A stretch of DNA of 64,000 bases from Ruegeria faecimaris (GTDB lineage: Bacteria > Pseudomonadota > Alphaproteobacteria > Rhodobacterales > Rhodobacteraceae): contig NZ_FXTE01000001.1 in the NCBI RefSeq assembly GCF_900182615.1, forward strand, positions 372,001 to 436,000, written 5' to 3'. Of this stretch, positions 1 through 64,000 are shown one piece after another (the first letter of the stretch is position 1; each line of letters begins with the position of its first letter). The position numbers were made by a program, and so were the translations under genes. The notes beneath the pieces were generated by a model, which was not told the origin of the DNA, did no database searches, and saw only the letters and a list, made by a program, of their open reading frames with translations.

Positions 1-1
1 A

Positions 2-775
2 TTCCTGGTCCAACCAATCGAGGCAACGCTGCGCGATCTGGGCGATCCGTCTCCGACTTTGCAATATACCTCGCCACAGGAATATCTGTTTACGCTGTTC
101 CGAATTTCGATGGTGTTTGGCTTTGCGCTGGCCTTCCCGGTGATTTCCTATCAGTTGTGGCGCTTTGTGGCACCTGGTCTGTACAGGTCTGAGAAGGGCG
201 CTTTCCTGCCATTCCTGGTCGCCTCGCCGTTCATGTTCCTGCTTGGGGCATCATTTGCACAATTCGTGGTAACGCCGCTGGCCATGCAGTTCTTTTTGGG
301 CTTTGCGGATGTCAGTTCGATTTTCGCCAATCTGTTGTCGGCGACTACCGGAGATGTTCCGGAAGAGATCGTGGTTGTGCCCGAAACCACCGAGGGCGTG
401 AAGATCACGTTCTTCGGCAAGGTGAATGAATCGCTGGATATCACGCTGAAATTCATCCTTGCCTTTGGTCTGTGTTTCCAACTGCCTGTGCTGCTGACCT
501 TGATGGGTAAGGCCGGACTTGTCAGCGCCGAGGGTTTGGGCAGTGTCCGAAAATACGCCATGGTAGGTATTCTGGTGCTTGCTGCCCTTGTGACACCGCC
601 AGACGTGATCACTCAGATCATCCTGTTTGTCGTGGTCTATGGCCTCTATGAGGTGTCGATTTTCCTTGTCGCCCGAGTTGAGAGAAAGCGCGAGGCCGAG
701 CTGCGCGCAGAAGGATACTATGACGACGAAGAAGAGGCTGATGCCGATATCATCCACGAAGAAGACGGCAAATAA
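2..775 (+). CDS. tatC: Sec-independent protein translocase TatC (5' truncated by window edge)
   Basis: TatC is the polytopic inner-membrane receptor that binds twin-arginine signal peptides and builds the Tat pore with TatA/TatB. The reading frame is open from base 2, so the N-terminal cytoplasmic region and first helix lie outside the window; the TTG at 59 is an internal codon, not the start. Visible family signatures are the WRFVAPGLYRSEKG loop and the following hydrophobic helices, then a long periplasmic segment. The last ~30 residues form an acidic cytoplasmic tail rich in Glu/Asp (EEADADIIHEEDGK), typical of roseobacter TatC. A strong terminator follows 20 bases after the stop, so this is the last gene of its operon, probably tatABC. 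Family assignment is secure; only the 5' part is missing. Confidence 0.93.
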   Translation, partial: FLVQPIEATLRDLGDPSPTLQYTSPQEYLFTLFRISMVFGFALAFPVISYQLWRFVAPGLYRSEKGAFLPFLVASPFMFLLGASFAQFVVTPLAMQFFLGFADVSSIFANLLSATTGDVPEEIVVVPETTEGVKITFFGKVNESLDITLKFILAFGLCFQLPVLLTLMGKAGLVSAEGLGSVRKYAMVGILVLAALVTPPDVITQIILFVVVYGLYEVSIFLVARVERKREAELRAEGYYDDEEEADADIIHEEDGK

Positions 776-796
776 AGCTGCGATCAAGCAATGAAC

Positions 797-825
797 AGGC
801 GCGCCCAGCCCGGCGCGCCTTTTTC
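797..825 (+). terminator. Rho-independent terminator after tatC
   Basis: A 9-bp perfect G+C-rich stem, AGGCGCGCC (797-805) with GGCGCGCCT (812-820), encloses a 6-base loop and runs into a T tract (820-824). It ends the tat operon on the plus strand. An ATG at 791 lies just upstream of this stem, which is one reason for starting the next gene downstream of it. Confidence 0.85.
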
Positions 826-892
826 ATGCGCCGCTCTTGTCGCGCCGGGCGGAACATGGTTTGAGACCCTCCAAACACGACCGGAGGCCCCA

Positions 893-1735
893 ATGGATAC
901 ACAAGCCCTGAACCGTATTGCCGACGCGCTGGATCGTATGGCCCCGGCGCCTTTGGCCGCGCCCGATTTTGCCGCAGCTCCGGCTTTTGTCTGGCATGTC
1001 GAACCCGACCGCCTGGAACCGGTTAAGCAGGTCAATCGGGTCGATTTGGATCTCTTGGTGGGTATCAACCGGTCTCGCGATACACTTTTGGACAATACAC
1101 GCCGCTTTGCCGCTGGATTTAAGGCCAACAATGCACTGCTCTGGGGTGCGCGCGGTATGGGCAAATCCAGCCTTGTCAAAGCGGTCCACGGCACCCTGCA
1201 GAACGAACATCCCGATCTGAAACTGGTTGAGCTGCAGCGCGAGGATATGGGCTCGGTCGCGCGTCTGCTGAACCATCTACGCGCCGCGCCGCATCGGTTC
1301 ATCCTGTATTGTGATGACCTGTCCTTCAGCCACGATGATCAGCACTACAAATCGCTCAAGGCAGTGCTGGACGGTGGCATCGAAGGTCGCCCGGAAAATG
1401 TGGTGTTCTACGCCACCTCAAACCGCCGCCACCTGATGCCGCGGGATATGATCGAAAATGAACGTTCCAGCGCCATCAACCCGTCTGAGGCCGTAGAAGA
1501 GAAGGTCTCACTGTCGGACCGGTTCGGGCTATGGCTGGGTTTCCATCCTTGCGATCAGGACGAATACCTTGCCATGATCGACCGCTATTGTGCTTCTTAC
1601 GGCGTCTCGGTCGACGCAAACACCCTGCGCGCCGAAGCGATCGAATGGCAGGCCACACGTGGTGCGCGCTCGGGCCGTGTGGCATGGCAATTCTTCGTCG
1701 ATCTGGCCGGAAGAAACGGTGTTCACATCGCGTAA
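893..1735 (+). CDS. DUF815-family AAA ATPase
   Basis: A soluble P-loop ATPase of about 280 residues in the DUF815 family; its biological role is not established. The Walker A is GARGMGKSS and the Walker B region reads FILYCDDLSF. A conserved stretch, YATSNRRHLMPRDM, is the likely sensor region, as in AAA proteins. The frame is open from an ATG at 791, but that start would run through the tatC terminator. The ATG at 893 has a good Shine-Dalgarno (ggagg, 883-887) and gives the start MDTQALNRIADALDR, so I chose it. It stands alone between the tat terminator and a convergent SDR gene. Family is clear, function is not. Confidence 0.85.
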   Translation: MDTQALNRIADALDRMAPAPLAAPDFAAAPAFVWHVEPDRLEPVKQVNRVDLDLLVGINRSRDTLLDNTRRFAAGFKANNALLWGARGMGKSSLVKAVHGTLQNEHPDLKLVELQREDMGSVARLLNHLRAAPHRFILYCDDLSFSHDDQHYKSLKAVLDGGIEGRPENVVFYATSNRRHLMPRDMIENERSSAINPSEAVEEKVSLSDRFGLWLGFHPCDQDEYLAMIDRYCASYGVSVDANTLRAEAIEWQATRGARSGRVAWQFFVDLAGRNGVHIA

Positions 1736-1743
1736 TCCGCCGG

Positions 1744-1793
1744 CTTCATCTGGCTAAAAATACCTCCGCCGGAGGCATGGCCCAATGGGCCAT
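1744..1793. repeat. Intergenic hairpin motif (A-rich block plus two inverted repeats)
   Basis: Between the convergent DUF815 and SDR genes lies cttcatctggctaaaaat, followed by CCTCCGCCGGAGG (1763-1775, near-perfect palindrome) and ATGGCCCAATGGGCCAT (1777-1793, arms of 8 around one base). It could serve as a bidirectional terminator or transcript-end structure for both genes. The left half recurs at 18395-18414 without the hairpins. From memory, similar A-rich plus CCGCCGGAGG blocks occur in other roseobacter intergenic regions, but I cannot verify that here. Confidence 0.45.
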
Positions 1794-1795
1794 TC

Positions 1796-2440
1796 CTATA
1801 ACAGAGCCAGAATGCGCGCCGCTTCATCTGCGGTGCTGGTCAATGCCTCCCGATCCTCACCGGGATGAAACCGGGCACGCACGGCAGTTGGCATAGCAGC
1901 CGGTTCCATGATGCTTACACGCGGCCCGGTGCGCTCTGTTTCCAGCGCCCAGCTACGGGCCAGAGCCATCTGCGCCGCCTTGGTGGCACCGTAGATGCCA
2001 TAGAATTTCTCGCCCGCCTTCGGATCATCGAAAAATACCGCATGGCCGGCCTCACCCAGCAAAGGCGCAACATAGGGGATCAGGACCGACGTGGCGGTTG
2101 CGTTGGTGTTGATGGCTTTGGTCCATTCCTTGGGGTCAATGAAATGGGTCGGCGTCAGGGCCGAAGTGTGAACCGCAGTATGCAGCCACAGGTCCACCTT
2201 GCCCCAGCGATCATGGATGCCACGACACAGTGTCGCCATCGCATTCGGATCGGCAATATCCATCGGAGCCAGGGTGGCTGAACCGCCCTTTACTTTGATG
2301 CGGTCGTCCAGTTCTTCCAACCCGCCGGTGGTGCGGGCGACAGCGACGATGTGGTACTCTGGTGCCAGCGCCTCGGCCAGGGCAGCGCCCAGCCCGCGAG
2401 AGGCCCCGGTGATGAGGGCGATTTTAGTCTGATCGGTCAT
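1796..2440 (-). CDS. SDR-family oxidoreductase
   Basis: A 214-residue classical short-chain dehydrogenase/reductase. The N-terminus has the nucleotide-binding TGxxxGxG motif (ITGASRGLG, residues ~10-18). A YGATKAA segment carries the catalytic Tyr-x-x-x-Lys, here with Tyr and Lys spaced as expected. The substrate cannot be told from sequence. It is shorter than the usual ~250 residues, mainly at the C-terminus. It sits 42 bases upstream of the small PilP-like gene's stop and shares its strand, so the two may be co-transcribed. Its 3' end faces the DUF815 gene across the hairpin motif at 1763-1793. Confidence 0.85.
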   Translation of the reverse strand: MTDQTKIALITGASRGLGAALAEALAPEYHIVAVARTTGGLEELDDRIKVKGGSATLAPMDIADPNAMATLCRGIHDRWGKVDLWLHTAVHTSALTPTHFIDPKEWTKAINTNATATSVLIPYVAPLLGEAGHAVFFDDPKAGEKFYGIYGATKAAQMALARSWALETERTGPRVSIMEPAAMPTAVRARFHPGEDREALTSTADEAARILALL

Positions 2441-2482
2441 GACTGCGGTTTGAACCCAAGCGCGCAGCGCGTCAAGACAGGA

Positions 2483-2731
2483 TTAGCTGCCTGGGATCGC
2501 TATGCGCGTCGTCTGACCGCTTTGTCGCAGCATGATGCCCTCGGCATCAATGGCCACAATAGTACCTGAAGACACACGGCTGCCCAGCTTGACCTCTTTG
2601 ACCCGGCCAGAAGACATCCGCATCAGCGCGCGCATATCGGCTTTTGGCCCAAACACCCCAAGCAGGGTGATAGAGTTTTTGCTAAGCGCGCCCTGTTGCG
2701 TGGCCGCGCTTGTGACGGTTTTGTTTGACAT
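2483..2731 (-). CDS. Small standalone PilP/GspC-like domain protein
   Basis: An 82-residue protein starting MSNKTVTSAATQQGAL. The longer frame from 2803 lacks a good start context, and the 2731 ATG fits the conserved core better. The core pattern (SITLLGVFGPKADMRALMR, then SSGRVKEVKLGSRVSSGTIV, then a GIMLRQSGQTTRIAIP ending) resembles the beta-rich homology region of PilP and type II secretion GspC: a 'GV' strand, an 'RAL(M/V)R' strand, then 'vkvGdrl..g.V..I'. There is no signal peptide or transmembrane helix and no pilus or secretion gene nearby. The resemblance is my reading of the pattern, not a database hit. It may be a cut-down relative of exported PilP-domain proteins. Confidence 0.6.
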   Translation of the reverse strand: MSNKTVTSAATQQGALSKNSITLLGVFGPKADMRALMRMSSGRVKEVKLGSRVSSGTIVAIDAEGIMLRQSGQTTRIAIPGS

Positions 2732-2940
2732 AGAGTGCGGTTGCGGCACGCGGCCCCAACCCCTTTTGATGAGTGGTTGGAGGCGGACTATCAAACGCAA
2801 CAAGGGAACAAAAGGTCTGGTGAATTGTCCGTTCCGTCACTTTCAAAAGGCAATCGGTGAACCCATTGCGATTGCATTTCCTTCGCCAAAAAGTTGTGCG
2901 CGGAAACTAAGCGAATTTACACCGATGCAGGTCGGAAACC

Positions 2941-2958
2941 GCCCGGCTTGGACCGGGC
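2941..2958 (-). terminator. Possible purF transcript-end hairpin
   Basis: GCCCGG and CCGGGC (6-bp arms, 6-base loop) lie 26 bases beyond the purF stop. On the minus strand they are followed by GGTTTCC, only a weak T tract. It may be a transcript-end structure. Confidence 0.3.
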
Positions 2959-2983
2959 AGAGAGCTACCGATTCGCCGGAAAC

Positions 2984-4507
2984 TTATCCCGAAGCCAGCT
3001 TCGCCGCATTCCAGGATCCGCCGGGCACTTGCATGTCTTCACGTTTCTTACTAACGCGTGAGCTGCTTTCGAGCGTATCCAGATAGTCTTTGCTGACGCT
3101 TCCGGTGATGTATTTTCCGTCAAAACACGAACAGTCGAACGCTTCGATTTCTGGATTTCCTTCCTTGGCGGCCCAGATCAGATCGTCCAGATGCTGATAG
3201 ATCAGGGCGTCTGCACCGAGCTCTTGCCGGATTTCCTCGACCTCTTTGCCATGGGCAATCAGCTCATGTTTGGTGGGCATGTCGATGCCATAGACATTGG
3301 GGTATTTCACCGGCGGTGAGGCGCTGGCAATGTAGACCTTCTTGGCTCCAGCCTCGCGGCACATTTGCACAATCTTCTTGATCGTGTTCCCGCGGACGAT
3401 GGAATCGTCGATCAACAGAACATTGTGTCCGTCAAACTCCAGCGGAACCGCATTCAGTTTGCGGCGCACGGATTTCTGACGTTCGGCCTGACCGGGCATG
3501 ATGAACGTTCGTCCGACATAGCGGTTCTTTACCAGACCTTCGCGATAGGGAATGCCGGTGATCTTGGCCGCCTCAAGCGCGACCGGGCGGGCGCTGTCTG
3601 GGACCGGGATGATCCGATCAATCTCAAGCCCTGATTCCTGGATCTGTTTGGCCAGCGTCTGCCCCATACGCATCTGCGTTTTATAGACAGAGACGCCGTC
3701 CAACAGAGAATCCGGACGCGCCAGATAGACATATTCAAAGATACAGGGTGTCAGCTTGCCTTCGACCGCCTGGAATTCGTGCATGTTGCCGTCCAGGTCG
3801 ATCAGAATCGCTTCGCCAGGGCGTAGGTCGCGCATCTTGTTGAAGCCGTTGATGCCAAAGGCCACATCTTCCGAGGCAAACGCAAAGTCGTCGCCACCGT
3901 TTTCGGTTTCGCGGATGGCCACCGAGAGCGGGCGAATTCCGTGCGGGTCGCGGAAGGCCAGCATTCCGACACCTGCAATCAGGCAGATTACCGAATAGGC
4001 GCCCTGCACCCGTTCCATCGTCATCTTCACACCGGCAAAGATATTCCGAATGGGCTCGGCGTTGCCATTGACCTTGATTGCGTCAGCGACCTTGTCCGCC
4101 AGAACGTTCAGCAGAATTTCCGAATCTGACGTTGTGCGCAGGTGGCGGCTGTATTTTCCGGTGACTTTCTCACGCTGTGCGGCGGTGTTGGTGATATTGC
4201 CGTTATGAACCAGGTAGATGCCATACGGGGCATTCACGAAGAATGGCTGCGCCTCGGCCGCGCTGAGCGACCCGGCAGTCGGATAGCGCACATGGCCAAT
4301 GCCGACCTTTCCAAGCAGGGTATCGGCGTCCTGAGCGTTAAACACGTCCTTGACCAGCCCGTTGGCTTTCTTTTCGCGGAAGAACTCTCCGGTATAAGTG
4401 ACGATACCCGATGCATCCTGACCCCGGTGCTGCAGCATCAGAAGCCCGTCATAGATTTCCGCAAACACATCATGTGTTCTGCTTGCGATCCCCAAAATCC
4501 CACACAT
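2984..4507 (-). CDS. purF: Amidophosphoribosyltransferase
   Basis: PurF catalyses the first committed step of purine synthesis, PRPP plus glutamine to 5-phosphoribosylamine. The protein is 507 residues and starts MCGILGI, so Cys2 becomes the N-terminal nucleophile of the class II glutaminase domain once Met is removed. The glutaminase half is followed by a phosphoribosyltransferase half with the PRPP-binding LLIDDSIVRGNT segment. The C-terminal region has isolated cysteines (FDCSCFDGKY) of the kind seen in many PurF proteins. No longer propeptide precedes Cys2. In related genomes purF is commonly near cvpA and radA, which matches this locus, but here a small zinc-protein gene and a terminator sit between them. 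Confidence 0.96.
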   Translation of the reverse strand: MCGILGIASRTHDVFAEIYDGLLMLQHRGQDASGIVTYTGEFFREKKANGLVKDVFNAQDADTLLGKVGIGHVRYPTAGSLSAAEAQPFFVNAPYGIYLVHNGNITNTAAQREKVTGKYSRHLRTTSDSEILLNVLADKVADAIKVNGNAEPIRNIFAGVKMTMERVQGAYSVICLIAGVGMLAFRDPHGIRPLSVAIRETENGGDDFAFASEDVAFGINGFNKMRDLRPGEAILIDLDGNMHEFQAVEGKLTPCIFEYVYLARPDSLLDGVSVYKTQMRMGQTLAKQIQESGLEIDRIIPVPDSARPVALEAAKITGIPYREGLVKNRYVGRTFIMPGQAERQKSVRRKLNAVPLEFDGHNVLLIDDSIVRGNTIKKIVQMCREAGAKKVYIASASPPVKYPNVYGIDMPTKHELIAHGKEVEEIRQELGADALIYQHLDDLIWAAKEGNPEIEAFDCSCFDGKYITGSVSKDYLDTLESSSRVSKKREDMQVPGGSWNAAKLASG

Positions 4508-4862
4508 GTACGGGCTCCAAATTACTATGACGATTTAAGTTGTGGCGGTGTTCGGAACATCAGCATGGCGGTGTCTTTGCCTGATACTTCCCATAGATCT
4601 TGGGATGCAGACGCGCCCTGGTCGCAAGCGGCAGGCGCGAAAGAAAACAGATACAGCAAGATCGGCAGCTCCGATTCCATGTCAGTTCGGACTTCACATA
4701 AAGCCTTACGGAGGCTGTGTCATCAAAGGATCACATTTGCGATTTGACGCAGGTGGAATTTGCCACAATGGCCGAACAAAAGGTGACAGGTTTCGCAGCT
4801 TGTGCTGTCATAGAGGAAACAATCCGAAACAATAGTTTCTTCAAGCCAAGCGGATTTCAGAC
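4508..4862. other. 355-base gene-free region upstream of purF
   Basis: This is the divergent promoter region for purF (minus) and the small zinc protein (plus). I find no convincing open frame: the short frames here lack family resemblance and ribosome sites. I see no tRNA, strong hairpin or purine-riboswitch architecture. The base composition is somewhat A+T richer than the flanking genes, as expected for a promoter region. Confidence 0.5.
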
Positions 4863-5084
4863 ATGTGGCAAAACAATCAAGGTCAGAAAAAGCAAGAACC
4901 GGTAAAACGCCGGTGCCACCGATGCCGTGGAATGGGGCGCGCACCCTGTCAGATTTGCGGAGGCGCAGGTGAAGTGATCAAAAGTCGGGACATTTTTGGC
5001 AAGCCCGTCATGTCCCGTTGCGAAGGGTGCTTTGGGCTGAAAAACATCAGATGCACCGTTTGCGCCGGAGAAGGGTTTGTCTAA
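4863..5084 (+). CDS. Small CxxCxGxG (DnaJ-type) zinc-ribbon protein
   Basis: A 73-residue protein with eight cysteines in four CxxC pairs at residues 18/21, 29/32, 53/56 and 64/67. Three are followed by G-x-G or similar (CHRCRGMG, CQICGGAG, CTVCAGEG), and the third is CEGCFGLK. This is the architecture of the DnaJ central cysteine-rich domain, which binds two zinc ions, here without J-domain or substrate-binding domains. It starts at an ATG (MWQNNQGQKK) with a weak ribosome site, and the N-terminal ~15 residues are hydrophilic and basic. It is convergent to cvpA and shares a bidirectional terminator with it. A redox or chaperone-accessory role is a guess; the fold assignment is firm. Confidence 0.82.
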   Translation: MWQNNQGQKKQEPVKRRCHRCRGMGRAPCQICGGAGEVIKSRDIFGKPVMSRCEGCFGLKNIRCTVCAGEGFV

Positions 5085-5094
5085 GTCGAATTGA

Positions 5095-5120
5095 AAAAGC
5101 CCGGCTTTGACCGGGCTTTT
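5095..5120. terminator. Bidirectional Rho-independent terminator
   Basis: AAAAGCCCGG (5095-5104) pairs with CCGGGCTTTT (5111-5120) around a 6-base loop. A-tract and T-tract flank the stem on both strands, so it can end the small zinc gene on plus and cvpA on minus. Confidence 0.88.
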
Positions 5121-5123
5121 GCT

Positions 5124-5729
5124 TTATTCCGCTGCAGGTGCTTCAGGGGCGGCAGGTGCGTCGGATGGATCGGCGCTTTCACCACAGCTGGCTACCAGTT
5201 CTTCATATTGGGATGTTACCCACCCCAGCGCGGCTTCGGGGTTTTGCTCTTCGATTTTGTCGCTGAATTGTTCGAACACTTTGGCTGACCGGCTTTCGTC
5301 GACGATGGTGTAGGATTGGCCCGTCATGACTGTGTCATAGACGAAGAAGGCAATCGCCACCAAAAGGATGCCGCGCGCGATTCCAAAGAAAAACCCAAGT
5401 GCCTGATCCAAGCCGCCCAGTGCAGACCGTTGCACAAGAGATGAGAACAGTGGGGTAAATATACTAACCACGATCAGGGCAATGGCAAACACGCCAGCGA
5501 ACCCGGTGATAACCGACAATTCACAACTGTCGCGCAGGAAATCTCCGACAACGGGGATTTCTTTGACCAGTGGAACGGCCTGTGGTGCGAAAATGAATGC
5601 CAAAACTGCCGCCGCAACCCATCCCGCGATCGCGAGAATTTCCCGCAACAGGCCACGGGAATAGGCCAGCAGACCCGATATAACGATGATCAGGGCAACT
5701 ACCCCGTCAATTATTGTAAAACCTTCCAT
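5124..5729 (-). CDS. cvpA: CvpA family membrane protein
   Basis: A 201-residue inner-membrane protein with four hydrophobic segments in the first ~135 residues. It begins with the typical DGVVALIIVISGLLAYSRGLLRE motif region, where the GhhRG pattern follows the first helix. The C-terminal ~60 residues are soluble, acidic and end in an Ala/Pro-rich tail (APAAPEAPAAE). CvpA was named for colicin V production in E. coli; its direct function remains unclear, with links to envelope stress and purine operons. It lies 41 bases after radA on the same strand, so the two are probably one transcript ending at the terminator at 5095-5120. Confidence 0.9.
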   Translation of the reverse strand: MEGFTIIDGVVALIIVISGLLAYSRGLLREILAIAGWVAAAVLAFIFAPQAVPLVKEIPVVGDFLRDSCELSVITGFAGVFAIALIVVSIFTPLFSSLVQRSALGGLDQALGFFFGIARGILLVAIAFFVYDTVMTGQSYTIVDESRSAKVFEQFSDKIEEQNPEAALGWVTSQYEELVASCGESADPSDAPAAPEAPAAE

Positions 5730-5770
5730 GGCCCTCGCCCGTAATTTTTTCTGCCCCTCAAGGCGTTACC

Positions 5771-7132
5771 TTAACCTGCTCCGAAGGTTTCGCCAACAAA
5801 CCCTACCAAATCAGAGGGCCGGGTGAGTGTCAGACCTGCCACAGTACCGGTTTTCCCGCCTGCCGGAGCTATGGCGGATGTGAAACCAAGTTTTTGGGCT
5901 TCTTTCAACCTGTTTTCTGTCTGAGGGGCTGGTCTAAGTGCCCCGGACAACGAGATTTCTCCGAAAACGACGGTGTCCGTTGGCAGGGCTGTGTCCTCGC
6001 GCGCGCTGAGTAGCGCGGCAGCAACGGCAAGGTCCGCGGCTGGCTCGGTGATTTTAAGCCCGCCTGCGACGTTGAGATAGACATCAAGCCCGGCAAAGGG
6101 GATGCCGCAACGGGCTTCGAGCACGGCAAGGATCATTGCCAGCCGTCCGCTGTCCCAGCCGACGACGGTTCGGCGAGGCTGAGAGTGGGGGGATGGGGCA
6201 ACCAGCGCCTGAAGCTCGACCAGAACCGGCCGTGTCCCTTCGATACCAGCAAATACGGCCGATCCGGGGCTGGGCTTGCCGCGTTCAGATAGAAACAGGG
6301 CCGACGGGTTTGTGACTTGTGCCAGACCCTTGCCTGTCATCTCGAACACTCCAATCTCATCGGCTGGACCAAACCGGTTCTTGACCGCGCGCAGAATGCG
6401 GAACTGATGCCCGCGTTCGCCTTCGAAATAAAGAACGGTATCAACCATGTGTTCAACCACGCGGGGGCCAGCGATCTGACCATCTTTGGTGACATGGCCA
6501 ACCATGATGATTGAAACTCCGTGTCGTTTCGCAAACGTGGTCAATTCATGTGCTGCGGCGCGGACTTGTGACACTGAACCCGGTGCGCTGTCGACGTTGT
6601 CGGCCCACATGGTTTGAATTGAGTCGATGATTGCGAGACCGGGTTTCTCGGCTTCCAGCGTGGTGAGGATGTTACGCAGGTTGGTTTCGGCGGCCAGTTG
6701 CACGGGCGCATCTTCAAGCCCTAACCGGCGCGCGCGCATCCTAACCTGCGCGCTGGCTTCCTCGCCCGAGACGTAAATGGTTTTCACACCTGCACGCGAG
6801 AACCGGGCCGCGGCCTGCAGCAAAAGGGTGGATTTGCCGATGCCCGGATCCCCACCTACCAGCAAGGCCGAGGCGGGGACGAGTCCGCCTCCCAACACGC
6901 GATCCAGCTCCTCGACCCCGCAGAGCGTGCGGGGAGGGGGCGTTTCCTCGGTCGACAGGTCCGTGAGTGTGATAGACTGGCCGCGCTTACCACCGAGGGA
7001 TTTTTTGGCCGGGCCAGCCGAAAGGGGTACGTCTTGCGTGATGGAATTCCATTCACCGCAGCCGTCACAGCGCCCGGACCACCGTGAATGAGTGGCACCG
7101 CAGGCCGAGCATGAAAAAGTTGTCTTTGCCAT
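5771..7132 (-). CDS. radA: DNA repair protein RadA
   Basis: RadA (Sms) is a RecA-like ATPase that drives branch migration of recombination intermediates. From the ATG at 7132 (MAKTTFSC) the protein is 453 residues; an upstream in-frame extension to 7192 adds 20 non-conserved residues. Domains in order are an N-terminal C4 zinc finger (CSACGATHSRW then CDGCGEW), a RecA core with Walker A GGDPGIGKST, the RadA-specific KNRFG motif (AVKNRFGPADEIG), and a C-terminal Lon-protease-like domain (AGLDVYLNVAGG onward) that lacks protease activity in the family. Its stop is 41 bases before cvpA. Confidence 0.95.
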   Translation of the reverse strand: MAKTTFSCSACGATHSRWSGRCDGCGEWNSITQDVPLSAGPAKKSLGGKRGQSITLTDLSTEETPPPRTLCGVEELDRVLGGGLVPASALLVGGDPGIGKSTLLLQAAARFSRAGVKTIYVSGEEASAQVRMRARRLGLEDAPVQLAAETNLRNILTTLEAEKPGLAIIDSIQTMWADNVDSAPGSVSQVRAAAHELTTFAKRHGVSIIMVGHVTKDGQIAGPRVVEHMVDTVLYFEGERGHQFRILRAVKNRFGPADEIGVFEMTGKGLAQVTNPSALFLSERGKPSPGSAVFAGIEGTRPVLVELQALVAPSPHSQPRRTVVGWDSGRLAMILAVLEARCGIPFAGLDVYLNVAGGLKITEPAADLAVAAALLSAREDTALPTDTVVFGEISLSGALRPAPQTENRLKEAQKLGFTSAIAPAGGKTGTVAGLTLTRPSDLVGFVGETFGAG

Positions 7133-7253
7133 GGCGCCCTTGGTGCCCGAGGAATGGCGGTTCTTCAAGCCCTCGTGGGCCTTCATCTCCACCGGTAGCG
7201 CGCCATATCCTCAGGCCCGTTTGGGCCATCGTCCATGGCGGGCGCTGTCGCGC

Positions 7254-8033
7254 CTATTCGGCGGCGCGAGGTGGCGACATAGCTATGACGCTCGACGGCT
7301 TCGATGCACCGTCCTTGGGCTGCTGCAGTTGCGCCGACAATTCCGGCAACAGTTCGAAAAGTTCGTCGCGCAGGCGGGTTAGCTGAGAACGAGCGATGGA
7401 TTCCTCGATTTCAACATCATGGGTCCACTGGCGCAGCTCGTGCTGAATGGTTTGCGCCTCTTCCAGCCGTTGCTGAAACAGTTCGATCTCTTCCTGGCGT
7501 TGCTGCAGGAATGTGCGGGCACGGGCGATGCGGGTATCCCCGTAAGTTTCGGCCAGTTCTTGGCTTATCTGGCTCATTTGCGCGGCCAACTCCAGAATCT
7601 CAGGTTCGAGCGATTGCAGGTTGGGATGTTGGCGCAGGAAGGCCATCCGCTCTTTGACCGCATCAAATTCGGACGACAGGATAAATGCCCCGCTGCGGTC
7701 CTGCGCATGGGCCAGCTGATAGGCATGGGCGATGTCGTGCATGTTCAGCGCAAATTTACGGTGCGCGTTTTCCAGCGCCATCATCCGGGCATTCGCAGGA
7801 AGGTAGAAGGCCAGCATCAGGATCAGAGCGGTCAGGCCAATCTGAACATAGATCCCGGCGTCGATGATGGTACCGCCTGCCAGTCCGGCTTGCATGGAAA
7901 GCCATGGCAGCACGCCCAGGGCGGATAGCATAGTGGTTGCGACGGCCAGAAAAGCCGCGGAACAAATCAGAAAAAATGTCAGTCGTAAAAATGCGTTTTG
8001 AAACTGTAATGTTAACGTGTGGAGTGCGGTCAT
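7254..8033 (-). CDS. Membrane-anchored coiled-coil protein of unknown function
   Basis: A 259-residue protein. The ATG at 8033 has an AAGGAG ribosome site ten bases upstream, so I preferred it over the frame start at 8054. Two hydrophobic helices (about residues 16-42 and 55-80) are joined by a short loop. A long, heptad-rich Gln/Glu/Leu/Arg region follows (about residues 130-240, e.g. ARTFLQQRQEEIELFQQRLEE), predicted to form a coiled coil, probably cytoplasmic. I do not recognise a characterised family. A short palindrome (CCGATA-N2-TATCGG, 8056-8069) sits directly upstream of the ribosome site. It precedes radA on the same strand with a 121-base gap. Confidence 0.75.
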   Translation of the reverse strand: MTALHTLTLQFQNAFLRLTFFLICSAAFLAVATTMLSALGVLPWLSMQAGLAGGTIIDAGIYVQIGLTALILMLAFYLPANARMMALENAHRKFALNMHDIAHAYQLAHAQDRSGAFILSSEFDAVKERMAFLRQHPNLQSLEPEILELAAQMSQISQELAETYGDTRIARARTFLQQRQEEIELFQQRLEEAQTIQHELRQWTHDVEIEESIARSQLTRLRDELFELLPELSAQLQQPKDGASKPSSVIAMSPPRAAE

Positions 8034-8055
8034 GTTCGACGATCTCCTTCTCAAA

Positions 8056-8069
8056 CCGATACATATCGG
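8056..8069. promoter_or_regulatory. Palindrome upstream of the coiled-coil gene
   Basis: CCGATA and TATCGG arms flank CA, ending about 22 bases before the start codon of the minus-strand coiled-coil gene. Its position suits an operator or 5'-end hairpin. No known regulator can be assigned. Confidence 0.3.
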
Positions 8070-8181
8070 GCCGAAGCGGACAAAGTTTGAACATATTTTT
8101 TGATCCGCTACGGACCGATCACTACAAGAAACTGGCTGCTCGAAATATTAAGATGATACTCAGATAAGTGTTTTCAATCAA

Positions 8182-8634
8182 TTAGGTCTGATGATTTCGT
8201 GATCTGGATGTCATCTCGGTAATAATACCCAAGCCGATTGAGGCCAAAATACAGGCCGTAAACAGGTAAAGCCCCCATGCGGTTTCGATGGTCGCGTAAG
8301 AGATGCCTTTGGCCAGAGTGATATAGAGCGCGATCAGGAAGATGTCTGCCATTGCCAGCTTACCGAGAATATTCAGCGCTGGTTGAACGCGCGCATCCAG
8401 CAGGTCCCATTGGATCAGGGCGGTGCCGATGGTTTTCAGATAGGGGGCAAAAAGGGCGAAGACGGTGACGATCAGCGCGAGGAAGATATCGGACTTCCAA
8501 AGCGACTGGAGCCCGGTGATGACGCTGATTTCGCTGAGGCCGAAGATGGGCAGAAACCCCGCACGCATCAGCGGGGCGAACCACGCGATGGGGTAGAGGA
8601 TAAGCAGGGAGAGGGTGACGAGGCGGAGGGTCAT
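8182..8634 (-). CDS. PqiA-like (paraquat-inducible protein A) membrane protein
   Basis: About 150 residues with four predicted transmembrane helices. It resembles the four-helix unit of PqiA proteins (start MTLRLVTLSLLILYPIAWFAPLM, then the GLSEISVITGLQSLWKSDIF loop). PqiA works with MCE proteins such as PqiB in envelope lipid transport. The N-terminal zinc-binding cysteine pairs of full PqiA are absent. The frame extends to a TTG at 8640, but the ATG at 8634 is a more normal start. It ends an apparent alr-mlaE-mlaF operon after one intervening membrane gene, which supports a lipid-transport role, though no MCE-domain protein is in the window. Confidence 0.72.
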   Translation of the reverse strand: MTLRLVTLSLLILYPIAWFAPLMRAGFLPIFGLSEISVITGLQSLWKSDIFLALIVTVFALFAPYLKTIGTALIQWDLLDARVQPALNILGKLAMADIFLIALYITLAKGISYATIETAWGLYLFTACILASIGLGIITEMTSRSRNHQT

Positions 8635-8644
8635 ATTCAAATCT

Positions 8645-9037
8645 CTAAGCCTTCAAACTGCCAGCAATCGCTACCCAACCTACTATGTAAATGAGGGCGA
8701 TGGCGCCAACAATGCAGTGGGCAGCCAATTTATCGGATACAGACTGGTGAAGTTTTCTGTGCAAAAGCAACCCTGACACCACATAGCCAACCTCTGTTGG
8801 TACCAGCACTAAAGGGCCAACAACACCAAATACCTCAGACAAAACAATGGACAGAAGAATCCCGGGCACGAAGCCTTTCAGCACTGAGAGAAAGATTGGA
8901 TAGAAGATCACTTCAGCTTTTATCGCGCGTGGTATACCGGATTTTTCACCTATAGTATGAACGAGGAACCAAGCTGCCACTACAGATATTAGGTATGTAA
9001 ATGGCAGTGGGTAGAGGATGAAGGAGAGTGCCTCCAC
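8645..9037 (-). CDS. Four-helix membrane protein of unknown function
   Basis: A 130-residue, very hydrophobic protein with four predicted helices and no recognisable family. It starts at GTG 9037, whose G is also the last base of the mlaF stop codon (TAGTG overlap). An aggcgg element lies about seven bases upstream, so translation is probably coupled to mlaF. The gene is visibly A+T richer, with codons unlike its neighbours (many ATT, TTT, GTA, CCA), and looks like a later insertion between mlaF and the pqiA-like gene. Ten bases separate its stop from the start of the pqiA-like gene. Confidence 0.65.
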   Translation of the reverse strand: MEALSFILYPLPFTYLISVVAAWFLVHTIGEKSGIPRAIKAEVIFYPIFLSVLKGFVPGILLSIVLSEVFGVVGPLVLVPTEVGYVVSGLLLHRKLHQSVSDKLAAHCIVGAIALIYIVGWVAIAGSLKA

Positions 9038-9783
9038 TACCGAACCGCCTCAATCGGCCCTTCAGCACTCCCGCTGATGAACTGTTCCACATAGGGATCG
9101 CCCGAGGCGTCCATCTGCCCGACGGGGCCGGTCCATTGGATAACGCCTCCGTGCAACATGGCGACGTTGTCGGCAATCGCGCGGACCGAGCTCATGTCGT
9201 GGGTGATGGTCATCGCGGTGGCGCCCATTTCGGTAACGATCTCGCGGATCAGGTCGTTGATGACACCGGACATGATGGGATCAAGGCCGGTGGTGGGCTC
9301 ATCGAAGAAAATGATCTCGGGCTCGGCGGCGATGGCGCGGGCCAGGCCTACGCGTTTTTGCATACCGCCCGACAGTTCGGCCGGGAAACGATCGGCCACA
9401 TCCGCTTTCAGACCCACGCGGCGCAGTTTCTCGATGGCGATCTCGCGCGCCTCGTCCACGGGGCGTTTGAGCGAACCGCGCAGCAGGCGGAAGGCGACGT
9501 TTTGCCAGACGGGCAGCGAGTCGAACAGCGCTCCGCCCTGAAACAGCATTCCAAACCGGGCCAAAAAGGCATCGCGGTCGCCTTTGGTGGCATCTTTGCC
9601 GTCCACATAGATCGTGCCGCTGTCAGGTTTGATCAGGCCAAGAACGCATTTCAGCGCCACAGATTTGCCGGTGCCCGACCCGCCGATAATGACCATCGAG
9701 GTGCCCTTGGGGATCTCGATATTGACGCCTTTCAGGACCTGATTAGACCCAAAGGCTTTATGTACACTCTCCATCCGGATCAT
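9037..9783 (-). CDS. mlaF: MlaF-type lipid transport ABC ATPase
   Basis: A 248-residue ABC ATPase of the Mla/MCE lipid-transport class. Walker A is GGSGTGKS, the signature is LSGGMQKRV (the Gln-Lys-Arg-Val ending is usual in MlaF) and Walker B is IIFFDEPTTGLD. Its ATG overlaps the mlaE stop by four bases, so it pairs with the permease MlaE in the inner membrane to move phospholipids between the membranes. Genes for MlaD, MlaC and MlaB are not in the window and may be elsewhere. It ends in a one-base overlap with the next membrane gene. Confidence 0.92.
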   Translation of the reverse strand: MIRMESVHKAFGSNQVLKGVNIEIPKGTSMVIIGGSGTGKSVALKCVLGLIKPDSGTIYVDGKDATKGDRDAFLARFGMLFQGGALFDSLPVWQNVAFRLLRGSLKRPVDEAREIAIEKLRRVGLKADVADRFPAELSGGMQKRVGLARAIAAEPEIIFFDEPTTGLDPIMSGVINDLIREIVTEMGATAMTITHDMSSVRAIADNVAMLHGGVIQWTGPVGQMDASGDPYVEQFISGSAEGPIEAVR

Positions 9784-10562
9784 ATCGAGAAGAACACCCC
9801 TGTCAGAACGAAGTTTGCAGCCAGAATCATGATTGCGGCAGCCTCGACCGAAGATTTGGTCGCAGCGCCTACTCCCTGCGCGCCCCGGCCCGAGTTCATG
9901 CCGTAGTAACAGCCCATGGTCGCCGTGATCAGGCCAAAGGCCGCGCCCTTGGTAAGCGAAGAGACGATGTCATGAAATTCGAGGAAATTCATGGTGTTTT
10001 GCAGGTAGGCCGCGGCGTTGAAGCCCAGGCTTTGGGTCGCCACGATATATCCGCCCGCAATGCCGATCACATCGCCAACCGCAACCAGAATCGGCACTGT
10101 GATGACGGCGGCCAGCACCCGCGGCGCGGTGAGGTATTTCATCGGATGGGTGGACAAAGTTACCAGCGCGTCGATCTGCTCGGTCACTTTCATGGTCGCA
10201 ATTTCCGCAGCGATGGACGATGTGACCCGCGCTGCAATCATCAGACCACCCAGAACAGGCCCAAGCTCGCGCACCATGCCAATCGCTACGATTTGTGGCA
10301 CCACAGCTTCGGCATTGAAACGCGCACCACCTGCATAGATCTGAAGCGCCAATGCACCGCCGGTAAATATCGCCGTCAGGCCAACCACCGGCAGGGACAT
10401 CCAACCGATATTCATAAGAGCGACCGCAAATTCGCGCGGATAATAGGGGGGGCGGAAAATATGCGAGATTGCGTCAACGAAGAACAGTGCGACCTTGCCG
10501 AAATTTGCAAGCAAAGACAGGGCTGTACGTCCCAACCCGCCCAGCATTGAAAGAGGGTTCAT
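9780..10562 (-). CDS. mlaE: MlaE-type ABC lipid transport permease
   Basis: A 260-residue permease of the MlaE family. It has the conserved core [14 protein letters not shown], the following [26 protein letters not shown] signature region and five or six hydrophobic helices. It begins four bases inside the end of alr (ATGA) and overlaps mlaF by four at its own end, so the order alr-mlaE-mlaF is a tightly coupled operon. It acts in the inner membrane as the partner of MlaF in retrograde or anterograde phospholipid transport; direction cannot be judged from sequence. Confidence 0.92.
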
Positions 10563-11593
10563 TCGATATAGCCCCGAGAGTAGCGCGCGCCTAGAGATGT
10601 CAGAATTTCATACCCGATGGTGCCGGCGGCCTCGGCCAGATCATCCACTGTCTGGTGGCCGTTGAGAATACGCAGGCGTTCCGGATCCTCGGGCAGATCC
10701 GTTACGTCGATGGTGATCAGATCCATTGAGATTCGGCCAACGATAGGGCAGGGCCTGTCCGCCACAAAGGCATCAATGCCGCCTCCGATAGCGCGGTGAA
10801 GCCCGTCCGCATACCCGGCCGCAACCGTGGCAATACGGGATTTGCGCCGCGCGACCCAGCTGTTGCCGTATCCCACACTTTCGCCGGGCTCGACCTCGCG
10901 CACCTGAATGACCGGAAGGTCGACGGTGACGACGGGTTTCGCATGGGCAAAGGGTTGTCCGCCATACATCCCGATACCGGGACGGCACAGGTCGAAGTGA
11001 TAATCGCTGCCCAGAAGGATACCGCCGGTGGCCGCAAGCGATCTGGGGGCCGCACTTCCATCGGTCAATTCGCGGAACACCCGCAGTTGGTGGCGATTCA
11101 TCGGGTTGTCAGGTTCATCCGCACAGGCGAGATGCGACATCACCAGCGACGGATTAAGCGGCTCGATCTCTGTGCGCAACGCGGCCCAGTCCGCAGGCTC
11201 AATCCCCAAGCGATTCATGCCGGTATCCAACTGGATTCCAAAGGCGTGTTCAGGCAAGGCTTGACGATGGCGGCGGAACTGTTCGGACGAATTCAGCAAT
11301 GGCGTCAAATTGTGTTGGCGCAGAAGGTCGCTGTCGCCTTCCATATGCCCGGAAAAAACACTTATCGTTGCGTCGGGCCCGACAGCCTCGCGCACGGCGG
11401 CGCCTTCTTCGGCAGCCGCGACAAAGAAATTTCTGACACCTTCTTCAGCAAGTGCGGCAGAGACAGGACCAGCGCCCAGGCCATAGGCGTCGGCCTTGAC
11501 CACAGCACCTGTTTCACAGGACGTCTTTGCATCAAGTGCCTGCCAGTTGCTGGCCAGCGTATAAAGATTGATCGTTAAGCGTGCAGTACTCAT
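10559..11593 (-). CDS. alr: Alanine racemase
   Basis: Alr interconverts L- and D-alanine with PLP, supplying D-Ala for peptidoglycan. From the ATG at 11593 the protein is 344 residues ([13 protein letters not shown]). The PLP lysine is K33 in [10 protein letters not shown], and the second catalytic residue is the Tyr of SVGYGNSW. The frame is open up to 11737, but the extra N-terminal residues have no family match; an ATG at 11605 is a second possibility. The last codons overlap mlaE by four bases. Upstream, the divergent GNAT gene starts after about 230 bases, leaving room for promoters of both. Confidence 0.92.
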
Positions 11594-11825
11594 GCGTCTG
11601 TTCATGACATTGGATCGCGTCAGGTCAAGGGGGGTCGCAGCGATAATTGACCTGTACGTTGCGCATAACGGCACCTTAAGGCCGGGAAGCAGGTTGAAAC
11701 AGCGTAATTCAGCGTATTGATCATCTGAGGGCACCAAATCACTATTGTGCGCACATCGTGGTCAACCATGATTGGGTCAAGGTGATCGTTCACTAATGCC
11801 CAAAGGGGCCTGTTGGGATGAAAAC

Positions 11826-12368
11826 ATGATTGAACTCTCGTTTGGGTACAAAAACCAGAGCAGTAGGTTGCCTGATTTCTTTTATGATGTGTTCTCTGCT
11901 TCAGTGGGGGGCGAGGAAGGACGGGCCATTCAATCTTTGATCAGGGAATTGCTGAAAACCGAGCCCGATCAGGATCTGCAGGGATGTGTTGCAACTGATG
12001 GGGGCGATCTTCTGGGATGTATCATGTTCTCACGCCTGACCTTTGATCAGGATCCGCGACGGGTGTTTCTGATGTCGCCCGTGGCCGTGCGGACGGATCG
12101 GCAACAGGGTGGGATCGGGCAGAAGCTGATCACCTTTGGTCTGGACCAACTGCGGGCCCAAGGCGTCGGTTTTGCAATAACCTACGGAGATCCGTCGTAT
12201 TACGGCAAAACCGGTTTCCTGCCCATTTCTGAGGCATTCGCGCAGCCGCCAATGCCGCTTAGCCAGCCGATCGGATGGCTAGGGCAATCTCTGTCCGGTT
12301 CACAGGCTGATCCAATGGTGGGGCCGTCACGCTGTGTCAGTGCATTTGACCGGCCCGACCTTTGGTGA
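11826..12368 (+). CDS. GNAT family N-acetyltransferase
   Basis: About 180 residues with the GNAT fold: a beta4 strand (RVFLMSPVAV) leads into the acetyl-CoA pyrophosphate-binding loop RQQGGIGQKLI, then FAITYGDPSYYGKTGF. The YYGKTGF segment is typical of the 'predicted N-acetyltransferase YhbS' group. I chose ATG 11826 (MIELSFGYKN), which has a GGGAT-like ribosome site, over the frame start at 11772. The substrate is unknown. It stops three bases before the convergent dnaB stop. Confidence 0.8.
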   Translation: MIELSFGYKNQSSRLPDFFYDVFSASVGGEEGRAIQSLIRELLKTEPDQDLQGCVATDGGDLLGCIMFSRLTFDQDPRRVFLMSPVAVRTDRQQGGIGQKLITFGLDQLRAQGVGFAITYGDPSYYGKTGFLPISEAFAQPPMPLSQPIGWLGQSLSGSQADPMVGPSRCVSAFDRPDLW

Positions 12369-12371
12369 CGG

Positions 12372-13862
12372 TCAGTAGCCTTCGATCTGGCCGTCCTGCT
12401 GCCAGGGTTTGACGAGGTTCCCGAAGCGGGTGAACTGTGCTTCGAAGGACAGCTCGACCGTACCGATGGGGCCGTGGCGCTGTTTGCCAACGATAACTTC
12501 GGCCTTGGCGTGCAGGCGTTCCATGGCCTGCTTCCACTCTTCCATCTTCTCCAACTCATGATCGCCGGGCTTTTCCCGTTCTTTGTAGTATTCCTCGCGG
12601 AACACGAACATCACCACGTCGGCATCCTGTTCGATCGAGCCTGATTCCCGCAGGTCGGACAGTTGAGGGCGCTTGTCGTCTCGGTTTTCAACCTGCCGGG
12701 ATAGCTGAGACAATGCGATGACCGGGATGTTGAGTTCCTTGGCAATGGCTTTCATACCCATCGAAATCTCAGCGATTTCGTTGACGCGGTTTTCGGCCAT
12801 GCCGCGGCACAGCTGCAGATAGTCGATCACCAGCAGGTCCAATCCATGGGTCCGCTTCAACCGCCGTGCACGCGCGGCGAGCTGTGATATCGGTAGTGCC
12901 GGGGTGTCGTCAATGAACAGCGGGCAGGCTTCCAACTCCTTGGCCGCATCAACAAAGCGGCGAAACTCACCCTCGGTCATGTCACCCTGGCGGATCTTGT
13001 GGCTCGAGATTTCCGAGGCTTCGGCCAGAACCCGGCCCGCCAACTGCTCGGCGCTCATTTCCAAGGAAAAGAACCCGACCACACCGCCGTCAATCGCACC
13101 TTCGGTGCCGTCGGGTTTCAGCCCGCGCTTGTACGCTTTGGCCACGTTGAACGCCACGTTTGTCGCCAATGAGGTTTTCCCCATCGACGGACGCCCGGCC
13201 AGAATGATCAGGTCGGACGGGTGCAAGCCACCCAACTGCTTGTCCAAATCGGTCAGACCGGTGGAAATCCCGGCCATTCCACCACCGCGCTGATAGGCCT
13301 CGTTGGTGACGTTGACAGCCTCGGTGACCGCCTTGAGGAAGGATTGAAACCCCTGTTCGGTCTGGCCTTGTTCAGACAGCTGATACAACTGCTGTTCAGC
13401 CTCGACGATCTGTTCCTTGGGCTCGCTCGCCACATCGACCCGCGCCGCCTTGTCCGAGATATCGCGGCCAAGCCGGATCAACTCGCGCCGGATGGCAAGA
13501 TCATAGATCATCTGGGCATAGTCATGCACAGCAAAGGCACTGATCGAGGCCCCGGCCAGCTTGACCAGATAGGCCGGACCGCCCAGTTCCTTCAGGCCTT
13601 CATCCTCGGCCATGAAAGATTTCAGCGTGACGGGCGAAGCCAGCGCGTTCTTGGCGATACGGGTCGCGGCGACCTCGTAAATACGCGCATGGACCGGATC
13701 ATAGAAATGCTCGGCCCCGATGATCGAGGCGACCCGGTCATACAGATCATTATTGGTCAGGATCGCACCCAGAAGCTGTTGTTCAGCCTCAATAGAATGC
13801 GGCATTGTATCGGCGTTTTGGATCTGTGCCGCTGCCTGCTCGATGCTGCTTATCTCGTTCAT
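12372..13862 (-). CDS. dnaB: Replicative DNA helicase DnaB
   Basis: A 496-residue hexameric fork helicase. The N-terminal primase-interacting domain (PHSIEAEQQLLGAILTNNDLYDR) is followed by a linker and a RecA-like core with Walker A GRPSMGKTS, Walker B LLVIDYLQL and the ALSQLSRQVENR motif containing the glutamine sensor. The C-terminus is hydrophilic and ends QDGQIEGY. No intein is present. A ~44-residue insert around YKRGLKPDGTEGAIDGG, just after Walker A, is common in Rhodobacterales DnaB. Upstream (13863-14087) is a 225-base gap toward pyrE on the same strand. Confidence 0.96.
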   Translation of the reverse strand: MNEISSIEQAAAQIQNADTMPHSIEAEQQLLGAILTNNDLYDRVASIIGAEHFYDPVHARIYEVAATRIAKNALASPVTLKSFMAEDEGLKELGGPAYLVKLAGASISAFAVHDYAQMIYDLAIRRELIRLGRDISDKAARVDVASEPKEQIVEAEQQLYQLSEQGQTEQGFQSFLKAVTEAVNVTNEAYQRGGGMAGISTGLTDLDKQLGGLHPSDLIILAGRPSMGKTSLATNVAFNVAKAYKRGLKPDGTEGAIDGGVVGFFSLEMSAEQLAGRVLAEASEISSHKIRQGDMTEGEFRRFVDAAKELEACPLFIDDTPALPISQLAARARRLKRTHGLDLLVIDYLQLCRGMAENRVNEIAEISMGMKAIAKELNIPVIALSQLSRQVENRDDKRPQLSDLRESGSIEQDADVVMFVFREEYYKEREKPGDHELEKMEEWKQAMERLHAKAEVIVGKQRHGPIGTVELSFEAQFTRFGNLVKPWQQDGQIEGY

Positions 13863-14087
13863 TTTGTCCCCGCTGCCCGTCCCGAGGTTCTATACGCGAA
13901 ACGCCATTGCAAGCTATCTGGAAATACCTGTGGCTAACTGGGGGTAAGGCCTAGGGATAACTTTCCAGACAGTTTGGACGCTGTGGTGTGCTTGGCCTAT
14001 TATGTAGGAAAGCGGGGAAAAGTCACCAGATATCGTATATGCTCAGCCGATTCTTTGGCGCTTATCCCCAATCCATCCACAACAGGT

Positions 14088-14768
14088 TTAGGAAGGTTTA
14101 TTGGCCTCTTGCCAGCCGCGAGGGTCGTTCAGGAAGGCTTCGACACCGTCAAGTGTTTCCGTATCAAAGGCTTTCTGTGCTTTGGCCTCGGCCAAAACAT
14201 CCCACCAGGTGCACAGCGAATGCAGTTTCACCCCATGATCGCCCAGAGTTTTCTCGGTTTCCGGAAAGATGCCATAATAGAAGATCACCGCCGTATGCCC
14301 GCAGGTCGCGCCGGTTTCGCGGATCGCATCAACGAAGGACAGTTTGGATCCGCCATCGGTGGTCAGATCCTCAACCAGCAACACACGCTCGCCCTCGTTC
14401 ATCGCGCCTTCGATCCGGGCGTTGCGGCCATAGCCTTTGGGCTTTTTACGCACATATGTCATCGGCAGGGCCATGCGTTCAGCGACCATCGCGGCAAAGG
14501 GAATGCCCGCAGTTTCGCCGCCAGCGATATTGTCGAACGCCTCAAAACCCGCATCCCGCATCACTGTGACGGTCAGGAAATCCATCAGGGTCGACCGGAT
14601 TCGCGGGTAAGAGATCAGCTTGCGACAATCGATATAGGTCGGGCTGGGCAGTCCGCTGGCCAATGTGAATGGCTCGCGCGAATTGAAGTGAACGGCCTTG
14701 ATCTCCAGTAGCATCCGCGCGGTCAGACGGGCGATTTCGGTGCTGTCGGGAAAGGAACTGGGGATCAT
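14088..14768 (-). CDS. pyrE: Orotate phosphoribosyltransferase
   Basis: PyrE makes orotidine 5'-phosphate from orotate and PRPP in pyrimidine synthesis. The 226-residue protein has the PRPP-binding motif [15 protein letters not shown], the catalytic-loop lysines ([17 protein letters not shown]) and the [10 protein letters not shown] segment. Length and start are normal. No other pyr gene is adjacent. A 225-base gap separates it from dnaB and a 128-base gap from amt, both on the same strand. Confidence 0.94.
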
Positions 14769-14845
14769 GGCGGGACCTCTGAGCTGAAAAACCTTCGGGG
14801 CTGATAGCCTGCTGCTGCCGTCAGAGTCGAGGGGGCAGGCAAAAG

Positions 14846-14871
14846 AAAAGCGGGCCCAAATGGGGCCCGCT
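14846..14871 (-). terminator. Rho-independent terminator after amt
   Basis: AGCGGGCCC (14849-14857) pairs with GGGCCCGCT (14863-14871) with a 5-base loop. On the minus strand this is followed by TTTTCTTTT. It lies 26 bases beyond the amt stop. Confidence 0.88.
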
Positions 14872-14896
14872 GTAAGCTTTCATAATGGCTTGGTGA

Positions 14897-16078
14897 TTAG
14901 CTTGACATGTCGTAGGCACGTTCGCCATGCACCGACAAGTCAAGGCCATTGGTCTCAGTCTCGGCATCCACACGCAGCGGCGTGACGGCTGAGACCAGCT
15001 TGATCAGCACAAAGGTCACCACAGCGGTAAAGACGCCCACGATTGCCAGCCCGCCAAGCTGCGCGGTCCAAGTACCCAGACCGAACAAGGCGATCATGAT
15101 CGTGCCAAAGATGCCGCCAACGCCATGCACTGCAAACACGTCCAGCGTGTCGTCGATTTTCAAAATGTTGCGCATGACATAGACCGCTTCCTGACACAGG
15201 ATACCTGCGACGCCGCCGATGATCAGCGCCTGAACCGGGCCGACGAAACCCGATGCTGGGGTAATCGAGGCTAGACCGGCGATGGTTCCGGTCACAAGAC
15301 CCACCATCGAGGCTTTGCCAAAGCGAATTTTCTCCCACAAGGCCCAGGTTAGGGATGCAGTGGCCGCCGAAAGATGCGTCACGGTCATCGCCATCGCCGC
15401 ACCACCATCTGCCGCCAGTTGCGAGCCGCCGTTGAACCCAAACCAGCCGACCCACAGCATTGCGGCGCCGATCATGACATAGCCAGGATTATGCGGAGGC
15501 GTCGTGCGGTTGCGGCGCGGGCCGAGTGCAACGGCAATGATCAAAGCGGCCAGACCTGCCGTTTCATGCACCACAATGCCTCCGGCAAAGTCGCGCACAC
15601 CAATCTCGCCAAAAATGCCGCCATCGCTGAGTATCCCGCCGCCCCAGATCCAATGCACCACCGGCGCATAACACAGCAGCATCCACAGGGCCGAGAAGGT
15701 CAGAACAAAGCCAAAGCCGACCCGTTCGACATAAGCACCGACGATCAGGGCGGGGGTGATAATGGCAAAGGTCATCTGGAAGGCAAAGAACAGAATTTCG
15801 GGCAGGGTGCCGGCCAGGCTGTCGGCATCAACACCATTCAGAAAGGCCTTGTCCAACCCGCCCCAAATCCCGCTTTCACCGGGGCCAAAGGCGATGGAAT
15901 ATCCTGCGACCAGCCAGAGAATGCTCATCAAGCAGGCGATGCTAAAGCAGTGCATGAACACGCTCAGCACGTTGCGAGCGCGTACAAGGCCGCCATAGAA
16001 GAGGGCCAGGCCCGGAAGTGTCATGAACAGGACCAGTGCAGTTGCTACTATGATCCAGGCGGTATCGGCTCCATTCAT
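14897..16078 (-). CDS. amt: Ammonium transporter (Amt family)
   Basis: A 393-residue, eleven-helix ammonium channel. Both pore histidines are present: VVHETAG (twin-His 1) and FAVHGVGG (twin-His 2). No cleavable signal peptide is evident, and the first helix starts soon after the N-terminus. No glnK precedes it, so it is probably the second, unlinked Amt common in roseobacters. It lies within 3.5 kb of ntrB/ntrC, and its upstream region (16079-16226) is a reasonable place for nitrogen control, but I cannot point to a defined NtrC site. A strong terminator follows. Confidence 0.94.
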   Translation of the reverse strand: MNGADTAWIIVATALVLFMTLPGLALFYGGLVRARNVLSVFMHCFSIACLMSILWLVAGYSIAFGPGESGIWGGLDKAFLNGVDADSLAGTLPEILFFAFQMTFAIITPALIVGAYVERVGFGFVLTFSALWMLLCYAPVVHWIWGGGILSDGGIFGEIGVRDFAGGIVVHETAGLAALIIAVALGPRRNRTTPPHNPGYVMIGAAMLWVGWFGFNGGSQLAADGGAAMAMTVTHLSAATASLTWALWEKIRFGKASMVGLVTGTIAGLASITPASGFVGPVQALIIGGVAGILCQEAVYVMRNILKIDDTLDVFAVHGVGGIFGTIMIALFGLGTWTAQLGGLAIVGVFTAVVTFVLIKLVSAVTPLRVDAETETNGLDLSVHGERAYDMSS

Positions 16079-16152
16079 CAGCCACTCTCCTTTACAGAAT
16101 GCGTGGCGGGGCTTGAAGCGGATTGCGACTGGGGAAAAAAGAGGCAGAGCCC

Positions 16153-16183
16153 AAAAAAGCAGCCTATTTCAGGGGCCTTTTTT
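16153..16183 (-). terminator. Candidate terminator for ispDF-pgpA-cinA
   Basis: AAAAAAG (16153-16159) and CTTTTTT (16177-16183) form an A/T stem with a few inner G-C pairs. On the minus strand it ends in T6. It lies 44 bases after the cinA stop and upstream of amt. The stem is imperfect, so this is tentative. Confidence 0.4.
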
Positions 16184-16226
16184 GAAGAGTTGATTAATTG
16201 GGCGTTAAATTGTCGAACATGCCCGA

Positions 16227-16706
16227 TTATTGGGCAGTGCCGAAAAGTGCCTTTGACAGCAATGCCAGCGCGTGATCCCGCGCGGCTCGACGCACCCGAT
16301 CGCGGCCCAATGCGCCGAATTCGACGGTTTCTGTCATGGGTGGTATGCAGTCACCGGCCACACCAAAACATACCCGGCCTTCGGGTTTAAACTCGGATCC
16401 GCCCGGGCCTGCAATGCCGGTAACCGACACTGCCAGTTGCGCCTGTGAATTCCGCAAGGCACCCTCGGCCATTTCGCGCGCGACCTGTTCAGAAACCGCG
16501 CCATAGGCATCCAATGATTCCTTGCGGACACCCAACATTTGCTGTTTGGCAGTATTTGTGTAGGTCACAAAACCGCGCTCAACGACCGCAGAGCTGCCGG
16601 GGATGTCGGTCAGAGCCGCAGCGACCATCCCGCCAGTGCAGCTTTCGGCGGTGGTGATCATCACCCCTTTCGCTTTGGCGCTTTCTAGCAGGTCGGAAAC
16701 GGTCAC
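16227..16706 (-). CDS. CinA C-terminal domain protein (nicotinamide-nucleotide amidase, PncC type)
   Basis: A 159-residue protein equal to the C-terminal domain of CinA. It has the TTAESCTGGMVAAALTDIPGSS motif (catalytic Ser/Thr region), the SVTGIAGPGGS loop and VCFGVA. PncC enzymes deamidate NMN to NaMN, recycling pyridine nucleotide. The N-terminal competence/ADP-ribose pyrophosphatase domain of full CinA is absent. It starts at GTG 16706 within a GTGA overlap with the pgpA stop, so it is translationally coupled and the third gene of ispDF-pgpA-cinA. Confidence 0.9.
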   Translation of the reverse strand: MTVSDLLESAKAKGVMITTAESCTGGMVAAALTDIPGSSAVVERGFVTYTNTAKQQMLGVRKESLDAYGAVSEQVAREMAEGALRNSQAQLAVSVTGIAGPGGSEFKPEGRVCFGVAGDCIPPMTETVEFGALGRDRVRRAARDHALALLSKALFGTAQ

Positions 16707-17200
16707 AACCCCAGAACTCCGTGGCTGAACCCGGCGGCCAACATGATGCCTATGGCCGCGAATACCCCGGCAATCACATCGTCCAGCATAACGCCCATGG
16801 GATCGCCGCGCCGGTCAGCCCAACCCACGGGGCCGGGTTTCAGGATGTCGAACAGGCGGAACAGTACAAACCCAGTTACCCAACCTGGCCACAGCGCTGT
16901 AATGTCGATCCCGTGCGCCCAACTGGGATAGGATATCGCCCAAAGTGCGAGGAACTGACCTGCGACCTCGTCAATCACAATCTCGGAAGGGTCGTGGTCT
17001 TCTTGCCCGGCGGTCATCACCCGCGTGGCCCACAGACCGCCGAAAAACACCGCGACTGTCGCGACCGCCAGTAAGGGGAAGCCGCCCAGAGTATGCAGAA
17101 CCCATACCAAGGGCAGGGCAACCAAAGACCCCCAGGTGCCGGGGGCGGGTCGCAGATATCCGACGCCACAAACAGTGCCAATCAGTTGTGCAACGGTCAT
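16703..17200 (-). CDS. pgpA: Phosphatidylglycerophosphatase A
   Basis: A 165-residue membrane phosphatase that converts phosphatidylglycerol phosphate to phosphatidylglycerol. The PgpA signature is visible: [13 protein letters not shown] near the N-terminus, [18 protein letters not shown] with the metal-binding Asp/Glu, and the C-terminal [17 protein letters not shown] and DDVIAGVFA motifs. The ATG at 17200 (MTVAQLIG) overlaps the ispDF stop by four bases; an in-frame start at 17215 would lie deeper inside ispDF and is unlikely. Confidence 0.93.
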
Positions 17201-18327
17201 GATTTCACCAAACAAGCTGTTGCAATAGAAGCAATTCCTTCAGCACGCCCGGTAAAGCCCAAACGCTCGGAGGTTGTGGCCTTGACCGAAATCTGATCCT
17301 GGCGCAATTCCATGATCTTCGCCATCTCTGTCTGCATGGCCGCGGCGTGAGGCCCGACCTTGGGGTATTCGCAGACCAGCGTGCAGTCGACATTCGATAT
17401 ACGATATCCCATCTGCCCGGCCAACTCGACCGCGTGGCGCAGGAATATTTCGCTTGCCGCGCCTTTCCATTGGGGATCTGAGGGCGGAAAGTGCTGTCCG
17501 ATATCCCCTTGTGCCAATGCTCCGTAAATCGCATCGGTGACTGCGTGCATACCGACATCCGCATCAGAATGGCCTTGAAGCGATCGGTTATGCGGAACTT
17601 TGATACCGCACAGGATTACGTGATCCCCGTCACCAAAACGATGCACGTCGTAGCCGTTCCCCAGCCTTACATCCATATCCGTTCCCAATATGCGTTCCGC
17701 CCTGGCAAAATCCTCGGGTCGGGTGATTTTCAGGTTGTCCGTATCGCCCGGCACGATGCAGACGTCCAGCCCGGCGGCGCGCGCGACTTCCACGTCATCC
17801 GCTGAACCTCCGGGATGCGCGGTGTGGGCAGCGACGATTGCGTCATAGTGAAAGCCCTGCGGGGTTTGCGCTGCATGCAACCCGGATCGATCCTGCGTGC
17901 CAGTGACCATAGTGTCGCTTGCTGTCCACAAGGCGTCCGTCACCGCAAGGCCAGGTGCGGCACCGGGGAAATTGTCCAGAGCGGCCAGAACGGCATCAAT
18001 GATCTCGGTGCTGACACAAGGACGTGCGACATCGTGGATCAAGACGCGGGTCACATTCATCCCGTTCAACGCCGACAACCCGCTGCGCACCGATCCTGCT
18101 CTGTCTGACCCGCCTTCCGCGAGGATCAGATCGGCGCTTTCAAATTCTTCCCAGGCGGGGGCATCCTCCTTCGACAGCACAAGGACGATGTGATCGACTT
18201 GCCCGCGGAATCGGTCGATGGTCCAGTCGGCCACCCGACGACCTGCCAGATGGCGCCACTGTTTTGGCGTGCCGCCTCCGGCGCGTTGACCGCGTCCTGC
18301 GGCGACAATGATAGCTGCGGTCGTCAT
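17197..18327 (-). CDS. ispDF: Bifunctional IspD/IspF isoprenoid biosynthesis enzyme
   Basis: A 376-residue fusion of two steps of the MEP pathway. Residues ~1-220 are IspD (4-diphosphocytidyl-2C-methyl-D-erythritol synthase), with the CTP-binding [21 protein letters not shown] start. Residues ~221-376 are IspF (MECDP synthase), with GNGYDVHRF supplying zinc-binding Asp/His and [17 protein letters not shown]. Such fusions are standard in alphaproteobacteria. The ATG at 18327 opens directly into the conserved start. The gene leads the ispDF-pgpA-cinA operon and is divergent from dusB, with about 185 bases between the two starts. Confidence 0.95.
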
Positions 18328-18394
18328 GTGTCGTGCTCTCCGACGAGTTAAGGGCAATGTTTAGGGTGCGGTGAAAGCAGAGGCAATCACTCGG

Positions 18395-18414
18395 TTTCAT
18401 CTGCTTAAAAAATA
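18395..18414 (+). repeat. Partial copy of the A-rich intergenic motif
   Basis: tttcatctgcttaaaaaata closely matches the left half of the motif at 1744-1761. Here no hairpin follows. It lies in the divergent ispDF/dusB promoter region. The similarity may be chance. Confidence 0.25.
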
Positions 18415-18511
18415 GGCAAACGATGATTTTGCATGCTTGTTCATGGCGGTTTTGTTGTTCATATGCACTCAATTCGATATCAAAGCTGCAACTGCTCAAG
18501 GATTAAGCACG

Positions 18512-19495
18512 TTGACTCTGCGACTTGCCGACAAAGATTTGAACCCGCCCGTACTACTGGCGCCCATGGCTGGAATCACTGATCGTCCGTTTCGCGATCT
18601 GGTGATGCGCTTTGGTGCCGGTATGGTGGTCAGCGAAATGGTGGCTAGCCAGGAAATGGTGCAGGCCAAACCCGGTGTGCGCGAACGGGCCGAGCTGTCT
18701 GCGGATGTGGAAAACACAGCTGTCCAGCTTGCCGGACGCGAGGCGTATTGGATGGCCGAGGCGGCCCGCCAGGTCGCTGATCGGGGTGCGCGCGTGATTG
18801 ATATCAATATGGGCTGCCCGGCCAAGAAGGTGACAAATGGATATTCGGGCTCGGCCCTACTGAAGACACCTGACCACGCGCTGACATTGATCGACGCCGT
18901 TGTCAGCGCCGTGGACGTGCCCGTGACGCTGAAAACCCGGTTGGGATGGGATGACAAATTGCTGAACGCGCCCAATGTGGCAAGGCGGGCGCAGGATGCT
19001 GGGATACAAATGGTCACGATCCATGGCCGCACACGTTGCCAGTTCTACAAAGGGCATGCCGATTGGAGCGCAATCCGGGCGGTCAAAGAAGCGGTCTCGA
19101 TTCCGGTGATTGCGAATGGTGACATAGTTGATTCTGGCGCTGCACGCATAGCGCTGGATCAGTCCGCCGCCGATGGGGTCATGGTTGGGCGTGGGGCGCA
19201 AGGTAAACCGTGGCTACTGGCGCAGATGGGGCATGAGCTATACGGGGCAGACGCGCCAGTCATTCCCGCTGGTAGTGATCTGATCGACATGGTTCGTGCC
19301 CATTATCAGGCCATGCTGGGGTTTTATGGTTTGGATCTGGGCCTGCGCGTCGCTCGCAAGCATCTCGGCTGGTATATGGATGAGGCTGGAACACCGGCCC
19401 CGTTGCGCCGGGCGGTGCTGACTTCGCGCAACACGGACGAGGTGATGCACCTGTTGAGTGCTGCACTTGGCAGTGATGCAGAGGTGGCGGCATGA
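18512..19495 (+). CDS. dusB: tRNA-dihydrouridine synthase (NifR3/DusB type)
   Basis: A flavin enzyme that reduces specific uridines in the tRNA D-loop. It has the family start LLAPMAGITDRPFRDL, the FMN-site INMGCPAKKVTNGYSGSAL with the catalytic Cys, and the HGRTRCQFYKGHADW segment. The gene immediately precedes ntrB, the classical nifR3-ntrB-ntrC arrangement of Rhodobacter. I chose the TTG at 18512, which has AAGGA nine bases upstream and yields ~327 residues beginning TLRLADKDLNPP. The frame is open from 18437, with an ATG at 18443 that lacks a ribosome site. The start is therefore uncertain by up to 25 residues. It overlaps ntrB by four bases. Confidence 0.93.
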   Translation: MTLRLADKDLNPPVLLAPMAGITDRPFRDLVMRFGAGMVVSEMVASQEMVQAKPGVRERAELSADVENTAVQLAGREAYWMAEAARQVADRGARVIDINMGCPAKKVTNGYSGSALLKTPDHALTLIDAVVSAVDVPVTLKTRLGWDDKLLNAPNVARRAQDAGIQMVTIHGRTRCQFYKGHADWSAIRAVKEAVSIPVIANGDIVDSGAARIALDQSAADGVMVGRGAQGKPWLLAQMGHELYGADAPVIPAGSDLIDMVRAHYQAMLGFYGLDLGLRVARKHLGWYMDEAGTPAPLRRAVLTSRNTDEVMHLLSAALGSDAEVAA

Positions 19496-20559
19496 CCTCG
19501 GATCACAGCATCTGGACCTCGCTACCCGTTCCTGCCTTTGTCATAGATGCAGGTGACCGGATCGCAGATATTAATTCCGCCGGTGAAGGGTTCCTGAACG
19601 CCTCGCGCAAATCCGTGATCGGGCATCCCGTCTGGGATCAGATTGCCGTGGACGCTCCATTAGAAGAAGCGTTTCTGAGAGCGCGTCAGCAAGGTACGCC
19701 ACTATTTGTAAACGATGTGGATGTGGGGTCAGGCAACCGCGCGCCGTTGCAATGTGCGCTTCAGATCGCGCCGCTTGTCGGACATCCGGGGTCAATGATC
19801 ATGATCATCACGCCGCGTGAACTTGCTGGGCGTATGACCCGTGGAAACACGGTGAAATCTGCTGCGCAATCGGCGATCGGCATGGCCGAGATGCTTGCGC
19901 ATGAAATTAAGAACCCTCTGGCAGGAATTACCGGCGCTGCACAGCTTCTCAGCATGAATATCTCGCAGCAAGACCTTGAATTAACAGATCTTATTGTCGA
20001 AGAGAGTCGTCGTATCGTAAAACTGTTGGAGCAGGTTGAACAATTTGGAAATCTCTCTGAGCCCGATTTCAAACCGGTCAACATACATGACGTGCTGGAT
20101 CGGGCACGGCGGTCGGCCCTGTTGGGTTTCGGTGCCCATATGACGATCATCGAGGATTACGACCCGTCGTTGCCACTTGCTTATGGCGACCCGGATCAGT
20201 TTCTGCAGGTCATCTTGAATTTGTTAAAGAATGCCTCGGAAGCCGCTGACCCTGAAGGGGGAACCATACGTTTAAGAACGTATTTTGAACATTCTTTCCG
20301 CCTGCGGCGCAGCGACGGGTCAGGTCATTCTCTGCCACTGCAAATCGAAGTGACCGATGACGGCCCCGGTCTGCCGGAGAAGATTCGGGGCGAGATATTC
20401 GACCCGTTTGTGTCGGGCAAGGAAAACGGCACCGGCCTGGGGCTGGCGCTGGTCAGCAAGATCATTTCGGACCACGACGGCTGGATTTCGGCCGAGTCGG
20501 TTCCGGGACGAACGGAATTTCGCATCTCTCTGAGGCGCGCGCCGCGTGACGCGAAATAG
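19492..20559 (+). CDS. ntrB: Nitrogen regulation sensor kinase NtrB (GlnL)
   Basis: A 355-residue soluble sensor kinase with no transmembrane helix. An N-terminal PAS-like domain (about residues 8-110) precedes the DHp domain with the phospho-accepting His137 (MLAHEIKNPLAG). The ATP-binding domain has N-box LKNASEA, G1 DDGPGLP and G2 GTGLGLAL. In the family it phosphorylates NtrC under nitrogen limitation and is held as a phosphatase by the PII protein. It is translationally coupled to dusB (ATGA) and 42 bases upstream of ntrC. Confidence 0.94.
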   Translation: MTSDHSIWTSLPVPAFVIDAGDRIADINSAGEGFLNASRKSVIGHPVWDQIAVDAPLEEAFLRARQQGTPLFVNDVDVGSGNRAPLQCALQIAPLVGHPGSMIMIITPRELAGRMTRGNTVKSAAQSAIGMAEMLAHEIKNPLAGITGAAQLLSMNISQQDLELTDLIVEESRRIVKLLEQVEQFGNLSEPDFKPVNIHDVLDRARRSALLGFGAHMTIIEDYDPSLPLAYGDPDQFLQVILNLLKNASEAADPEGGTIRLRTYFEHSFRLRRSDGSGHSLPLQIEVTDDGPGLPEKIRGEIFDPFVSGKENGTGLGLALVSKIISDHDGWISAESVPGRTEFRISLRRAPRDAK

Positions 20560-20601
20560 TGAATGAATCGCCGGAAAGAGCAAGAATAAGGAAAGCACCT
20601 G

Positions 20602-21969
20602 ATGGATGGAACAGTACTGGTTGCAGATGACGACCGCACAATTCGGACCGTTCTGACACAGGCCCTGACACGCGCTGGGTGTAAGGTGCATGCAACCTCG
20701 TCGTTGACCACTTTGATGCGTTGGGTGGCCGAGGGCAAAGGTGACGTGGTCATATCCGATGTAGTTATGCCGGATGGCAATGGGCTCGAGATGTTGCCAA
20801 AAATCGCTCAGGACCGACCGGGATTACCGGTCATCGTGATTTCGGCGCAAAACACGATCATGACGGCCATCCAGGCAGCCGAGGCGGAAGCTTATGACTA
20901 TCTGCCGAAACCCTTCGACCTGCCGGATTTGATGAAGCGTACCGCGCGCGCGCTGGAACAGAAACAGCGCACGCCGTCAGATGCCGGTAACACGTCCCAA
21001 GAGCGTCCGGAAGAGCTGCCTCTGGTGGGGCGGACACCAGTGATGCAGGCGCTGTATCGCTTGGTGGCGCGGGTGATGAATACCGATCTGTCGGTCATGA
21101 TTTCGGGCGAGAGTGGAACGGGCAAGTCGTTGATCGCCAAAGCGATACATGATTTTTCCGATCGCAGGACGCTGCCATTTGTAACGGCCGCTGCCACCGA
21201 CCTGCGGGATCTTGAAGGCCCGGCGCGCGTCATGGCACGGGTGCGGGGCGGTACGCTGCTTATCGACGAGATCGCGGATATTGATGACGAATTGCAGGCG
21301 CGTCTCGTTCGGATGATGGACACTCCAGGCGATCATGTTCCTCGGTTCATGGCTACGAGCCAATCGGACCTGACCGAAGCCATGGAGAACGGGCGCGTCC
21401 GGCAAGACCTGTATTATCGCCTTTGCGGTGCGACAGTGCATGTTCCGGCCCTTCGCGAAAGGGTCGATGATATCACCTTGCTTGCGGATCATTTCCTGGC
21501 GCGTGAAGAACGCGAACATGGCGCGAAACGCTGGTTCAGTCCGGATGCGGTCGAGCTGGTACGGCGCTATTCCTGGCCCGGAAATGTACGGCAGCTTGAA
21601 AATGCGGTCCGTCGATTGAGCCTGACCAGCCGCGCCGATGAAATCTCCAAAACCGAGGTCGAGTCGGTGCTGGGCAGCCAACCCGAAGCCGAGCCAGTGC
21701 TGGGCAATGGAGAACGCGAAAAGCTCTCGGCTTCGGTCGAACGCCACCTGCGCCGCTATTTCGATCTACATGGAAATATGTTGCCACCTCCGGGTCTGTA
21801 TCAGCGTATTTTGCGTGAGGTTGAGGCGCCTTTGATTGAACTGGCCCTGGATGCGACCGGGGGAAATCAGGCAAAATGTGCTGATCTTCTAGGGATTAAC
21901 CGGAATACGCTGCGCAAAAAGATAACAGAGCTCGATATTCAGGTGACACGGCGGCGCAAACTGATGTAA
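20602..21969 (+). CDS. ntrC: Nitrogen response regulator NtrC lacking the GAFTGA loop
   Basis: A 455-residue regulator: receiver domain with phospho-acceptor Asp53 ([10 protein letters not shown]), AAA+ domain with Walker A GESGTGKS (169-176) and Walker B GGTLLIDE (216-223), and a C-terminal Fis-type HTH ([21 protein letters not shown]). The stretch between [10 protein letters not shown] and Walker B is only about 20 residues, so the usual ELFGHEKGAFTGA loop that contacts sigma54 is deleted. That is the known state of Rhodobacter capsulatus NtrC, which activates the housekeeping RNA polymerase without sigma54. I infer the same here. Operon with ntrB. Confidence 0.94.
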
Positions 21970-22068
21970 TATCGCCACACAAAGCGTGGCATCCGGGTTT
22001 CGACCGGGCAACGACCACGACATATGGCGGTAAGTCGCGCAAGCGGCACATCAGGATGAGGGCAGACG

Positions 22069-24357
22069 GTGGCAACCCGAGCACAGAGCGGGCTGATTTT
22101 ATCAGTCAATCGGTGGCGAAAATCCCGAAGGCTGCGCAATTTTGGAACTTTGGGTCTGGTTTTGCTGGGCCCGGTGCTGGCTTTGACTACCTATCTGGTC
22201 ATTGGTCCATTCGATCTGGGTGCAACCGCGCCCTCATTGCGCTTGATCCTGCTTGCGGATCTGGTCTATGTTCTCGTGGTTGCGGCGCTGGTTCTGGGTC
22301 AGGTAGGCAACCTGATTGCAGCGCGCCGGGCCAAATCCGCGGGGTCCCGTTTGCACCTGCGACTGATCGGAGCTTTCACGCTGTTGGCTCTGGTGCCGAC
22401 TGTCACGGTTGCAATCTTTGCCGGTCTGACGGTGAATATTGGTCTTGAGGGCTGGTTTTCCGACCGCGTAAGGCAGGTTGTCGGATCCTCGCTTACTGCT
22501 GCGGAAGCTTATGAACAGGAACACCGAGAGGGCCTGACGCAAGACGCCGTCGTATTGGCGCTTTTTCTGGACAATGCCCGGACGCGCGATTTCTATATTT
22601 CCGATGCTGAACTGCGAGAGGTTCTGGCGCAAGGGCAGGCGCAAATCCAGCGCGGTCTGCGTGAGGCCTATGTCATTGATGGAAATGGCGAAATCCGATC
22701 CCGGGGGGATCGCTCTTATCTTTTCAACTTCGAAAGGCCGACCTCCGAACAGATGGCCCAAGCGACTGAGAATGAATTGCTGATCATTGCCGATTGGCAA
22801 AACAGTGAATTTCGGGCGCTTGTGCCTTTGAAGGCTTATCTTGATCGGTATCTCTATGTCAGCCGGGAAGTGGACGGGCAGTTGCTGACGCTGCTGGACG
22901 ATACCAAGGAAACAGTTCAGTTCTATCAACAGCTTGAAAGTGAACGCGGACGGGTTTTGTTTGAATTCGGCCTGCTTTATCTGGGTTTTGCCGTGATCCT
23001 GATCCTGGCTGCAGTGTCGCTGGGAATGTGGTTCGCCGAGCGTCTCTCGCGCCCGGTTGGACGCTTGACCACCGCTGCGCAACGTGTCGGGGCAGGCGAT
23101 CTGGGCGTTCAGGTTATCGAAGAAGCCACCGATGACGAAATTGCGATGCTGGGCCGTTATTTCAATCAGATGACCCGACAGTTGAAAGGGCAGCGCGATA
23201 CCCTTTTGGAGAACACACGGCAGATCGAACGCCGGCGTCGGCTGTTCGATTCGGTTTTGACCTCGGTCACATCTGGTGTTGTTGGTGTCGACCCTGATGG
23301 TTGCGTGACGTTTGTGAATCGATCCGCCGAACGCCTGTTGGATTGGTCCCGTGGAGAGGAACATCTTGCCATTGGAATTGCGGTGCCCGAATTCATGCCT
23401 TTGTTCGAAAGTCTCAAGGACAGCGGGCAAGAGGCTGTGCAGGGTGAAATCAAGGTCACGCGAAAAGGCCATTTGGAAAACCTGTTGGTCCGCATGGCGA
23501 TCCGCCGCGGCGAAGATGGCGGGCTTGAAGGATATGTGGTTGCCTTTGACGACGTGACCGATCTGGTCAGTGCACAGCGAATGGCAGCCTGGGGTGATGT
23601 GGCGCGCCGCATCGCGCATGAGATCAAGAACCCCTTGACCCCGATCCAGCTGAGCGCCGAGCGGATCAAACGAAAGTTTTCGTCCAAACTGGATGAGGAT
23701 GATTGCGATATCCTTGTATCCATGACTGATGTGATTGTTCGCCAGACGAATGACCTGCGGCGGATCGTGGATGAATTTTCAAAGTTTGCGCGCATGCCGG
23801 AACCGGATCGGCACGAAGAGAATCTGGTGGGGTTGGTGCGCGAGGCAGTTCTTTTGCAGCAAGCCGGTCAGCCGGATGTCGAAATCGAAGCGATGCTTCC
23901 AGATCAGCCGATTTCAGGTGATGTAGACGCAACAATGCTGAATCAGGCGCTGACCAATCTGATCAAGAATGCAGGCGAAGCGATTGAAACGCTGAAACAA
24001 AAAGGGGCACCTGAGAACCTCAAGCCTCAGATCAAGGTTACTGTGATCGGCGACGATGCGGGCACGGTAATTACCATTGCCGACAACGGTATCGGCTTGC
24101 CGGAAGATCGTGCGCGGCTGTTTGAGCCTTACGTGACCACACGCGACGAGGGCACCGGGTTGGGGCTGCCGATCGTCAAAAAGATTATCGAAGAACATGG
24201 CGGGGTGCTGACACTTGAGGACGCCCCCGTATTTGACGGACAGGACCATTTTGGCGCAATGGCCGTGATCCGTTTGCCCGGGAGCAATACTTCCTCAAAT
24301 TCAGCGCCGAAAAAGCAGGCAATTGATACAAACAAACTGAAAGCAGGCCAAAGATGA
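22069..24357 (+). CDS. ntrY: Nitrogen sensor kinase NtrY
   Basis: A 762-residue membrane histidine kinase. The N-terminal region has several helices (about residues 25-120), then an extracytoplasmic sensor region up to a further helix near residue 310. A HAMP domain (ERLSRPVGRLTTAAQRV), a PAS domain (DSVLTSVTSGVVGVDP) and the kinase core with RRIAHEIKNPLTPIQLSAERI and ATP-binding motifs NAGEAIE, DNGIGLP and GTGLGLPI follow. In the family it pairs with NtrX and senses redox or nitrogen-related cues. It begins at GTG 22069 behind an AGGATGAGGG ribosome site, 99 bases after ntrC, and overlaps ntrX by four bases. Confidence 0.94.
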   Translation: MATRAQSGLILSVNRWRKSRRLRNFGTLGLVLLGPVLALTTYLVIGPFDLGATAPSLRLILLADLVYVLVVAALVLGQVGNLIAARRAKSAGSRLHLRLIGAFTLLALVPTVTVAIFAGLTVNIGLEGWFSDRVRQVVGSSLTAAEAYEQEHREGLTQDAVVLALFLDNARTRDFYISDAELREVLAQGQAQIQRGLREAYVIDGNGEIRSRGDRSYLFNFERPTSEQMAQATENELLIIADWQNSEFRALVPLKAYLDRYLYVSREVDGQLLTLLDDTKETVQFYQQLESERGRVLFEFGLLYLGFAVILILAAVSLGMWFAERLSRPVGRLTTAAQRVGAGDLGVQVIEEATDDEIAMLGRYFNQMTRQLKGQRDTLLENTRQIERRRRLFDSVLTSVTSGVVGVDPDGCVTFVNRSAERLLDWSRGEEHLAIGIAVPEFMPLFESLKDSGQEAVQGEIKVTRKGHLENLLVRMAIRRGEDGGLEGYVVAFDDVTDLVSAQRMAAWGDVARRIAHEIKNPLTPIQLSAERIKRKFSSKLDEDDCDILVSMTDVIVRQTNDLRRIVDEFSKFARMPEPDRHEENLVGLVREAVLLQQAGQPDVEIEAMLPDQPISGDVDATMLNQALTNLIKNAGEAIETLKQKGAPENLKPQIKVTVIGDDAGTVITIADNGIGLPEDRARLFEPYVTTRDEGTGLGLPIVKKIIEEHGGVLTLEDAPVFDGQDHFGAMAVIRLPGSNTSSNSAPKKQAIDTNKLKAGQR

Positions 24358-25763
24358 GCGACATTCTGATTGTAGATGACGAGCGTGATATTCGCGAGCT
24401 TGTGTCCGATATTCTCGAGGACGAAGGCTATTCCACCCGGCTGGCTGGCAACTCGGACGAGTGTATGGCAGCCATCAATTCCGAACCCCCGGGGCTTTTG
24501 ATCCTGGATATCTGGCTGAAAGACAGCCGGATGGACGGGATTGATATTCTGAAGACTGTAAAGCGCGACAACCCAGACATTCCGGTGGTGATCATTTCGG
24601 GCCACGGGAATATCGAAATCGCTGTCGCTGCGATCAAGCAGGGGGCGTATGACTTTATCGAAAAGCCCTTTAACATCGACCAGCTGATGGTTGTGATCCG
24701 CCGCGCGATGGAAACCTCGCGCCTGCGCCGCGAAAACGCCTCGCTAAAGCGGAAAGAGGTCACAAGCTCGGATATGATCGGCAAATCGGCCTCGTTCCGG
24801 GCAATGCAGAGCCAACTGGACAAGGTTACCAAGTCCAACGGGCGTGTGATGCTGACAGGCCCTGCCGGTTCAGGCAAGGAAATCGCCGCGCGCTATATCC
24901 ATGCAGAATCGAACCGGGCAAATGCGCCCTTCGTGACCGTGAACTGTGCCGGGATCGAGCCGGAGCGCGTTGAAGAGGTTCTGTTCGGCCGTGAAACCAC
25001 CGAACGCGGGGTTGAGGCAGGCCTGTTGGAAGAGGCCCATGGTGGCGTCGTCTACTTTGATGAAGTGGCAGATATGCCCATGGGAACCCAGTCAAAAATC
25101 CTGCGGGTTCTGGTTGATCAACAGTTTCAACGGGTTGGAGGTACCGACAAGGTCCGGGTCGACCTGCGGGTGATCTCTTCGACCAATCGTGACCTTGATG
25201 CAGAAATCGCCGCTGATCGTTTTCGGGAAGAACTTTACCATCGTCTGAATGTTGTGCCTATTTCGGTGCCTTCGCTAGAAGACCGGCGCGAGGATATTCC
25301 GGTTCTTGCCGAGTTTTTTATTGAAATGTGCAATGAATCCCAAGGCCTGCCGGTGCGCGAGATTTCAGACGAAGCTGTCGCGTTGCTGCAGACCATGACC
25401 TGGCCGGGCAATGTGCGTCAGCTTAAGAACCTGATCGAACGGGTGCTCATTCTGGGTGACGGTACGGGCCCGATCGAAGCGCGTGAGCTGCCAAACGAAG
25501 AAGAAAAAGCCGATGAATCGGGACGCGTCGTTCTGTCCGGGGCATTGGCGACCTTGCCGTTGCGCGAAGCTCGCGAGGCGTTCGAGCGTGAATATCTGCT
25601 GACCCAGATCAACCGGTTCGGGGGCAATATCAGCCGCACTGCCAGCTTTGTCGGCATGGAACGCAGCGCGCTTCATCGTAAGTTGAAATCTCTGGGCGTT
25701 GTGACCTCGAACAAATCGGGGGCGCGAGTTGCACAACTGGACGAGGCTGAACCGGCGGAGTGA
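24354..25763 (+). CDS. ntrX: Response regulator NtrX
   Basis: A 469-residue regulator: receiver with Asp52 (LLILDIWLKDSRMDG), AAA+ domain with Walker A GPAGSGKE (169-176) and Walker B GGVVYFDE, and a C-terminal Fis-type HTH (GGNISRTASFVGMERSALHRKLK). The sigma54-contact GAFTGA sequence is not present: after EVLFG comes RETTERGVEAGLLEEAHGG. This agrees with NtrX proteins of related bacteria that are not classical sigma54 activators. ATGA overlap with ntrY, and its TGA stop lies in the loop of the terminator hairpin. Confidence 0.93.
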   Translation: MSDILIVDDERDIRELVSDILEDEGYSTRLAGNSDECMAAINSEPPGLLILDIWLKDSRMDGIDILKTVKRDNPDIPVVIISGHGNIEIAVAAIKQGAYDFIEKPFNIDQLMVVIRRAMETSRLRRENASLKRKEVTSSDMIGKSASFRAMQSQLDKVTKSNGRVMLTGPAGSGKEIAARYIHAESNRANAPFVTVNCAGIEPERVEEVLFGRETTERGVEAGLLEEAHGGVVYFDEVADMPMGTQSKILRVLVDQQFQRVGGTDKVRVDLRVISSTNRDLDAEIAADRFREELYHRLNVVPISVPSLEDRREDIPVLAEFFIEMCNESQGLPVREISDEAVALLQTMTWPGNVRQLKNLIERVLILGDGTGPIEARELPNEEEKADESGRVVLSGALATLPLREAREAFEREYLLTQINRFGGNISRTASFVGMERSALHRKLKSLGVVTSNKSGARVAQLDEAEPAE

Positions 25764-25776
25764 TCCGCCGGCCTTT
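25752..25776 (+). terminator. Terminator overlapping the ntrX stop
   Basis: CCGGCGGA (25752-25759) and TCCGCCGG (25764-25771) form an 8-bp stem whose loop GTGA holds the ntrX stop codon. CCTTT follows. Termination therefore competes with a ribosome finishing ntrX. Confidence 0.7.
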
Positions 25777-26254
25777 ACCCTGCCTGACCTGGGGTAATTA
25801 TCTGAAACGTTCCGTTGTCGAATTTGACGAAACATGAATCTGTGCTGAGCGGTGGCAGCTGTGTTGTTGGGACCGCAGCAACACGCGACTTTACGCCCTG
25901 CTTGCAAGGCGGAAGGCTGACCGGGCGATAGCCTTTCTGCGCCATGCATTGTGCTTCCAGCTTGTTGCGCAGCCCTTTGTTCACATCGACCGTATAGATC
26001 TGACCGGGCTGCCACCAGCCTCCGGTGCGATGACACCTTCCCCGACCATCGCAGTAGGTGCGACCTGGCCAATAGGTTGGTGCCCCTTGTCGCACCTGAT
26101 TGGCAACGGGGGCGTCTTTGAGGGACTGAACCTGACATCCGGTCGTTTCCGACTGCATTTGCGAAACTGTCTCGCCCTCTTGATAATACAGGGAAAGCGG
26201 CCCACACGCAGTTAGCAACAGAGTCAAAGAAATCGTGAGAGCTATTGTTTTCAT
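25775..26254 (-). CDS. Predicted lipoprotein of unknown function
   Basis: A 159-residue protein with a lipoprotein signal peptide: MKTIALTISLTLLLTACGP, lipobox LTAC with Cys17. The mature part has further cysteines (GCQVQ, RTYCDGRGRCHR, AQCMAQKGY, LPPCKQ, DSCFVKF), probably disulfide-bonded in the periplasm, and a GGWWQPGQIYTVDVN segment. I do not recognise a named family. It is convergent to ntrX, with stops 11 bases apart, and divergent from trkA. Confidence 0.75.
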   Translation of the reverse strand: MKTIALTISLTLLLTACGPLSLYYQEGETVSQMQSETTGCQVQSLKDAPVANQVRQGAPTYWPGRTYCDGRGRCHRTGGWWQPGQIYTVDVNKGLRNKLEAQCMAQKGYRPVSLPPCKQGVKSRVAAVPTTQLPPLSTDSCFVKFDNGTFQIITPGQAG

Positions 26255-26350
26255 ACGCTTACCTTGCCTCAGCTTTGCTTGTGTTACAAACTAATTGACC
26301 GTCTGGGGGGCATCTGTCATTCAAAGATTTCAGGCAGAAGGGCCAATAGC

Positions 26351-27727
26351 ATGAAGGTCATCATTTGCGGTGCGGGTCAGGTTGGCTGGCAGATTGCACG
26401 GCATCTTTCGGGCGAGTTGAACGACGTTACTGTGGTTGACAACAATCCTGATCTGGTGCGACGGGCGACCGAAACCTTGGATGTTCAGGGGATTGCGGGA
26501 TTTGCAAGCTATCCGGATGTTCTGAACCGAGCGGGCGCGCGCGATGCGGATATGATTATTGCTGCCACCCATTCGGACGAGGTGAACATGGTCACCTGTC
26601 AGATGGCACATTCGGTTTTCTCCATTCAGCGCAAAATCGCCCGGCTTCGGTCGAAATCCTATCTCGAGGCGATTCATTCAGATCTGTATCGCCGCGATCA
26701 CCTGCCGATTGATGTGGTGATCAGCCCCGAGCGCGAGGTTGCCGCAGCGGCGATGCGCCGGTTGTCTGCCCCATCCGCCTTTGACACCGAGATGTTCATG
26801 GATGGCAAAGCGCAGTTGCTTGGCATTCGCATCGCCGAGGATTGCCCGATCGTGAACACGCCATTGCGGCAACTGACCGATCTGTTTTCGACGCTCAGCT
26901 CTATCGTGGTGGGTGTCCGGCGCGAGGGTACGCTGTTTGCCCCGGAATCCGAGGATCAGCTGTTTGTCGGTGACGAATGCTATGTCTTTAGCAATGTCAA
27001 AGACGTGGACCGCACGATGGAGGTTTTCGGCAAGGCGCAAAAACGGCAGGACCGGGTGGTGATTGTCGGCGGCGGCAATGTTGGTCTTGAAGTTGCTCGG
27101 ACATTGGAAGAACGTGAAAGCCGCGTGCGTGCCAAGATAATTGAACGAGACCGTCACTGTGCGGAAGTGGCAGCCGAAGCGCTTGAGCGAACGATTGTCC
27201 TTCACGGTGATGGTCTGGACGCGGCGCTGCTGCGCGAAGCTGGCATCGAACGCGCGGATGCAATGTTGGCCGTCACGGATGATGACCGTGTAAATATGTT
27301 GGTTGCCGTGCGTGCCAAGGCCGAAGGCTGTGCTCTGGCGATTGCACTGATCAATGATCCCAGCATGGTTGCCCTGATGGGGCCGCTGGGTATCGACGCC
27401 TATATCAACCCCCGCGCCACCACCGTCAGTTCGATTCTGCGCCATATTCGGCACGGACGCGTGCGGCAGGTTTATTCCATCGGAGATGCAGAGGCCGAAG
27501 TGATCGAGGCCGAAGTACTTTCAACCTCGCCCATGGCCGGGCAGAGGCTGCGCGACATTGATTTCCCCGAAGGTGTGCTGGTTGGCGCCGTGCGTAAGGG
27601 CGATGAGATGTTGCGCCCCACCGGTAGTCTCAGGATTGAAGAAAAGGATGTGGTGGCGATTTTTGCCTTGGCCAAAGACGTCCCCGAGGTGGAACGGCTG
27701 ATGCAGGTCTCGATCGATTTCTTCTGA
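26351..27727 (+). CDS. trkA: Trk system potassium uptake protein TrkA
   Basis: A 458-residue cytoplasmic gating protein for potassium uptake. It is a tandem of two RCK units: MKVIICGAGQVGWQIAR opens the first NAD-binding Rossmann domain, and RVVIVGGGNVGLEVAR opens the second. Each is followed by a TrkA-C domain. The ATG at 26351 begins directly at the Rossmann motif; the open frame to 26264 adds residues with no family match. It shares one base with trkH (TGATG), so the two are co-translated. Confidence 0.94.
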   Translation: MKVIICGAGQVGWQIARHLSGELNDVTVVDNNPDLVRRATETLDVQGIAGFASYPDVLNRAGARDADMIIAATHSDEVNMVTCQMAHSVFSIQRKIARLRSKSYLEAIHSDLYRRDHLPIDVVISPEREVAAAAMRRLSAPSAFDTEMFMDGKAQLLGIRIAEDCPIVNTPLRQLTDLFSTLSSIVVGVRREGTLFAPESEDQLFVGDECYVFSNVKDVDRTMEVFGKAQKRQDRVVIVGGGNVGLEVARTLEERESRVRAKIIERDRHCAEVAAEALERTIVLHGDGLDAALLREAGIERADAMLAVTDDDRVNMLVAVRAKAEGCALAIALINDPSMVALMGPLGIDAYINPRATTVSSILRHIRHGRVRQVYSIGDAEAEVIEAEVLSTSPMAGQRLRDIDFPEGVLVGAVRKGDEMLRPTGSLRIEEKDVVAIFALAKDVPEVERLMQVSIDFF

Positions 27728-29265
27728 TGGCGCATGCACGGAAAAAACAGGTTAGCCTTATACGGCGATTGCCGCTGTTTCTTCTGCTCTGGGGTATTTT
27801 TGCCGCCGCTATGTGGATGCCTGCCATATTTGCGCTGGTGCTGGATGATCACGAAACGTCCAGGTCGTTCTTCTATTCCGGGTTGCTGGGGTTGTTCGTG
27901 GTCGGGATCATCTCGCTGGCAACATCCAACAGAATGCCGCGCCGAGGGACATTGGGCCAGTTGGCGGTCTTGTTAGGCTGTTTCACCGTATTGCCCTTGT
28001 TTCTTGCGATCCCTCTGCATGATGCGTTGGGTAATACGAGCTTTCTGAACGCCTATTTCGACATGGTCAGCGCATTGACCACTACCGGGGCTGATTTGTT
28101 TCCTGATCCAGACCGGTTGTCGGCACCGTTACACCTTTGGCGGGCTCAGGTCGGATGGATGGGCGGGCTTTTGATGTGGATTTCAGCAGCCGCGATCCTC
28201 GCGCCGTTGTCGCTGGGCGGGTTCGAGGTGACAGCCCGTGGTCAACCCGGTCGCCCGGTTTCAGGCGTGGCGCAAAGCGAGATGGTAGACCCACGCGGGC
28301 GTCTTATTCGCGTCACGCTGACTTTGACGCCGGTTTATGTCGGGCTGACCGCTGTCATTTGGCTGTTGCTCGTGATCGCAGGAGAGCAGGGCCTGACCGC
28401 CATCTGTCATGCGATGTCGACCATGGCCACATCGGGTATCTCACCGGTTGGTGGGCTTGAGGGAGCGCAGGCTGGCGTAACCGGTGAGGCCATCCTGTTT
28501 CTGTTCCTGTTCTTCGCTTTGTCGCGGCTTACCTTTTCCTCGGACACAGCTACCTCAGGATATTCGCGGCTGGATAAGGACCCCGAGTTCCGGATCGGGC
28601 TCATGATCGTTGCAGGCGTAGCGGCGCTGCTTTTCTTCAGGGTTCTTGCCGGCGTCAGCGAAATTGGCGGCCAGATGGAACCTCTTCAGGCGTTGAGCGT
28701 AATTTGGGGCATGATTTTTACGGTCTTGTCATTTCTGACAACCGCGGGGTTCGAAAGTGCAAACTGGGATGATGCCCAGCAAATTTCCGGTCTGGGCACC
28801 CCGGGATTGATCCTGATGGGGCTTGCGCTGATCGGCGGTGGAGTTGCAACAACGGCGGGCGGGGTAAAGCTGTTGCGGGTTTTCGCTCTGTACCTTAACG
28901 GCGCGCGCGAAATTGACCGTTTGATTTACCCGTCTTCGGTCAGCGGAGTAGGTGGCGGAAACCGTCGCATCCAAAGCGATGGGGCCTTTATCGCTTGGAT
29001 ATTTTTCATGATGTTTGCCCTGACAGCTGCTGTGTTCAATGTGTTGCTTGCTGCCATGGGTACGGGGTTCGAACACGCTATGGTGCTTAGCGTTGCCGCG
29101 CTGAGCACGACAGGGCCGTTGATCGAATTGGCAACCGATGTTCCTATCCGATTGATCGACCTTTCGGGCGGTGCCAAGCTGACCATGTGTGCCGCTATGG
29201 TGATCGGCAGATTGGAAACGCTGGCGATTATTGCCCTGATCACACCCGCTCTATTGAGGGGTTAA
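27727..29265 (+). CDS. trkH: Trk potassium uptake protein TrkH
   Basis: A 512-residue inner-membrane potassium channel/transporter. It has the repeated helix-pore-helix organisation of TrkH, with filter-like glycine segments (SALTTTGADL, STMATSGISP, TTAGFESANW, ALSTTGPLIE) marking the four pore loops. It works with TrkA, which regulates it by nucleotide binding. It overlaps trkA by one base. A 126-base gap follows before hfq. Confidence 0.94.
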   Translation: MAHARKKQVSLIRRLPLFLLLWGIFAAAMWMPAIFALVLDDHETSRSFFYSGLLGLFVVGIISLATSNRMPRRGTLGQLAVLLGCFTVLPLFLAIPLHDALGNTSFLNAYFDMVSALTTTGADLFPDPDRLSAPLHLWRAQVGWMGGLLMWISAAAILAPLSLGGFEVTARGQPGRPVSGVAQSEMVDPRGRLIRVTLTLTPVYVGLTAVIWLLLVIAGEQGLTAICHAMSTMATSGISPVGGLEGAQAGVTGEAILFLFLFFALSRLTFSSDTATSGYSRLDKDPEFRIGLMIVAGVAALLFFRVLAGVSEIGGQMEPLQALSVIWGMIFTVLSFLTTAGFESANWDDAQQISGLGTPGLILMGLALIGGGVATTAGGVKLLRVFALYLNGAREIDRLIYPSSVSGVGGGNRRIQSDGAFIAWIFFMMFALTAAVFNVLLAAMGTGFEHAMVLSVAALSTTGPLIELATDVPIRLIDLSGGAKLTMCAAMVIGRLETLAIIALITPALLRG

Positions 29266-29391
29266 GAAACAATAACCATGCTAGTGACTGATTTTTCATC
29301 TGGAATATCGGTTAACGACACTCCATACTCAGCCGGAGGGAGCGCGTTGGTCCGCAGCGCGTAGCAAGAACAATGGCGAGATTATAAGAAT

Positions 29392-29631
29392 ATGGCTTCG
29401 GACAGACAGAATCTGCAGGACGCGTTCCTGAATAATGTACGGAAAGCAAAAGTCCCGGTCACAATTTTCCTGATCAACGGTGTGAAATTGCAGGGTGTGA
29501 TCACCTGGTTCGACAACTTCTGCGTATTGTTGCGCCGCGACGGACAGTCGCAGCTGGTCTACAAACACGCGATTTCGACCATCATGCCATCGCAGCCGAT
29601 CAGCCTGTATGAGGGCGAAGACGCCTCTTGA
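29392..29631 (+). CDS. hfq: RNA chaperone Hfq
   Basis: A 79-residue Sm-like hexamer subunit that pairs small RNAs with mRNAs. The Sm1 region [27 protein letters not shown] and the Sm2 YKHAIST motif are intact. The C-terminal tail is very short, as in alphaproteobacteria. The ribosome site is weak. The stop shares one base with the hflX ATG (TGATG), giving the conserved hfq-hflX pair. Confidence 0.96.
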
Positions 29632-30902
29632 TGGAACATGAAAGGGTGCGCACCCGAGCGTGGGTGCTGCATCCGGAAATCAAATCAGATGAACAGCGCC
29701 GCGTTCCAGGACCGGCGCTGGCAGAAGCGGTGGCGCTGGCCGCTGCATTGCCCGACCTTGATGTGATCGGATCCGAAGTTGTGCGCTTACCTCGGGCGCA
29801 GGCCGGTTTTCTGTTCGGTAGCGGCAAGATCGAGGAACTGGCCGAACGGTTGCACGAGAACGAAGTCGAGCTGGTTTTGATCGACGGATCGGTTACGCCC
29901 GTTCAGCAACGCAATCTTGAAAAGGCGTGGAAGGTCAAGATCCTCGACCGGACCGGGCTGATCCTCGAAATCTTCAGCGACCGTGCGCGCACCCGTGAGG
30001 GCGTATTGCAGGTGGAAATGGCCGCGCTGAGTTACCAGCGGACCCGGCTGGTGCGTGCCTGGACCCACCTGGAACGGCAGCGGGGCGGATTGGGCTTTGT
30101 GGGTGGCCCGGGTGAGACCCAGATCGAAGCGGACCGCCGGGCCATTGATGAACAACTGGTGCGGCTGCGGCGTCAGTTGCAGAAGGTGGTCAAGACCCGC
30201 ACGCTGCATCGCGCGGCGCGGGCCAAGGTGCCATATCCGATTGTCGCGTTGGTAGGCTATACCAACGCGGGCAAATCAACCCTGTTCAACCGCCTGACCG
30301 GGGCTGATGTCATGGCCAAGGATATGTTGTTCGCCACGCTTGACCCTACCATGCGTCGGGTCGAACTGCCCGATGGTCCCGAAGTGATCCTGTCGGACAC
30401 GGTGGGGTTCATTTCGAACTTGCCCACCGAGTTGGTCGCCTCCTTCCGTGCGACGCTGGAAGAAGTTCTGGGTGCGGATATCGTGGTTCATGTGCGCGAT
30501 ATCAGCCACGATGAATCTGAGGCGCAGGCGAAGGATGTCGAAACTATCCTGACTTCACTGGGTATTGACGATACGCGACCCAGGATTGAGGTCTGGAACA
30601 AGATCGATCTGCTGTCCCCGGATGAGCGCGAAGCCGCGATGGCGCGGGCAGAGCGGGATCAGGGGATTTTCGCGATTTCAGCCGTCACCGGCGAAGGGAT
30701 CGCCCCGCTTTTGGCGGAAATTGCCGTCACGCTGCAGGGCGTACGTTCTGAGGCAACGCTGGAACTGGGATTTGCCGAAGGCAACAAGCGCGCGTGGTTG
30801 TTCCGCCAGGAGGTCGTGCAGTCCGAAAAGCAGACCGAAGATGGCTTTGTGATCGACGTGCTGTGGACAGAAAAACAGGCCTCGCAATACTCCGCGCTTT
30901 GA
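29631..30902 (+). CDS. hflX: GTPase HflX
   Basis: A 423-residue ribosome-binding GTPase linked to heat-stress rescue and splitting of ribosomes. It has the N-terminal HflX glycine-rich domain (ERQRGGLGFVGGPGETQIEADRR), then the G domain with G1 GYTNAGKST, G3 DTVGF and G4 NKID. The usual start is ATG 29631; the frame technically extends three bases to a TTG. Translation is coupled to hfq by a one-base overlap. Confidence 0.94.
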   Translation: MEHERVRTRAWVLHPEIKSDEQRRVPGPALAEAVALAAALPDLDVIGSEVVRLPRAQAGFLFGSGKIEELAERLHENEVELVLIDGSVTPVQQRNLEKAWKVKILDRTGLILEIFSDRARTREGVLQVEMAALSYQRTRLVRAWTHLERQRGGLGFVGGPGETQIEADRRAIDEQLVRLRRQLQKVVKTRTLHRAARAKVPYPIVALVGYTNAGKSTLFNRLTGADVMAKDMLFATLDPTMRRVELPDGPEVILSDTVGFISNLPTELVASFRATLEEVLGADIVVHVRDISHDESEAQAKDVETILTSLGIDDTRPRIEVWNKIDLLSPDEREAAMARAERDQGIFAISAVTGEGIAPLLAEIAVTLQGVRSEATLELGFAEGNKRAWLFRQEVVQSEKQTEDGFVIDVLWTEKQASQYSAL

Positions 30903-30954
30903 ACTCTGACTGGGGGCGAATTCCCCTATACCCATCGAACAAAGTGGTCCGTGA

Positions 30955-31347
30955 TCAGCCGTCAATCTGGCGCTGAAAATCCTCGGCATCGAACCAAACC
31001 AGAGAGGTCTGGACCTGATTGGTGTCGGTCATTTCCCATTCTTCCCAACCCCGCGTCACGACGTCGTTGCCGGTCTTGGAATGCTGCCCTTCAAGTGTCC
31101 AGACAAATATTGCGTGGCTTCCCGCCCAGCGAAACATGTCGCAGCGGACCTCAAGATCGGGGAAATCAGTGTAAAACCCGCGCGCCATTTCCGCCACCGC
31201 AGCGCGGCCTATGATCGGTTCTCCACGGTTGATCGTGATCTGCCCGTCGGGCGCAAAGAAACCGGCGACAGCCTCGGGGTCGCCCGAGCTCCAGGCGATC
31301 GCATAATCCCGCGCGAGATTGTTCAGCTTATCCCGGATACTGGCCAT
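30955..31347 (-). CDS. NTF2-like (SnoaL-type) protein
   Basis: A 130-residue protein with the cone-shaped NTF2-like fold pattern: an N-terminal helix (LNNLARDYAIAWSSGDPEAVAGFF), then a beta sheet with the RGEPIIGRAAVAEMARGF and RCDMFRWAGSHAIFVW segments. Such proteins include small hydrolases, isomerases and nuclear-transport-like folds; the substrate is unknown. I chose ATG 31347 with a gggggacc ribosome site over the frame start at 31365. It is convergent to hflX and followed 106 bases upstream by the acylase gene on the same strand. Confidence 0.75.
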   Translation of the reverse strand: MASIRDKLNNLARDYAIAWSSGDPEAVAGFFAPDGQITINRGEPIIGRAAVAEMARGFYTDFPDLEVRCDMFRWAGSHAIFVWTLEGQHSKTGNDVVTRGWEEWEMTDTNQVQTSLVWFDAEDFQRQIDG

Positions 31348-31453
31348 TTGGTCCCCCGCACACAAATCCTAGGCCTTTGGATCGTATGCCAAACGCCATT
31401 CAGCGTCCACGCGATGGAAAATAAACGGGCGAGGTCTTGCCGAAGCACGGACC

Positions 31454-33916
31454 TTAGCGGGGGATAAGGGTGGTCACTCCGACGGCGGCTGCATGTGCCA
31501 GGTCAAGGTCCAGGGACATCGGGATGTATTCACCCCGACGCCAAAGCTGGGCCTGATCGTCATAGTAGCGTGACAGGAAGTGACCCGACTGGCCCGTAGC
31601 GGTGATAAAGACCGAGCTGTCGGGGTCGGCAAAATCATAGACGCCACGATAGCCTGCACCGTGCACGTTCTGAAACGGATCAGGGCCTTCACCCGATGTT
31701 CTGCCGCGCAGCAGGGTATTGTCACCACCACTGGTGGACTGTCGGATATTCACAAAGAATCGCAACACCGGAACCGATCCCAGAACCGGGTGGTCATGCG
31801 TCGCCTGATGCGCGTCACCCCAGCGTAGAGATTCCAGTGATCCTCCGTATTTTTCGGAAATCCAGATCAGCGCATCGTCCAGTGCCATGCGTGCCATATC
31901 GGTGCAGGTCTCTATCGGCGCGCTCTGACGCACATTACACCAGGCCGAAGCTCCGTCGATGTCGCGATAGACACGTTCGATGAACAGTGGTTCGACATGT
32001 TTGTATTCAGCCGCCAGGGGGCCAAGCTCATCCGCGATCAGCCGGATTTGCAGTGCCCGCAGCCATGCCGCATAGATCAGCGGCTCGGGCAGGTGTTCAT
32101 TCATCTCGCCATTCCATTCGGCCAGAAGGTTCAGCGCGATCTGGCGTTGGCGTTCCTGGGTGCCTTCGGGGGCAGAGGCGCCGGTGTACCACAGATCAGC
32201 CCCGATCAGCGGCAGCAGAGAGCGGGCGGTAAAGCTGACAGTGTCCAGCTGTGCCTCGATAAAGCTGTCGCGCGTGTGTACCTCGCGCGATTGCATCAGC
32301 CGTTCCCAGCGATGGATGCGCTGCGTATCCCCCCATTCATATGAGACATGTTCGGGAAATGGCCGGTCGATGATCTTGTTGTTTGTGTTGCCCAGAATGC
32401 CGCCCGCAGGTGCGACGAATTCGGGGTTGTCAGCATAGGGCAGGCGGCCTTGCCACCGGTTTTCGGCCAGCCAGCCAGGCGTCGGAATACGCCCCCGGCT
32501 TTGGTTCTTTGCAGCACGGTGCGGCATTGCACCGATCAGCTTCATGCCGATGGTGTCCTTGTCGACCAATGACAGGTTCTGAGATGGCGCCATGAACAGC
32601 TCGGCTGCGGTGATGGCTTGTCGGACAGTGTCCGCATTCATCAGCGCCATCGAGGCTGACATGGATGTGTCCTGTGCGCTCAGGGCTGTCCAGGACAGCG
32701 AGGCGACATGACCCGGCGGCGTGATCGTCCCAAGATCGTAATGGGTGCCCGGCAGAACGGGTCCGTTCTCGGTCCAGCGCAGGGTCAGAGTGATTGGGGC
32801 TTCGTCTTTGATCTCGATAATCGAAGGGCGGCTGCGAAAGGTCTTGTATCCTTCGGGGGTCAGGTATTCCTCGGGGTTTTCCGGGTTCAACTGCTCGATA
32901 TGGATGTCCTGATCATCCAGATAGGACGAGGTCAAACCCCAACCCAGCCGATCACTGCGTCCGGTCATCACCGCCGGGATGCCGGGGATCGTGGCACCGA
33001 TCACGCCGCCTTTGGCCAGTTCCAGACGGGCCAGATACCAGATACCCGGTGCTGTGAAACCCAAATGCGGGTCATTGGCCAGAAGCGTCCCTCCGCTGGC
33101 AGATCTTGTGGGCGCGGCAGACCATGCGTTCGATGCTCCGGCCAATCCGCGCTTTGGAAAGGGCGAGATGGGCGTGTCCGGCATCGACGATCCGGCTGCA
33201 TATCTGGGCAGGTTGGGAAACAGGGCGGCGTATTCGGGCAGAGCGGCGATTCCCGGCCCGGGAACATCAGGCAGAATATCCGCCAGTCGGGTCTGGTCAT
33301 CCAGCATAAGCGATGTGCGCGCGCGCAGCACTTCATCCTCAAGATGGCCAGAAAGTTGCAGGCTCATGAGTTTGATGACGGCCAGGCTGTCGCCCGGTTG
33401 CCAGGGCGATACAGGCGCATTGAACAAAAACATCTCTGGCGCACCACGGCCCAATGCGTTTTCGTTAATCTCGGCCAGTCGTGCATTCACCCCGGCGGCA
33501 TAAGCGCGCAGGGCCTCTTTGGTATAGTCGTCCTGGGCTTGTACCGACCGGTGTGCAAGCCCGTACAGATCAAACCGTCGCAACAGCTTGTCGATATGAA
33601 CAGTGCGAGCGCCAAAGACTTCGGACAATCGGCCCTGCGCTGTCCGGCGCAGAACGGTCATCTGCCAGAGGCGATCCTGTGCATGGGCATAGCCAAGCCC
33701 AAAGAAGACATCCGGGTCTGATGCGCCCAGAATATGGGGAACATTCGCTGTATCCCTGACAACCTCAACCGGCGCAGTCAGGCCATCAACTTTAACGGTC
33801 TGATCGTAGTCCGGCAGGGACTGGCTGGCCAGAAAATACACCAGCAACACAGCCGCCAATGTCAGCAGAACAAGACCCGAGGCGATACGCACTAGCCAGC
33901 GAAAGACAATTCCCAT
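31454..33916 (-). CDS. Penicillin acylase family (Ntn-hydrolase) amidase
   Basis: An 820-residue precursor of the penicillin-acylase family. An N-terminal hydrophobic helix (about residues 9-30) exports or anchors it. The alpha-chain part has the IHILGASDPDVFFGLGYAHAQDRLWQM region. The conserved G-x-S-N-x-W cleavage site is ASNAW, so Ser262 is the likely nucleophile freed by autocleavage at the beta-chain start. The family hydrolyses amides, including penicillins, cephalosporins and acyl-homoserine lactones; sequence alone cannot choose among these. The nearest minus-strand gene is the NTF2-like one, 106 bases downstream. Confidence 0.87.
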   Translation of the reverse strand: MGIVFRWLVRIASGLVLLTLAAVLLVYFLASQSLPDYDQTVKVDGLTAPVEVVRDTANVPHILGASDPDVFFGLGYAHAQDRLWQMTVLRRTAQGRLSEVFGARTVHIDKLLRRFDLYGLAHRSVQAQDDYTKEALRAYAAGVNARLAEINENALGRGAPEMFLFNAPVSPWQPGDSLAVIKLMSLQLSGHLEDEVLRARTSLMLDDQTRLADILPDVPGPGIAALPEYAALFPNLPRYAAGSSMPDTPISPFPKRGLAGASNAWSAAPTRSASGGTLLANDPHLGFTAPGIWYLARLELAKGGVIGATIPGIPAVMTGRSDRLGWGLTSSYLDDQDIHIEQLNPENPEEYLTPEGYKTFRSRPSIIEIKDEAPITLTLRWTENGPVLPGTHYDLGTITPPGHVASLSWTALSAQDTSMSASMALMNADTVRQAITAAELFMAPSQNLSLVDKDTIGMKLIGAMPHRAAKNQSRGRIPTPGWLAENRWQGRLPYADNPEFVAPAGGILGNTNNKIIDRPFPEHVSYEWGDTQRIHRWERLMQSREVHTRDSFIEAQLDTVSFTARSLLPLIGADLWYTGASAPEGTQERQRQIALNLLAEWNGEMNEHLPEPLIYAAWLRALQIRLIADELGPLAAEYKHVEPLFIERVYRDIDGASAWCNVRQSAPIETCTDMARMALDDALIWISEKYGGSLESLRWGDAHQATHDHPVLGSVPVLRFFVNIRQSTSGGDNTLLRGRTSGEGPDPFQNVHGAGYRGVYDFADPDSSVFITATGQSGHFLSRYYDDQAQLWRRGEYIPMSLDLDLAHAAAVGVTTLIPR

Positions 33917-34025
33917 CAGCGGTCACATTTCCGTTCACTCTATGATTGCGCAGACACTAGAGGATGGCCGCACGGATCGAAAGAGGAACCGCATGAGAAC
34001 ATGCGTGTTTACCGCGGTTTGAATG

Positions 34026-34061
34026 AAAAACCCCGCTTCGGGCGTGATGCCGAAAGCGGGG
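34026..34061 (-). terminator. Rho-independent terminator after SYLF lipoprotein gene
   Basis: CCCCGCTTCGG (34031-34041) and CCGAAAGCGGGG (34050-34061) form a long stem. On the minus strand it ends in TTTTT. It lies 29 bases beyond the stop of the SYLF gene. Confidence 0.85.
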
Positions 34062-34089
34062 TGTCTTGAAGGGGGAGGGTAGTCCGGTA

Positions 34090-34665
34090 TCAGGGAATGA
34101 TGCGGGTGTATTTCGTGCCTTCGACCGTCGCGCCGAACTTTAGCCCTGCCTGTCCGAAGACCGCCGCCAGAACCGGCGAACGCAGGGTGGTGGTGTCGGT
34201 CGACAGAGAGTCGCCCGTCGCATCGACCACGTAGCCGACTTCGGCCCCGGCGGTCCATCCGCTGGAACGGCGGAAATCGTTCAACGCGTCCTGTGTCATG
34301 AAGAACAGGACATGCGCATATTGCTGGGCACCGATTTGCAGGCCGGCGGTTCCCGAAATTGCGGAATAGTAATCAACAGTCGCGCCCTGAATGCGTAGCG
34401 CGCCGGTACCGTAGGCACCACCAAAGACGATTAGTCCGGCATCGGTTATCAGAGGCATGACCAGCATGCCGTTGGCCTTGTTCGCGATTTCGAGCGTGTT
34501 GGGGTAGGTGGCGTACATCTGGTTCAATGTCGCATCCACACGGGCGTCAATCGTCGCTGCGTTGGAACTGCCGACGCCATTGCCGCAAGCGGCGGTCACT
34601 GACAGACCGGCCATGCCAAAAGCAAAGCCACGACGGCTTAATCGAGTAGGTTTGGAACTGCTCAT
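34090..34665 (-). CDS. SYLF/YSC84-domain protein with Tat-type signal
   Basis: A 191-residue protein whose N-terminus has a twin-arginine motif (LSRRGFAFGMAGLSVTAAC) followed by a possible lipobox Cys. It is thus probably a Tat-exported lipoprotein. The rest is a SYLF (YSC84) domain, a lipid-binding fold: PNTLEIANKANGMLVMPLIT, then FGGAYGTGALRIQG, then LQIGAQQYAHVLFFMTQ. Bacterial members have little known function. The ATG at 34665 is used because the upstream extension to 34749 has no signal-peptide logic. A good terminator follows. A second SYLF-like protein is encoded at 62108. Confidence 0.83.
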   Translation of the reverse strand: MSSSKPTRLSRRGFAFGMAGLSVTAACGNGVGSSNAATIDARVDATLNQMYATYPNTLEIANKANGMLVMPLITDAGLIVFGGAYGTGALRIQGATVDYYSAISGTAGLQIGAQQYAHVLFFMTQDALNDFRRSSGWTAGAEVGYVVDATGDSLSTDTTTLRSPVLAAVFGQAGLKFGATVEGTKYTRIIP

Positions 34666-34806
34666 GTTTTTTATCTCTGTATAAATGCCTGATTGTCGGG
34701 TGCTCCCGATCTTGTCCGCAAGAATACGCCGATTGTCGCCTCGTGTCACGGGAAAGCTGCCCGGTGGCCAAAAATCGTCGGCGAAAAATCGCGGAAACGC
34801 GGGGGA

Positions 34807-35805
34807 TTAGCCCTGCAGGATCCGGGCGGCCTGAGGCGCGAAATAGGTCAGGATCCCGTCGCAGCCCGCGCGTTTGAACGCAAGCAGACTTTCGAGCATG
34901 ACCTTCTCTCCGTCGATCCAGCCGTTCTGCGCCGCGGCTTGTATCATCGCGTATTCGCCCGAGACTTGATAGGCATAGGTCGGCGCACCGAACGTGTCCT
35001 TCACCCGGCGGCAAATATCCAGATAGGGCATGCCGGGTTTTATCATGACCATGTCCGCGCCTTCGGTCAGGTCACGCTCGATCATGCGCAGCGCCTCGTC
35101 CGAGTTTCCGGGGTCCATCTGATAGGTCTTTTTGTCCCCGGTCAGCGCGCCCGAGGCGCCCACTGCATCTCGGAACGGTCCGTAGAACGCACTCGCATAT
35201 TTGGCCGCATAGCTGAGGATCATCACGTTGTGATGGTCTGCGCCTTCCAAGGCGCGCCGCATTTCACCGATCCGGCCATCCATCATATCTGACGGTCCGA
35301 TGATGTCGGCGCCCGCATCTGCTTGCGCCAGCGTCATCTTTATAAGCGCCTCGATCGTTTGATCGTTTATGATCTCACCATCGACCACATATCCGTCATG
35401 GCCGTTGATATTGTATGGGTCCAGCGCCACGTCCGTCATCACTGCGATATTGGGTGCGGCTTTCTTGATGGCGCGAATGGCTCGGTTGGACAGGTTATCG
35501 GGGTTCCACGCTTCGGCGCAATCTTCGGTCTTTAGGGATGCGTCGGTGTAGGGAAAGATGCAGATTGCCGGGATACCCAGGGCCTGCGCCTCGACCGCAG
35601 CCTGTGCGATCAGATCGACCGAGCGGCGCATGACACCAGGCATCGAGGGGACAGGCTCTTCAATACCTTCGCCGTCTCGGACGAAAACCGGCCAGATCAG
35701 ATCATCGGTGGTCAGTGTATTCTCGCGGACCAGCGCCCGCACCGCCTGTGATTGGCGTGTTCGACGAAAACGGGCCAGAGGATAGGGGGCAATGGTCGGT
35801 TTCAT
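34807..35805 (-). CDS. hemB: Delta-aminolevulinic acid dehydratase (porphobilinogen synthase)
   Basis: HemB condenses two ALA molecules to porphobilinogen in tetrapyrrole synthesis. From the ATG at 35805, which has an AAGGAG ribosome site, it is 332 residues. Both Schiff-base lysines are present: K202 (SYAAKYAS) and K256 (MIKPGMPY). The metal-site segment reads TDVALDPYNINGHDG, with Ala, Asp and Asp where zinc enzymes have three cysteines, marking it as a magnesium-type HemB, as is usual in alphaproteobacteria. Divergent from the membrane protein at 35925. Confidence 0.95.
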   Translation of the reverse strand: MKPTIAPYPLARFRRTRQSQAVRALVRENTLTTDDLIWPVFVRDGEGIEEPVPSMPGVMRRSVDLIAQAAVEAQALGIPAICIFPYTDASLKTEDCAEAWNPDNLSNRAIRAIKKAAPNIAVMTDVALDPYNINGHDGYVVDGEIINDQTIEALIKMTLAQADAGADIIGPSDMMDGRIGEMRRALEGADHHNVMILSYAAKYASAFYGPFRDAVGASGALTGDKKTYQMDPGNSDEALRMIERDLTEGADMVMIKPGMPYLDICRRVKDTFGAPTYAYQVSGEYAMIQAAAQNGWIDGEKVMLESLLAFKRAGCDGILTYFAPQAARILQG

Positions 35806-35924
35806 GACGCGCTCTCCTTGTAAATTCCAGCATTGGGTGGCATGAATTCCGTGTAGTCTCAAGGGTAACGATGGACGCGTCTTTGCGAAGAAGGTCCCTG
35901 AAGACGGAAATTAAGGGCTGACGC

Positions 35925-36452
35925 GTGGACTTATACTCTTCGATTTTTGAACTCATCGACATGCGCAGCTTTTCGAATCTCTGGTATTGGATCGGGCTTG
36001 CGGTGTTGTGGTCATCGGCCAGCCACTGGGCCATGGGCGTGCCGTATGACCTTGTTGTGCGCGCAAGACGGGTAGGCGGGCAATCGGAACAGGATTTGAT
36101 GGATATCGTCCGCATTAACGGAAACCGATTGCTCTATATATTGGATGTATCCGGCCTCGCGATATTAGCGTTTAGTTGTTTTCTGTTCACGGGTCTCGCC
36201 ACTTTGGGGTTCTATTACGGTGTCGAATTCGCGCAGGCCGTGTTTTTGTTGCTGTTTCCGATTTGTCTTGTCGTGCTGATCAATGTATCAGCCGCACGGA
36301 AACTGCGCCGGGAAACACCCAGTCTGGAGTATATTTCCAAGATTCTTACGCGCTGCCGGATCTATACCCAGATAGTTGGTATGATTTCGATCTTGATCAC
36401 TTCGCTTTGGGGTATGTACCAGAATTTTTCCATCGGCGTCCCGGGTTGGTAA
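35925..36452 (+). CDS. Conserved membrane protein of unknown function
   Basis: A 175-residue protein with four predicted transmembrane helices, starting at GTG 35925 (MDLYSSIFELIDMRSFSNLWYW) with an AAGGG ribosome site. The first ~25 residues and the RARRVGGQSEQDLMDIVRINGNRLLY cytoplasmic segment look conserved in roseobacters, but I know no tested function. It precedes mfd by 18 bases on the same strand, so it is probably co-transcribed with it. Confidence 0.72.
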   Translation: MDLYSSIFELIDMRSFSNLWYWIGLAVLWSSASHWAMGVPYDLVVRARRVGGQSEQDLMDIVRINGNRLLYILDVSGLAILAFSCFLFTGLATLGFYYGVEFAQAVFLLLFPICLVVLINVSAARKLRRETPSLEYISKILTRCRIYTQIVGMISILITSLWGMYQNFSIGVPGW

Positions 36453-36470
36453 AATCAGAAAGGCTTGGCG

Positions 36471-39400
36471 ATGACGGGTCCGAACCAAGTAATCGTTGGC
36501 GGCGCCCCCGAAGGGTTTGACGCACAGCTTGTCCTGAATGAGCTGGCGCGCTCGGGCGGGCCGGTGTGCCATGTTGCGCGTGATGACAAACGGCTAGAGG
36601 CGATGCGCGCGGCGCTTGCCTTTTTTGCGCCTGACATGCCGGTATTTGTGTTCCCAGGTTGGGATTGTCTGCCATATGATCGGGTATCGCCCAATGCGGA
36701 TATCTCGGCAGCGCGTGTGGCCACCCTTGCTGCACTTGTGCACCAGATGCCGCAGCAATACGTGCTGTTGACAACTCTGAACGCCGCAACCCAACGCGTG
36801 CCCGCCCGTGCAGTGCTGCGAGAGGCGGCGTTTACCGCCCGTGTCGATCACCGCATTGATGAAACCGCGTTGCGGAATTTCCTTGTGCGCATGGGCTTCA
36901 CGCAAAGCCCCACGGTGATGGAGCCCGGCGACTATGCCGTTCGAGGGGGCATCATCGACATTTTCCCGCCCGGCGAATCCGGGCCGGTGCGGCTGGACCT
37001 GTTCGGGGATGTTCTGGATGGAGCACGTCGGTTTGATCCGGTGTCGCAACGTACGACCGAAAAGCTGGCTGTTGTGGAGCTGGCACCAGTGTCCGAGGTC
37101 ATTCTAGATGACGCGGCCATCACCCGGTTTCGGCAAAATTATCGCATCGAGTTTGGGGCGGCGGGCACAGATGATCCCCTGTACGAGGCCGTTAGCGCAG
37201 GGCGCAAGCATCAGGGGATCGAACACTGGCTGCCGTTCTTTCACGAAAAGCTGGAAACGCTGTTTGATTATCTGCCCGGTGCCACCATCTCGCTGGATGA
37301 TCAGGTCACGCCCGCGCGTTTGGCGCGGTGGGACACGATTGCGGATCAATACGAAACGCGGCGGCTCGCGCTTGAGAACCGGTCGCGCATGGACACGGTG
37401 TATAAACCGACACCACCGGGCCTACTGTATCTCGATGACACTGCTTGGGAACAAGCTGTCGGCGATAGGCGCGTTCTGCAATTCAATGCATTGCCTCAGG
37501 CCCTTGGGCCCGGGGTGATTGACGCAGGTGGACGGATTGGACGGAATTTCGCGCCCGAGCGGCAGCAGGAAAGCATCAGCTTGTTCGGAGCACTGGCCAG
37601 CCATATCACCGACAAAATGGCCAAGGGGCCGGTTCTGATTGCCTCTTATTCCGAAGGGGCCCGCGAACGTCTGACTGGGCTGATCGAGGATGAAGGCCTT
37701 GCCGAGGCGATCCCCGTGCCCGACGGTACGCGTATCGGCAAACGCGGGCTGCATCTGGCCGTCTGGGCGCTGGAGCACGGGTTCGAAACACCCGACCTGA
37801 CCGTGATCGCCGAACAGGATGTGTTGGGCGACCGGCTGATCCGGCAGCCCAAAAAGCGCCGCAAGGCCGAGAATTTCCTGACCGAAACCCAATCCCTTAG
37901 CCCGGGTGATTTGGTGGTCCATGTGGATCATGGCATCGGGCGTTATCTGGGGATGGAGGTCGTGACGGCGGCCGGTGCCGCCCATGAATGTCTGCTGCTG
38001 GAATACGCAGAACAATCCAAACTGTACCTGCCAGTCGAAAATATCGAACTGCTGTCGCGATACGGTCATGATGAGGGTCTGCTGGACAGATTGGGCGGCG
38101 GCGCGTGGCAGGCCAAGAAGGCCAAGCTGAAAGAGCGCATTCGCGAGATGGCGGATAAGCTGATCCGCATCGCTGCCGAACGGGCCTTGCGCAAGGCCCC
38201 GATCATGGACCCGCCTCCGCACGCGTGGGAGGAGTTCAGTGCGCGCTTTCCCTATCAGGAAACTGACGATCAGCTGCGCGCAATCGGTGAGGTCATGGAA
38301 GACATGCATTCCGGCGCGCCGATGGATCGTCTGATTTGTGGCGACGTGGGCTTTGGCAAGACCGAGGTCGCTATGCGTGCCGCTTTCGTTGCCGCAATGT
38401 CGGGCGTGCAAGTGGCGGTGATCGCACCGACAACGCTGTTGGCGCGTCAGCACGCGGCCAGCTTCAAGGATCGCTTCCGGGGCTTCCCGCTTGAGGTGCG
38501 GCAGCTGTCCCGCTTCATCTCGGCCAAAGAGGCGCAACAGACCCGTGATGGGATGGCGCGCGGCACGGTGGATATTGTAATCGGCACCCATGCCTTGCTG
38601 GCAAAAGCGATACGGTTCAACAATCTGGGTCTGCTGATCATCGACGAGGAACAGCATTTCGGTGTTGGCCACAAGGAGCGTCTGAAACAGCTGCGCAGCG
38701 ATATCCACGTCCTGACCCTGACCGCGACGCCGATTCCACGAACGCTGCAACTGTCCCTGACCGGCGTGCGTGACCTGTCGATCATCGGCACACCTCCCAT
38801 CGACCGGCTGGCGATCCGCACCTATGTCAGTGAGTTCGATGCGGTCACGATCCGCGAGGCGCTGCTGCGCGAACATTATCGGGGCGGGCAGAGTTTCTAT
38901 GTCGTCCCACGTATCTCGGACCTGCCCGAAATTGAGGAATTCCTGAAAGAGCAGCTGCCCGAGCTGACCTATATGGTGGCGCATGGGCAGATGGCAGCGG
39001 GGGAACTCGACGACCGGATGAATGCGTTCTACGACGGCAAATACGATGTTTTGCTGGCGACGACGATTGTGGAAAGCGGGCTGGACATTCCGACCGCCAA
39101 CACGATGGTTGTGCATCGGGCGGATATGTTCGGCCTGGCGCAGCTCTATCAGATCCGCGGCAGGGTCGGGCGGTCGAAAACCCGCGCCTATGCCTATCTG
39201 ACCACAAAACCGCGCGCTCGTCTGACCGCGACTGCCGAAAAACGGCTGCGCGTTCTGGGCTCGCTCGACACGCTGGGGGCGGGGTTCACGTTGGCGTCTC
39301 AGGACCTTGATATTCGAGGGGCGGGTAACCTGTTGGGCGAGGAACAGTCGGGCCAAATGCGCGATGTGGGCTATGAACTCTACCAGTCGATGCTGGAAGA

Positions 39401-39926
39401 GGCGATTGCCAAGATCAAGGCCGGTGAGATGGAAGGCCTGTCTGATGCAGATGATCAATGGGCGCCGCAGATCAATCTTGGCGTCCCGGTCTTGATCCCA
39501 GAGGATTATGTGCCCGATCTGGATGTCCGCCTGGGCCTGTATCGCCGTTTGTCGTCGCTGTCGACCAAGGTGGAATTGGAAGGCTTCGCCGCTGAATTGA
39601 TCGACCGCTTTGGCACGCTGCCGAAAGAGGTCAACACCCTGATGCTGGTCGTGCGCATCAAGGCGATGTGCAAACGGGCGGGGATTGCAAAGCTAGATGG
39701 CGGGCCCAAAGGCGCGACTATCCAGTTTCACAACGACAAATTTGCCTCGCCTCAGGGGCTGGTCGAGTTCATCCAGAACCAGCGCGGGTTGGCCAAGGTC
39801 AAGGATAACAAGATCGTCGTGCGCCGCGATTGGAAGAAGGACAGCGACAAGATCAAGGGGGCCTTTGCCATCGCCCGTGATCTGGCGGAAAAGCTGGTGG
39901 CCGAAAAGAAACGAGCCAAAGCCTAG
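36471..39926 (+). CDS. mfd: Transcription-repair coupling factor Mfd
   Basis: A ~1150-residue ATP-dependent translocase that removes stalled RNA polymerase and recruits UvrA. Domains in order are the N-terminal UvrB-like module (GWDCLPYDRVSPN), the RNA-polymerase-interacting domain (PGDLVVHVDHGIGRYLGMEV), the RecG-like motor with Walker A GDVGFGKTE, DEEQHFGV box and TATPIPRTLQ motif III, and the C-terminal UvrA-masking domain. I prefer ATG 36471 over a TTG six bases earlier. Its stop overlaps the convergent SH3-like gene by three or four bases around CTAG. Confidence 0.96.
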   Translation: MTGPNQVIVGGAPEGFDAQLVLNELARSGGPVCHVARDDKRLEAMRAALAFFAPDMPVFVFPGWDCLPYDRVSPNADISAARVATLAALVHQMPQQYVLLTTLNAATQRVPARAVLREAAFTARVDHRIDETALRNFLVRMGFTQSPTVMEPGDYAVRGGIIDIFPPGESGPVRLDLFGDVLDGARRFDPVSQRTTEKLAVVELAPVSEVILDDAAITRFRQNYRIEFGAAGTDDPLYEAVSAGRKHQGIEHWLPFFHEKLETLFDYLPGATISLDDQVTPARLARWDTIADQYETRRLALENRSRMDTVYKPTPPGLLYLDDTAWEQAVGDRRVLQFNALPQALGPGVIDAGGRIGRNFAPERQQESISLFGALASHITDKMAKGPVLIASYSEGARERLTGLIEDEGLAEAIPVPDGTRIGKRGLHLAVWALEHGFETPDLTVIAEQDVLGDRLIRQPKKRRKAENFLTETQSLSPGDLVVHVDHGIGRYLGMEVVTAAGAAHECLLLEYAEQSKLYLPVENIELLSRYGHDEGLLDRLGGGAWQAKKAKLKERIREMADKLIRIAAERALRKAPIMDPPPHAWEEFSARFPYQETDDQLRAIGEVMEDMHSGAPMDRLICGDVGFGKTEVAMRAAFVAAMSGVQVAVIAPTTLLARQHAASFKDRFRGFPLEVRQLSRFISAKEAQQTRDGMARGTVDIVIGTHALLAKAIRFNNLGLLIIDEEQHFGVGHKERLKQLRSDIHVLTLTATPIPRTLQLSLTGVRDLSIIGTPPIDRLAIRTYVSEFDAVTIREALLREHYRGGQSFYVVPRISDLPEIEEFLKEQLPELTYMVAHGQMAAGELDDRMNAFYDGKYDVLLATTIVESGLDIPTANTMVVHRADMFGLAQLYQIRGRVGRSKTRAYAYLTTKPRARLTATAEKRLRVLGSLDTLGAGFTLASQDLDIRGAGNLLGEEQSGQMRDVGYELYQSMLEEAIAKIKAGEMEGLSDADDQWAPQINLGVPVLIPEDYVPDLDVRLGLYRRLSSLSTKVELEGFAAELIDRFGTLPKEVNTLMLVVRIKAMCKRAGIAKLDGGPKGATIQFHNDKFASPQGLVEFIQNQRGLAKVKDNKIVVRRDWKKDSDKIKGAFAIARDLAEKLVAEKKRAKA

Positions 39927-40591
39927 TCACCGCTGACAAAGGTGCACAACTGCCATTCGCCAGTTTCGGATTTTGCCAATGCTGCCCGGTAACCAGTCAT
40001 AGGCCACAGGAAATCGCTGTGCATATAGCCCTGGCCGCCGTCTGTCAGCAGAACCCTCTGGTACTGCGCGATGGGGGAGAAGTCGCGGATGATGACGACC
40101 TCATAGCTGATGAGGTCCAGTATCGCCGCGCCTCGGTTTGGTGCGTTGCGCAGAGTTACATCCTGAGCGGTCACAAAATAGGCCAACGCCGGATCCAGCG
40201 AAGCGGGTAGGGTGAGCTGCCATTGGTGGGGCATCCAGAACTCGCCATCTTCGTTGAAATAGCCAGGCTGTGTCAGGGTATTTTCCAGATCGGACCAAAA
40301 GGTTTCAACGACCTTTTCCCTGTTATCATCATCTTGCTCTGACGTTGCCGGTCCGGGAGTAAGATACTCGCGCAGCTCGTCCGGGCCGCCATTGCCGCCG
40401 TGGCTAAGGTAAATATCCGGGCAGGCAACAGACAGCACGCCTTCGATGTCGCGCTCGGCTACCATGTTCAGCAGGTTTGCCCGGAACGAGACGAGGGTGA
40501 CATCCCGCTCGGCCTCGTTGACCGGCGGAAAGGACTGTCGATCCGCCAGCGCCGGGCTGCAGAGCAAAGCGAGCAGAAAGGCGTATCTCAT
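39923..40591 (-). CDS. Secreted protein with a C-terminal SH3-like domain
   Basis: A 222-residue exported protein: signal peptide MRYAFLLALLCSPALA, an N-terminal domain of ~115 residues with no clear family, then an SH3b-like region (YFVTAQDVTLRNAPNRGAAILDLI, SYEVVIIRDFSP and QGYMHSDFLWPMTGYRA). SH3b-type domains often bind cell-wall material. Its start overlaps the stop of the TPR gene by four bases, so it is the last gene of the minus-strand run, and its own stop overlaps that of mfd. Confidence 0.72.
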   Translation of the reverse strand: MRYAFLLALLCSPALADRQSFPPVNEAERDVTLVSFRANLLNMVAERDIEGVLSVACPDIYLSHGGNGGPDELREYLTPGPATSEQDDDNREKVVETFWSDLENTLTQPGYFNEDGEFWMPHQWQLTLPASLDPALAYFVTAQDVTLRNAPNRGAAILDLISYEVVIIRDFSPIAQYQRVLLTDGGQGYMHSDFLWPMTGYRAALAKSETGEWQLCTFVSGD

Positions 40592-42252
40592 TCGGCGGCC
40601 CTCATGGCGGCTTGAGCACAGAAACAGGACGCGCCAACAGCCCGGTCCGCACGAGCCAGAGCCAAATCCAGCCGTTGCCTGATCTGCACGATCTCAACCG
40701 TCTCACCGCGCGCCTTCAGGCAGTCATGCAGGCCCTTGAGGCTCCAGACATTGTCAGGATGGACAGAGGCACGGCTGAGCGTACCGCCCAACCCCAAATC
40801 CTCGCGGTATATGGCCTCGGCTTCGGCGGTATGCCCTTGTTCGAACAGCAATGCACCCAACGCGTGTCGAGTGGGCTGCATCCATCCCCATGGCTCGTCA
40901 TAGGGCAAGGTGTCGTCCAGTTCGACCGAGCGGCGCAGATGGGCGTAGGCCGCATCGTAGTTTTCCATGCGATACTCGATTTCGCCACGCAGCATTTCGC
41001 GGGCAATGTCCAGCAGGTCGATCACGCGGTTATTGTGCAGCAATCGCGTTTCTGGCACGCGGGCCTTGGCAGCGAGGAACAACTGCTCTTCGGCTTCGGC
41101 TTCGCTGACCTGCCCAGTGGCAGCAAAAGCAATGGCCCGGGCATAATGCGTGGTTGCCGTGAGAGTGCAGTACAGATCGGGGTCCGAGGGCAGCTCAAGC
41201 GCCATTGCCTCTTCCCAACGGCCAAACCGGATGAGGATATGCGGCCCCATTGACATGTAACTTTCGAAGAAATCCGCCATGGGGGGGCTTTCTATGCGCA
41301 GCATGTCTTCGGGGGTGGTGTCCCACAATCCCTGATTGGCCCGCAGAGCAGGTTCCATCTGTCCCAGAAATAGGGCGCCATATATGACAAAGTGATAATT
41401 GTGCTGGCGGTAGCCGGTGTAGATGTTGAACGCGCCTTCGCGTTCGTAATATTTCAGGTCGGCCTCAACGGCTTTTTGGTTCCAGTGGACGACGTTCTGG
41501 TAATGGCCGCACAGCACGTCGATATGGGTTGGCATATGCACCAGATGCCCCGCATCGGGCACCAGCGTCCGCAGGATGTCCCCGGCCTTCAGCGCCTTTT
41601 CCGGGGTGGGCGACATTTCCATCAGGTGAACATACAAGTGCAGCAGACCGGGGTGGGTCATCGCTGCCGGGTCATTCGCCATCGCCGCTTCCAGCGCTTG
41701 TTGCGCTTCGACAGTGGCGGCCCCCTTTGCGGGTTGGCCTGACTGCAGGTCCCACATCTGCCAGGGGGTCAGGTTCATCAGCGACTCTACATAGATCGAG
41801 CGCAGGTCCAGATGAGCGGGCTGCGATGCAAACGCTGCGCGCATGGCATCGGCAAAATCGTGATCCCAGTTGTGCATGTCGTCAATGGCTTCGCGCTGGG
41901 GGTAGCGGGCGGGAAGCGCGCGGATCAACGCTTGTTCAACCGGCGTACATTCGCCCGCAAGAGACATGGCCAGCTGCGTCGCATCATAGGCCAGCGTCAG
42001 CGCCTTTTGCCGGCCCGCGTCATCGTGCAGGTCCCAGGGCATGTTGTAATTCGGCCCCGCCGCATAGGCGACGCCCCAATGGGCCATGGCGCAGTTCGGG
42101 TCATGCTCTAGCGCGCGCTGAAAACAGACGACGGCCTCTTCGTGGTTATAGCCATAGGTCCAGACCAGCCCCCGGTCGAACCACAGTTGCGCATCGGGCG
42201 AAGAGGTGCTTACCGGACAGGAATGCGTGCCCAGATCGTAGTAATCGCTCAT
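40588..42252 (-). CDS. Tetratricopeptide repeat protein
   Basis: A 554-residue protein with helical repeats throughout. It opens with PDAQLWFDRGLVWTYGYNHEEAVVCFQRALEHDPNCAMAHWGVAYA, a TPR-like motif, and has further helices of the same type; no signal peptide is seen, so it is probably cytoplasmic. The family is common in proteobacteria, but its role is unknown. The ribosome site (AGGGGAG, 42260-42266) is the 3' arm of a perfect hairpin just upstream of the ATG, so translation may be controlled by RNA structure. Its stop overlaps the next gene's start by four bases. Confidence 0.82.
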   Translation of the reverse strand: MSDYYDLGTHSCPVSTSSPDAQLWFDRGLVWTYGYNHEEAVVCFQRALEHDPNCAMAHWGVAYAAGPNYNMPWDLHDDAGRQKALTLAYDATQLAMSLAGECTPVEQALIRALPARYPQREAIDDMHNWDHDFADAMRAAFASQPAHLDLRSIYVESLMNLTPWQMWDLQSGQPAKGAATVEAQQALEAAMANDPAAMTHPGLLHLYVHLMEMSPTPEKALKAGDILRTLVPDAGHLVHMPTHIDVLCGHYQNVVHWNQKAVEADLKYYEREGAFNIYTGYRQHNYHFVIYGALFLGQMEPALRANQGLWDTTPEDMLRIESPPMADFFESYMSMGPHILIRFGRWEEAMALELPSDPDLYCTLTATTHYARAIAFAATGQVSEAEAEEQLFLAAKARVPETRLLHNNRVIDLLDIAREMLRGEIEYRMENYDAAYAHLRRSVELDDTLPYDEPWGWMQPTRHALGALLFEQGHTAEAEAIYREDLGLGGTLSRASVHPDNVWSLKGLHDCLKARGETVEIVQIRQRLDLALARADRAVGASCFCAQAAMRAAE

Positions 42253-42259
42253 TGAATAT

Positions 42260-42280
42260 CTCCCCTCGAAACAAGGGGAG
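42260..42280 (-). promoter_or_regulatory. Hairpin sequestering the TPR-gene ribosome binding site
   Basis: On the minus strand CTCCCCT (42280-42274), a 7-base loop, then AGGGGAG (42266-42260) form a perfect 7-bp stem. The AGGGGAG arm is the Shine-Dalgarno, 7 bases from the ATG. There is no T tract, so it is not a strong terminator for the MFS gene ending at 42310. Confidence 0.55.
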
Positions 42281-42309
42281 GATAACGTGTTTCACGCGCT
42301 CTGCACAGA

Positions 42310-43518
42310 TCAGGCGGGCAATCTGTCTTCTATCCGGCCCATATACAGCATCAGGCCGAACCCCATCGTGCACATGGTCAGGACACCTATTGCCAAGGGC
42401 AGGATCGATCCGTCAAACAACTGTCCCAAGGGGGCTGCCACTGCAGCGGCCAGAACGGTTGATACCGCGCCTATGACTGACGCTGCCATGCCCGCAATAT
42501 GGCCCATCGGCTCCATCGCGATGGCATTCAGGTTGCCCATCGTCATACCGGCCATGAAGAACACGGCAGTCTGCCAACTGACAAAAAGCGCAAATGAGGC
42601 GCCATCAGAAAGGTCCAGACCATTCATTACCATGACAAAACACGTAAAGATGATCTGTGCGCCCAAAGTCCAGGTTACAATCCGGCGCATCCCCAATCGG
42701 ATGACCAAAGTCGCGTTCAACAAACTGGCCGAGCCAGCCATCAGAGCAACGAAACCAAACCAGAATGGGAAACTGTCTGCTCTGTCGTAGATGATGTCAT
42801 AAACAGGTTGTACCATCGTCAGCATGGTGAACAGCATCCCAAGGCAAAGCGTTTGCACCATGATCGAAACCCGCACAGTCGGGTGTGCAAACATCTGCCG
42901 CGCGGCATCAATCATAAGCGGCAGGCGCAGGGGACGGCGATTTTCGGGTGCCAGAGGTTCGCTCAGACGCAGGCCCATCCACGTGATGGTGATCAAAGAG
43001 AACAACATGAACGAAGCGAAGATGCCACGCCACCCGGCCAGAGCGATCACCCCGGCACCCATCATGGGCGCGATGGCGGGAACCAGCGTAAAGATCATCA
43101 TGGCAATCGAGACGATGCGGGCCATCTCACGGCCGGAATAGAGGTCACGGATAATGGCCATGGCCACCACGCGTGGGGCCGCGCTGCCGATGCCTTGAAA
43201 GATGCGCGCAATCAACAGCATCTCAAGCGAGGAGGTGGCCCAGGCAACTGCGGCAGACAGGATATACAGCGCAGAGCCGACGTAAATTACCGGCTTGCGC
43301 CCGAATGCATCCGACAGAGGGCCGGTGAAAAAGGTGCCGATCCCCATGCCCAGCACAAATGAGGTCAGGATCAACTGCGCCTTGTTTGCATCACCTGGGC
43401 TGAGTTGCGCGCTGATCTGCGGCAGGGCGGGCAGCATCGAGTCGATAGAAAACGCGATTGTCGCAAACATCATTGCGATCAAAGCGACAAATTCTCCGCG
43501 CGGCATGCGATTACTCAT
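42310..43518 (-). CDS. MFS drug-resistance transporter (Bcr/CflA type)
   Basis: A 402-residue inner-membrane exporter with twelve helices. It has the Bcr/CflA family start (IAFSIDSMLPALPQISAQL) and the FFTGPLSDAFGRKPVI loop between helices 2 and 3. Such proteins export toxic compounds by proton antiport. I chose ATG 43518 with an AGGAGAG ribosome site; the frame is open to 43548. It lies 75 bases after the DsbA-like gene and 57 bases before the TPR gene on the same strand. Confidence 0.9.
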   Translation of the reverse strand: MSNRMPRGEFVALIAMMFATIAFSIDSMLPALPQISAQLSPGDANKAQLILTSFVLGMGIGTFFTGPLSDAFGRKPVIYVGSALYILSAAVAWATSSLEMLLIARIFQGIGSAAPRVVAMAIIRDLYSGREMARIVSIAMMIFTLVPAIAPMMGAGVIALAGWRGIFASFMLFSLITITWMGLRLSEPLAPENRRPLRLPLMIDAARQMFAHPTVRVSIMVQTLCLGMLFTMLTMVQPVYDIIYDRADSFPFWFGFVALMAGSASLLNATLVIRLGMRRIVTWTLGAQIIFTCFVMVMNGLDLSDGASFALFVSWQTAVFFMAGMTMGNLNAIAMEPMGHIAGMAASVIGAVSTVLAAAVAAPLGQLFDGSILPLAIGVLTMCTMGFGLMLYMGRIEDRLPA

Positions 43519-43593
43519 GGGGCTCTCCTGACCCGTTCGCGCTATCACAGCGGATTGGGCACGGCCAGTGATCAGAATGCACAGGAGGCTGTG

Positions 43594-44253
43594 CTATTTT
43601 GCAGGGGAAGCCTCGATTTGAGACATGATTTCACCGATCACGCGTTCCCACATTTCCGGTGGTTGCGCGCCGGGGACAGCATGTTGGTTGGCAACGATAA
43701 AAGTCGGTACCGACGTCACACCCATCTGCCGGGAATGCGCGTCACGGTTGCTGATGTCGGTGCGGTCGGCGTCGGATTTCAGCAGCTTCATGACGACGGC
43801 GGCGTCCATCCCCTGACTGTCGGCAATATCCGCCAGAACCTCGTGGTCGCCGATATCGCGACCCTGTACAAAATAGGCCTGAAACAGGGCATCAACTATA
43901 GCGTTCTGCTTGTTTTCGATCCCGGCCCAGTGGATCAGTCGATGAGCATCCAGCGTGTTCGGGGTGCGCTTCATCCCCTCAAAGTCGATGCCCAAACCTG
44001 CATTTTCGGCATGCTCGACCACCGGGGCATACGCACGGATGGCACCGTCTTTGCCGCCGAATTTGCGCTCCAAGTATTCGCGCCGATCCATGCCTTCGAC
44101 CGGCATATCGGGGTTCAGCTGAAAGGGGTGCCATTCAATGATGAATGGATGATCCGGAGTTGCAGCCAACGCCTTGTCCAGATGAGTCTTGCCAATATAG
44201 CACCAGGGGCAGATCGGGTCAGACATGATGTCGAGCTTGACGGTCTGGGTCAT
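43594..44253 (-). CDS. DsbA-family (FrnE-like) oxidoreductase
   Basis: A 219-residue DsbA-like protein. The active site is CPWC at residues 15-18 (SDPICPWCYIGK), and the ending GVTSVPTFIVANQHAVPGAQPPEMW carries the cis-Pro (SVP). This is the FrnE/2-hydroxychromene-isomerase branch of the family, which is cytoplasmic; no signal peptide is seen. It overlaps the ligase stop by four bases (ATGA), so the pair is coupled. Substrate unknown. Confidence 0.87.
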   Translation of the reverse strand: MTQTVKLDIMSDPICPWCYIGKTHLDKALAATPDHPFIIEWHPFQLNPDMPVEGMDRREYLERKFGGKDGAIRAYAPVVEHAENAGLGIDFEGMKRTPNTLDAHRLIHWAGIENKQNAIVDALFQAYFVQGRDIGDHEVLADIADSQGMDAAVVMKLLKSDADRTDISNRDAHSRQMGVTSVPTFIVANQHAVPGAQPPEMWERVIGEIMSQIEASPAK

Positions 44254-45767
44254 GTATTGGTCGCCTTGAAATAGGCCGGCAGCGCCCGGCGCAAAAGTTT
44301 GCCATTGCCGCCTGTTGGCAGCTGAGGCAGATGGATAAAGGCGCGCGGTTGCTTATAGCGCGCCAGATTTGTCTCGACATAGGCGCGCAGGGCGTCCTCG
44401 TCCAGCTTTTCCGGCCCGGTATAGAATGCCACTATGACAAAACTGTCCTGCTTGACCTCAACGGTGGCCGCGCCGACCTGCGAGATGCCGGGATATCGGG
44501 ACAATGTGGCCTCGACCTCGATCGGTGAGACCCGGTAGCCGCCTGCATTCATCATATCATCGTCTCGGCCAAGATAGGTGATCTGACCATCAACTGCCAT
44601 TGCACCCTGATCGCCGGTCAGAAACCACTCGCCCTGCATCCTGGCCAGCGCTTCGTCCGGCGCGTTGAGATAGGTCAGCATTAGGCCGGGGTCTGATCGG
44701 TGGATGGCGATGGTCCCTTCTTTCCCTTGTGGAACCGGCCCGTCTGGACCCAGAATTGCCACACGCCGCCCCGGTTGTGGTTGCCCCAGTGCATCGCCAC
44801 GTGCCGGATAGGCTGGGCTTGAAGAGATGAAGGTCGAGCATTCGGACATTCCAAAAGCTTCATACAACTCGCGCCCGGTGATCCGTGTCCATTTCTGGTG
44901 CAGATGCCGTGAGAGTTTTTCGCCAGCGCAAAGACCGTGCCTCAGATCGGGAAGGTGCAGATCGTTTGCTTCGTTCAAAATTTTCCGAAACACGCCCGGA
45001 GCTGCAGCAAATATCGTGGCACGGTGATTGCGCAGCATATCGGGTAGGTTCGACAGATCGGTGCCGGGTTCCGGTATCAGCGCTGTCGCGCCAATAGTCC
45101 AGGGATCCATCAGTCCTGTCCCCAACGTATAGGTCCAGTTGAACGCACCTGCATGGCACAATCGATCCGTTTCCTGCAGGCCGTACCACCCATCCACCAT
45201 CATCTGCCGCGCCCAAATTGCACGATGGGCATGTGCAACGGCCCGTGGCTTGCCCGAGGTGCCAGACGTATAGACCACATAAGCCATGTCTTCGGGGTCG
45301 CCCATCCGAAACTCGGCCAGAGGTAGATCGCGCATCTCGCGCAGTTGGCTCAAAGATATCTGGTTCGGGTGATCCGCGCTGGCGATATCGGGATCGCGCA
45401 ATATGGCGGAGGGGTTCAGATCTTGGATGATCTTTGCCGTTTCTGGCTGTGTCAGCTGTGACGATGTCGGCACGGGTACAATGCCGACCGCGATTGCACC
45501 CAGATAGGTTATTGGGAAATCAACCGTGTTCCCCAAACGCATCAAGACCAGATCGCCCGGTTTCAAACCGGCCCGCAGCAGACCTGTACCGGTTGCAAGG
45601 ATCGCGCGTTTCAACGCAGCAAAGCTCCAGTTCTGTGCCGACGTTGCGCCAAGTACGGACAAGGCAATCTTGTCGCCATTGCGATCTGCTTGACGCAACA
45701 CATGCGCGGCCAGATTGAAGGGGGTGGGGCAGGCCTTGGGCGGGCCTTGATCGAACAGGGAAAGCAT
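44250..45767 (-). CDS. AMP-forming acyl-CoA synthetase/ligase-like enzyme
   Basis: A 505-residue ANL-superfamily enzyme that should adenylate a carboxylic acid and pass it to CoA. The P-loop A3 motif is YTSGTSGKPRAV, the A5 region reads YEAFGMSECS and A7 is FLTGDQGAM. The A8 hinge is YLGRDDDMMNAGGYRVSP, and the catalytic A10 Lys is in TGGNGKLLRR. The AFGMSE and NAGGYRVSP pattern resembles benzoate/2-aminobenzoate-CoA ligases and related aryl or short-chain acid ligases, but the substrate cannot be set. Divergent from the XRE-cupin regulator at 45833, which probably controls it. Confidence 0.88.
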   Translation of the reverse strand: MLSLFDQGPPKACPTPFNLAAHVLRQADRNGDKIALSVLGATSAQNWSFAALKRAILATGTGLLRAGLKPGDLVLMRLGNTVDFPITYLGAIAVGIVPVPTSSQLTQPETAKIIQDLNPSAILRDPDIASADHPNQISLSQLREMRDLPLAEFRMGDPEDMAYVVYTSGTSGKPRAVAHAHRAIWARQMMVDGWYGLQETDRLCHAGAFNWTYTLGTGLMDPWTIGATALIPEPGTDLSNLPDMLRNHRATIFAAAPGVFRKILNEANDLHLPDLRHGLCAGEKLSRHLHQKWTRITGRELYEAFGMSECSTFISSSPAYPARGDALGQPQPGRRVAILGPDGPVPQGKEGTIAIHRSDPGLMLTYLNAPDEALARMQGEWFLTGDQGAMAVDGQITYLGRDDDMMNAGGYRVSPIEVEATLSRYPGISQVGAATVEVKQDSFVIVAFYTGPEKLDEDALRAYVETNLARYKQPRAFIHLPQLPTGGNGKLLRRALPAYFKATNT

Positions 45768-45784
45768 GGCGTCTGGCTAACGCG

Positions 45785-45800
45785 GCAACTGCTGCGTTGC
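45785..45800. promoter_or_regulatory. Inverted repeat between ligase and XRE-cupin genes
   Basis: GCAAC (45785-45789) and GTTGC (45796-45800) are separated by 6 bases, in the 65-base divergent space between the ligase and XRE-cupin starts. It is a possible operator for the regulator. Confidence 0.3.
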
Positions 45801-45832
45801 AAGCGGGACAGGCTGGCCCTATAGAGTGGCGC

Positions 45833-46456
45833 ATGAGAACCAAAGAGCAGACATCTCTGATCCGAATTGCCCGAAACTCGGGCGAGCATACAGAGGTTGA
45901 ACCGCTGGACCTTGGCGTCCGTGTGCGTGAATTGCGCAAGGCGCGAAACTGGACTTTGGAACAAGCGGCCAATCAGGCGGGATTGGCGCGTTCAACACTC
46001 AGCAAAATCGAAAACGGGCAGATGTCGCCTACATACGATGCGCTGAAGAAACTGGCGATCGGGCTGGAAATCTCTGTTCCGCAGCTGTTCACGCCGCCAC
46101 AGCGCGAGCAGGTGATCGGGCGTATGGCTGTGACCCGGATGGGGCAAGGCACCAGCCACGCAACCACAACATACGAGCACGAACTGCTGGCTGAGACGCT
46201 TACGAAAAAGCAGATGCTGCCCTATCGCGCCCGTGTACGTGCCCGGTCGATGGATGAGTTTGACGGGTGGGTCCGCCACGATGGCGAAGAATTCCTGTAC
46301 GTGCTGACGGGTGTCGTTCGCCTGTATACCGAGTTCTACGAACCCGTCGAAATGCGCCGCGGTGACAGCGCCTATTACGACGGCAGCATGGGGCATAATG
46401 TCGTTTCGGTCAGTGAAGAAGACGCGATGATCCTGTGGGTGACGTCACTTACCTAG
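45833..46456 (+). CDS. XRE-family regulator with C-terminal cupin domain
   Basis: A 207-residue regulator: N-terminal HTH_3 (LDLGVRVRELRKARNWTLEQAANQAGLARSTLSKIENGQMSPTYDALKKL, about residues 28-75) and a C-terminal cupin (about 130-200; DGEEFLYVLTGVVRLY, RRGDSAYYDGSMGHNVVSV). These proteins are common local regulators of amino-acid, polyamine or aromatic-acid catabolic genes, with the cupin sensing a small ligand. Divergent from the ligase gene with 65 bases between starts. I chose ATG 45833; the frame is open from 45797. Its 3' end overlaps the convergent CsbD-like gene by 12 bases. Confidence 0.87.
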   Translation: MRTKEQTSLIRIARNSGEHTEVEPLDLGVRVRELRKARNWTLEQAANQAGLARSTLSKIENGQMSPTYDALKKLAIGLEISVPQLFTPPQREQVIGRMAVTRMGQGTSHATTTYEHELLAETLTKKQMLPYRARVRARSMDEFDGWVRHDGEEFLYVLTGVVRLYTEFYEPVEMRRGDSAYYDGSMGHNVVSVSEEDAMILWVTSLT

Positions 46457-46681
46457 ATGTTTGGTGACTTCACGGGTTAGCGCTTCGGTGAACAGGAAAT
46501 CCTCAAGCTCTTCATGTGCCTCGTTCACCGTCAGATGATGGCGTTCGGCCAGATAAGCCTCGAATTGCGCACGGTCGCGCCCGACCGCATCCATGTCTCG
46601 GTCGCGCAAATTGGGAAACCGCCGTTTTGCACGGGCGTACATTTCATTCCAATCTTGCGTCAGATCGTTCCACTTAAACAT
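46445..46681 (-). CDS. CsbD-like small stress protein
   Basis: A 78-residue hydrophilic, helix-rich protein starting MFKWNDLTQDWNEMYARAK. The pattern of W-N-x-x-x-x-W and repeated charged helices (LRDRDMDAVGRDRAQFEAYLAERHHLT) resembles the CsbD/UPF0337 family of general stress proteins. Its start lies about 40 bases downstream of a perfect 14-bp palindrome (46722-46735). Its 3' end overlaps the convergent XRE-cupin gene by 12 bases (46445-46456). Confidence 0.65.
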   Translation of the reverse strand: MFKWNDLTQDWNEMYARAKRRFPNLRDRDMDAVGRDRAQFEAYLAERHHLTVNEAHEELEDFLFTEALTREVTKHLGK

Positions 46682-46721
46682 CAATTGGGCTTTCTGTTTG
46701 TCTGGCTACAGATCTGCTCGG

Positions 46722-46735
46722 CCCTGAATTCAGGG
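46722..46735. promoter_or_regulatory. Perfect 14-bp palindrome upstream of the CsbD-like gene
   Basis: CCCTGAATTCAGGG lies 41 bases before the ATG of the minus-strand CsbD-like gene. It is a good operator candidate; no known regulator assigned. Confidence 0.4.
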
Positions 46736-47227
46736 TACGAATGGTGTTTGCAGGTAGGGCTATGGCAAAATGTCGCACCTTGAGCGTGCGAAGTTTAAAT
46801 CAGTTAGGCCCGCCACAGGAAATCTGAGACGGGCCTACGGACCAAATAGTTTTGAGTGAGTGGAGGCTGGTCCGAAAATACTGTTCCTGATGTTGTAACA
46901 CAGCTATGTGTCGGTAATGTTTGGCGTAATTCAAATTGGATACATTTGTACTAGTCGCAGGCTATATCTTTCGAACCCGTTACGTAAAGCCCCTTGTTGA
47001 AATTTTTCAAATTTGTCTGAAACTAGGGATCGCATCAATTTATAGCGGAATGCCCACAGCCTTTACCTGCATGTCGTGGTACTGCGGGTCTGTGCCAGAA
47101 TCCGCCGAAGGGTATGAGACCCACACAGCAAACGCCGAACGGGTCTTATTGCATCACATCTGCAGCGGTTGCGATCCTCTGGAACGAGATTGGCACGGAC
47201 AGTTAGCATTTAGGAAAGGACGGGGCC

Positions 47228-47241
47228 GCCTCTTTTGAGGC
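47228..47241 (-). terminator. Short hairpin at the 3' end of the peptide-binding protein gene
   Basis: GCCTC/GAGGC around TTTT, immediately after the stop at 47243. No strong T tract follows on the minus strand. Confidence 0.3.
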
Positions 47242-47242
47242 G

Positions 47243-49069
47243 CTATTCCTCGTACCACCAGACCTGCGGCATGTATTCCGGCCCGTCACCGTATATGGGC
47301 AGGGTTTCCGGCTGTTTCAGCTCACGCGCATGTGCAATCCGGCCGACGTCAAAGCTCCAGATCGGGATGACATACCGGCCAGCGGTTAGAACGCGATCCA
47401 GCGCGCGGGTCGCAGACACGAAATCTTCGTGGCTTTCAGAGGCCAGCATCGTATCGATTAAACCGTCCACTGCTAGTGACTGAACCCCCATCAGGTTACG
47501 TGTTCCTGCCGTGTCGGCATTTTCACTGCCCCAATACAGGCGTTGTTCGTTGCCCGGCGACAGGGAAAGAGCCCGGCGAAATGGGGTCATGTCAAAATCA
47601 TGGGCATCCATCCGAGAGGTGTATTGTGCGTCGTCGATTTTTTCGACTGTAAGCTCGATGCCAAGCCGTTCGAGCGTACGCGCATAGATTTCGGCGATGG
47701 TTCCGACATTCTGGACAACGTTGAGGCTGCCCTGGCTGATGACCATGTCAACGATGAACGCTTCGCCATCTGCGTTTCGCAGTACGCCATCCTGAACCGT
47801 CCAGCCAGCCTCTTGCAGAAGCTTGGTTGCCTTGCGCAAATTGGCCCTGTTGCGTTCCGAACCGTCACCTACCGGCAGCTCGTAGCCTTCCAGCGTACCG
47901 GGCAACAGTGTATCGGCGTATGGCTGCAGCAGTTCAGCCACCTGACCGGTGGCAGTACCGGGCTGCATCGCCAAATCCGAGCCCGAGAAATACGAGGTTA
48001 TCCGCGGTTGCGCGCTTCCGGTGACGGTGTCGTTGATGAATTCGAAATTGAAAGCCAGAGTCAGAGCCTCGCGCACGCGCCAATCATCGAAGGGTGGCTT
48101 GCGCGTATTCATGACAAATCCGGTCATGCCCGAAGGCTTGCGATGCGGGATTTCGGTTTTCAGCACATCGCCGCGCTGTACCGCGGGGAAGTCATACTGG
48201 TTGTTCCACTTATCGGCGTTAAACTCGCGCACGGCTGAGAGCTCGCCTGCTTTGAAGGCCTCGAATGCGACTGTGCCATCCCCGTAGAACTCGATCCGCA
48301 TCTCATCCAGATTCATGGTGCCGCGCCGAAACGGAATGTCAGCGCCCCAGTAATTCGGATTTCGACGCAGGTTCACATACCGTCCGGCTTCGTACCCGTC
48401 GATGACATATGGTCCAGACCCCAAGGGGATGTCTTGCAGCGGCGCGTCGGCAAAGTCTTTACCCTCCCACTGTGCCTTCTGAAGGATCGGGCGCATCCCG
48501 GCGATCAACGCAAGCTCGCGGTCGGGGTCGTTAAACGTGATGCGGACGGAACGCGGTCCGGTTTGTTCGATACTGTCGATCTTTCCCCAAAGGCCGCGAT
48601 ATCTCAGATGCCCTTCGGTTCCCAAAGTCTCATATGACCATATGACATCCTCGACAGTGACTGGTGACCCATCCGAGAATCGGGCATTCTCTCGCAGGGT
48701 AAATTCGACCCAGGATCGGTCTGGAGCCGTCTCAACTGATTCGGCTAACAACCCGTAAAGAGTGAAAGGTTCGTCCCAGGAACGCCCCATCAGGCTTTCA
48801 TGGGTCCAAAATCGCAACTGCCAGGGTGACGTGCCTTTTTGCACAAACGGGTTAAGGCTGTTATAGCCGCCGGTATTTCCAAATACGACTTTGCCGCCTT
48901 TGGGTGCATCAGCGTTGACATAGGGTAGCGACACAAAATCCGGTGGTAGGGCAGGGTCGCCATACATAGCTATGCCATGGGTCGATTCTGCATGGGCTGC
49001 TGCAACGGCAAAAACACTAACGATTCCCGCGATCATAGGGCGAACGGGGCGAAGGAAATCGGGGCTCAT
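47243..49069 (-). CDS. Periplasmic oligopeptide-binding protein (YejA type)
   Basis: A 608-residue extracellular solute-binding protein of family 5. A signal peptide (MIAGIVSVFAVAAAHA) precedes HGIAMYGDPALPPDF, the YejA-like start. Family features are LAESVETAPDRSWVEFTLRENARFSDGSPVTVEDVIWSYE and GSGPYVIDGYEAGRYV. It would deliver peptides or microcin-like compounds to a YejBEF permease, but no permease or ATPase gene is adjacent, so it is an orphan. In-frame starts at residues 1 and 12 are both possible. Divergent from the candidate small RNA at 49184. Confidence 0.88.
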   Translation of the reverse strand: MSPDFLRPVRPMIAGIVSVFAVAAAHAESTHGIAMYGDPALPPDFVSLPYVNADAPKGGKVVFGNTGGYNSLNPFVQKGTSPWQLRFWTHESLMGRSWDEPFTLYGLLAESVETAPDRSWVEFTLRENARFSDGSPVTVEDVIWSYETLGTEGHLRYRGLWGKIDSIEQTGPRSVRITFNDPDRELALIAGMRPILQKAQWEGKDFADAPLQDIPLGSGPYVIDGYEAGRYVNLRRNPNYWGADIPFRRGTMNLDEMRIEFYGDGTVAFEAFKAGELSAVREFNADKWNNQYDFPAVQRGDVLKTEIPHRKPSGMTGFVMNTRKPPFDDWRVREALTLAFNFEFINDTVTGSAQPRITSYFSGSDLAMQPGTATGQVAELLQPYADTLLPGTLEGYELPVGDGSERNRANLRKATKLLQEAGWTVQDGVLRNADGEAFIVDMVISQGSLNVVQNVGTIAEIYARTLERLGIELTVEKIDDAQYTSRMDAHDFDMTPFRRALSLSPGNEQRLYWGSENADTAGTRNLMGVQSLAVDGLIDTMLASESHEDFVSATRALDRVLTAGRYVIPIWSFDVGRIAHARELKQPETLPIYGDGPEYMPQVWWYEE

Positions 49070-49148
49070 TTTGGAAACAATCCTGCTCTGGCCTTATTTT
49101 GTTGGGATTCACCGTAGCCATGATTTTTCATATTATCAAACTTTTAGC

Positions 49149-49177
49149 TTGGACGAAGGCGTAGAATTGCTTATAAA
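49149..49177 (+). promoter_or_regulatory. Sigma70-type promoter of candidate small RNA
   Basis: TTGGAC (49149-49154), a 17-base spacer, then TATAAA (49172-49177): near-consensus with optimal spacing. The start of transcription is expected near A49184. It faces the terminator at 49231 and lies upstream of bdhA. Confidence 0.65.
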
Positions 49178-49183
49178 GGGCGT

Positions 49184-49259
49184 ACTGCTCGATAGGTTTC
49201 TTGCCTGTATGAAACCTGCCTCAATAACTTAACGCCCGCTTCGTGCGGGCGTTTTTTTT
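49184..49259 (+). ncRNA. Candidate small RNA (~75 nt) with Rho-independent terminator
   Basis: Between the divergent peptide-binding protein and bdhA genes is a complete small transcription unit. Near-consensus promoter at 49149-49177; stem-loop one, AGGTTTC (49194-49200) with GAAACCT (49211-49217) and 10-base loop; 13-base single-stranded linker; then terminator AACGCCCGC (49231-49239)/GCGGGCGTT (49245-49253) followed by T8. No plus-strand gene lies upstream for this terminator to serve. Alternatives are a bdhA attenuator leader (bdhA starts 102 bases later), or a leader peptide: ATG AAA CCT GCC TCA ATA ACT TAA at 49209-49232. hfq is encoded in this window. Confidence 0.65.
49231..49259 (+). 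terminator. Strong orphan Rho-independent terminator
   Basis: Stem AACGCCCGC/GCGGGCGTT (9 bp), loop TTCGT, T tract of 8 (49252-49259). No coding gene precedes it on this strand, so it belongs to the candidate small RNA or to a bdhA leader. Confidence 0.9.
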
Positions 49260-49360
49260 GTGCGATTTTCGCTGATACAGCGCCCCCAATCTTTCCCCGT
49301 TTTCTTTGCAGGTGCAGCATGGCACTGTGCCGTCAACACGGAATCTGACGGAGAGCACCC

Positions 49361-50134
49361 ATGAGTCTTTCGGGCAAAACAGCAATCATCACAGGATCGA
49401 ATTCGGGCATCGGGCTGGGCATCGCCCGCGAGCTGGCCAAAGCCGGGGCGGATGTGGTGCTGAATTCGTTTACTGACCGCGACGAAGATCATGCTCTGGC
49501 CGCAGAGATCGGGCAGGAAACCGGAACCAACGCGCGCTATATCAAAGCGGACATGTCCAAGGGTGACGAGTGTAGGGCGCTGATCGAAAAGGCTGGAGCC
49601 TGCGATATCCTGGTCAACAATGCCGGCATTCAGCATGTGGCGCCGATTGATCAGTTTCCAACCGACAAATGGGACGCGATCATTGCGATCAACATGAACT
49701 CGGCCTTTCACACCACTGCCGCCGCGTTGCCGATGATGCGCAAGGCGGGCTGGGGACGGGTGGTGAATATTGCATCGGCCCATGGGTTGACGGCATCGCC
49801 TTTCAAAGCCGCCTATATCGCGGCCAAGCACGGTGTTGTCGGGATGACCAAAACCGTAGCCCTCGAGACCGCACAGGAGCCGATTACCTGTAATGCGATT
49901 TGCCCGGGATATGTGCTGACGCCGCTGGTCGAAGAGCAGATACCCAATACGATGAAAGAATACGATATGAGCCGTGAGGATGTCGTGAAGAATGTCCTGC
50001 TAAAGCGGCAACCTTCGAAAGAATTCGCTACGGTCGAACAACTGGGCGGTACGACGATCTTTCTGTGCTCGGATGCGGCGGCGCAGATCACCGGCACGAC
50101 GATTTCAGTTGATGGCGGGTGGACCGCGCTCTGA
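49361..50134 (+). CDS. bdhA: D-beta-hydroxybutyrate dehydrogenase (SDR)
   Basis: A 257-residue SDR that interconverts 3-hydroxybutyrate and acetoacetate with NAD, in polyhydroxybutyrate use. It has the TGSNSGIGLG nucleotide site, NNAGIQHVAPI, and catalytic Ser139, Tyr152 and Lys156. The BdhA-specific ASAHGLTASPFKAAYIAAKHG segment, which supplies substrate-binding His and Lys, supports the specific assignment. The start has a ggagag ribosome site. It is followed 12 bases later by a patatin gene, a conserved pairing in polyhydroxybutyrate-making alphaproteobacteria. Upstream lies the candidate small RNA. Confidence 0.92.
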   Translation: MSLSGKTAIITGSNSGIGLGIARELAKAGADVVLNSFTDRDEDHALAAEIGQETGTNARYIKADMSKGDECRALIEKAGACDILVNNAGIQHVAPIDQFPTDKWDAIIAINMNSAFHTTAAALPMMRKAGWGRVVNIASAHGLTASPFKAAYIAAKHGVVGMTKTVALETAQEPITCNAICPGYVLTPLVEEQIPNTMKEYDMSREDVVKNVLLKRQPSKEFATVEQLGGTTIFLCSDAAAQITGTTISVDGGWTAL

Positions 50135-50146
50135 GCCTTGGGGAGT

Positions 50147-51178
50147 ATGGCAGTGATACGTATCAATCTGGCTTTGCAGGGCGGCGGTGCGCACGGAGCG
50201 TTCACTTGGGGTGTGCTGGATCGTCTGCTGGACGAAGATGATATCGAAGTCGCGGCGATCACCGGAACATCGGCAGGTGCACTGAACGGGGCGGCCTTTA
50301 AGTCTGGCATGGTGAGGGCAGGCCGTGAGGGCGCGCGTGCCAATCTGGATGCGCTCTGGGCTCGTATGGGGGCCGTCGACGATACGAACCTGACCAACTG
50401 GATGCGTGCGTTTGAGCCCTCACATATCGCACAGTCCATCGAAAATTCGCTGCCGTTTGCTGTAGGCGACGCCTGGTCGCGATTGGTTTCGCCTTATGCC
50501 TATGGGCCGTTCTACCGTAACCCCTTGGAACCTGTGGTCGAGCGCTTTGATTTCGATGAAATATGCGCTGCCGAAGGTCCGCGTCTGTATGTCTGCGCGA
50601 CTTGCGTGCGCAGCGGAAAGATACGGGTGTTCACAGGGGACGAGCTGTCGACTGAGGCCATCCTTGCTTCCGCCTGTTTGCCAACCCTGTTTCAGGCGGT
50701 CGAGATATTCGATCCAAAATCGGGCCGGACCGAGGCTTACTGGGATGGCGGATATACCGGTAATCCAGCTCTGTATCCCTTGTTCAATTCCGATCTGCCC
50801 GAGGACGTGGTGATCGTGAACATCAACCCTCTGGAACGGGAAGAAATCCCAAAGACGCCGCAGCAGATCCAGAACCGGATCAATGAGATTGGCTTTAACT
50901 CATCGCTGTTTCGGGAACTGAGGGCCATAAGCTTCGTTCAGCGCTTGCTGGAAGATGGCAAGCTGAAAGCGGGCGAAATGAGCCGTGTTTTGGTTCACAT
51001 GATTGCCGATGACGCGTTGATGAATGACCTCTCGGTCGCGACCAAGACAGTGCCCAACCCTGTGGTCCTGCATAAACTCAAAGAAGCTGGCCGCAATGCA
51101 GCTGATCAGTTTTTGACAGATCACAAGGCCGATTTGGGTGCACGCAGCACGGTCAATCTGCCGGAAATGTTTGGATAG
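50147..51178 (+). CDS. Patatin-like phospholipase
   Basis: A ~343-residue patatin-family lipid hydrolase. The oxyanion loop is GGGAHGAF, the nucleophile elbow is GTSAG and the catalytic Asp is in WDGGYTGNP. It probably acts on a lipid, or on a polyhydroxybutyrate-related substrate given its coupling with bdhA; that is inference. The start is ambiguous: ATG 50147 is only one base from the ggggag ribosome site, while GTG 50153 has better spacing of seven. Its stop abuts the convergent DUF502 stop with no gap. Confidence 0.88.
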   Translation: MAVIRINLALQGGGAHGAFTWGVLDRLLDEDDIEVAAITGTSAGALNGAAFKSGMVRAGREGARANLDALWARMGAVDDTNLTNWMRAFEPSHIAQSIENSLPFAVGDAWSRLVSPYAYGPFYRNPLEPVVERFDFDEICAAEGPRLYVCATCVRSGKIRVFTGDELSTEAILASACLPTLFQAVEIFDPKSGRTEAYWDGGYTGNPALYPLFNSDLPEDVVIVNINPLEREEIPKTPQQIQNRINEIGFNSSLFRELRAISFVQRLLEDGKLKAGEMSRVLVHMIADDALMNDLSVATKTVPNPVVLHKLKEAGRNAADQFLTDHKADLGARSTVNLPEMFG

Positions 51179-51856
51179 TCACTCTGGTGGCTGGGTCGGG
51201 TCTTTGTCGTTCGGGTAAACAAGACCGGCCGAAATCACCAGCTTGGCGGCATCTTCGATCGACATGTCCAAAAGGATGACGTCCTCGATCGGAAAGAACA
51301 GCAAGAACCCCGATGTCGGGTTGGGTGTCGTCGGAATGAACACGCTGTACAGATCGCCACCCGCTTCTGCACGTTCGTTGACTTCTCCCTTGGCGGTGGT
51401 CGAGACGAACCCGATGGCCCAGATGCCACGGCGCGGATATTGAACCAGACAGGCTTTTTCAAATGACCGTTCAGTCTGGGCAAAGACGGTCTCGGAAATC
51501 TGCTTGATGCCTGAATAGATGGACCGGATGACCGGCATCCTGTTCACCAGGCTTTCGGTGAACGAGATAAAGGATCGGCCTAGGATGCCCTTGGCAACCC
51601 AGCCCACCACGACGGTGAACACCAGAAAAAAGATGACACCTACACCGCGCAGGTTGATGCCAACATATTGTTCAGGCTGGAATTGGTGGGGAACCAGCGG
51701 CAGAACCGCACTGTCGATCCAGCCGACAACAGACCAGATCAGCCAGATCGTCAACCACACCGGAGCAATAACGACGATGCCCGTCAGAAAGGACGCGCGC
51801 AGCCTTGAGAACAGGCCGGGCTGTCGGTTGGGTTCTTCGTCAAAAGGAGTGTTCAT
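51179..51856 (-). CDS. DUF502 family membrane protein
   Basis: A 225-residue membrane protein of the DUF502 family. It has two hydrophobic helices in the first half (FLTGIVVIAPVWLTIWLI and VIFFLVFTVVVGWVAKGILGR), the conserved NRMPVIRSIYSGIKQISETVF motif, and a soluble C-terminal domain with GFVSTTAKGE and VFIPTTPNPTSGFLLFFP. No function is established. It is convergent to the patatin gene with no spacer. Confidence 0.88.
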   Translation of the reverse strand: MNTPFDEEPNRQPGLFSRLRASFLTGIVVIAPVWLTIWLIWSVVGWIDSAVLPLVPHQFQPEQYVGINLRGVGVIFFLVFTVVVGWVAKGILGRSFISFTESLVNRMPVIRSIYSGIKQISETVFAQTERSFEKACLVQYPRRGIWAIGFVSTTAKGEVNERAEAGGDLYSVFIPTTPNPTSGFLLFFPIEDVILLDMSIEDAAKLVISAGLVYPNDKDPTQPPE

Positions 51857-51920
51857 TGCGGTCCTGAGTGGCTTGCGAATTTAGTTAAGCAGTCCTTGGC
51901 CTTGGTACAATAGCTATATG

Positions 51921-52835
51921 TCAATCCGCCTTGGCGGACAGGGCGCGGGCGATCCCGGCTGCCAGACGGGCATTGTTGCGGACCAATGCGATATTGGCGG
52001 TCAGAGAACGACCTTCGGTCTGCTCATAAATCCGTTGCAACAGGTAGGGAGTAACCCCTTTACCGCTGATCCGATGCGCATCTGCATCCGCCTGGGCCGA
52101 GGCGATGATCGGGGCCAGTTCCTCGGATGGGATCTGATCGGCCTCCGGGATCGGATTGGCGACAAGTTGGCCGCCGGGCAGGCCAAGCGCGCGTCTGGTC
52201 GCATGTGCGTGCGCGACGTCTTCCGCACTGTCCATGCGCAGAGGGGCTGCCAGCGGGGATTTTGCCGACCAGAAGGCCGGAAATTCGTCCTGGCCATAGG
52301 CAATGACCGGAACGCCCAGTGTTTCCAGAACCTCAAGCGTCTTGGCCAGATCGAGGATGGCTTTGGCGCCTGCGGCAACAACCGTGACCGGGGTATGGGC
52401 CAATTCGTGCAGGTCAGCAGAGATATCGAACGAGGTCTCAGCCCCTTGGTGGACGCCTCCAATACCGCCGGTGGCGAAAACGTCGATCCCGGCGTGATGG
52501 GCGGCGATCATGGTTGCGGCGACCGTTGTTGCACCGGTCCCACCGGTTGCCATGCAGGCGGCCATATCGGCACGGGACAGTTTGGCGACCCCATGCACTT
52601 GGCCCAGCGCTTTCAACTCTTCGGCTTCCAGACCGACGTGAAGCGTACCATTGATCACCGCCATGGTGGCTGGTACAGCGCCCGCCTCTCGGATGTCTTG
52701 TTCAACCTGTGCCGCAACCTCGATGTTCTGCGGGTAGGGCATACCGTGGGTGATGATCGTGCTTTCCAGCGCAACGATAGGTTGGCCTGCGTCTTTGGCG
52801 GCGCGGACCTCGGCAGAATATTGAATGTTGATCAC
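51921..52835 (-). CDS. psuG: Pseudouridine-5'-phosphate glycosidase
   Basis: PsuG cleaves the C-C glycosidic bond of pseudouridine 5'-phosphate to uracil and ribose 5-phosphate. The 304-residue protein has the family motifs ALESTIITHGMPYPQN, the KLSRAD segment with catalytic Lys, and the ATGGIGGVHQGAE metal/phosphate site. It overlaps psuK by four bases. Together the pair allows use of pseudouridine from RNA turnover. Confidence 0.93.
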   Translation of the reverse strand: MINIQYSAEVRAAKDAGQPIVALESTIITHGMPYPQNIEVAAQVEQDIREAGAVPATMAVINGTLHVGLEAEELKALGQVHGVAKLSRADMAACMATGGTGATTVAATMIAAHHAGIDVFATGGIGGVHQGAETSFDISADLHELAHTPVTVVAAGAKAILDLAKTLEVLETLGVPVIAYGQDEFPAFWSAKSPLAAPLRMDSAEDVAHAHATRRALGLPGGQLVANPIPEADQIPSEELAPIIASAQADADAHRISGKGVTPYLLQRIYEQTEGRSLTANIALVRNNARLAAGIARALSAKAD

Positions 52836-53725
52836 AGTGGGGTTTCTCCGGAAACGTAAGTTGCGGCGGCATGCAGGGCACGTGACAGGGCCTCATCGCT
52901 TGGGGCACCGGTGGCCTCGGATGCGATATGCGCCGCCATGAATGTATCACCCGCGCCGGTCACACGGGTGACTAGAACGGATGGGGGTTTTTGGGTCAAG
53001 ATTTCCTCAGCGCTGGCAACGGTTGCCGAACTGCCGCCATCAGTCACCAGCACGCGCAGCGCGCCGCGATCTAGCAGCCCCTTGGCGGCGCTTGCCGAAT
53101 CCGCGAATTCGCGCTGGCACAGGATGCCAGCTTCTTCGAGGTTCACATAAAGCGTCGCGCGGGCATGTTTGAGGAAAGGCAGCAGGCGATCGGCCTTGCC
53201 GGGTGAGGCCGGTGCCACGCGCAGGTCGGCCCCGGCGAAGGCTGGGCTTTGCGCGATTTCTTCCAAAAGCGACAGCGTCAGGTTGCCATCCAAAGCGACA
53301 GGGCCACTGAATGGCATGGTCTCTGTGCCTAATGGGCCTTGCATCAGGGGTTTCAGAATTTTTGCCCCTGCAGCCTCAAGTGAATGGGCGTCCGCAATCG
53401 CGGCAATCAACCCATTGGCGCCCTCGACAGCCATATATCTGTCGGTCGGCAGGTCCTGCGAGCGATAGATGTGATCCGTTACCATCCCTAGCCGGGCGCA
53501 AGCATTGACCAACTCGTCGCCTTCGGGATCGCGGCCAATGGCGGTCAGCAGGGTGGGCGTCATGCCAAACCGCACCAGCGTCATGGCAATGTTCATTGCC
53601 ACGCCTCCGGGCAGGCGGGTGATCCTGCCGGGAACATCCGACCCCTGCCGCATGGCGCTGGCAGAACGCCCGATCACGTCCCACAGGACAGAACCGATAC
53701 AAAGAATTTCGCTGTTCTGAGTCAT
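52832..53725 (-). CDS. psuK: Pseudouridine kinase (PfkB family)
   Basis: A 297-residue PfkB-family sugar kinase, assigned as PsuK by coupling to psuG. It has the N-terminal PGGVAMNIAMTLVRFG motif and the C-terminal DTFMAAHIASEA signature, preceded by VTRVTGAGD with the catalytic Asp. It phosphorylates pseudouridine to pseudouridine 5'-phosphate, the substrate of psuG. No nucleoside transporter is adjacent. Its start is about 56 bases from the ThiE-like gene's stop on the same strand. Confidence 0.88.
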   Translation of the reverse strand: MTQNSEILCIGSVLWDVIGRSASAMRQGSDVPGRITRLPGGVAMNIAMTLVRFGMTPTLLTAIGRDPEGDELVNACARLGMVTDHIYRSQDLPTDRYMAVEGANGLIAAIADAHSLEAAGAKILKPLMQGPLGTETMPFSGPVALDGNLTLSLLEEIAQSPAFAGADLRVAPASPGKADRLLPFLKHARATLYVNLEEAGILCQREFADSASAAKGLLDRGALRVLVTDGGSSATVASAEEILTQKPPSVLVTRVTGAGDTFMAAHIASEATGAPSDEALSRALHAAATYVSGETPL

Positions 53726-53781
53726 GTCGACGTCATGCCGCAGCCCCGGCGTGGGTGCAAGGGTTAACGCTCACATCCTGC

Positions 53782-54402
53782 TCAGCCCATGGCGGTGATC
53801 AGGTCGTTCAGTCCAGCGGCCGGGTCATCCTGTGACCAGATCTCATCCCCGATGCCAAAGAAATCGGTGCAGGGGCTCAGGTCGCGGATCAATTCGGGGG
53901 TCAGGCCGCCTTCTGCCACAACCGGCACTTCGATCATCTCGGACCACCACTGGAACAGATCGAGCTCGGCCACGGTTCCGTCACCCAAAGAGGACGTACC
54001 AACCGGGCCAAAAGCCACATAATCCGCCCCGGCCTCACCAGCCGACATGCCGTCATGGCTGGAGGTGCCGCAGAAGCAGCCGACAATGGCATCCGCACCC
54101 AATTCCTTACGCACATACCGGACCGAGCGCGCGCCATCATCCAGATGCACACCATCCAGGCCCAGACGCTGGGCCAACAGGACATGGTTGGAAATCACCA
54201 GCGCCACGTCCCGCGTATGTGCCACCTCGCGACAGGCATCAGCGGCGCGGGCGATAGTATCCTCGTCATTCCCGGCAAGGGCCAGACGGATGCAGGCGAT
54301 TTCGGTGCTGTCCAGAACGCGGGCCAGTTGGTCGGGGAACGTGCTCAACGTGATGGTCGGCGGGGTGATCAGGTAAATCTGCGGCTGCTCGGGGGTGTCC
54401 AT
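53782..54402 (-). CDS. Divergent ThiE/TenI-like TIM-barrel protein
   Basis: A 206-residue protein resembling thiamine phosphate synthase. Recognisable segments are IYLITPPTITL, ISNHVLLAQRLGLDGVHLDDGARS, HDGMSAGEAGADYVAFGPVG and VVAEGGLTPELIRD. Against true ThiE, the GVHLGQ motif is GVHLDD, and the FPTxTK phosphate-binding loop is replaced by VGTSSLGDG. I think it is a TenI-like or repurposed relative rather than the main ThiE. Two or three extra Cys (CFCGTSS) are odd. It may be co-transcribed with psuK-psuG downstream. Confidence 0.65.
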   Translation of the reverse strand: MDTPEQPQIYLITPPTITLSTFPDQLARVLDSTEIACIRLALAGNDEDTIARAADACREVAHTRDVALVISNHVLLAQRLGLDGVHLDDGARSVRYVRKELGADAIVGCFCGTSSHDGMSAGEAGADYVAFGPVGTSSLGDGTVAELDLFQWWSEMIEVPVVAEGGLTPELIRDLSPCTDFFGIGDEIWSQDDPAAGLNDLITAMG

Positions 54403-54555
54403 CGGCGCGTCCTTAGCTTTAAGTCTTTTGCGCGGTTTAGCGGATTGCGGGCCGGAAGCAAACTTTTATGCCTGTTTCAGGCAGAATTGGCGCCGCCAAT
54501 GGCTTGCCCTGCGTTGGCGCGACGATTACAGCAGGCGCAGTTTTCGGAGACAATC

Positions 54556-55299
54556 ATGCCAAGCGACAAATCCCAGCCCTCATTTGTGCTCGTGCGCCCG
54601 CAGATGGGTGAAAACATCGGTGCCGCCGCGCGGGCGATGTGGAATTTCGGGCTGGACCGGATGCGGATCGTGGCCCCACGTGATGGCTGGCCAAACCCCA
54701 AGGCGGTGGCCATGTCCAGTGGGGCGGGCCGTCTGCTGGATGAGGCGCAGCTGTTTGACGATCTGGCTGGCGCGCTGTGTGACAGTACCTATGTCTTTGC
54801 TACCACGGCCCGCCAGCGCGGGTTGACCAAGCCGGTCTACAGCCCTGAACGCGCCATGCAGATCGCCGCGGAAAAGGTTGCTACGGGTGAAAATGTCGCC
54901 GTGCTGTTCGGCCCGGAACGGGCAGGGCTCGAGAATGAGGATATCGCCAAGGCCAATGCCATCATCTCGGTCCCGGTGAATCCGGAATATGCCTCATTGA
55001 ACCTTGGGCAATGCGTGTTGCTGACCGCCTATGAGTGGATGCGCCAGACAGGCGACGTCGTGCATGAGGCAACCGATCTGGGCAAAGGCGACTGGGCCAC
55101 AGGCATCGAGGTCGAAAAACTGGTCGAACATTATGAAGACCGGCTGGAAGAGGCGGGGTTCTTTTACCCGCCTGAAAAAGCCGAAAGCATGAAGACCAAT
55201 CTGCGCAATCTGTGGTCACGGATGCGGATGACGCGGGCGGATGTGCAGATGTTGCACGGGGTCATGCGTCAGATGGTCCGTTGGAAAGACAAAGGGTAA
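54556..55299 (+). CDS. trmJ: tRNA (cytidine/uridine-2'-O-)-methyltransferase TrmJ
   Basis: A ~247-residue SPOUT methyltransferase for position 32 of tRNA. The N-terminus reads FVLVRPQMGENIGAAARAMWNFGLDRMRIV, with the SAM-binding knot motifs NVAVLFGPERAGLENEDI and SVPVNPEYASLNLGQCVLLTAYEW. The frame is open upstream to 54055, but the ATG at 54556 begins the conserved domain and has a cggaga ribosome site. Divergent from the ThiE-like gene; ctaA follows 62 bases later. Confidence 0.9.
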   Translation: MPSDKSQPSFVLVRPQMGENIGAAARAMWNFGLDRMRIVAPRDGWPNPKAVAMSSGAGRLLDEAQLFDDLAGALCDSTYVFATTARQRGLTKPVYSPERAMQIAAEKVATGENVAVLFGPERAGLENEDIAKANAIISVPVNPEYASLNLGQCVLLTAYEWMRQTGDVVHEATDLGKGDWATGIEVEKLVEHYEDRLEEAGFFYPPEKAESMKTNLRNLWSRMRMTRADVQMLHGVMRQMVRWKDKG

Positions 55300-55361
55300 G
55301 GCTGGACCTCGTCCCATGGTGGTCCTAGCTTGCAACGAAATTCAAGACACATGAGGAACGC

Positions 55362-56507
55362 ATGAGCGGCAAGCGCAGCATCTTCGAAGAGGTCTCAGAC
55401 TCTGAAAAACAACAAGCGGTTCAACCTGGTATGATTGACCGGGGCCGCGGTGGTGCGCGTAAGGCTATCCGCGCCTGGCTGATGATCCTGTTTGCACTTG
55501 TGGTTGTGATGATCGCTGTGGGCGGGCTGACCCGCCTGACCGATAGCGGGCTGTCGATCACCGAATGGCGACCGCTTACCGGGGCTGTCCCGCCGATGAC
55601 CGAGGTCGACTGGCAGGCCGAGTTCGACAAGTACAAGCAAATCGACCAGTGGCGCATTCAGAACCAGTGGATGGAGCTGGCGGATTTCAAATCCATCTAT
55701 TGGTGGGAATGGGGCCACCGGCAACTGGGCCGCGTGATCGGGCTGGTCTGGGCTCTTGGGTTCTTCGGGTTCCTTATTGCGCGCAAGATACCCACCGGCT
55801 GGACCGGAAAGCTGGTGATCCCCGGTGCTTTGGGTGGGGTACAGGGCGCTGTTGGCTGGTGGATGGTTGCCTCAGGCGTGACACAGGGCGAGGGGATGAT
55901 CGCCGTTGCCAGCTATCGCCTGGCGATCCATCTGGGTCTGGCCTTTGTGATCTTGGGTTTCCTCGCCTGGTATATGTTCGAACTTGGCCGGGAAGAGCGT
56001 GACCTGATGCAGGCCCGCCGCGCGAAAGAGGCCAAACTGTTTTCCCTGTCTACCGGCCTGATGCATTTCGCATTCCTGCAGATCCTCATCGGTGCACTTG
56101 TCGCAGGTATCGACGCTGGGCGGTCTTATACCGACTGGCCATTGATCGGCGGGCAGATTTTCCCACCGGACGCGGCGATACTGGAACCGATGTGGCGGAA
56201 CTTTTTCGAAAGCCCCGGGCTTGTGCAGTTCATCCATCGTTGCGCGGGTTATCTGCTGTTCATCTTTGCCATCGTTGTCTGGCGTCGTGGCAATTCCAGT
56301 GCGCATCCGCAAACGCGCTTTGCCTTCAACACGATGTTCGCAGCCTTGTCGCTGCAGGTGGTTGTTGGGATCATGACCGTGATCTACGCGGCCCCCTGGC
56401 AGATCGCCATTTTCCACCAGTTCATGGCCGTGATCGTGTGGACTCTGACCCTGCGTGCGCGCTTCCTGACAGCCTATCCCATCGCAACTTCGATCCGCGG
56501 AGCCTGA
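55362..56507 (+). CDS. ctaA: Heme A synthase (CtaA/COX15)
   Basis: A 381-residue, eight-helix inner-membrane protein that oxidises the C8 methyl of heme O to make heme A for cytochrome c oxidase. Typical motifs are GGLTRLTDSGLSITEWRP, WWEWGHRQLGRVIGL with heme-ligand His, and the second-half YTDWPLIGGQ and QFIHRCAGYLLFI. Length is normal for the alphaproteobacterial type. The carboxypeptidase gene follows after five bases. Confidence 0.93.
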   Translation: MSGKRSIFEEVSDSEKQQAVQPGMIDRGRGGARKAIRAWLMILFALVVVMIAVGGLTRLTDSGLSITEWRPLTGAVPPMTEVDWQAEFDKYKQIDQWRIQNQWMELADFKSIYWWEWGHRQLGRVIGLVWALGFFGFLIARKIPTGWTGKLVIPGALGGVQGAVGWWMVASGVTQGEGMIAVASYRLAIHLGLAFVILGFLAWYMFELGREERDLMQARRAKEAKLFSLSTGLMHFAFLQILIGALVAGIDAGRSYTDWPLIGGQIFPPDAAILEPMWRNFFESPGLVQFIHRCAGYLLFIFAIVVWRRGNSSAHPQTRFAFNTMFAALSLQVVVGIMTVIYAAPWQIAIFHQFMAVIVWTLTLRARFLTAYPIATSIRGA

Positions 56508-56512
56508 CCCAG

Positions 56513-57982
56513 ATGACTGCCTATGATGAACTGATGGCCTTCCAACGTGAAACCTCGGCACTTGGTCAGATTGCCGGGCGTCTGGGATGGGATCAGGAAA
56601 CAGTGATGCCGCGCGGCGCAGCACCGCAGCGCGCAGAAGAAATGGCCGCGATCGAAGCTGTTTTGCATGCCCGACGGTCTGATCCGCGTGTGGCAGAGTG
56701 GCTGGAGCAGGCCGACCCGCAGGACGATGTCGCCCGCGCGCAACTGCGCGAGATACGCCGGTCCTATGAGCGGACCGTGAAAGTGCCCGCCGATTTGGCC
56801 AAGACCATCGCACGCGTTACCTCAGCCGCGCAGGGCACATGGGCACAGGCGCGCGCCGATGAAGATGTGGCGGCCTTTTTGCCCGTGTTGGAAGAGGTTG
56901 TGGCGCTCAAACGTCAGGAAGGTCAGGCCCTGGCACAGGGCGGTGATGTCTATGACGCCATGGTCGAAGATTACGAGCCCTATACGACCGGCACTCAGAT
57001 CGCTGCGATCTTTGACCAGATGCGTCCGCGTCTGGTGGCATTGCGAGCAGCCGTACTGGATCAACCCGGACCGGCCGCCCTGACTGGGACGTTTGACGCA
57101 GCGACCCAGATGCGCCTGTCACAGAAGCTGGCCACCGGATTCGGTTACGACCTGAACACTGGCCGGGTCGACAAGGCCGTTCACCCGTTCAGCTCGGGCA
57201 GCGGATTGGACGTGCGGATCACCACGCGCACCAGCGAGACCGATCCGTTCAACTGTTTCTATTCAACCATTCACGAGGTCGGCCACGCCGCCTATGAACA
57301 GGGCATCGACCCAGCCTACCTTTTGACCCCGCTGGGGCAGGGCGTGTCGATGGGCGTGCATGAAAGCCAGAGCCGGATTTACGAAAACCAACTGGGTCGA
57401 TCACGCGCCTATACTGGCTGGCTGTTTGGCCAGATGGTCGAGGCTTTTGGCAATTTCGGCGTCGCCGATGCCGATGCGTTCTATGCCACGGTCAACCGGG
57501 TCCATAATGGATATATCCGCACCGAGGCGGATGAGGTGCAGTACAACCTGCACATCATGCTGCGCTTTGACCTTGAGCGCGAGTTGATGAGCGGTGATCT
57601 GCAGGTCAGCGACCTTGAGGGCGCATGGAATGACCGGTTCAAGGCGGATTTCGGCTATGCGGTTGATAAGCCCTCGAACGGGTGTCTGCAGGATGTCCAT
57701 TGGTCCGTCGGTCTGTTCGGGTATTTCCCGACCTACTCGCTGGGCAATGTCTATGCCGGATGCCTGAACCAGGCTCTGCGATCCGCGCTGCCCGATCTGG
57801 ATACTCAACTGGCCGAGGGTGACACGTCGGGCGCCACCGGTTGGCTGCGCGAAAACCTCCAACGCCATGGCGGCCTTTACGCCCCCCGCGACATCATCCA
57901 ACGCGCCAGTGGCATGGAACCGGGTCCAGAACCACTGTTGGAGTATCTGGAGCAAAAGTTTGGATCGTTGTACGGGTTGTGA
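56513..57982 (+). CDS. M32 family (Taq) carboxypeptidase
   Basis: A 489-residue zinc metallocarboxypeptidase. HEXXH is HEVGH (His254 and His258, in STIHEVGHAAYEQG), followed by GMGVHESQSR-type MGVHESQSRIYENQLGRSRAY. It removes C-terminal amino acids from peptides. The frame technically extends upstream through ctaA; the ATG at 56513 is the sensible start. Five bases separate it from ctaA. Confidence 0.93.
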   Translation: MTAYDELMAFQRETSALGQIAGRLGWDQETVMPRGAAPQRAEEMAAIEAVLHARRSDPRVAEWLEQADPQDDVARAQLREIRRSYERTVKVPADLAKTIARVTSAAQGTWAQARADEDVAAFLPVLEEVVALKRQEGQALAQGGDVYDAMVEDYEPYTTGTQIAAIFDQMRPRLVALRAAVLDQPGPAALTGTFDAATQMRLSQKLATGFGYDLNTGRVDKAVHPFSSGSGLDVRITTRTSETDPFNCFYSTIHEVGHAAYEQGIDPAYLLTPLGQGVSMGVHESQSRIYENQLGRSRAYTGWLFGQMVEAFGNFGVADADAFYATVNRVHNGYIRTEADEVQYNLHIMLRFDLERELMSGDLQVSDLEGAWNDRFKADFGYAVDKPSNGCLQDVHWSVGLFGYFPTYSLGNVYAGCLNQALRSALPDLDTQLAEGDTSGATGWLRENLQRHGGLYAPRDIIQRASGMEPGPEPLLEYLEQKFGSLYGL

Positions 57983-58101
57983 TAGTGGGCCTAACTGGGC
58001 CTGACCAGACAACGCACTCAATCGTACACCCAATTCGTGATAGGAGACGAAAGCTTGCTCTGAGCCCAAACCTGCCGAGAAAGCGCCAACCTGCTTATAA
58101 G

Positions 58102-58115
58102 TTGACACTTGTCAA
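58102..58115. promoter_or_regulatory. FNR/NNR-like box upstream of the cytochrome gene
   Basis: TTGACACTTGTCAA matches the Crp/Fnr-superfamily layout TTGAC-N4-GTCAA. It is centred about 70 bases before the ATG at 58179. If class II (centre near -41.5), transcription would start near 58150, with TACTCT (58138-58143) as the -10. TTGACA alone could also be a sigma70 -35. Confidence 0.5.
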
Positions 58116-58143
58116 GGATCGAGACTTTTAGTTCACCTACTCT

Positions 58144-58157
58144 GACAATGGATTGTC
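58144..58157. promoter_or_regulatory. Second palindrome in the cytochrome promoter
   Basis: GACAAT-GG-ATTGTC is a perfect 12-base inverted repeat 21 bases before the ATG. It would overlap the predicted transcription start, a position suited to a repressor. Confidence 0.4.
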
Positions 58158-58178
58158 CACTACTTAGGCGCTTCCGAC

Positions 58179-58673
58179 ATGAACGGATTTATCCAAATTG
58201 GTATAGCAATCAGTATTATAGTTTGGGCAGTTCCCTCAACTGCCCAGAGGGCGAATCCCCATTTGATCTACGAAGAGAATTGCGCGTCTTGTCACCTGCC
58301 GCATGCAGGAGATTTTGTCTCCGAAAAATTGATTGTGTCAGAAAGCGGCATTGTCGGAAAAGCTTCTGGTCGTCCCGTCATTGATTATCTGAAGGCAGGA
58401 CACGGCGAGTTGTCAGACGAAGAAATCACTGTGCTGATAGAACAGTTTGAGTTCATCCAAGAATCTGGCCGTCTATTCCAAGAAAAATGCATTATTTGCC
58501 ACGACAACGCCGCCGAATTTGCGCGCCAAAAGTTGATCTTGCGCGATGACATAGTTACGGGCCGGTACACAGACAGAGATGTCGCAGAGTTTTTGTTGCA
58601 GCACGGACGGCTTGATGCTTCTGAGGCACAAAAGATGGTTGAGGTCCTTATGCGCCAACTTCAGGTAAAATAA
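58179..58673 (+). CDS. Periplasmic di-heme c-type cytochrome
   Basis: A 164-residue exported protein: signal peptide of about 22 residues (MNGFIQIGIAISIIVWAVPSTAQ), then two heme c motifs, CASCH (35-39) and CIICH (104-108). The two halves are similar in plan (CASCH...LKAGHGELSDEEITVLIEQ; CIICH...LLQHGRLDASEAQKMVEV), suggesting duplicated monoheme domains. Candidate axial ligands are Met in the second half and His in the first. It is A+T richer than its neighbours. An FNR/NNR-like box and a second palindrome lie in its promoter region. Function (electron transfer partner) unknown. Confidence 0.82.
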   Translation: MNGFIQIGIAISIIVWAVPSTAQRANPHLIYEENCASCHLPHAGDFVSEKLIVSESGIVGKASGRPVIDYLKAGHGELSDEEITVLIEQFEFIQESGRLFQEKCIICHDNAAEFARQKLILRDDIVTGRYTDRDVAEFLLQHGRLDASEAQKMVEVLMRQLQVK

Positions 58674-58783
58674 AGAGCATCAAAATACCACGCGATGCAG
58701 GTCGGTTCTTAGCCTTAATTCGGGCATTAGGTCTATGCATTGATAGGCAGTTTTGTCCGCACACCAGACACCCAGAAACATCG

Positions 58784-58807
58784 CCGAGGCCAGAGAGCCT
58801 CGGCTTT
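58784..58807 (+). terminator. Terminator between cytochrome gene and gyrA
   Basis: CCGAGGC (58784-58790)/GCCTCGG (58797-58803) around cagaga, then CTTTCATT on plus. It can end the cytochrome transcript; on minus it may also slow gyrA transcription beyond its stop at 58814. Confidence 0.65.
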
Positions 58808-58813
58808 CATTGC

Positions 58814-61540
58814 TTACTCTTCCGTCTCGTCCTCATCACCCTGATCTGCGATCCAGGCAACGGATACGACCTCTTCGCCTTTGCCGGTGTTGAACACCTT
58901 CACGCCACCTGCTGACCGCGAGCGGAATGAGATGCCTTCGATCGGGACCCGGATCGACTGACCCTTGGACGTGGCCAGCATGATCTGATCTTCGATATCG
59001 ACGGGGAACGAGGCCACAAGTGCCCCGCCGCGCATCGCCTTATCCATCGCCGCAACACCCATGCCACCGCGCCCGCGAACGGGGTAGTCGTGGCTGGAGC
59101 TCAGCTTGCCCGCACCGCCCGTGGTGATCGTCAGGATCATGTTTTCGGCAGCGGACATTTCGGCATAGCGTTCCTGCGTGATCGTGCCGGGGGGTGCTTC
59201 ATCCTCATCCGTCTCACCGTCATCGGCGATGCCTGCCACTGCGCGGCGCATCTTGAGATAGGCGGCGCGTTCATCCGGATCAGCTTCGAAGTGGCGGATC
59301 ACCGACATCGAGACGACACGGTCGCCACCGCTCAGCCTTATACCCCGAACACCGGTAGATTCGCGTGAGTTGAACACGCGCACATCAGTGGTGCGGAACC
59401 GGATTGCGCGGCCCGAATTGGTGACCAGCATCACATCTTCGTCTTCAGAGCAGATGCGTGCATTCACCAGTTCGATGCCTTCGGGCAATTTCATCGCAAT
59501 CTTGCCGTTGCGGCGGACATTGGTGAAATCCGACAGTCGGTTCCGGCGCACATCGCCTGCGCTGGTGGCAAAGATGATCTGTAGGTTTTCCCATTCTTCG
59601 TCCGGCACATCCACGGGCATGATCGCCGCGATGGAAACCCCGGTCGGAATCGGCAGGATGTTGACAATGGCCTTGCCCTTGCCAGTGCGCCCGGATTGCG
59701 GCAGACGCCAGGTTTTGAGCTTGTAGACCATCCCGTCAGTGGTGAAGAACAACAACTGTGTATGCGTGTTCGCCACGAAGAGGTTGGTAACGACGTCCTC
59801 TTCCTTAGTCTGCATTCCCGACAGGCCCTTGCCACCACGTTTTTGCGCCCGGAAATCGGCCAGCGGAGTACGCTTGATGTAGCCGCCCGACGTGACGGTC
59901 ACGACCATATCCTCACGCTCGATCAGGTCCTCATCTTCCATGTCGCCGGACCAATCGACGATCTCGGTGCGACGGGGCACGGCAAACTGTTCACGAACGC
60001 TGCGCAGCTCATCCCCGATGATCGACATGATGCGCTCTCGCGAGGACAGAATATCGAGGTATTCCTGAATCTTACCCGCAAGTTCTTCCAGTTCGTCCGT
60101 AACCTCTTTGACACCGATCTGGGTCAATCGCTGCAGGCGCAGGTCGAGGATCGCGCGGGCCTGAACTTCGGTCAGGTTATAGGTGCCGTCGTCGTTCATC
60201 ATGGACAGAGGGTCGTCGATCAGGCGCAGATAGCTTTCGATCTCAGCCGCGGGCCAGCGGCGGGTCATCAGCTTTTCACGCGCTTGCGCGGCGTCAGCGG
60301 ATGACCGGATGGTTGCAACCACCTCATCCACATTCGAAACTGCAACGGCCAAACCGCACAGGATGTGACTGCGTTCGCGGGCCTTGCGCAGGTCGTAAGC
60401 CGTACGGCGCGCAACAACGTCTTCGCGGAAATCGATAAAGCTGGTCAGAAAGCGGCGCAGAGTCAGTTGCTCGGGCCGGCCACCATTCAGCGCCAGCATG
60501 TTGCAGCCAAACGAGGTCTGCATCGGCGAGAAACGGAAAAGCTGGTTCAAAACAACTTCGGGCGTGGCGTCACGTTTGAGTTCGACCACCACACGTACGC
60601 CGTTACGGTCGGATTCGTCCTGAACGTGGCTGACGCCTTCAATCCTCTTCTCACGCACGGCCTCGGCGATCTTTTCGATCATCGAAGCCTTGTTCACCTG
60701 ATAGGGGATCTCGTCCACAACGATGGCGTAGCGGTCCTTGCGGATTTCCTCGACGCGGGTCTTGGAGCGGATTATGACGCTGCCGCGCCCTTCCAAATAG
60801 GCTTTGCGCGCGCCGGACCGGCCCAGCATTACGCCGCCGGTCGGGAAGTCGGGGCCTGGAACATACTCGATCAGCTGCTCGGACGTCAGATCGGGATCGT
60901 CGATCAGGGCGAGGGTGGCGTCGACCACCTCACCAAGATTGTGCGGCGGGATATTGGTCGCCATGCCCACGGCAATGCCGCCAGCGCCGTTGACCAGCAT
61001 GTTCGGGAACCGTGCGGGCAAGACTGTCGGCTCTCTGTCTTTGCCGTCATAGTTGTCCTGAAAATCGACGGTGTCTTTCTCGATATCCGCCAGCAGAGAG
61101 GCGGCGGGCTTGTCCATCCGCACTTCGGTATAGCGCATGGCCGCCGGGTTATCGCCGTCCATCGAGCCAAAGTTGCCCTGACCATCCAGCAGCGGCAGCG
61201 ACATCGAGAAATCCTGAGCCATCCGCACCAACGCGTCATAGATCGCGCTGTCGCCATGTGGGTGGTATTTACCCATTACGTCGCCGACCGGACGGGCCGA
61301 TTTGCGATAGGATTTGTCATGGGTGTTTCCGGTCTCGTGCATCGCGTAAAGGATGCGCCGATGTACCGGTTTCAACCCATCGCGCAGATCAGGAATCGCA
61401 CGGCTAACAATGACCGACATCGCATAGTCCAGATAGGACGTGCGCATTTCGGATTCGATGGAGACCGTCGGGCCACCGTAAACGGGGCGTTCTGGCGGGT
61501 TTTCATCCATATTTTCAGGAACTTCTGGCGTATCGCTCAC
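58814..61540 (-). CDS. gyrA: DNA gyrase subunit A
   Basis: A 908-residue type IIA topoisomerase subunit. The catalytic Tyr137 is in [10 protein letters not shown]. The quinolone-determining region reads [13 protein letters not shown]; Ser98 and Asp102 match E. coli Ser83 and Asp87, so no common resistance substitution is seen. The GyrA box is QKRGGKG. The C-terminal domain is a six-blade beta-pinwheel, and an acidic stretch ([15 protein letters not shown]) lies between blades. It starts [10 protein letters not shown] and is divergent from usg. Confidence 0.96.
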
Positions 61541-61645
61541 GTAAACTGCCCGTTCTGTATGCAGACTCTATATCTTGTGGATACACCTTATCAGACCCGG
61601 CACATAAGGTGCAAGCAAGCAACCATTTTGCAAGTGAGAAACTCC

Positions 61646-61683
61646 GGTAACATCACGGTAACATATTGTTAACTAAGGATTAG
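61646..61683. promoter_or_regulatory. Three phased GKTAAC repeats and a CtrA-like site between gyrA and usg
   Basis: GGTAACAT (61646), GGTAACAT (61657) and GTTAACTA (61668) are spaced exactly 11 bases apart, so they lie on one face of the helix. The last overlaps TTAA-CTAAGGA-TTAG (61669-61683), one base from the CtrA consensus TTAA-N7-TTAA. A -10-like TACAAT (61697-61702) faces usg. Confidence 0.4.
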
Positions 61684-61734
61684 GGTGTTTTCGTGATACA
61701 ATAGGCGGACCTTGCAATTAATTTTGAGGTCGAA

Positions 61735-62004
61735 ATGGAGCGCAGCGAAACGGAATTGATGCTTAAAGGGTATGGGCTGACAACGGCGGAATTATTCTAC
61801 CACATGCCCGACTATATCCATGTTCTGAACACCTTCATCTGGCAGGAATACGATCTGGCGCCGGATCATCCGAAACTGTTCGAGTTCATTGATTTCTGGC
61901 AGCGAGAGATCGAAGGCCCGTTACATTCTGTAAAATTCACGCACCGTAAGATGATCGCGCCCGGAGAGTGGCGCAACCAAGTTGGCGAGTTTCGGGTGAA
62001 TTAG
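61735..62004 (+). CDS. usg: Usg family protein
   Basis: An 89-residue protein matching the alphaproteobacterial Usg family (starts MERSETELMLKGYGLTTAEL, then YHMPDYIHVLNTFIWQEYDLAPDHPKLFEFIDFWQREIEGPLHSV). It is small, acidic-aromatic and cytoplasmic. Function unknown despite wide conservation. It starts at an ATG divergent from gyrA with 194 bases between. Confidence 0.85.
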   Translation: MERSETELMLKGYGLTTAELFYHMPDYIHVLNTFIWQEYDLAPDHPKLFEFIDFWQREIEGPLHSVKFTHRKMIAPGEWRNQVGEFRVN

Positions 62005-62107
62005 CCACCCTGGCAGATTATTGGCTGTGTAACGAAAGGGCGTGTTCCATTTGATTTTCTTAGTCTAGGGTCGTGTCCAAACCATTGATCAGCTAAGGAA
62101 ATGCCGC

Positions 62108-62803
62108 ATGCCCAGAATGTTGCTGTTTGTCGCCGCCGTTTTGCTTGGTGGGCCAGTCGCCGCTGAGGGAGTTTTGGACAAGATCAAAAAAGGCGCGGCA
62201 AACGCGGCTGACGTTGTCGGGCAAGGGGCCGAAACCGTTGGCGAGACAATCGATAAAGGCGCGAAAGCTGTTGAGGGTACGGTCGACTCGACCACCGAAT
62301 TGCTAAGCAATGAGGCCACTCCGGAAGAGACGCGCGCCAAGCTGGACACATTGGCCACGCAGATTCTGGATCAGTTGCTGGCCGAAAATCCCGAAGCGCA
62401 TGCGCTGTACGAGGTCTGTGCCGGCTATGCCGTGTTCGACTCGCGCAAGGTTACGGTGTTTCCAGTCTCGGCTGGGTATGGGCGGGGTGTGGCGGTGTCA
62501 AAGGACACCGGCCAGCACACATATATGAACATGGGAACAGGCGGCGTGGGTGGCGCGATCGGCATCGGCGGCTTTGAATCCAAGTTTGTGATCATGTTCG
62601 AAACCCCTGCTGATCTGGATAAGTTCATCACCCAGGGCTATGACGCGACGGCCGAAACCCGCGCCATGTACGGCGATGAAAACACGACGGAAACCGTGCG
62701 CTTCACCGATGGCCGGTCTTTTTTTGAACTGTCCAAGAAAGGGTGGCGCGTGGCAGCGGGCGCGTCGGGCTCAAAGTTCTGGAAATCGCCGGAACTGAAC
62801 TGA
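62108..62803 (+). CDS. SYLF-like secreted protein with an amphipathic N-terminal region
   Basis: A 231-residue protein. A signal peptide (MPRMLLFVAAVLLGGPVAAEG) leads to an amphipathic helical stretch of about 45 residues with Lys/Gly/Ala-Val repeats (DKIKKGAANAADVVGQ, GETIDKGAKAVEGT). A SYLF/YSC84-like core follows: ALYEVCAGYAVFDSRKVTVFPVSAGYGRGVAV, then GTGGVGGAIGIGGFESKFVIMFETPADLDKFI. SYLF domains bind membranes and phosphoinositides in eukaryotes; the bacterial role is unclear. Its stop is adjacent to that of the convergent radical SAM gene. Confidence 0.72.
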   Translation: MPRMLLFVAAVLLGGPVAAEGVLDKIKKGAANAADVVGQGAETVGETIDKGAKAVEGTVDSTTELLSNEATPEETRAKLDTLATQILDQLLAENPEAHALYEVCAGYAVFDSRKVTVFPVSAGYGRGVAVSKDTGQHTYMNMGTGGVGGAIGIGGFESKFVIMFETPADLDKFITQGYDATAETRAMYGDENTTETVRFTDGRSFFELSKKGWRVAAGASGSKFWKSPELN

Positions 62804-63757
62804 TCACCCCGAACAGCTGGCCCCGCCCAGGACGCAGAATTTGGCGCAATGCGGATGGTTAAGGTGCACGTCCGCTTCCGCCTCGGCCAGCGTATGGCCC
62901 ATCTCGAATTCCGGCTCATAAGGCAGCAGCGTGCAGGCCAGAACAGCCGGTTTTTCAGCGCCCTTGCGTTTGACCACCATCCGGGCGCTGGCACACATCA
63001 CGGATGCAGGTGATTTGTTCAGGATACCCCAGCAGGCGGTGGTGATTTCCGGCACTTCCACGGTCTCGTCCATTTCCGGGAAAAGGACCGTTCGCGCAGG
63101 GTCATGCGCGTCGATGCCAAACCCGTGGTGGTTGAATAACGTAGCATATCCCTGACGGCTTTTTTCATCGTCCTCGCCCCATACGGTTCTGCCGGCAACA
63201 GCCATCCGGAATCCGCCATCGCGTAGCCACTTCATACCTTCCACGGTTTTGTCAAAACTGCCTTTGCCACGTTCCTTATCGTGCAGGCCGGCACGATAAT
63301 GGTCGAGCGATACCCGCAGCGTCAGTTTCCCAGCGTAGTCGCGCTGAAGTTCAGTCAATCCCTCGCGCATCTTCTGGCGCATCATTGGCCGCATGGCGTT
63401 GGTCAGGATCAACACCTCATAGCCGCGTTCCAGCGCAGCGCGCGCCATCTCGATCATGTCGGGGTTCATGAACGGCTCACCACCGGTAAAGCCAATCTCA
63501 CGCACGGGCCAGTTTCTGTCTTCGATCTGGTCCAGATAGTCGCGCACTTCATCCGCCGAGATATAGACCAACGCATCATTGGTCGGGCTGCTTTCGATAT
63601 AGCAGTTCACACATTCGATGTTGCACAAAGTCCCGGTATTGAACCAGAGCGTCTCGGGGTTGGTCAACGCCACCGAGGCACGAGTCTGGCCATCCGCTGT
63701 CACCAATTTGTTTTGAAACTTGCCGATATTGACGATCTGAGGGGCGTTGTCTTTCAT
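62804..63757 (-). CDS. Radical SAM protein with C-terminal cysteine cluster
   Basis: A ~317-residue radical SAM enzyme. The CxxxCxxC cluster is in TLCNIECVNCYIE, and the GGEP motif is GFTGGEPFMNPDM. The C-terminal CAKFCVLGGASC, plus ACWG and SVMCAS, gives extra cysteines that may bind an auxiliary cluster, though it is not a full SPASM motif. The reaction is unknown. I chose ATG 63757 (MKDNAPQIVNIGKF); the frame is open to 63964, which would run into the divergent zwf. It starts 163 bases from zwf. Confidence 0.82.
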   Translation of the reverse strand: MKDNAPQIVNIGKFQNKLVTADGQTRASVALTNPETLWFNTGTLCNIECVNCYIESSPTNDALVYISADEVRDYLDQIEDRNWPVREIGFTGGEPFMNPDMIEMARAALERGYEVLILTNAMRPMMRQKMREGLTELQRDYAGKLTLRVSLDHYRAGLHDKERGKGSFDKTVEGMKWLRDGGFRMAVAGRTVWGEDDEKSRQGYATLFNHHGFGIDAHDPARTVLFPEMDETVEVPEITTACWGILNKSPASVMCASARMVVKRKGAEKPAVLACTLLPYEPEFEMGHTLAEAEADVHLNHPHCAKFCVLGGASCSG

Positions 63758-63920
63758 TCCGGTTTCCGGTTCTTTTCTGTTGTCACCTTGAATTAGAGGT
63801 TTCAGACCGTTTCGCAAAGTGAGACATGGGTGAACTGACAGAGAATTGATGTCGCGGAAATCCGCAAAAATGGTTGCGCTAACATTGGACATTGAGCATA
63901 GGGCAAGGTAAGGAAAACAC

Positions 63921-64000
63921 ATGGTTTCTCGCGTCATACCTGTAGACCCCTTTGATCTGGTCATTTTTGGCGGAACCGGCGATCTGGCGCAGGGTAAAAT
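63921..64000 (+). CDS. zwf: Glucose-6-phosphate 1-dehydrogenase (3' truncated by window edge)
   Basis: Only the first ~27 codons are visible: MVSRVIPVDPFDLVIFGGTGDLAQGK. The GxTGDLAxxK NADP-binding motif is diagnostic of Zwf, the entry of the pentose-phosphate and Entner-Doudoroff routes. AAGGA sits nine bases before the ATG. Divergent from the radical SAM gene. The rest lies beyond the window. Confidence 0.85.
   Translation, partial: MVSRVIPVDPFDLVIFGGTGDLAQGK

Follow-up and report, generated by a model that had tools for sequence, protein, structure and literature searches.

A probable StsR orthologue in Ruegeria faecimaris and its predicted pairing with the mraZ and ftsB leaders

INTRODUCTION

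StsR, formerly RSs0827, is a 72-nt small RNA (sRNA) of Rhodobacter (Cereibacter) sphaeroides that is controlled by RpoHI/HII and binds Hfq; its other binding partners are the dcw 5′ UTR and UpsM, which it opens to RNase E (PMC8307010, PMC11354728, PMC8625941). It is a stress and stationary-phase sRNA that acts as a brake on cell division and slows growth (PMC8307010). Its partner UpsM is part of the dcw leader upstream of mraZ, the leader measuring 268 nt, UpsM 206 nt and a fragment 130 nt (PMC5089854). RSs0827 is also reported in PMC3413700 and PMC3688512, and the rpoE mRNA is a published StsR target in R. sphaeroides.

CrfA, a sponge RNA of Caulobacter, resembles StsR in being an sRNA that acts on sRNA, in its link to starvation and in involving Hfq, but it sequesters sibling sRNAs, whereas StsR brings about cleavage of its RNA partner, which doubles as an mRNA leader (PMC12559287). 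Two further stress sRNAs of R. sphaeroides, SorX (RF02784) and SorY (RF02651), come from the same bacterial family as the unit described here.

We analyzed a 64,000-nt stretch of the Ruegeria faecimaris genome (hereafter, the window), in which the original prediction had placed an orphan transcription unit between a peptide-binding protein gene and bdhA, encoding either an Hfq-type sRNA or a polyhydroxybutyrate (PHB)-linked attenuator. We conclude that this unit is very probably the stsR gene of a roseobacter, with an RpoH-type start, Hfq binding, UpsM/dcw pairing, an RNase E cut and slowed division. StsR itself is already known and the orthologue here is a further member; ftsB as its target is a new prediction.

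Architecture of the transcription unit

The unit comprises the following features, all on the forward (+) strand:

49136–49152 (+): conserved box TCAAACTTTTAGCTTGG, overlapping the −35 element (columns each 70–100% conserved, 74 loci)
49149–49154 (+): −35 element TTGGAC, RpoH-type TTG (TTG in 70 of 74 loci)
49172–49177 (+): −10 element TATAAA, RpoH-type TAT (TAT in 74 of 74 loci)
49184–49255 (+): probable StsR RNA, about 72 nt, ending in the T-run (conserved unit, start placed at 49184, published length 72 nt)
49184–49223 (+): invariant 40-nt core
49185–49191 (+): 5′ tail CUGCUCG, possible second UpsM contact
49194–49217 (+): hairpin 1, 49194–49200 with 49211–49217, loop 49201–49210 (from the fold; paired in all aligned rows)
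49203–49218 (+): predicted pairing site GCCUGUAUGAAACCUG for UpsM and the dcw leader
49216–49222 (+): linker CUGCCUC, predicted by complementarity to pair with the ftsB start region
49231–49259 (+): intrinsic terminator, 9 bp with T8 (fold, terminator scan and compensatory changes)

Every element originally described is present: TTGGAC-N17-TATAAA, a 7-bp stem-loop, a 9-bp terminator with T8 and, between the two, a single-stranded linker. A 49184 lies seven bases past TATAAA, and an RNA of 72 nt beginning at this predicted start would stop at the fourth or fifth T of the T-run, in agreement with the published StsR length. Folding of 49184–49262 gave −26.7 kcal/mol, against −14.7 ± 2.4 kcal/mol for shuffled sequences (z −4.9; 0 of 200 as good). 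The terminator stem (49231–49253) has nine pairs, seven of them G-C, followed by the T-run, and it ranked first among 15 terminator-like sites in 47000–52000, a region for which shuffles give 5.5.

The StsR promoter was not among the calls of a sigma-70 promoter scan, and TTGGAC agrees with TTGACA at only three of six positions. Motif comparison suggests that it fits better the TTG/TAT pattern reported for RpoHI/RpoHII (PMC10673084). Across loci the two elements are conserved, and the spacer between them varies. Of two RpoH-like genes in this genome, one scores above the family cut-off and the other below it; hfq lies in the window at 29392–29631 (+), about 20 kb upstream of stsR.

The 17-bp box at 49136–49152 is an imperfect palindrome whose conservation goes far beyond the needs of a −35 element. 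Allowing up to four mismatches, seven further matches lie scattered in 464 kb of this genome. The box is possibly a putative regulator site.

Conservation across the genus, family and class

The unit and its promoter were present in all 37 genomes of the genus, the source genome included, and the unit in 289 of the 295 genomes of a family-wide draw (E ≤ 0.001), a retention beyond what chance would give. The proposal of a free-standing sRNA gene is supported. The 24 genomes of other families included in the genus search gave no match better than E 0.0057. A 36-nt pattern with up to three mismatches was found in none of the six family genomes lacking a match, yet absence from these is not established because four of them are only 71–85% complete. 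In a class-wide draw of 385 genomes, matches were confined to five family genomes (the source genome included) and one 28-nt match covering the terminator only. StsR thus appears, by sequence search, close to universal in the family.

For comparison of loci we assembled 79, consisting of the best matches of the 295-genome draw, 20 more listed, three from named relatives, three from the class draw and 24 found by pattern; counts out of 74 omit five second copies of one genome. The first 40 nt were identical in 74 of 74 loci. This invariance may be overstated because loci were picked by core pattern or as best matches: 16 of the 40 core letters are set by the pattern behind the 24, and the 79 contain none of the weaker matches of the family draw. 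The sequence past the terminator diverges among relatives; that of the RNA does not.

Conservation of the stems with compensatory changes had been proposed as a check in relatives, and the alignment comprised 51 of the 79 loci. In the terminator, four of the nine pairs change on both sides while 99.1% of cells pair, and the covariation score is 0.138, a value that 0 of 500 shuffles and none of six slid structures attained. Hairpin 1 showed zero variation in its seven pairs, which therefore carry no covariation information.

The original prediction also knew of no named family for this RNA. That holds for Rfam 15, in which the whole window matched no family at gathering threshold and the unit itself drew scattered sub-threshold scores; the RNA does, however, have a name in print, StsR.

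Assignment to StsR and competing explanations

Identity with StsR is supported by the shared 40-nt core, the 72-nt length, the TTG/TAT promoter and the complement in the mraZ leader. Cereibacter johrii, C. azotoformans (listed as Luteovulum) and C. ovatus carry the same core as the window. So does one family genome, G111, which we take to be R. sphaeroides 2.4.1: its 40-nt core is identical, and 72 nt from the predicted start end on the fourth T. Like the window unit, StsR of R. sphaeroides is an orphan gene of about 72 nt with a complement of the UpsM region in the dcw leader; the window unit differs in belonging to another genus and in the letters of its terminator. A plain-duplex test on rpoE, a weak method, found 146, 92 and 151 of 300 shuffles as good in three relatives.

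Either of two candidates of Paracoccus denitrificans, 'Intergenic 134' or 'Intergenic 60', may be this RNA (PMC5107571). In the passages concerned of a Ruegeria pomeroyi sRNA paper, neither mraZ nor hydroxybutyrate dehydrogenase is named (PMC4809877).

The attenuator half of the original prediction, according to which the terminator would halt transcription before bdhA and be bypassed under a PHB-tied condition, is very unlikely, and only the Hfq-type sRNA half stands, as StsR is a published Hfq binder. In 73 of the 79 loci bdhA does follow on the strand of the RNA, and it lies downstream in C. johrii and C. azotoformans. However, the distance from RNA start to bdhA ranges from 156 to 1391 nt (475–1391 nt in seven of the 79), and in six loci bdhA is missing from the fetched stretch although RNA and terminator are still there, so that a fixed linkage to bdhA was not found. 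The divergence past the terminator likewise argues against a leader, as do a fold with no competing antiterminator and a conserved pairing partner that is mraZ, not bdhA. On the other side, a divergent binding-protein gene lies at 189–229 nt in 77 of 79 loci.

Between the unit and bdhA, the sequence TTTGCAGGTGCAGCATGGCA (49305–49324) resembles a PhaR operator. It was considered as a sign of a separate bdhA promoter and dropped, being kept within 330 nt in only 15 of 74 loci.

Membership in the MmgR/αr8 family (RF00519; SisA–D of Caulobacter), which affects PHB in Sinorhizobium meliloti, is similarly improbable. These Hfq-type alphaproteobacterial sRNAs of about 77 nt share the hairpin-linker-terminator plan, and a full-length alignment of RF00519 with the unit scores 24.6 bits (E 0.0012 in 91 bases). 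That score, and the 20.5 bits obtained in C. johrii, nevertheless fall short of the gathering score of 41 bits; the C-rich stretch UUUcCUCCCU is absent from the unit, the terminator is the best-scoring part, and unrelated Rfam families score alike. Matches to SorX (18.0–22.1 against 46.6 bits) and SorY (13.5 against 111) were also below threshold.

The seven-codon frame that had been pointed out at 49209–49232 exists and encodes MKPASIT, but that it is a peptide gene is the least credible reading, given that its stop at codon 8 is kept in 58 of 79 family loci and lost in 21, that its ATG has no upstream Shine-Dalgarno sequence, and that its kept codons are explained by the ATG falling within the invariant pairing stretch.

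Predicted pairing with the mraZ leader and UpsM

The stretch formed by the loop and 3′ arm of StsR hairpin 1 recurs elsewhere in many genomes of the genus; read from the opposite strand, this second occurrence is a complementary site within the leader of mraZ, with which dcw begins. A 16-nt complement, with at most one mismatch, occurs in 18 of 18 mraZ leaders from 17 genomes, 167–214 nt before mraZ. These comprise six leaders from a family pattern search and 12 found earlier, and leave out one locus of a genus genome with a 17-mer match at one mismatch. Conversely, all 18 tested non-stsR loci with CAGGYTTCATACAGGC (up to one mismatch) were mraZ leaders.

Across the family, CAGGTTTCATACAGGC (up to one mismatch) was found in 116 of 120 genomes, a count that includes stsR itself read from the other strand; a reversed control gave one match in 120. 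Of 30 loci opened from this search, 24 were stsR and six were mraZ leaders. In this genome, StsR and the mraZ leader pair with a net energy of −12.7 kcal/mol, opening costs of both RNAs included, and the cofold places StsR nt 20–34 on the leader site. Conserved complementarity and energy thus both support the predicted pairing of StsR with UpsM and the dcw 5′ UTR here.

To locate the site on UpsM we used G111, where, assuming the published 268-nt leader, it falls at UpsM nt 55–70. From the published lengths of UpsM (206 nt) and its fragment (130 nt), the cut falls near nt 76. In the free fold of UpsM, nt 72–83 pair with nt 4–15, a helix at the cut that matches the 'previously double-stranded region' in which RNase E is reported to act (PMC8307010). 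The G111 cofold pairs StsR nt 19–30 and 32–36 with UpsM nt 54–71, breaks the helix between nt 4–15 and 72–83 and leaves nt 72–75 open. This opening may be an artefact because pseudoknots were banned; when the site was merely kept unpaired, nt 72–84 became no looser (0.12 unpaired both ways).

CGAGCAG, the complement of the 5′ tail CUGCUCG, stands 36–41 nt past the main site in 16 of the 18 leaders; one further leader has it at 46 nt, and one has GTGAGCAG instead. The net energy of this contact is −4.4 kcal/mol, it is absent from the cofolds, and CGAGCAG sits in a leader that is conserved anyway, so that a second UpsM contact through the 5′ tail is suggestive only. In C. johrii, two mraZ-leader copies lie on separate contigs of one assembly, perhaps through assembly duplication (L114 and L117).

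In the mechanism we propose, an RpoH-type sigma factor active in stress or stationary phase would start transcription at about 49184, and the terminator would yield a free RNA of about 72 nt to be bound by Hfq. RNase E would then cut UpsM just downstream of the pairing, dcw mRNA would fall and division would slow. RpoHI/HII control, Hfq binding, RNase E cleavage and the growth effect are published for R. sphaeroides and are carried over here by analogy.

ftsB as a predicted second target

Another match that recurs in the genus, again on the opposite strand, corresponds to the leader of the division gene ftsB (Pfam DivIC, septum formation initiator), which lies outside dcw. From their sequences, we take its flanking genes to be pgk and pdhA. 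The StsR linker CUGCCUC complements GAGGCAG before ftsB. In all 31 ftsB leaders of the genus (30 of the 41 genomes of one search and one from the family search), two StsR-complementary blocks, GAGGC and TTCATACGG, never change, while the 2–5 nt between them take 11 forms. Fixed blocks around a variable middle are as expected of two paired blocks flanking an internal loop.

Duplex energies at these genus loci averaged −33.9 ± 1.9 kcal/mol for ftsB, compared with −14.1 ± 1.5 kcal/mol for pdhA. Among 37,036 windows scanned in this genome the ftsB site ranked 9, with stsR at ranks 1–2 and mraZ at rank 5. It would stand second among 376 sampled leaders, behind one acetyltransferase-like gene; starts in this sample were called by a simple open reading frame and Shine-Dalgarno rule, for which ftsB was too short. 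In this genome StsR and the ftsB leader have a net pairing energy of −8.5 kcal/mol, in a cofold that extends across the GGCGG preceding the start codon.

StsR also pairs well with two more leaders of this genome, at −32.4 kcal/mol (L223, near 11020, +) and −31.4 kcal/mol (L229, near 14690, −). Judging from sequence, the genes are presumably acetyltransferase-like and enoyl-CoA hydratase-like, respectively.

In 28 other genera, represented by the best-scoring 28 of 112 genomes with a match, the long ftsB match is gone, but 24 have GAGGCA ahead of the start and 16 have GAGGCAG. The respective control counts were 1 and 0 of 28 for pdhA, 4 and 2 of 49 for bdhA, 0 of 9 for mraZ, and 11 and 3 of 376 for the sampled leaders of this genome. 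The pairing is much longer in the window genus than in G111, whose ftsB leader (AGAGGCAGAGCATG) has only GAGGCAG before the start. Mean energies in these genera were −18.4 kcal/mol for ftsB, −14.6 for pdhA, −14.4 for bdhA and −17.2 for the mraZ start region (n = 9). Pairing outside the genus is in doubt because its energy resembles that of mraZ starts and GAGG may be a plain Shine-Dalgarno sequence.

According to our new proposal, the linker and neighbouring bases would bind across the ribosome-binding region of ftsB, and StsR would repress the gene. From the predicted pairing, we consider such repression an evenly balanced proposition. StsR and ftsB did not occur together among the literature matches listed, a search whose scope was text other than supplementary tables.

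Biological significance

An anonymous intergenic unit gains a name and a likely job. StsR, an RNA studied in one phototroph, now appears near-universal in a large bacterial family, with a 40-nt core that does not change. Rfam 15 is silent on the window at gathering threshold, and a model built from the StsR alignment could annotate many genomes. StsR-ftsB repression is a sharp prediction, open to a single reporter fusion.

We tentatively suggest, with marginally less assurance than for ftsB repression by itself, that StsR is a near-immutable, family-wide brake on division acting at two points through adjacent seeds: the hairpin loop and arm for UpsM and the dcw leader, and the linker for ftsB, perhaps with the 5′ tail as a further UpsM contact. 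If this were true, the demand for a simultaneous fit to several conserved partners would account for the lack of change in 40 of 40 nt.
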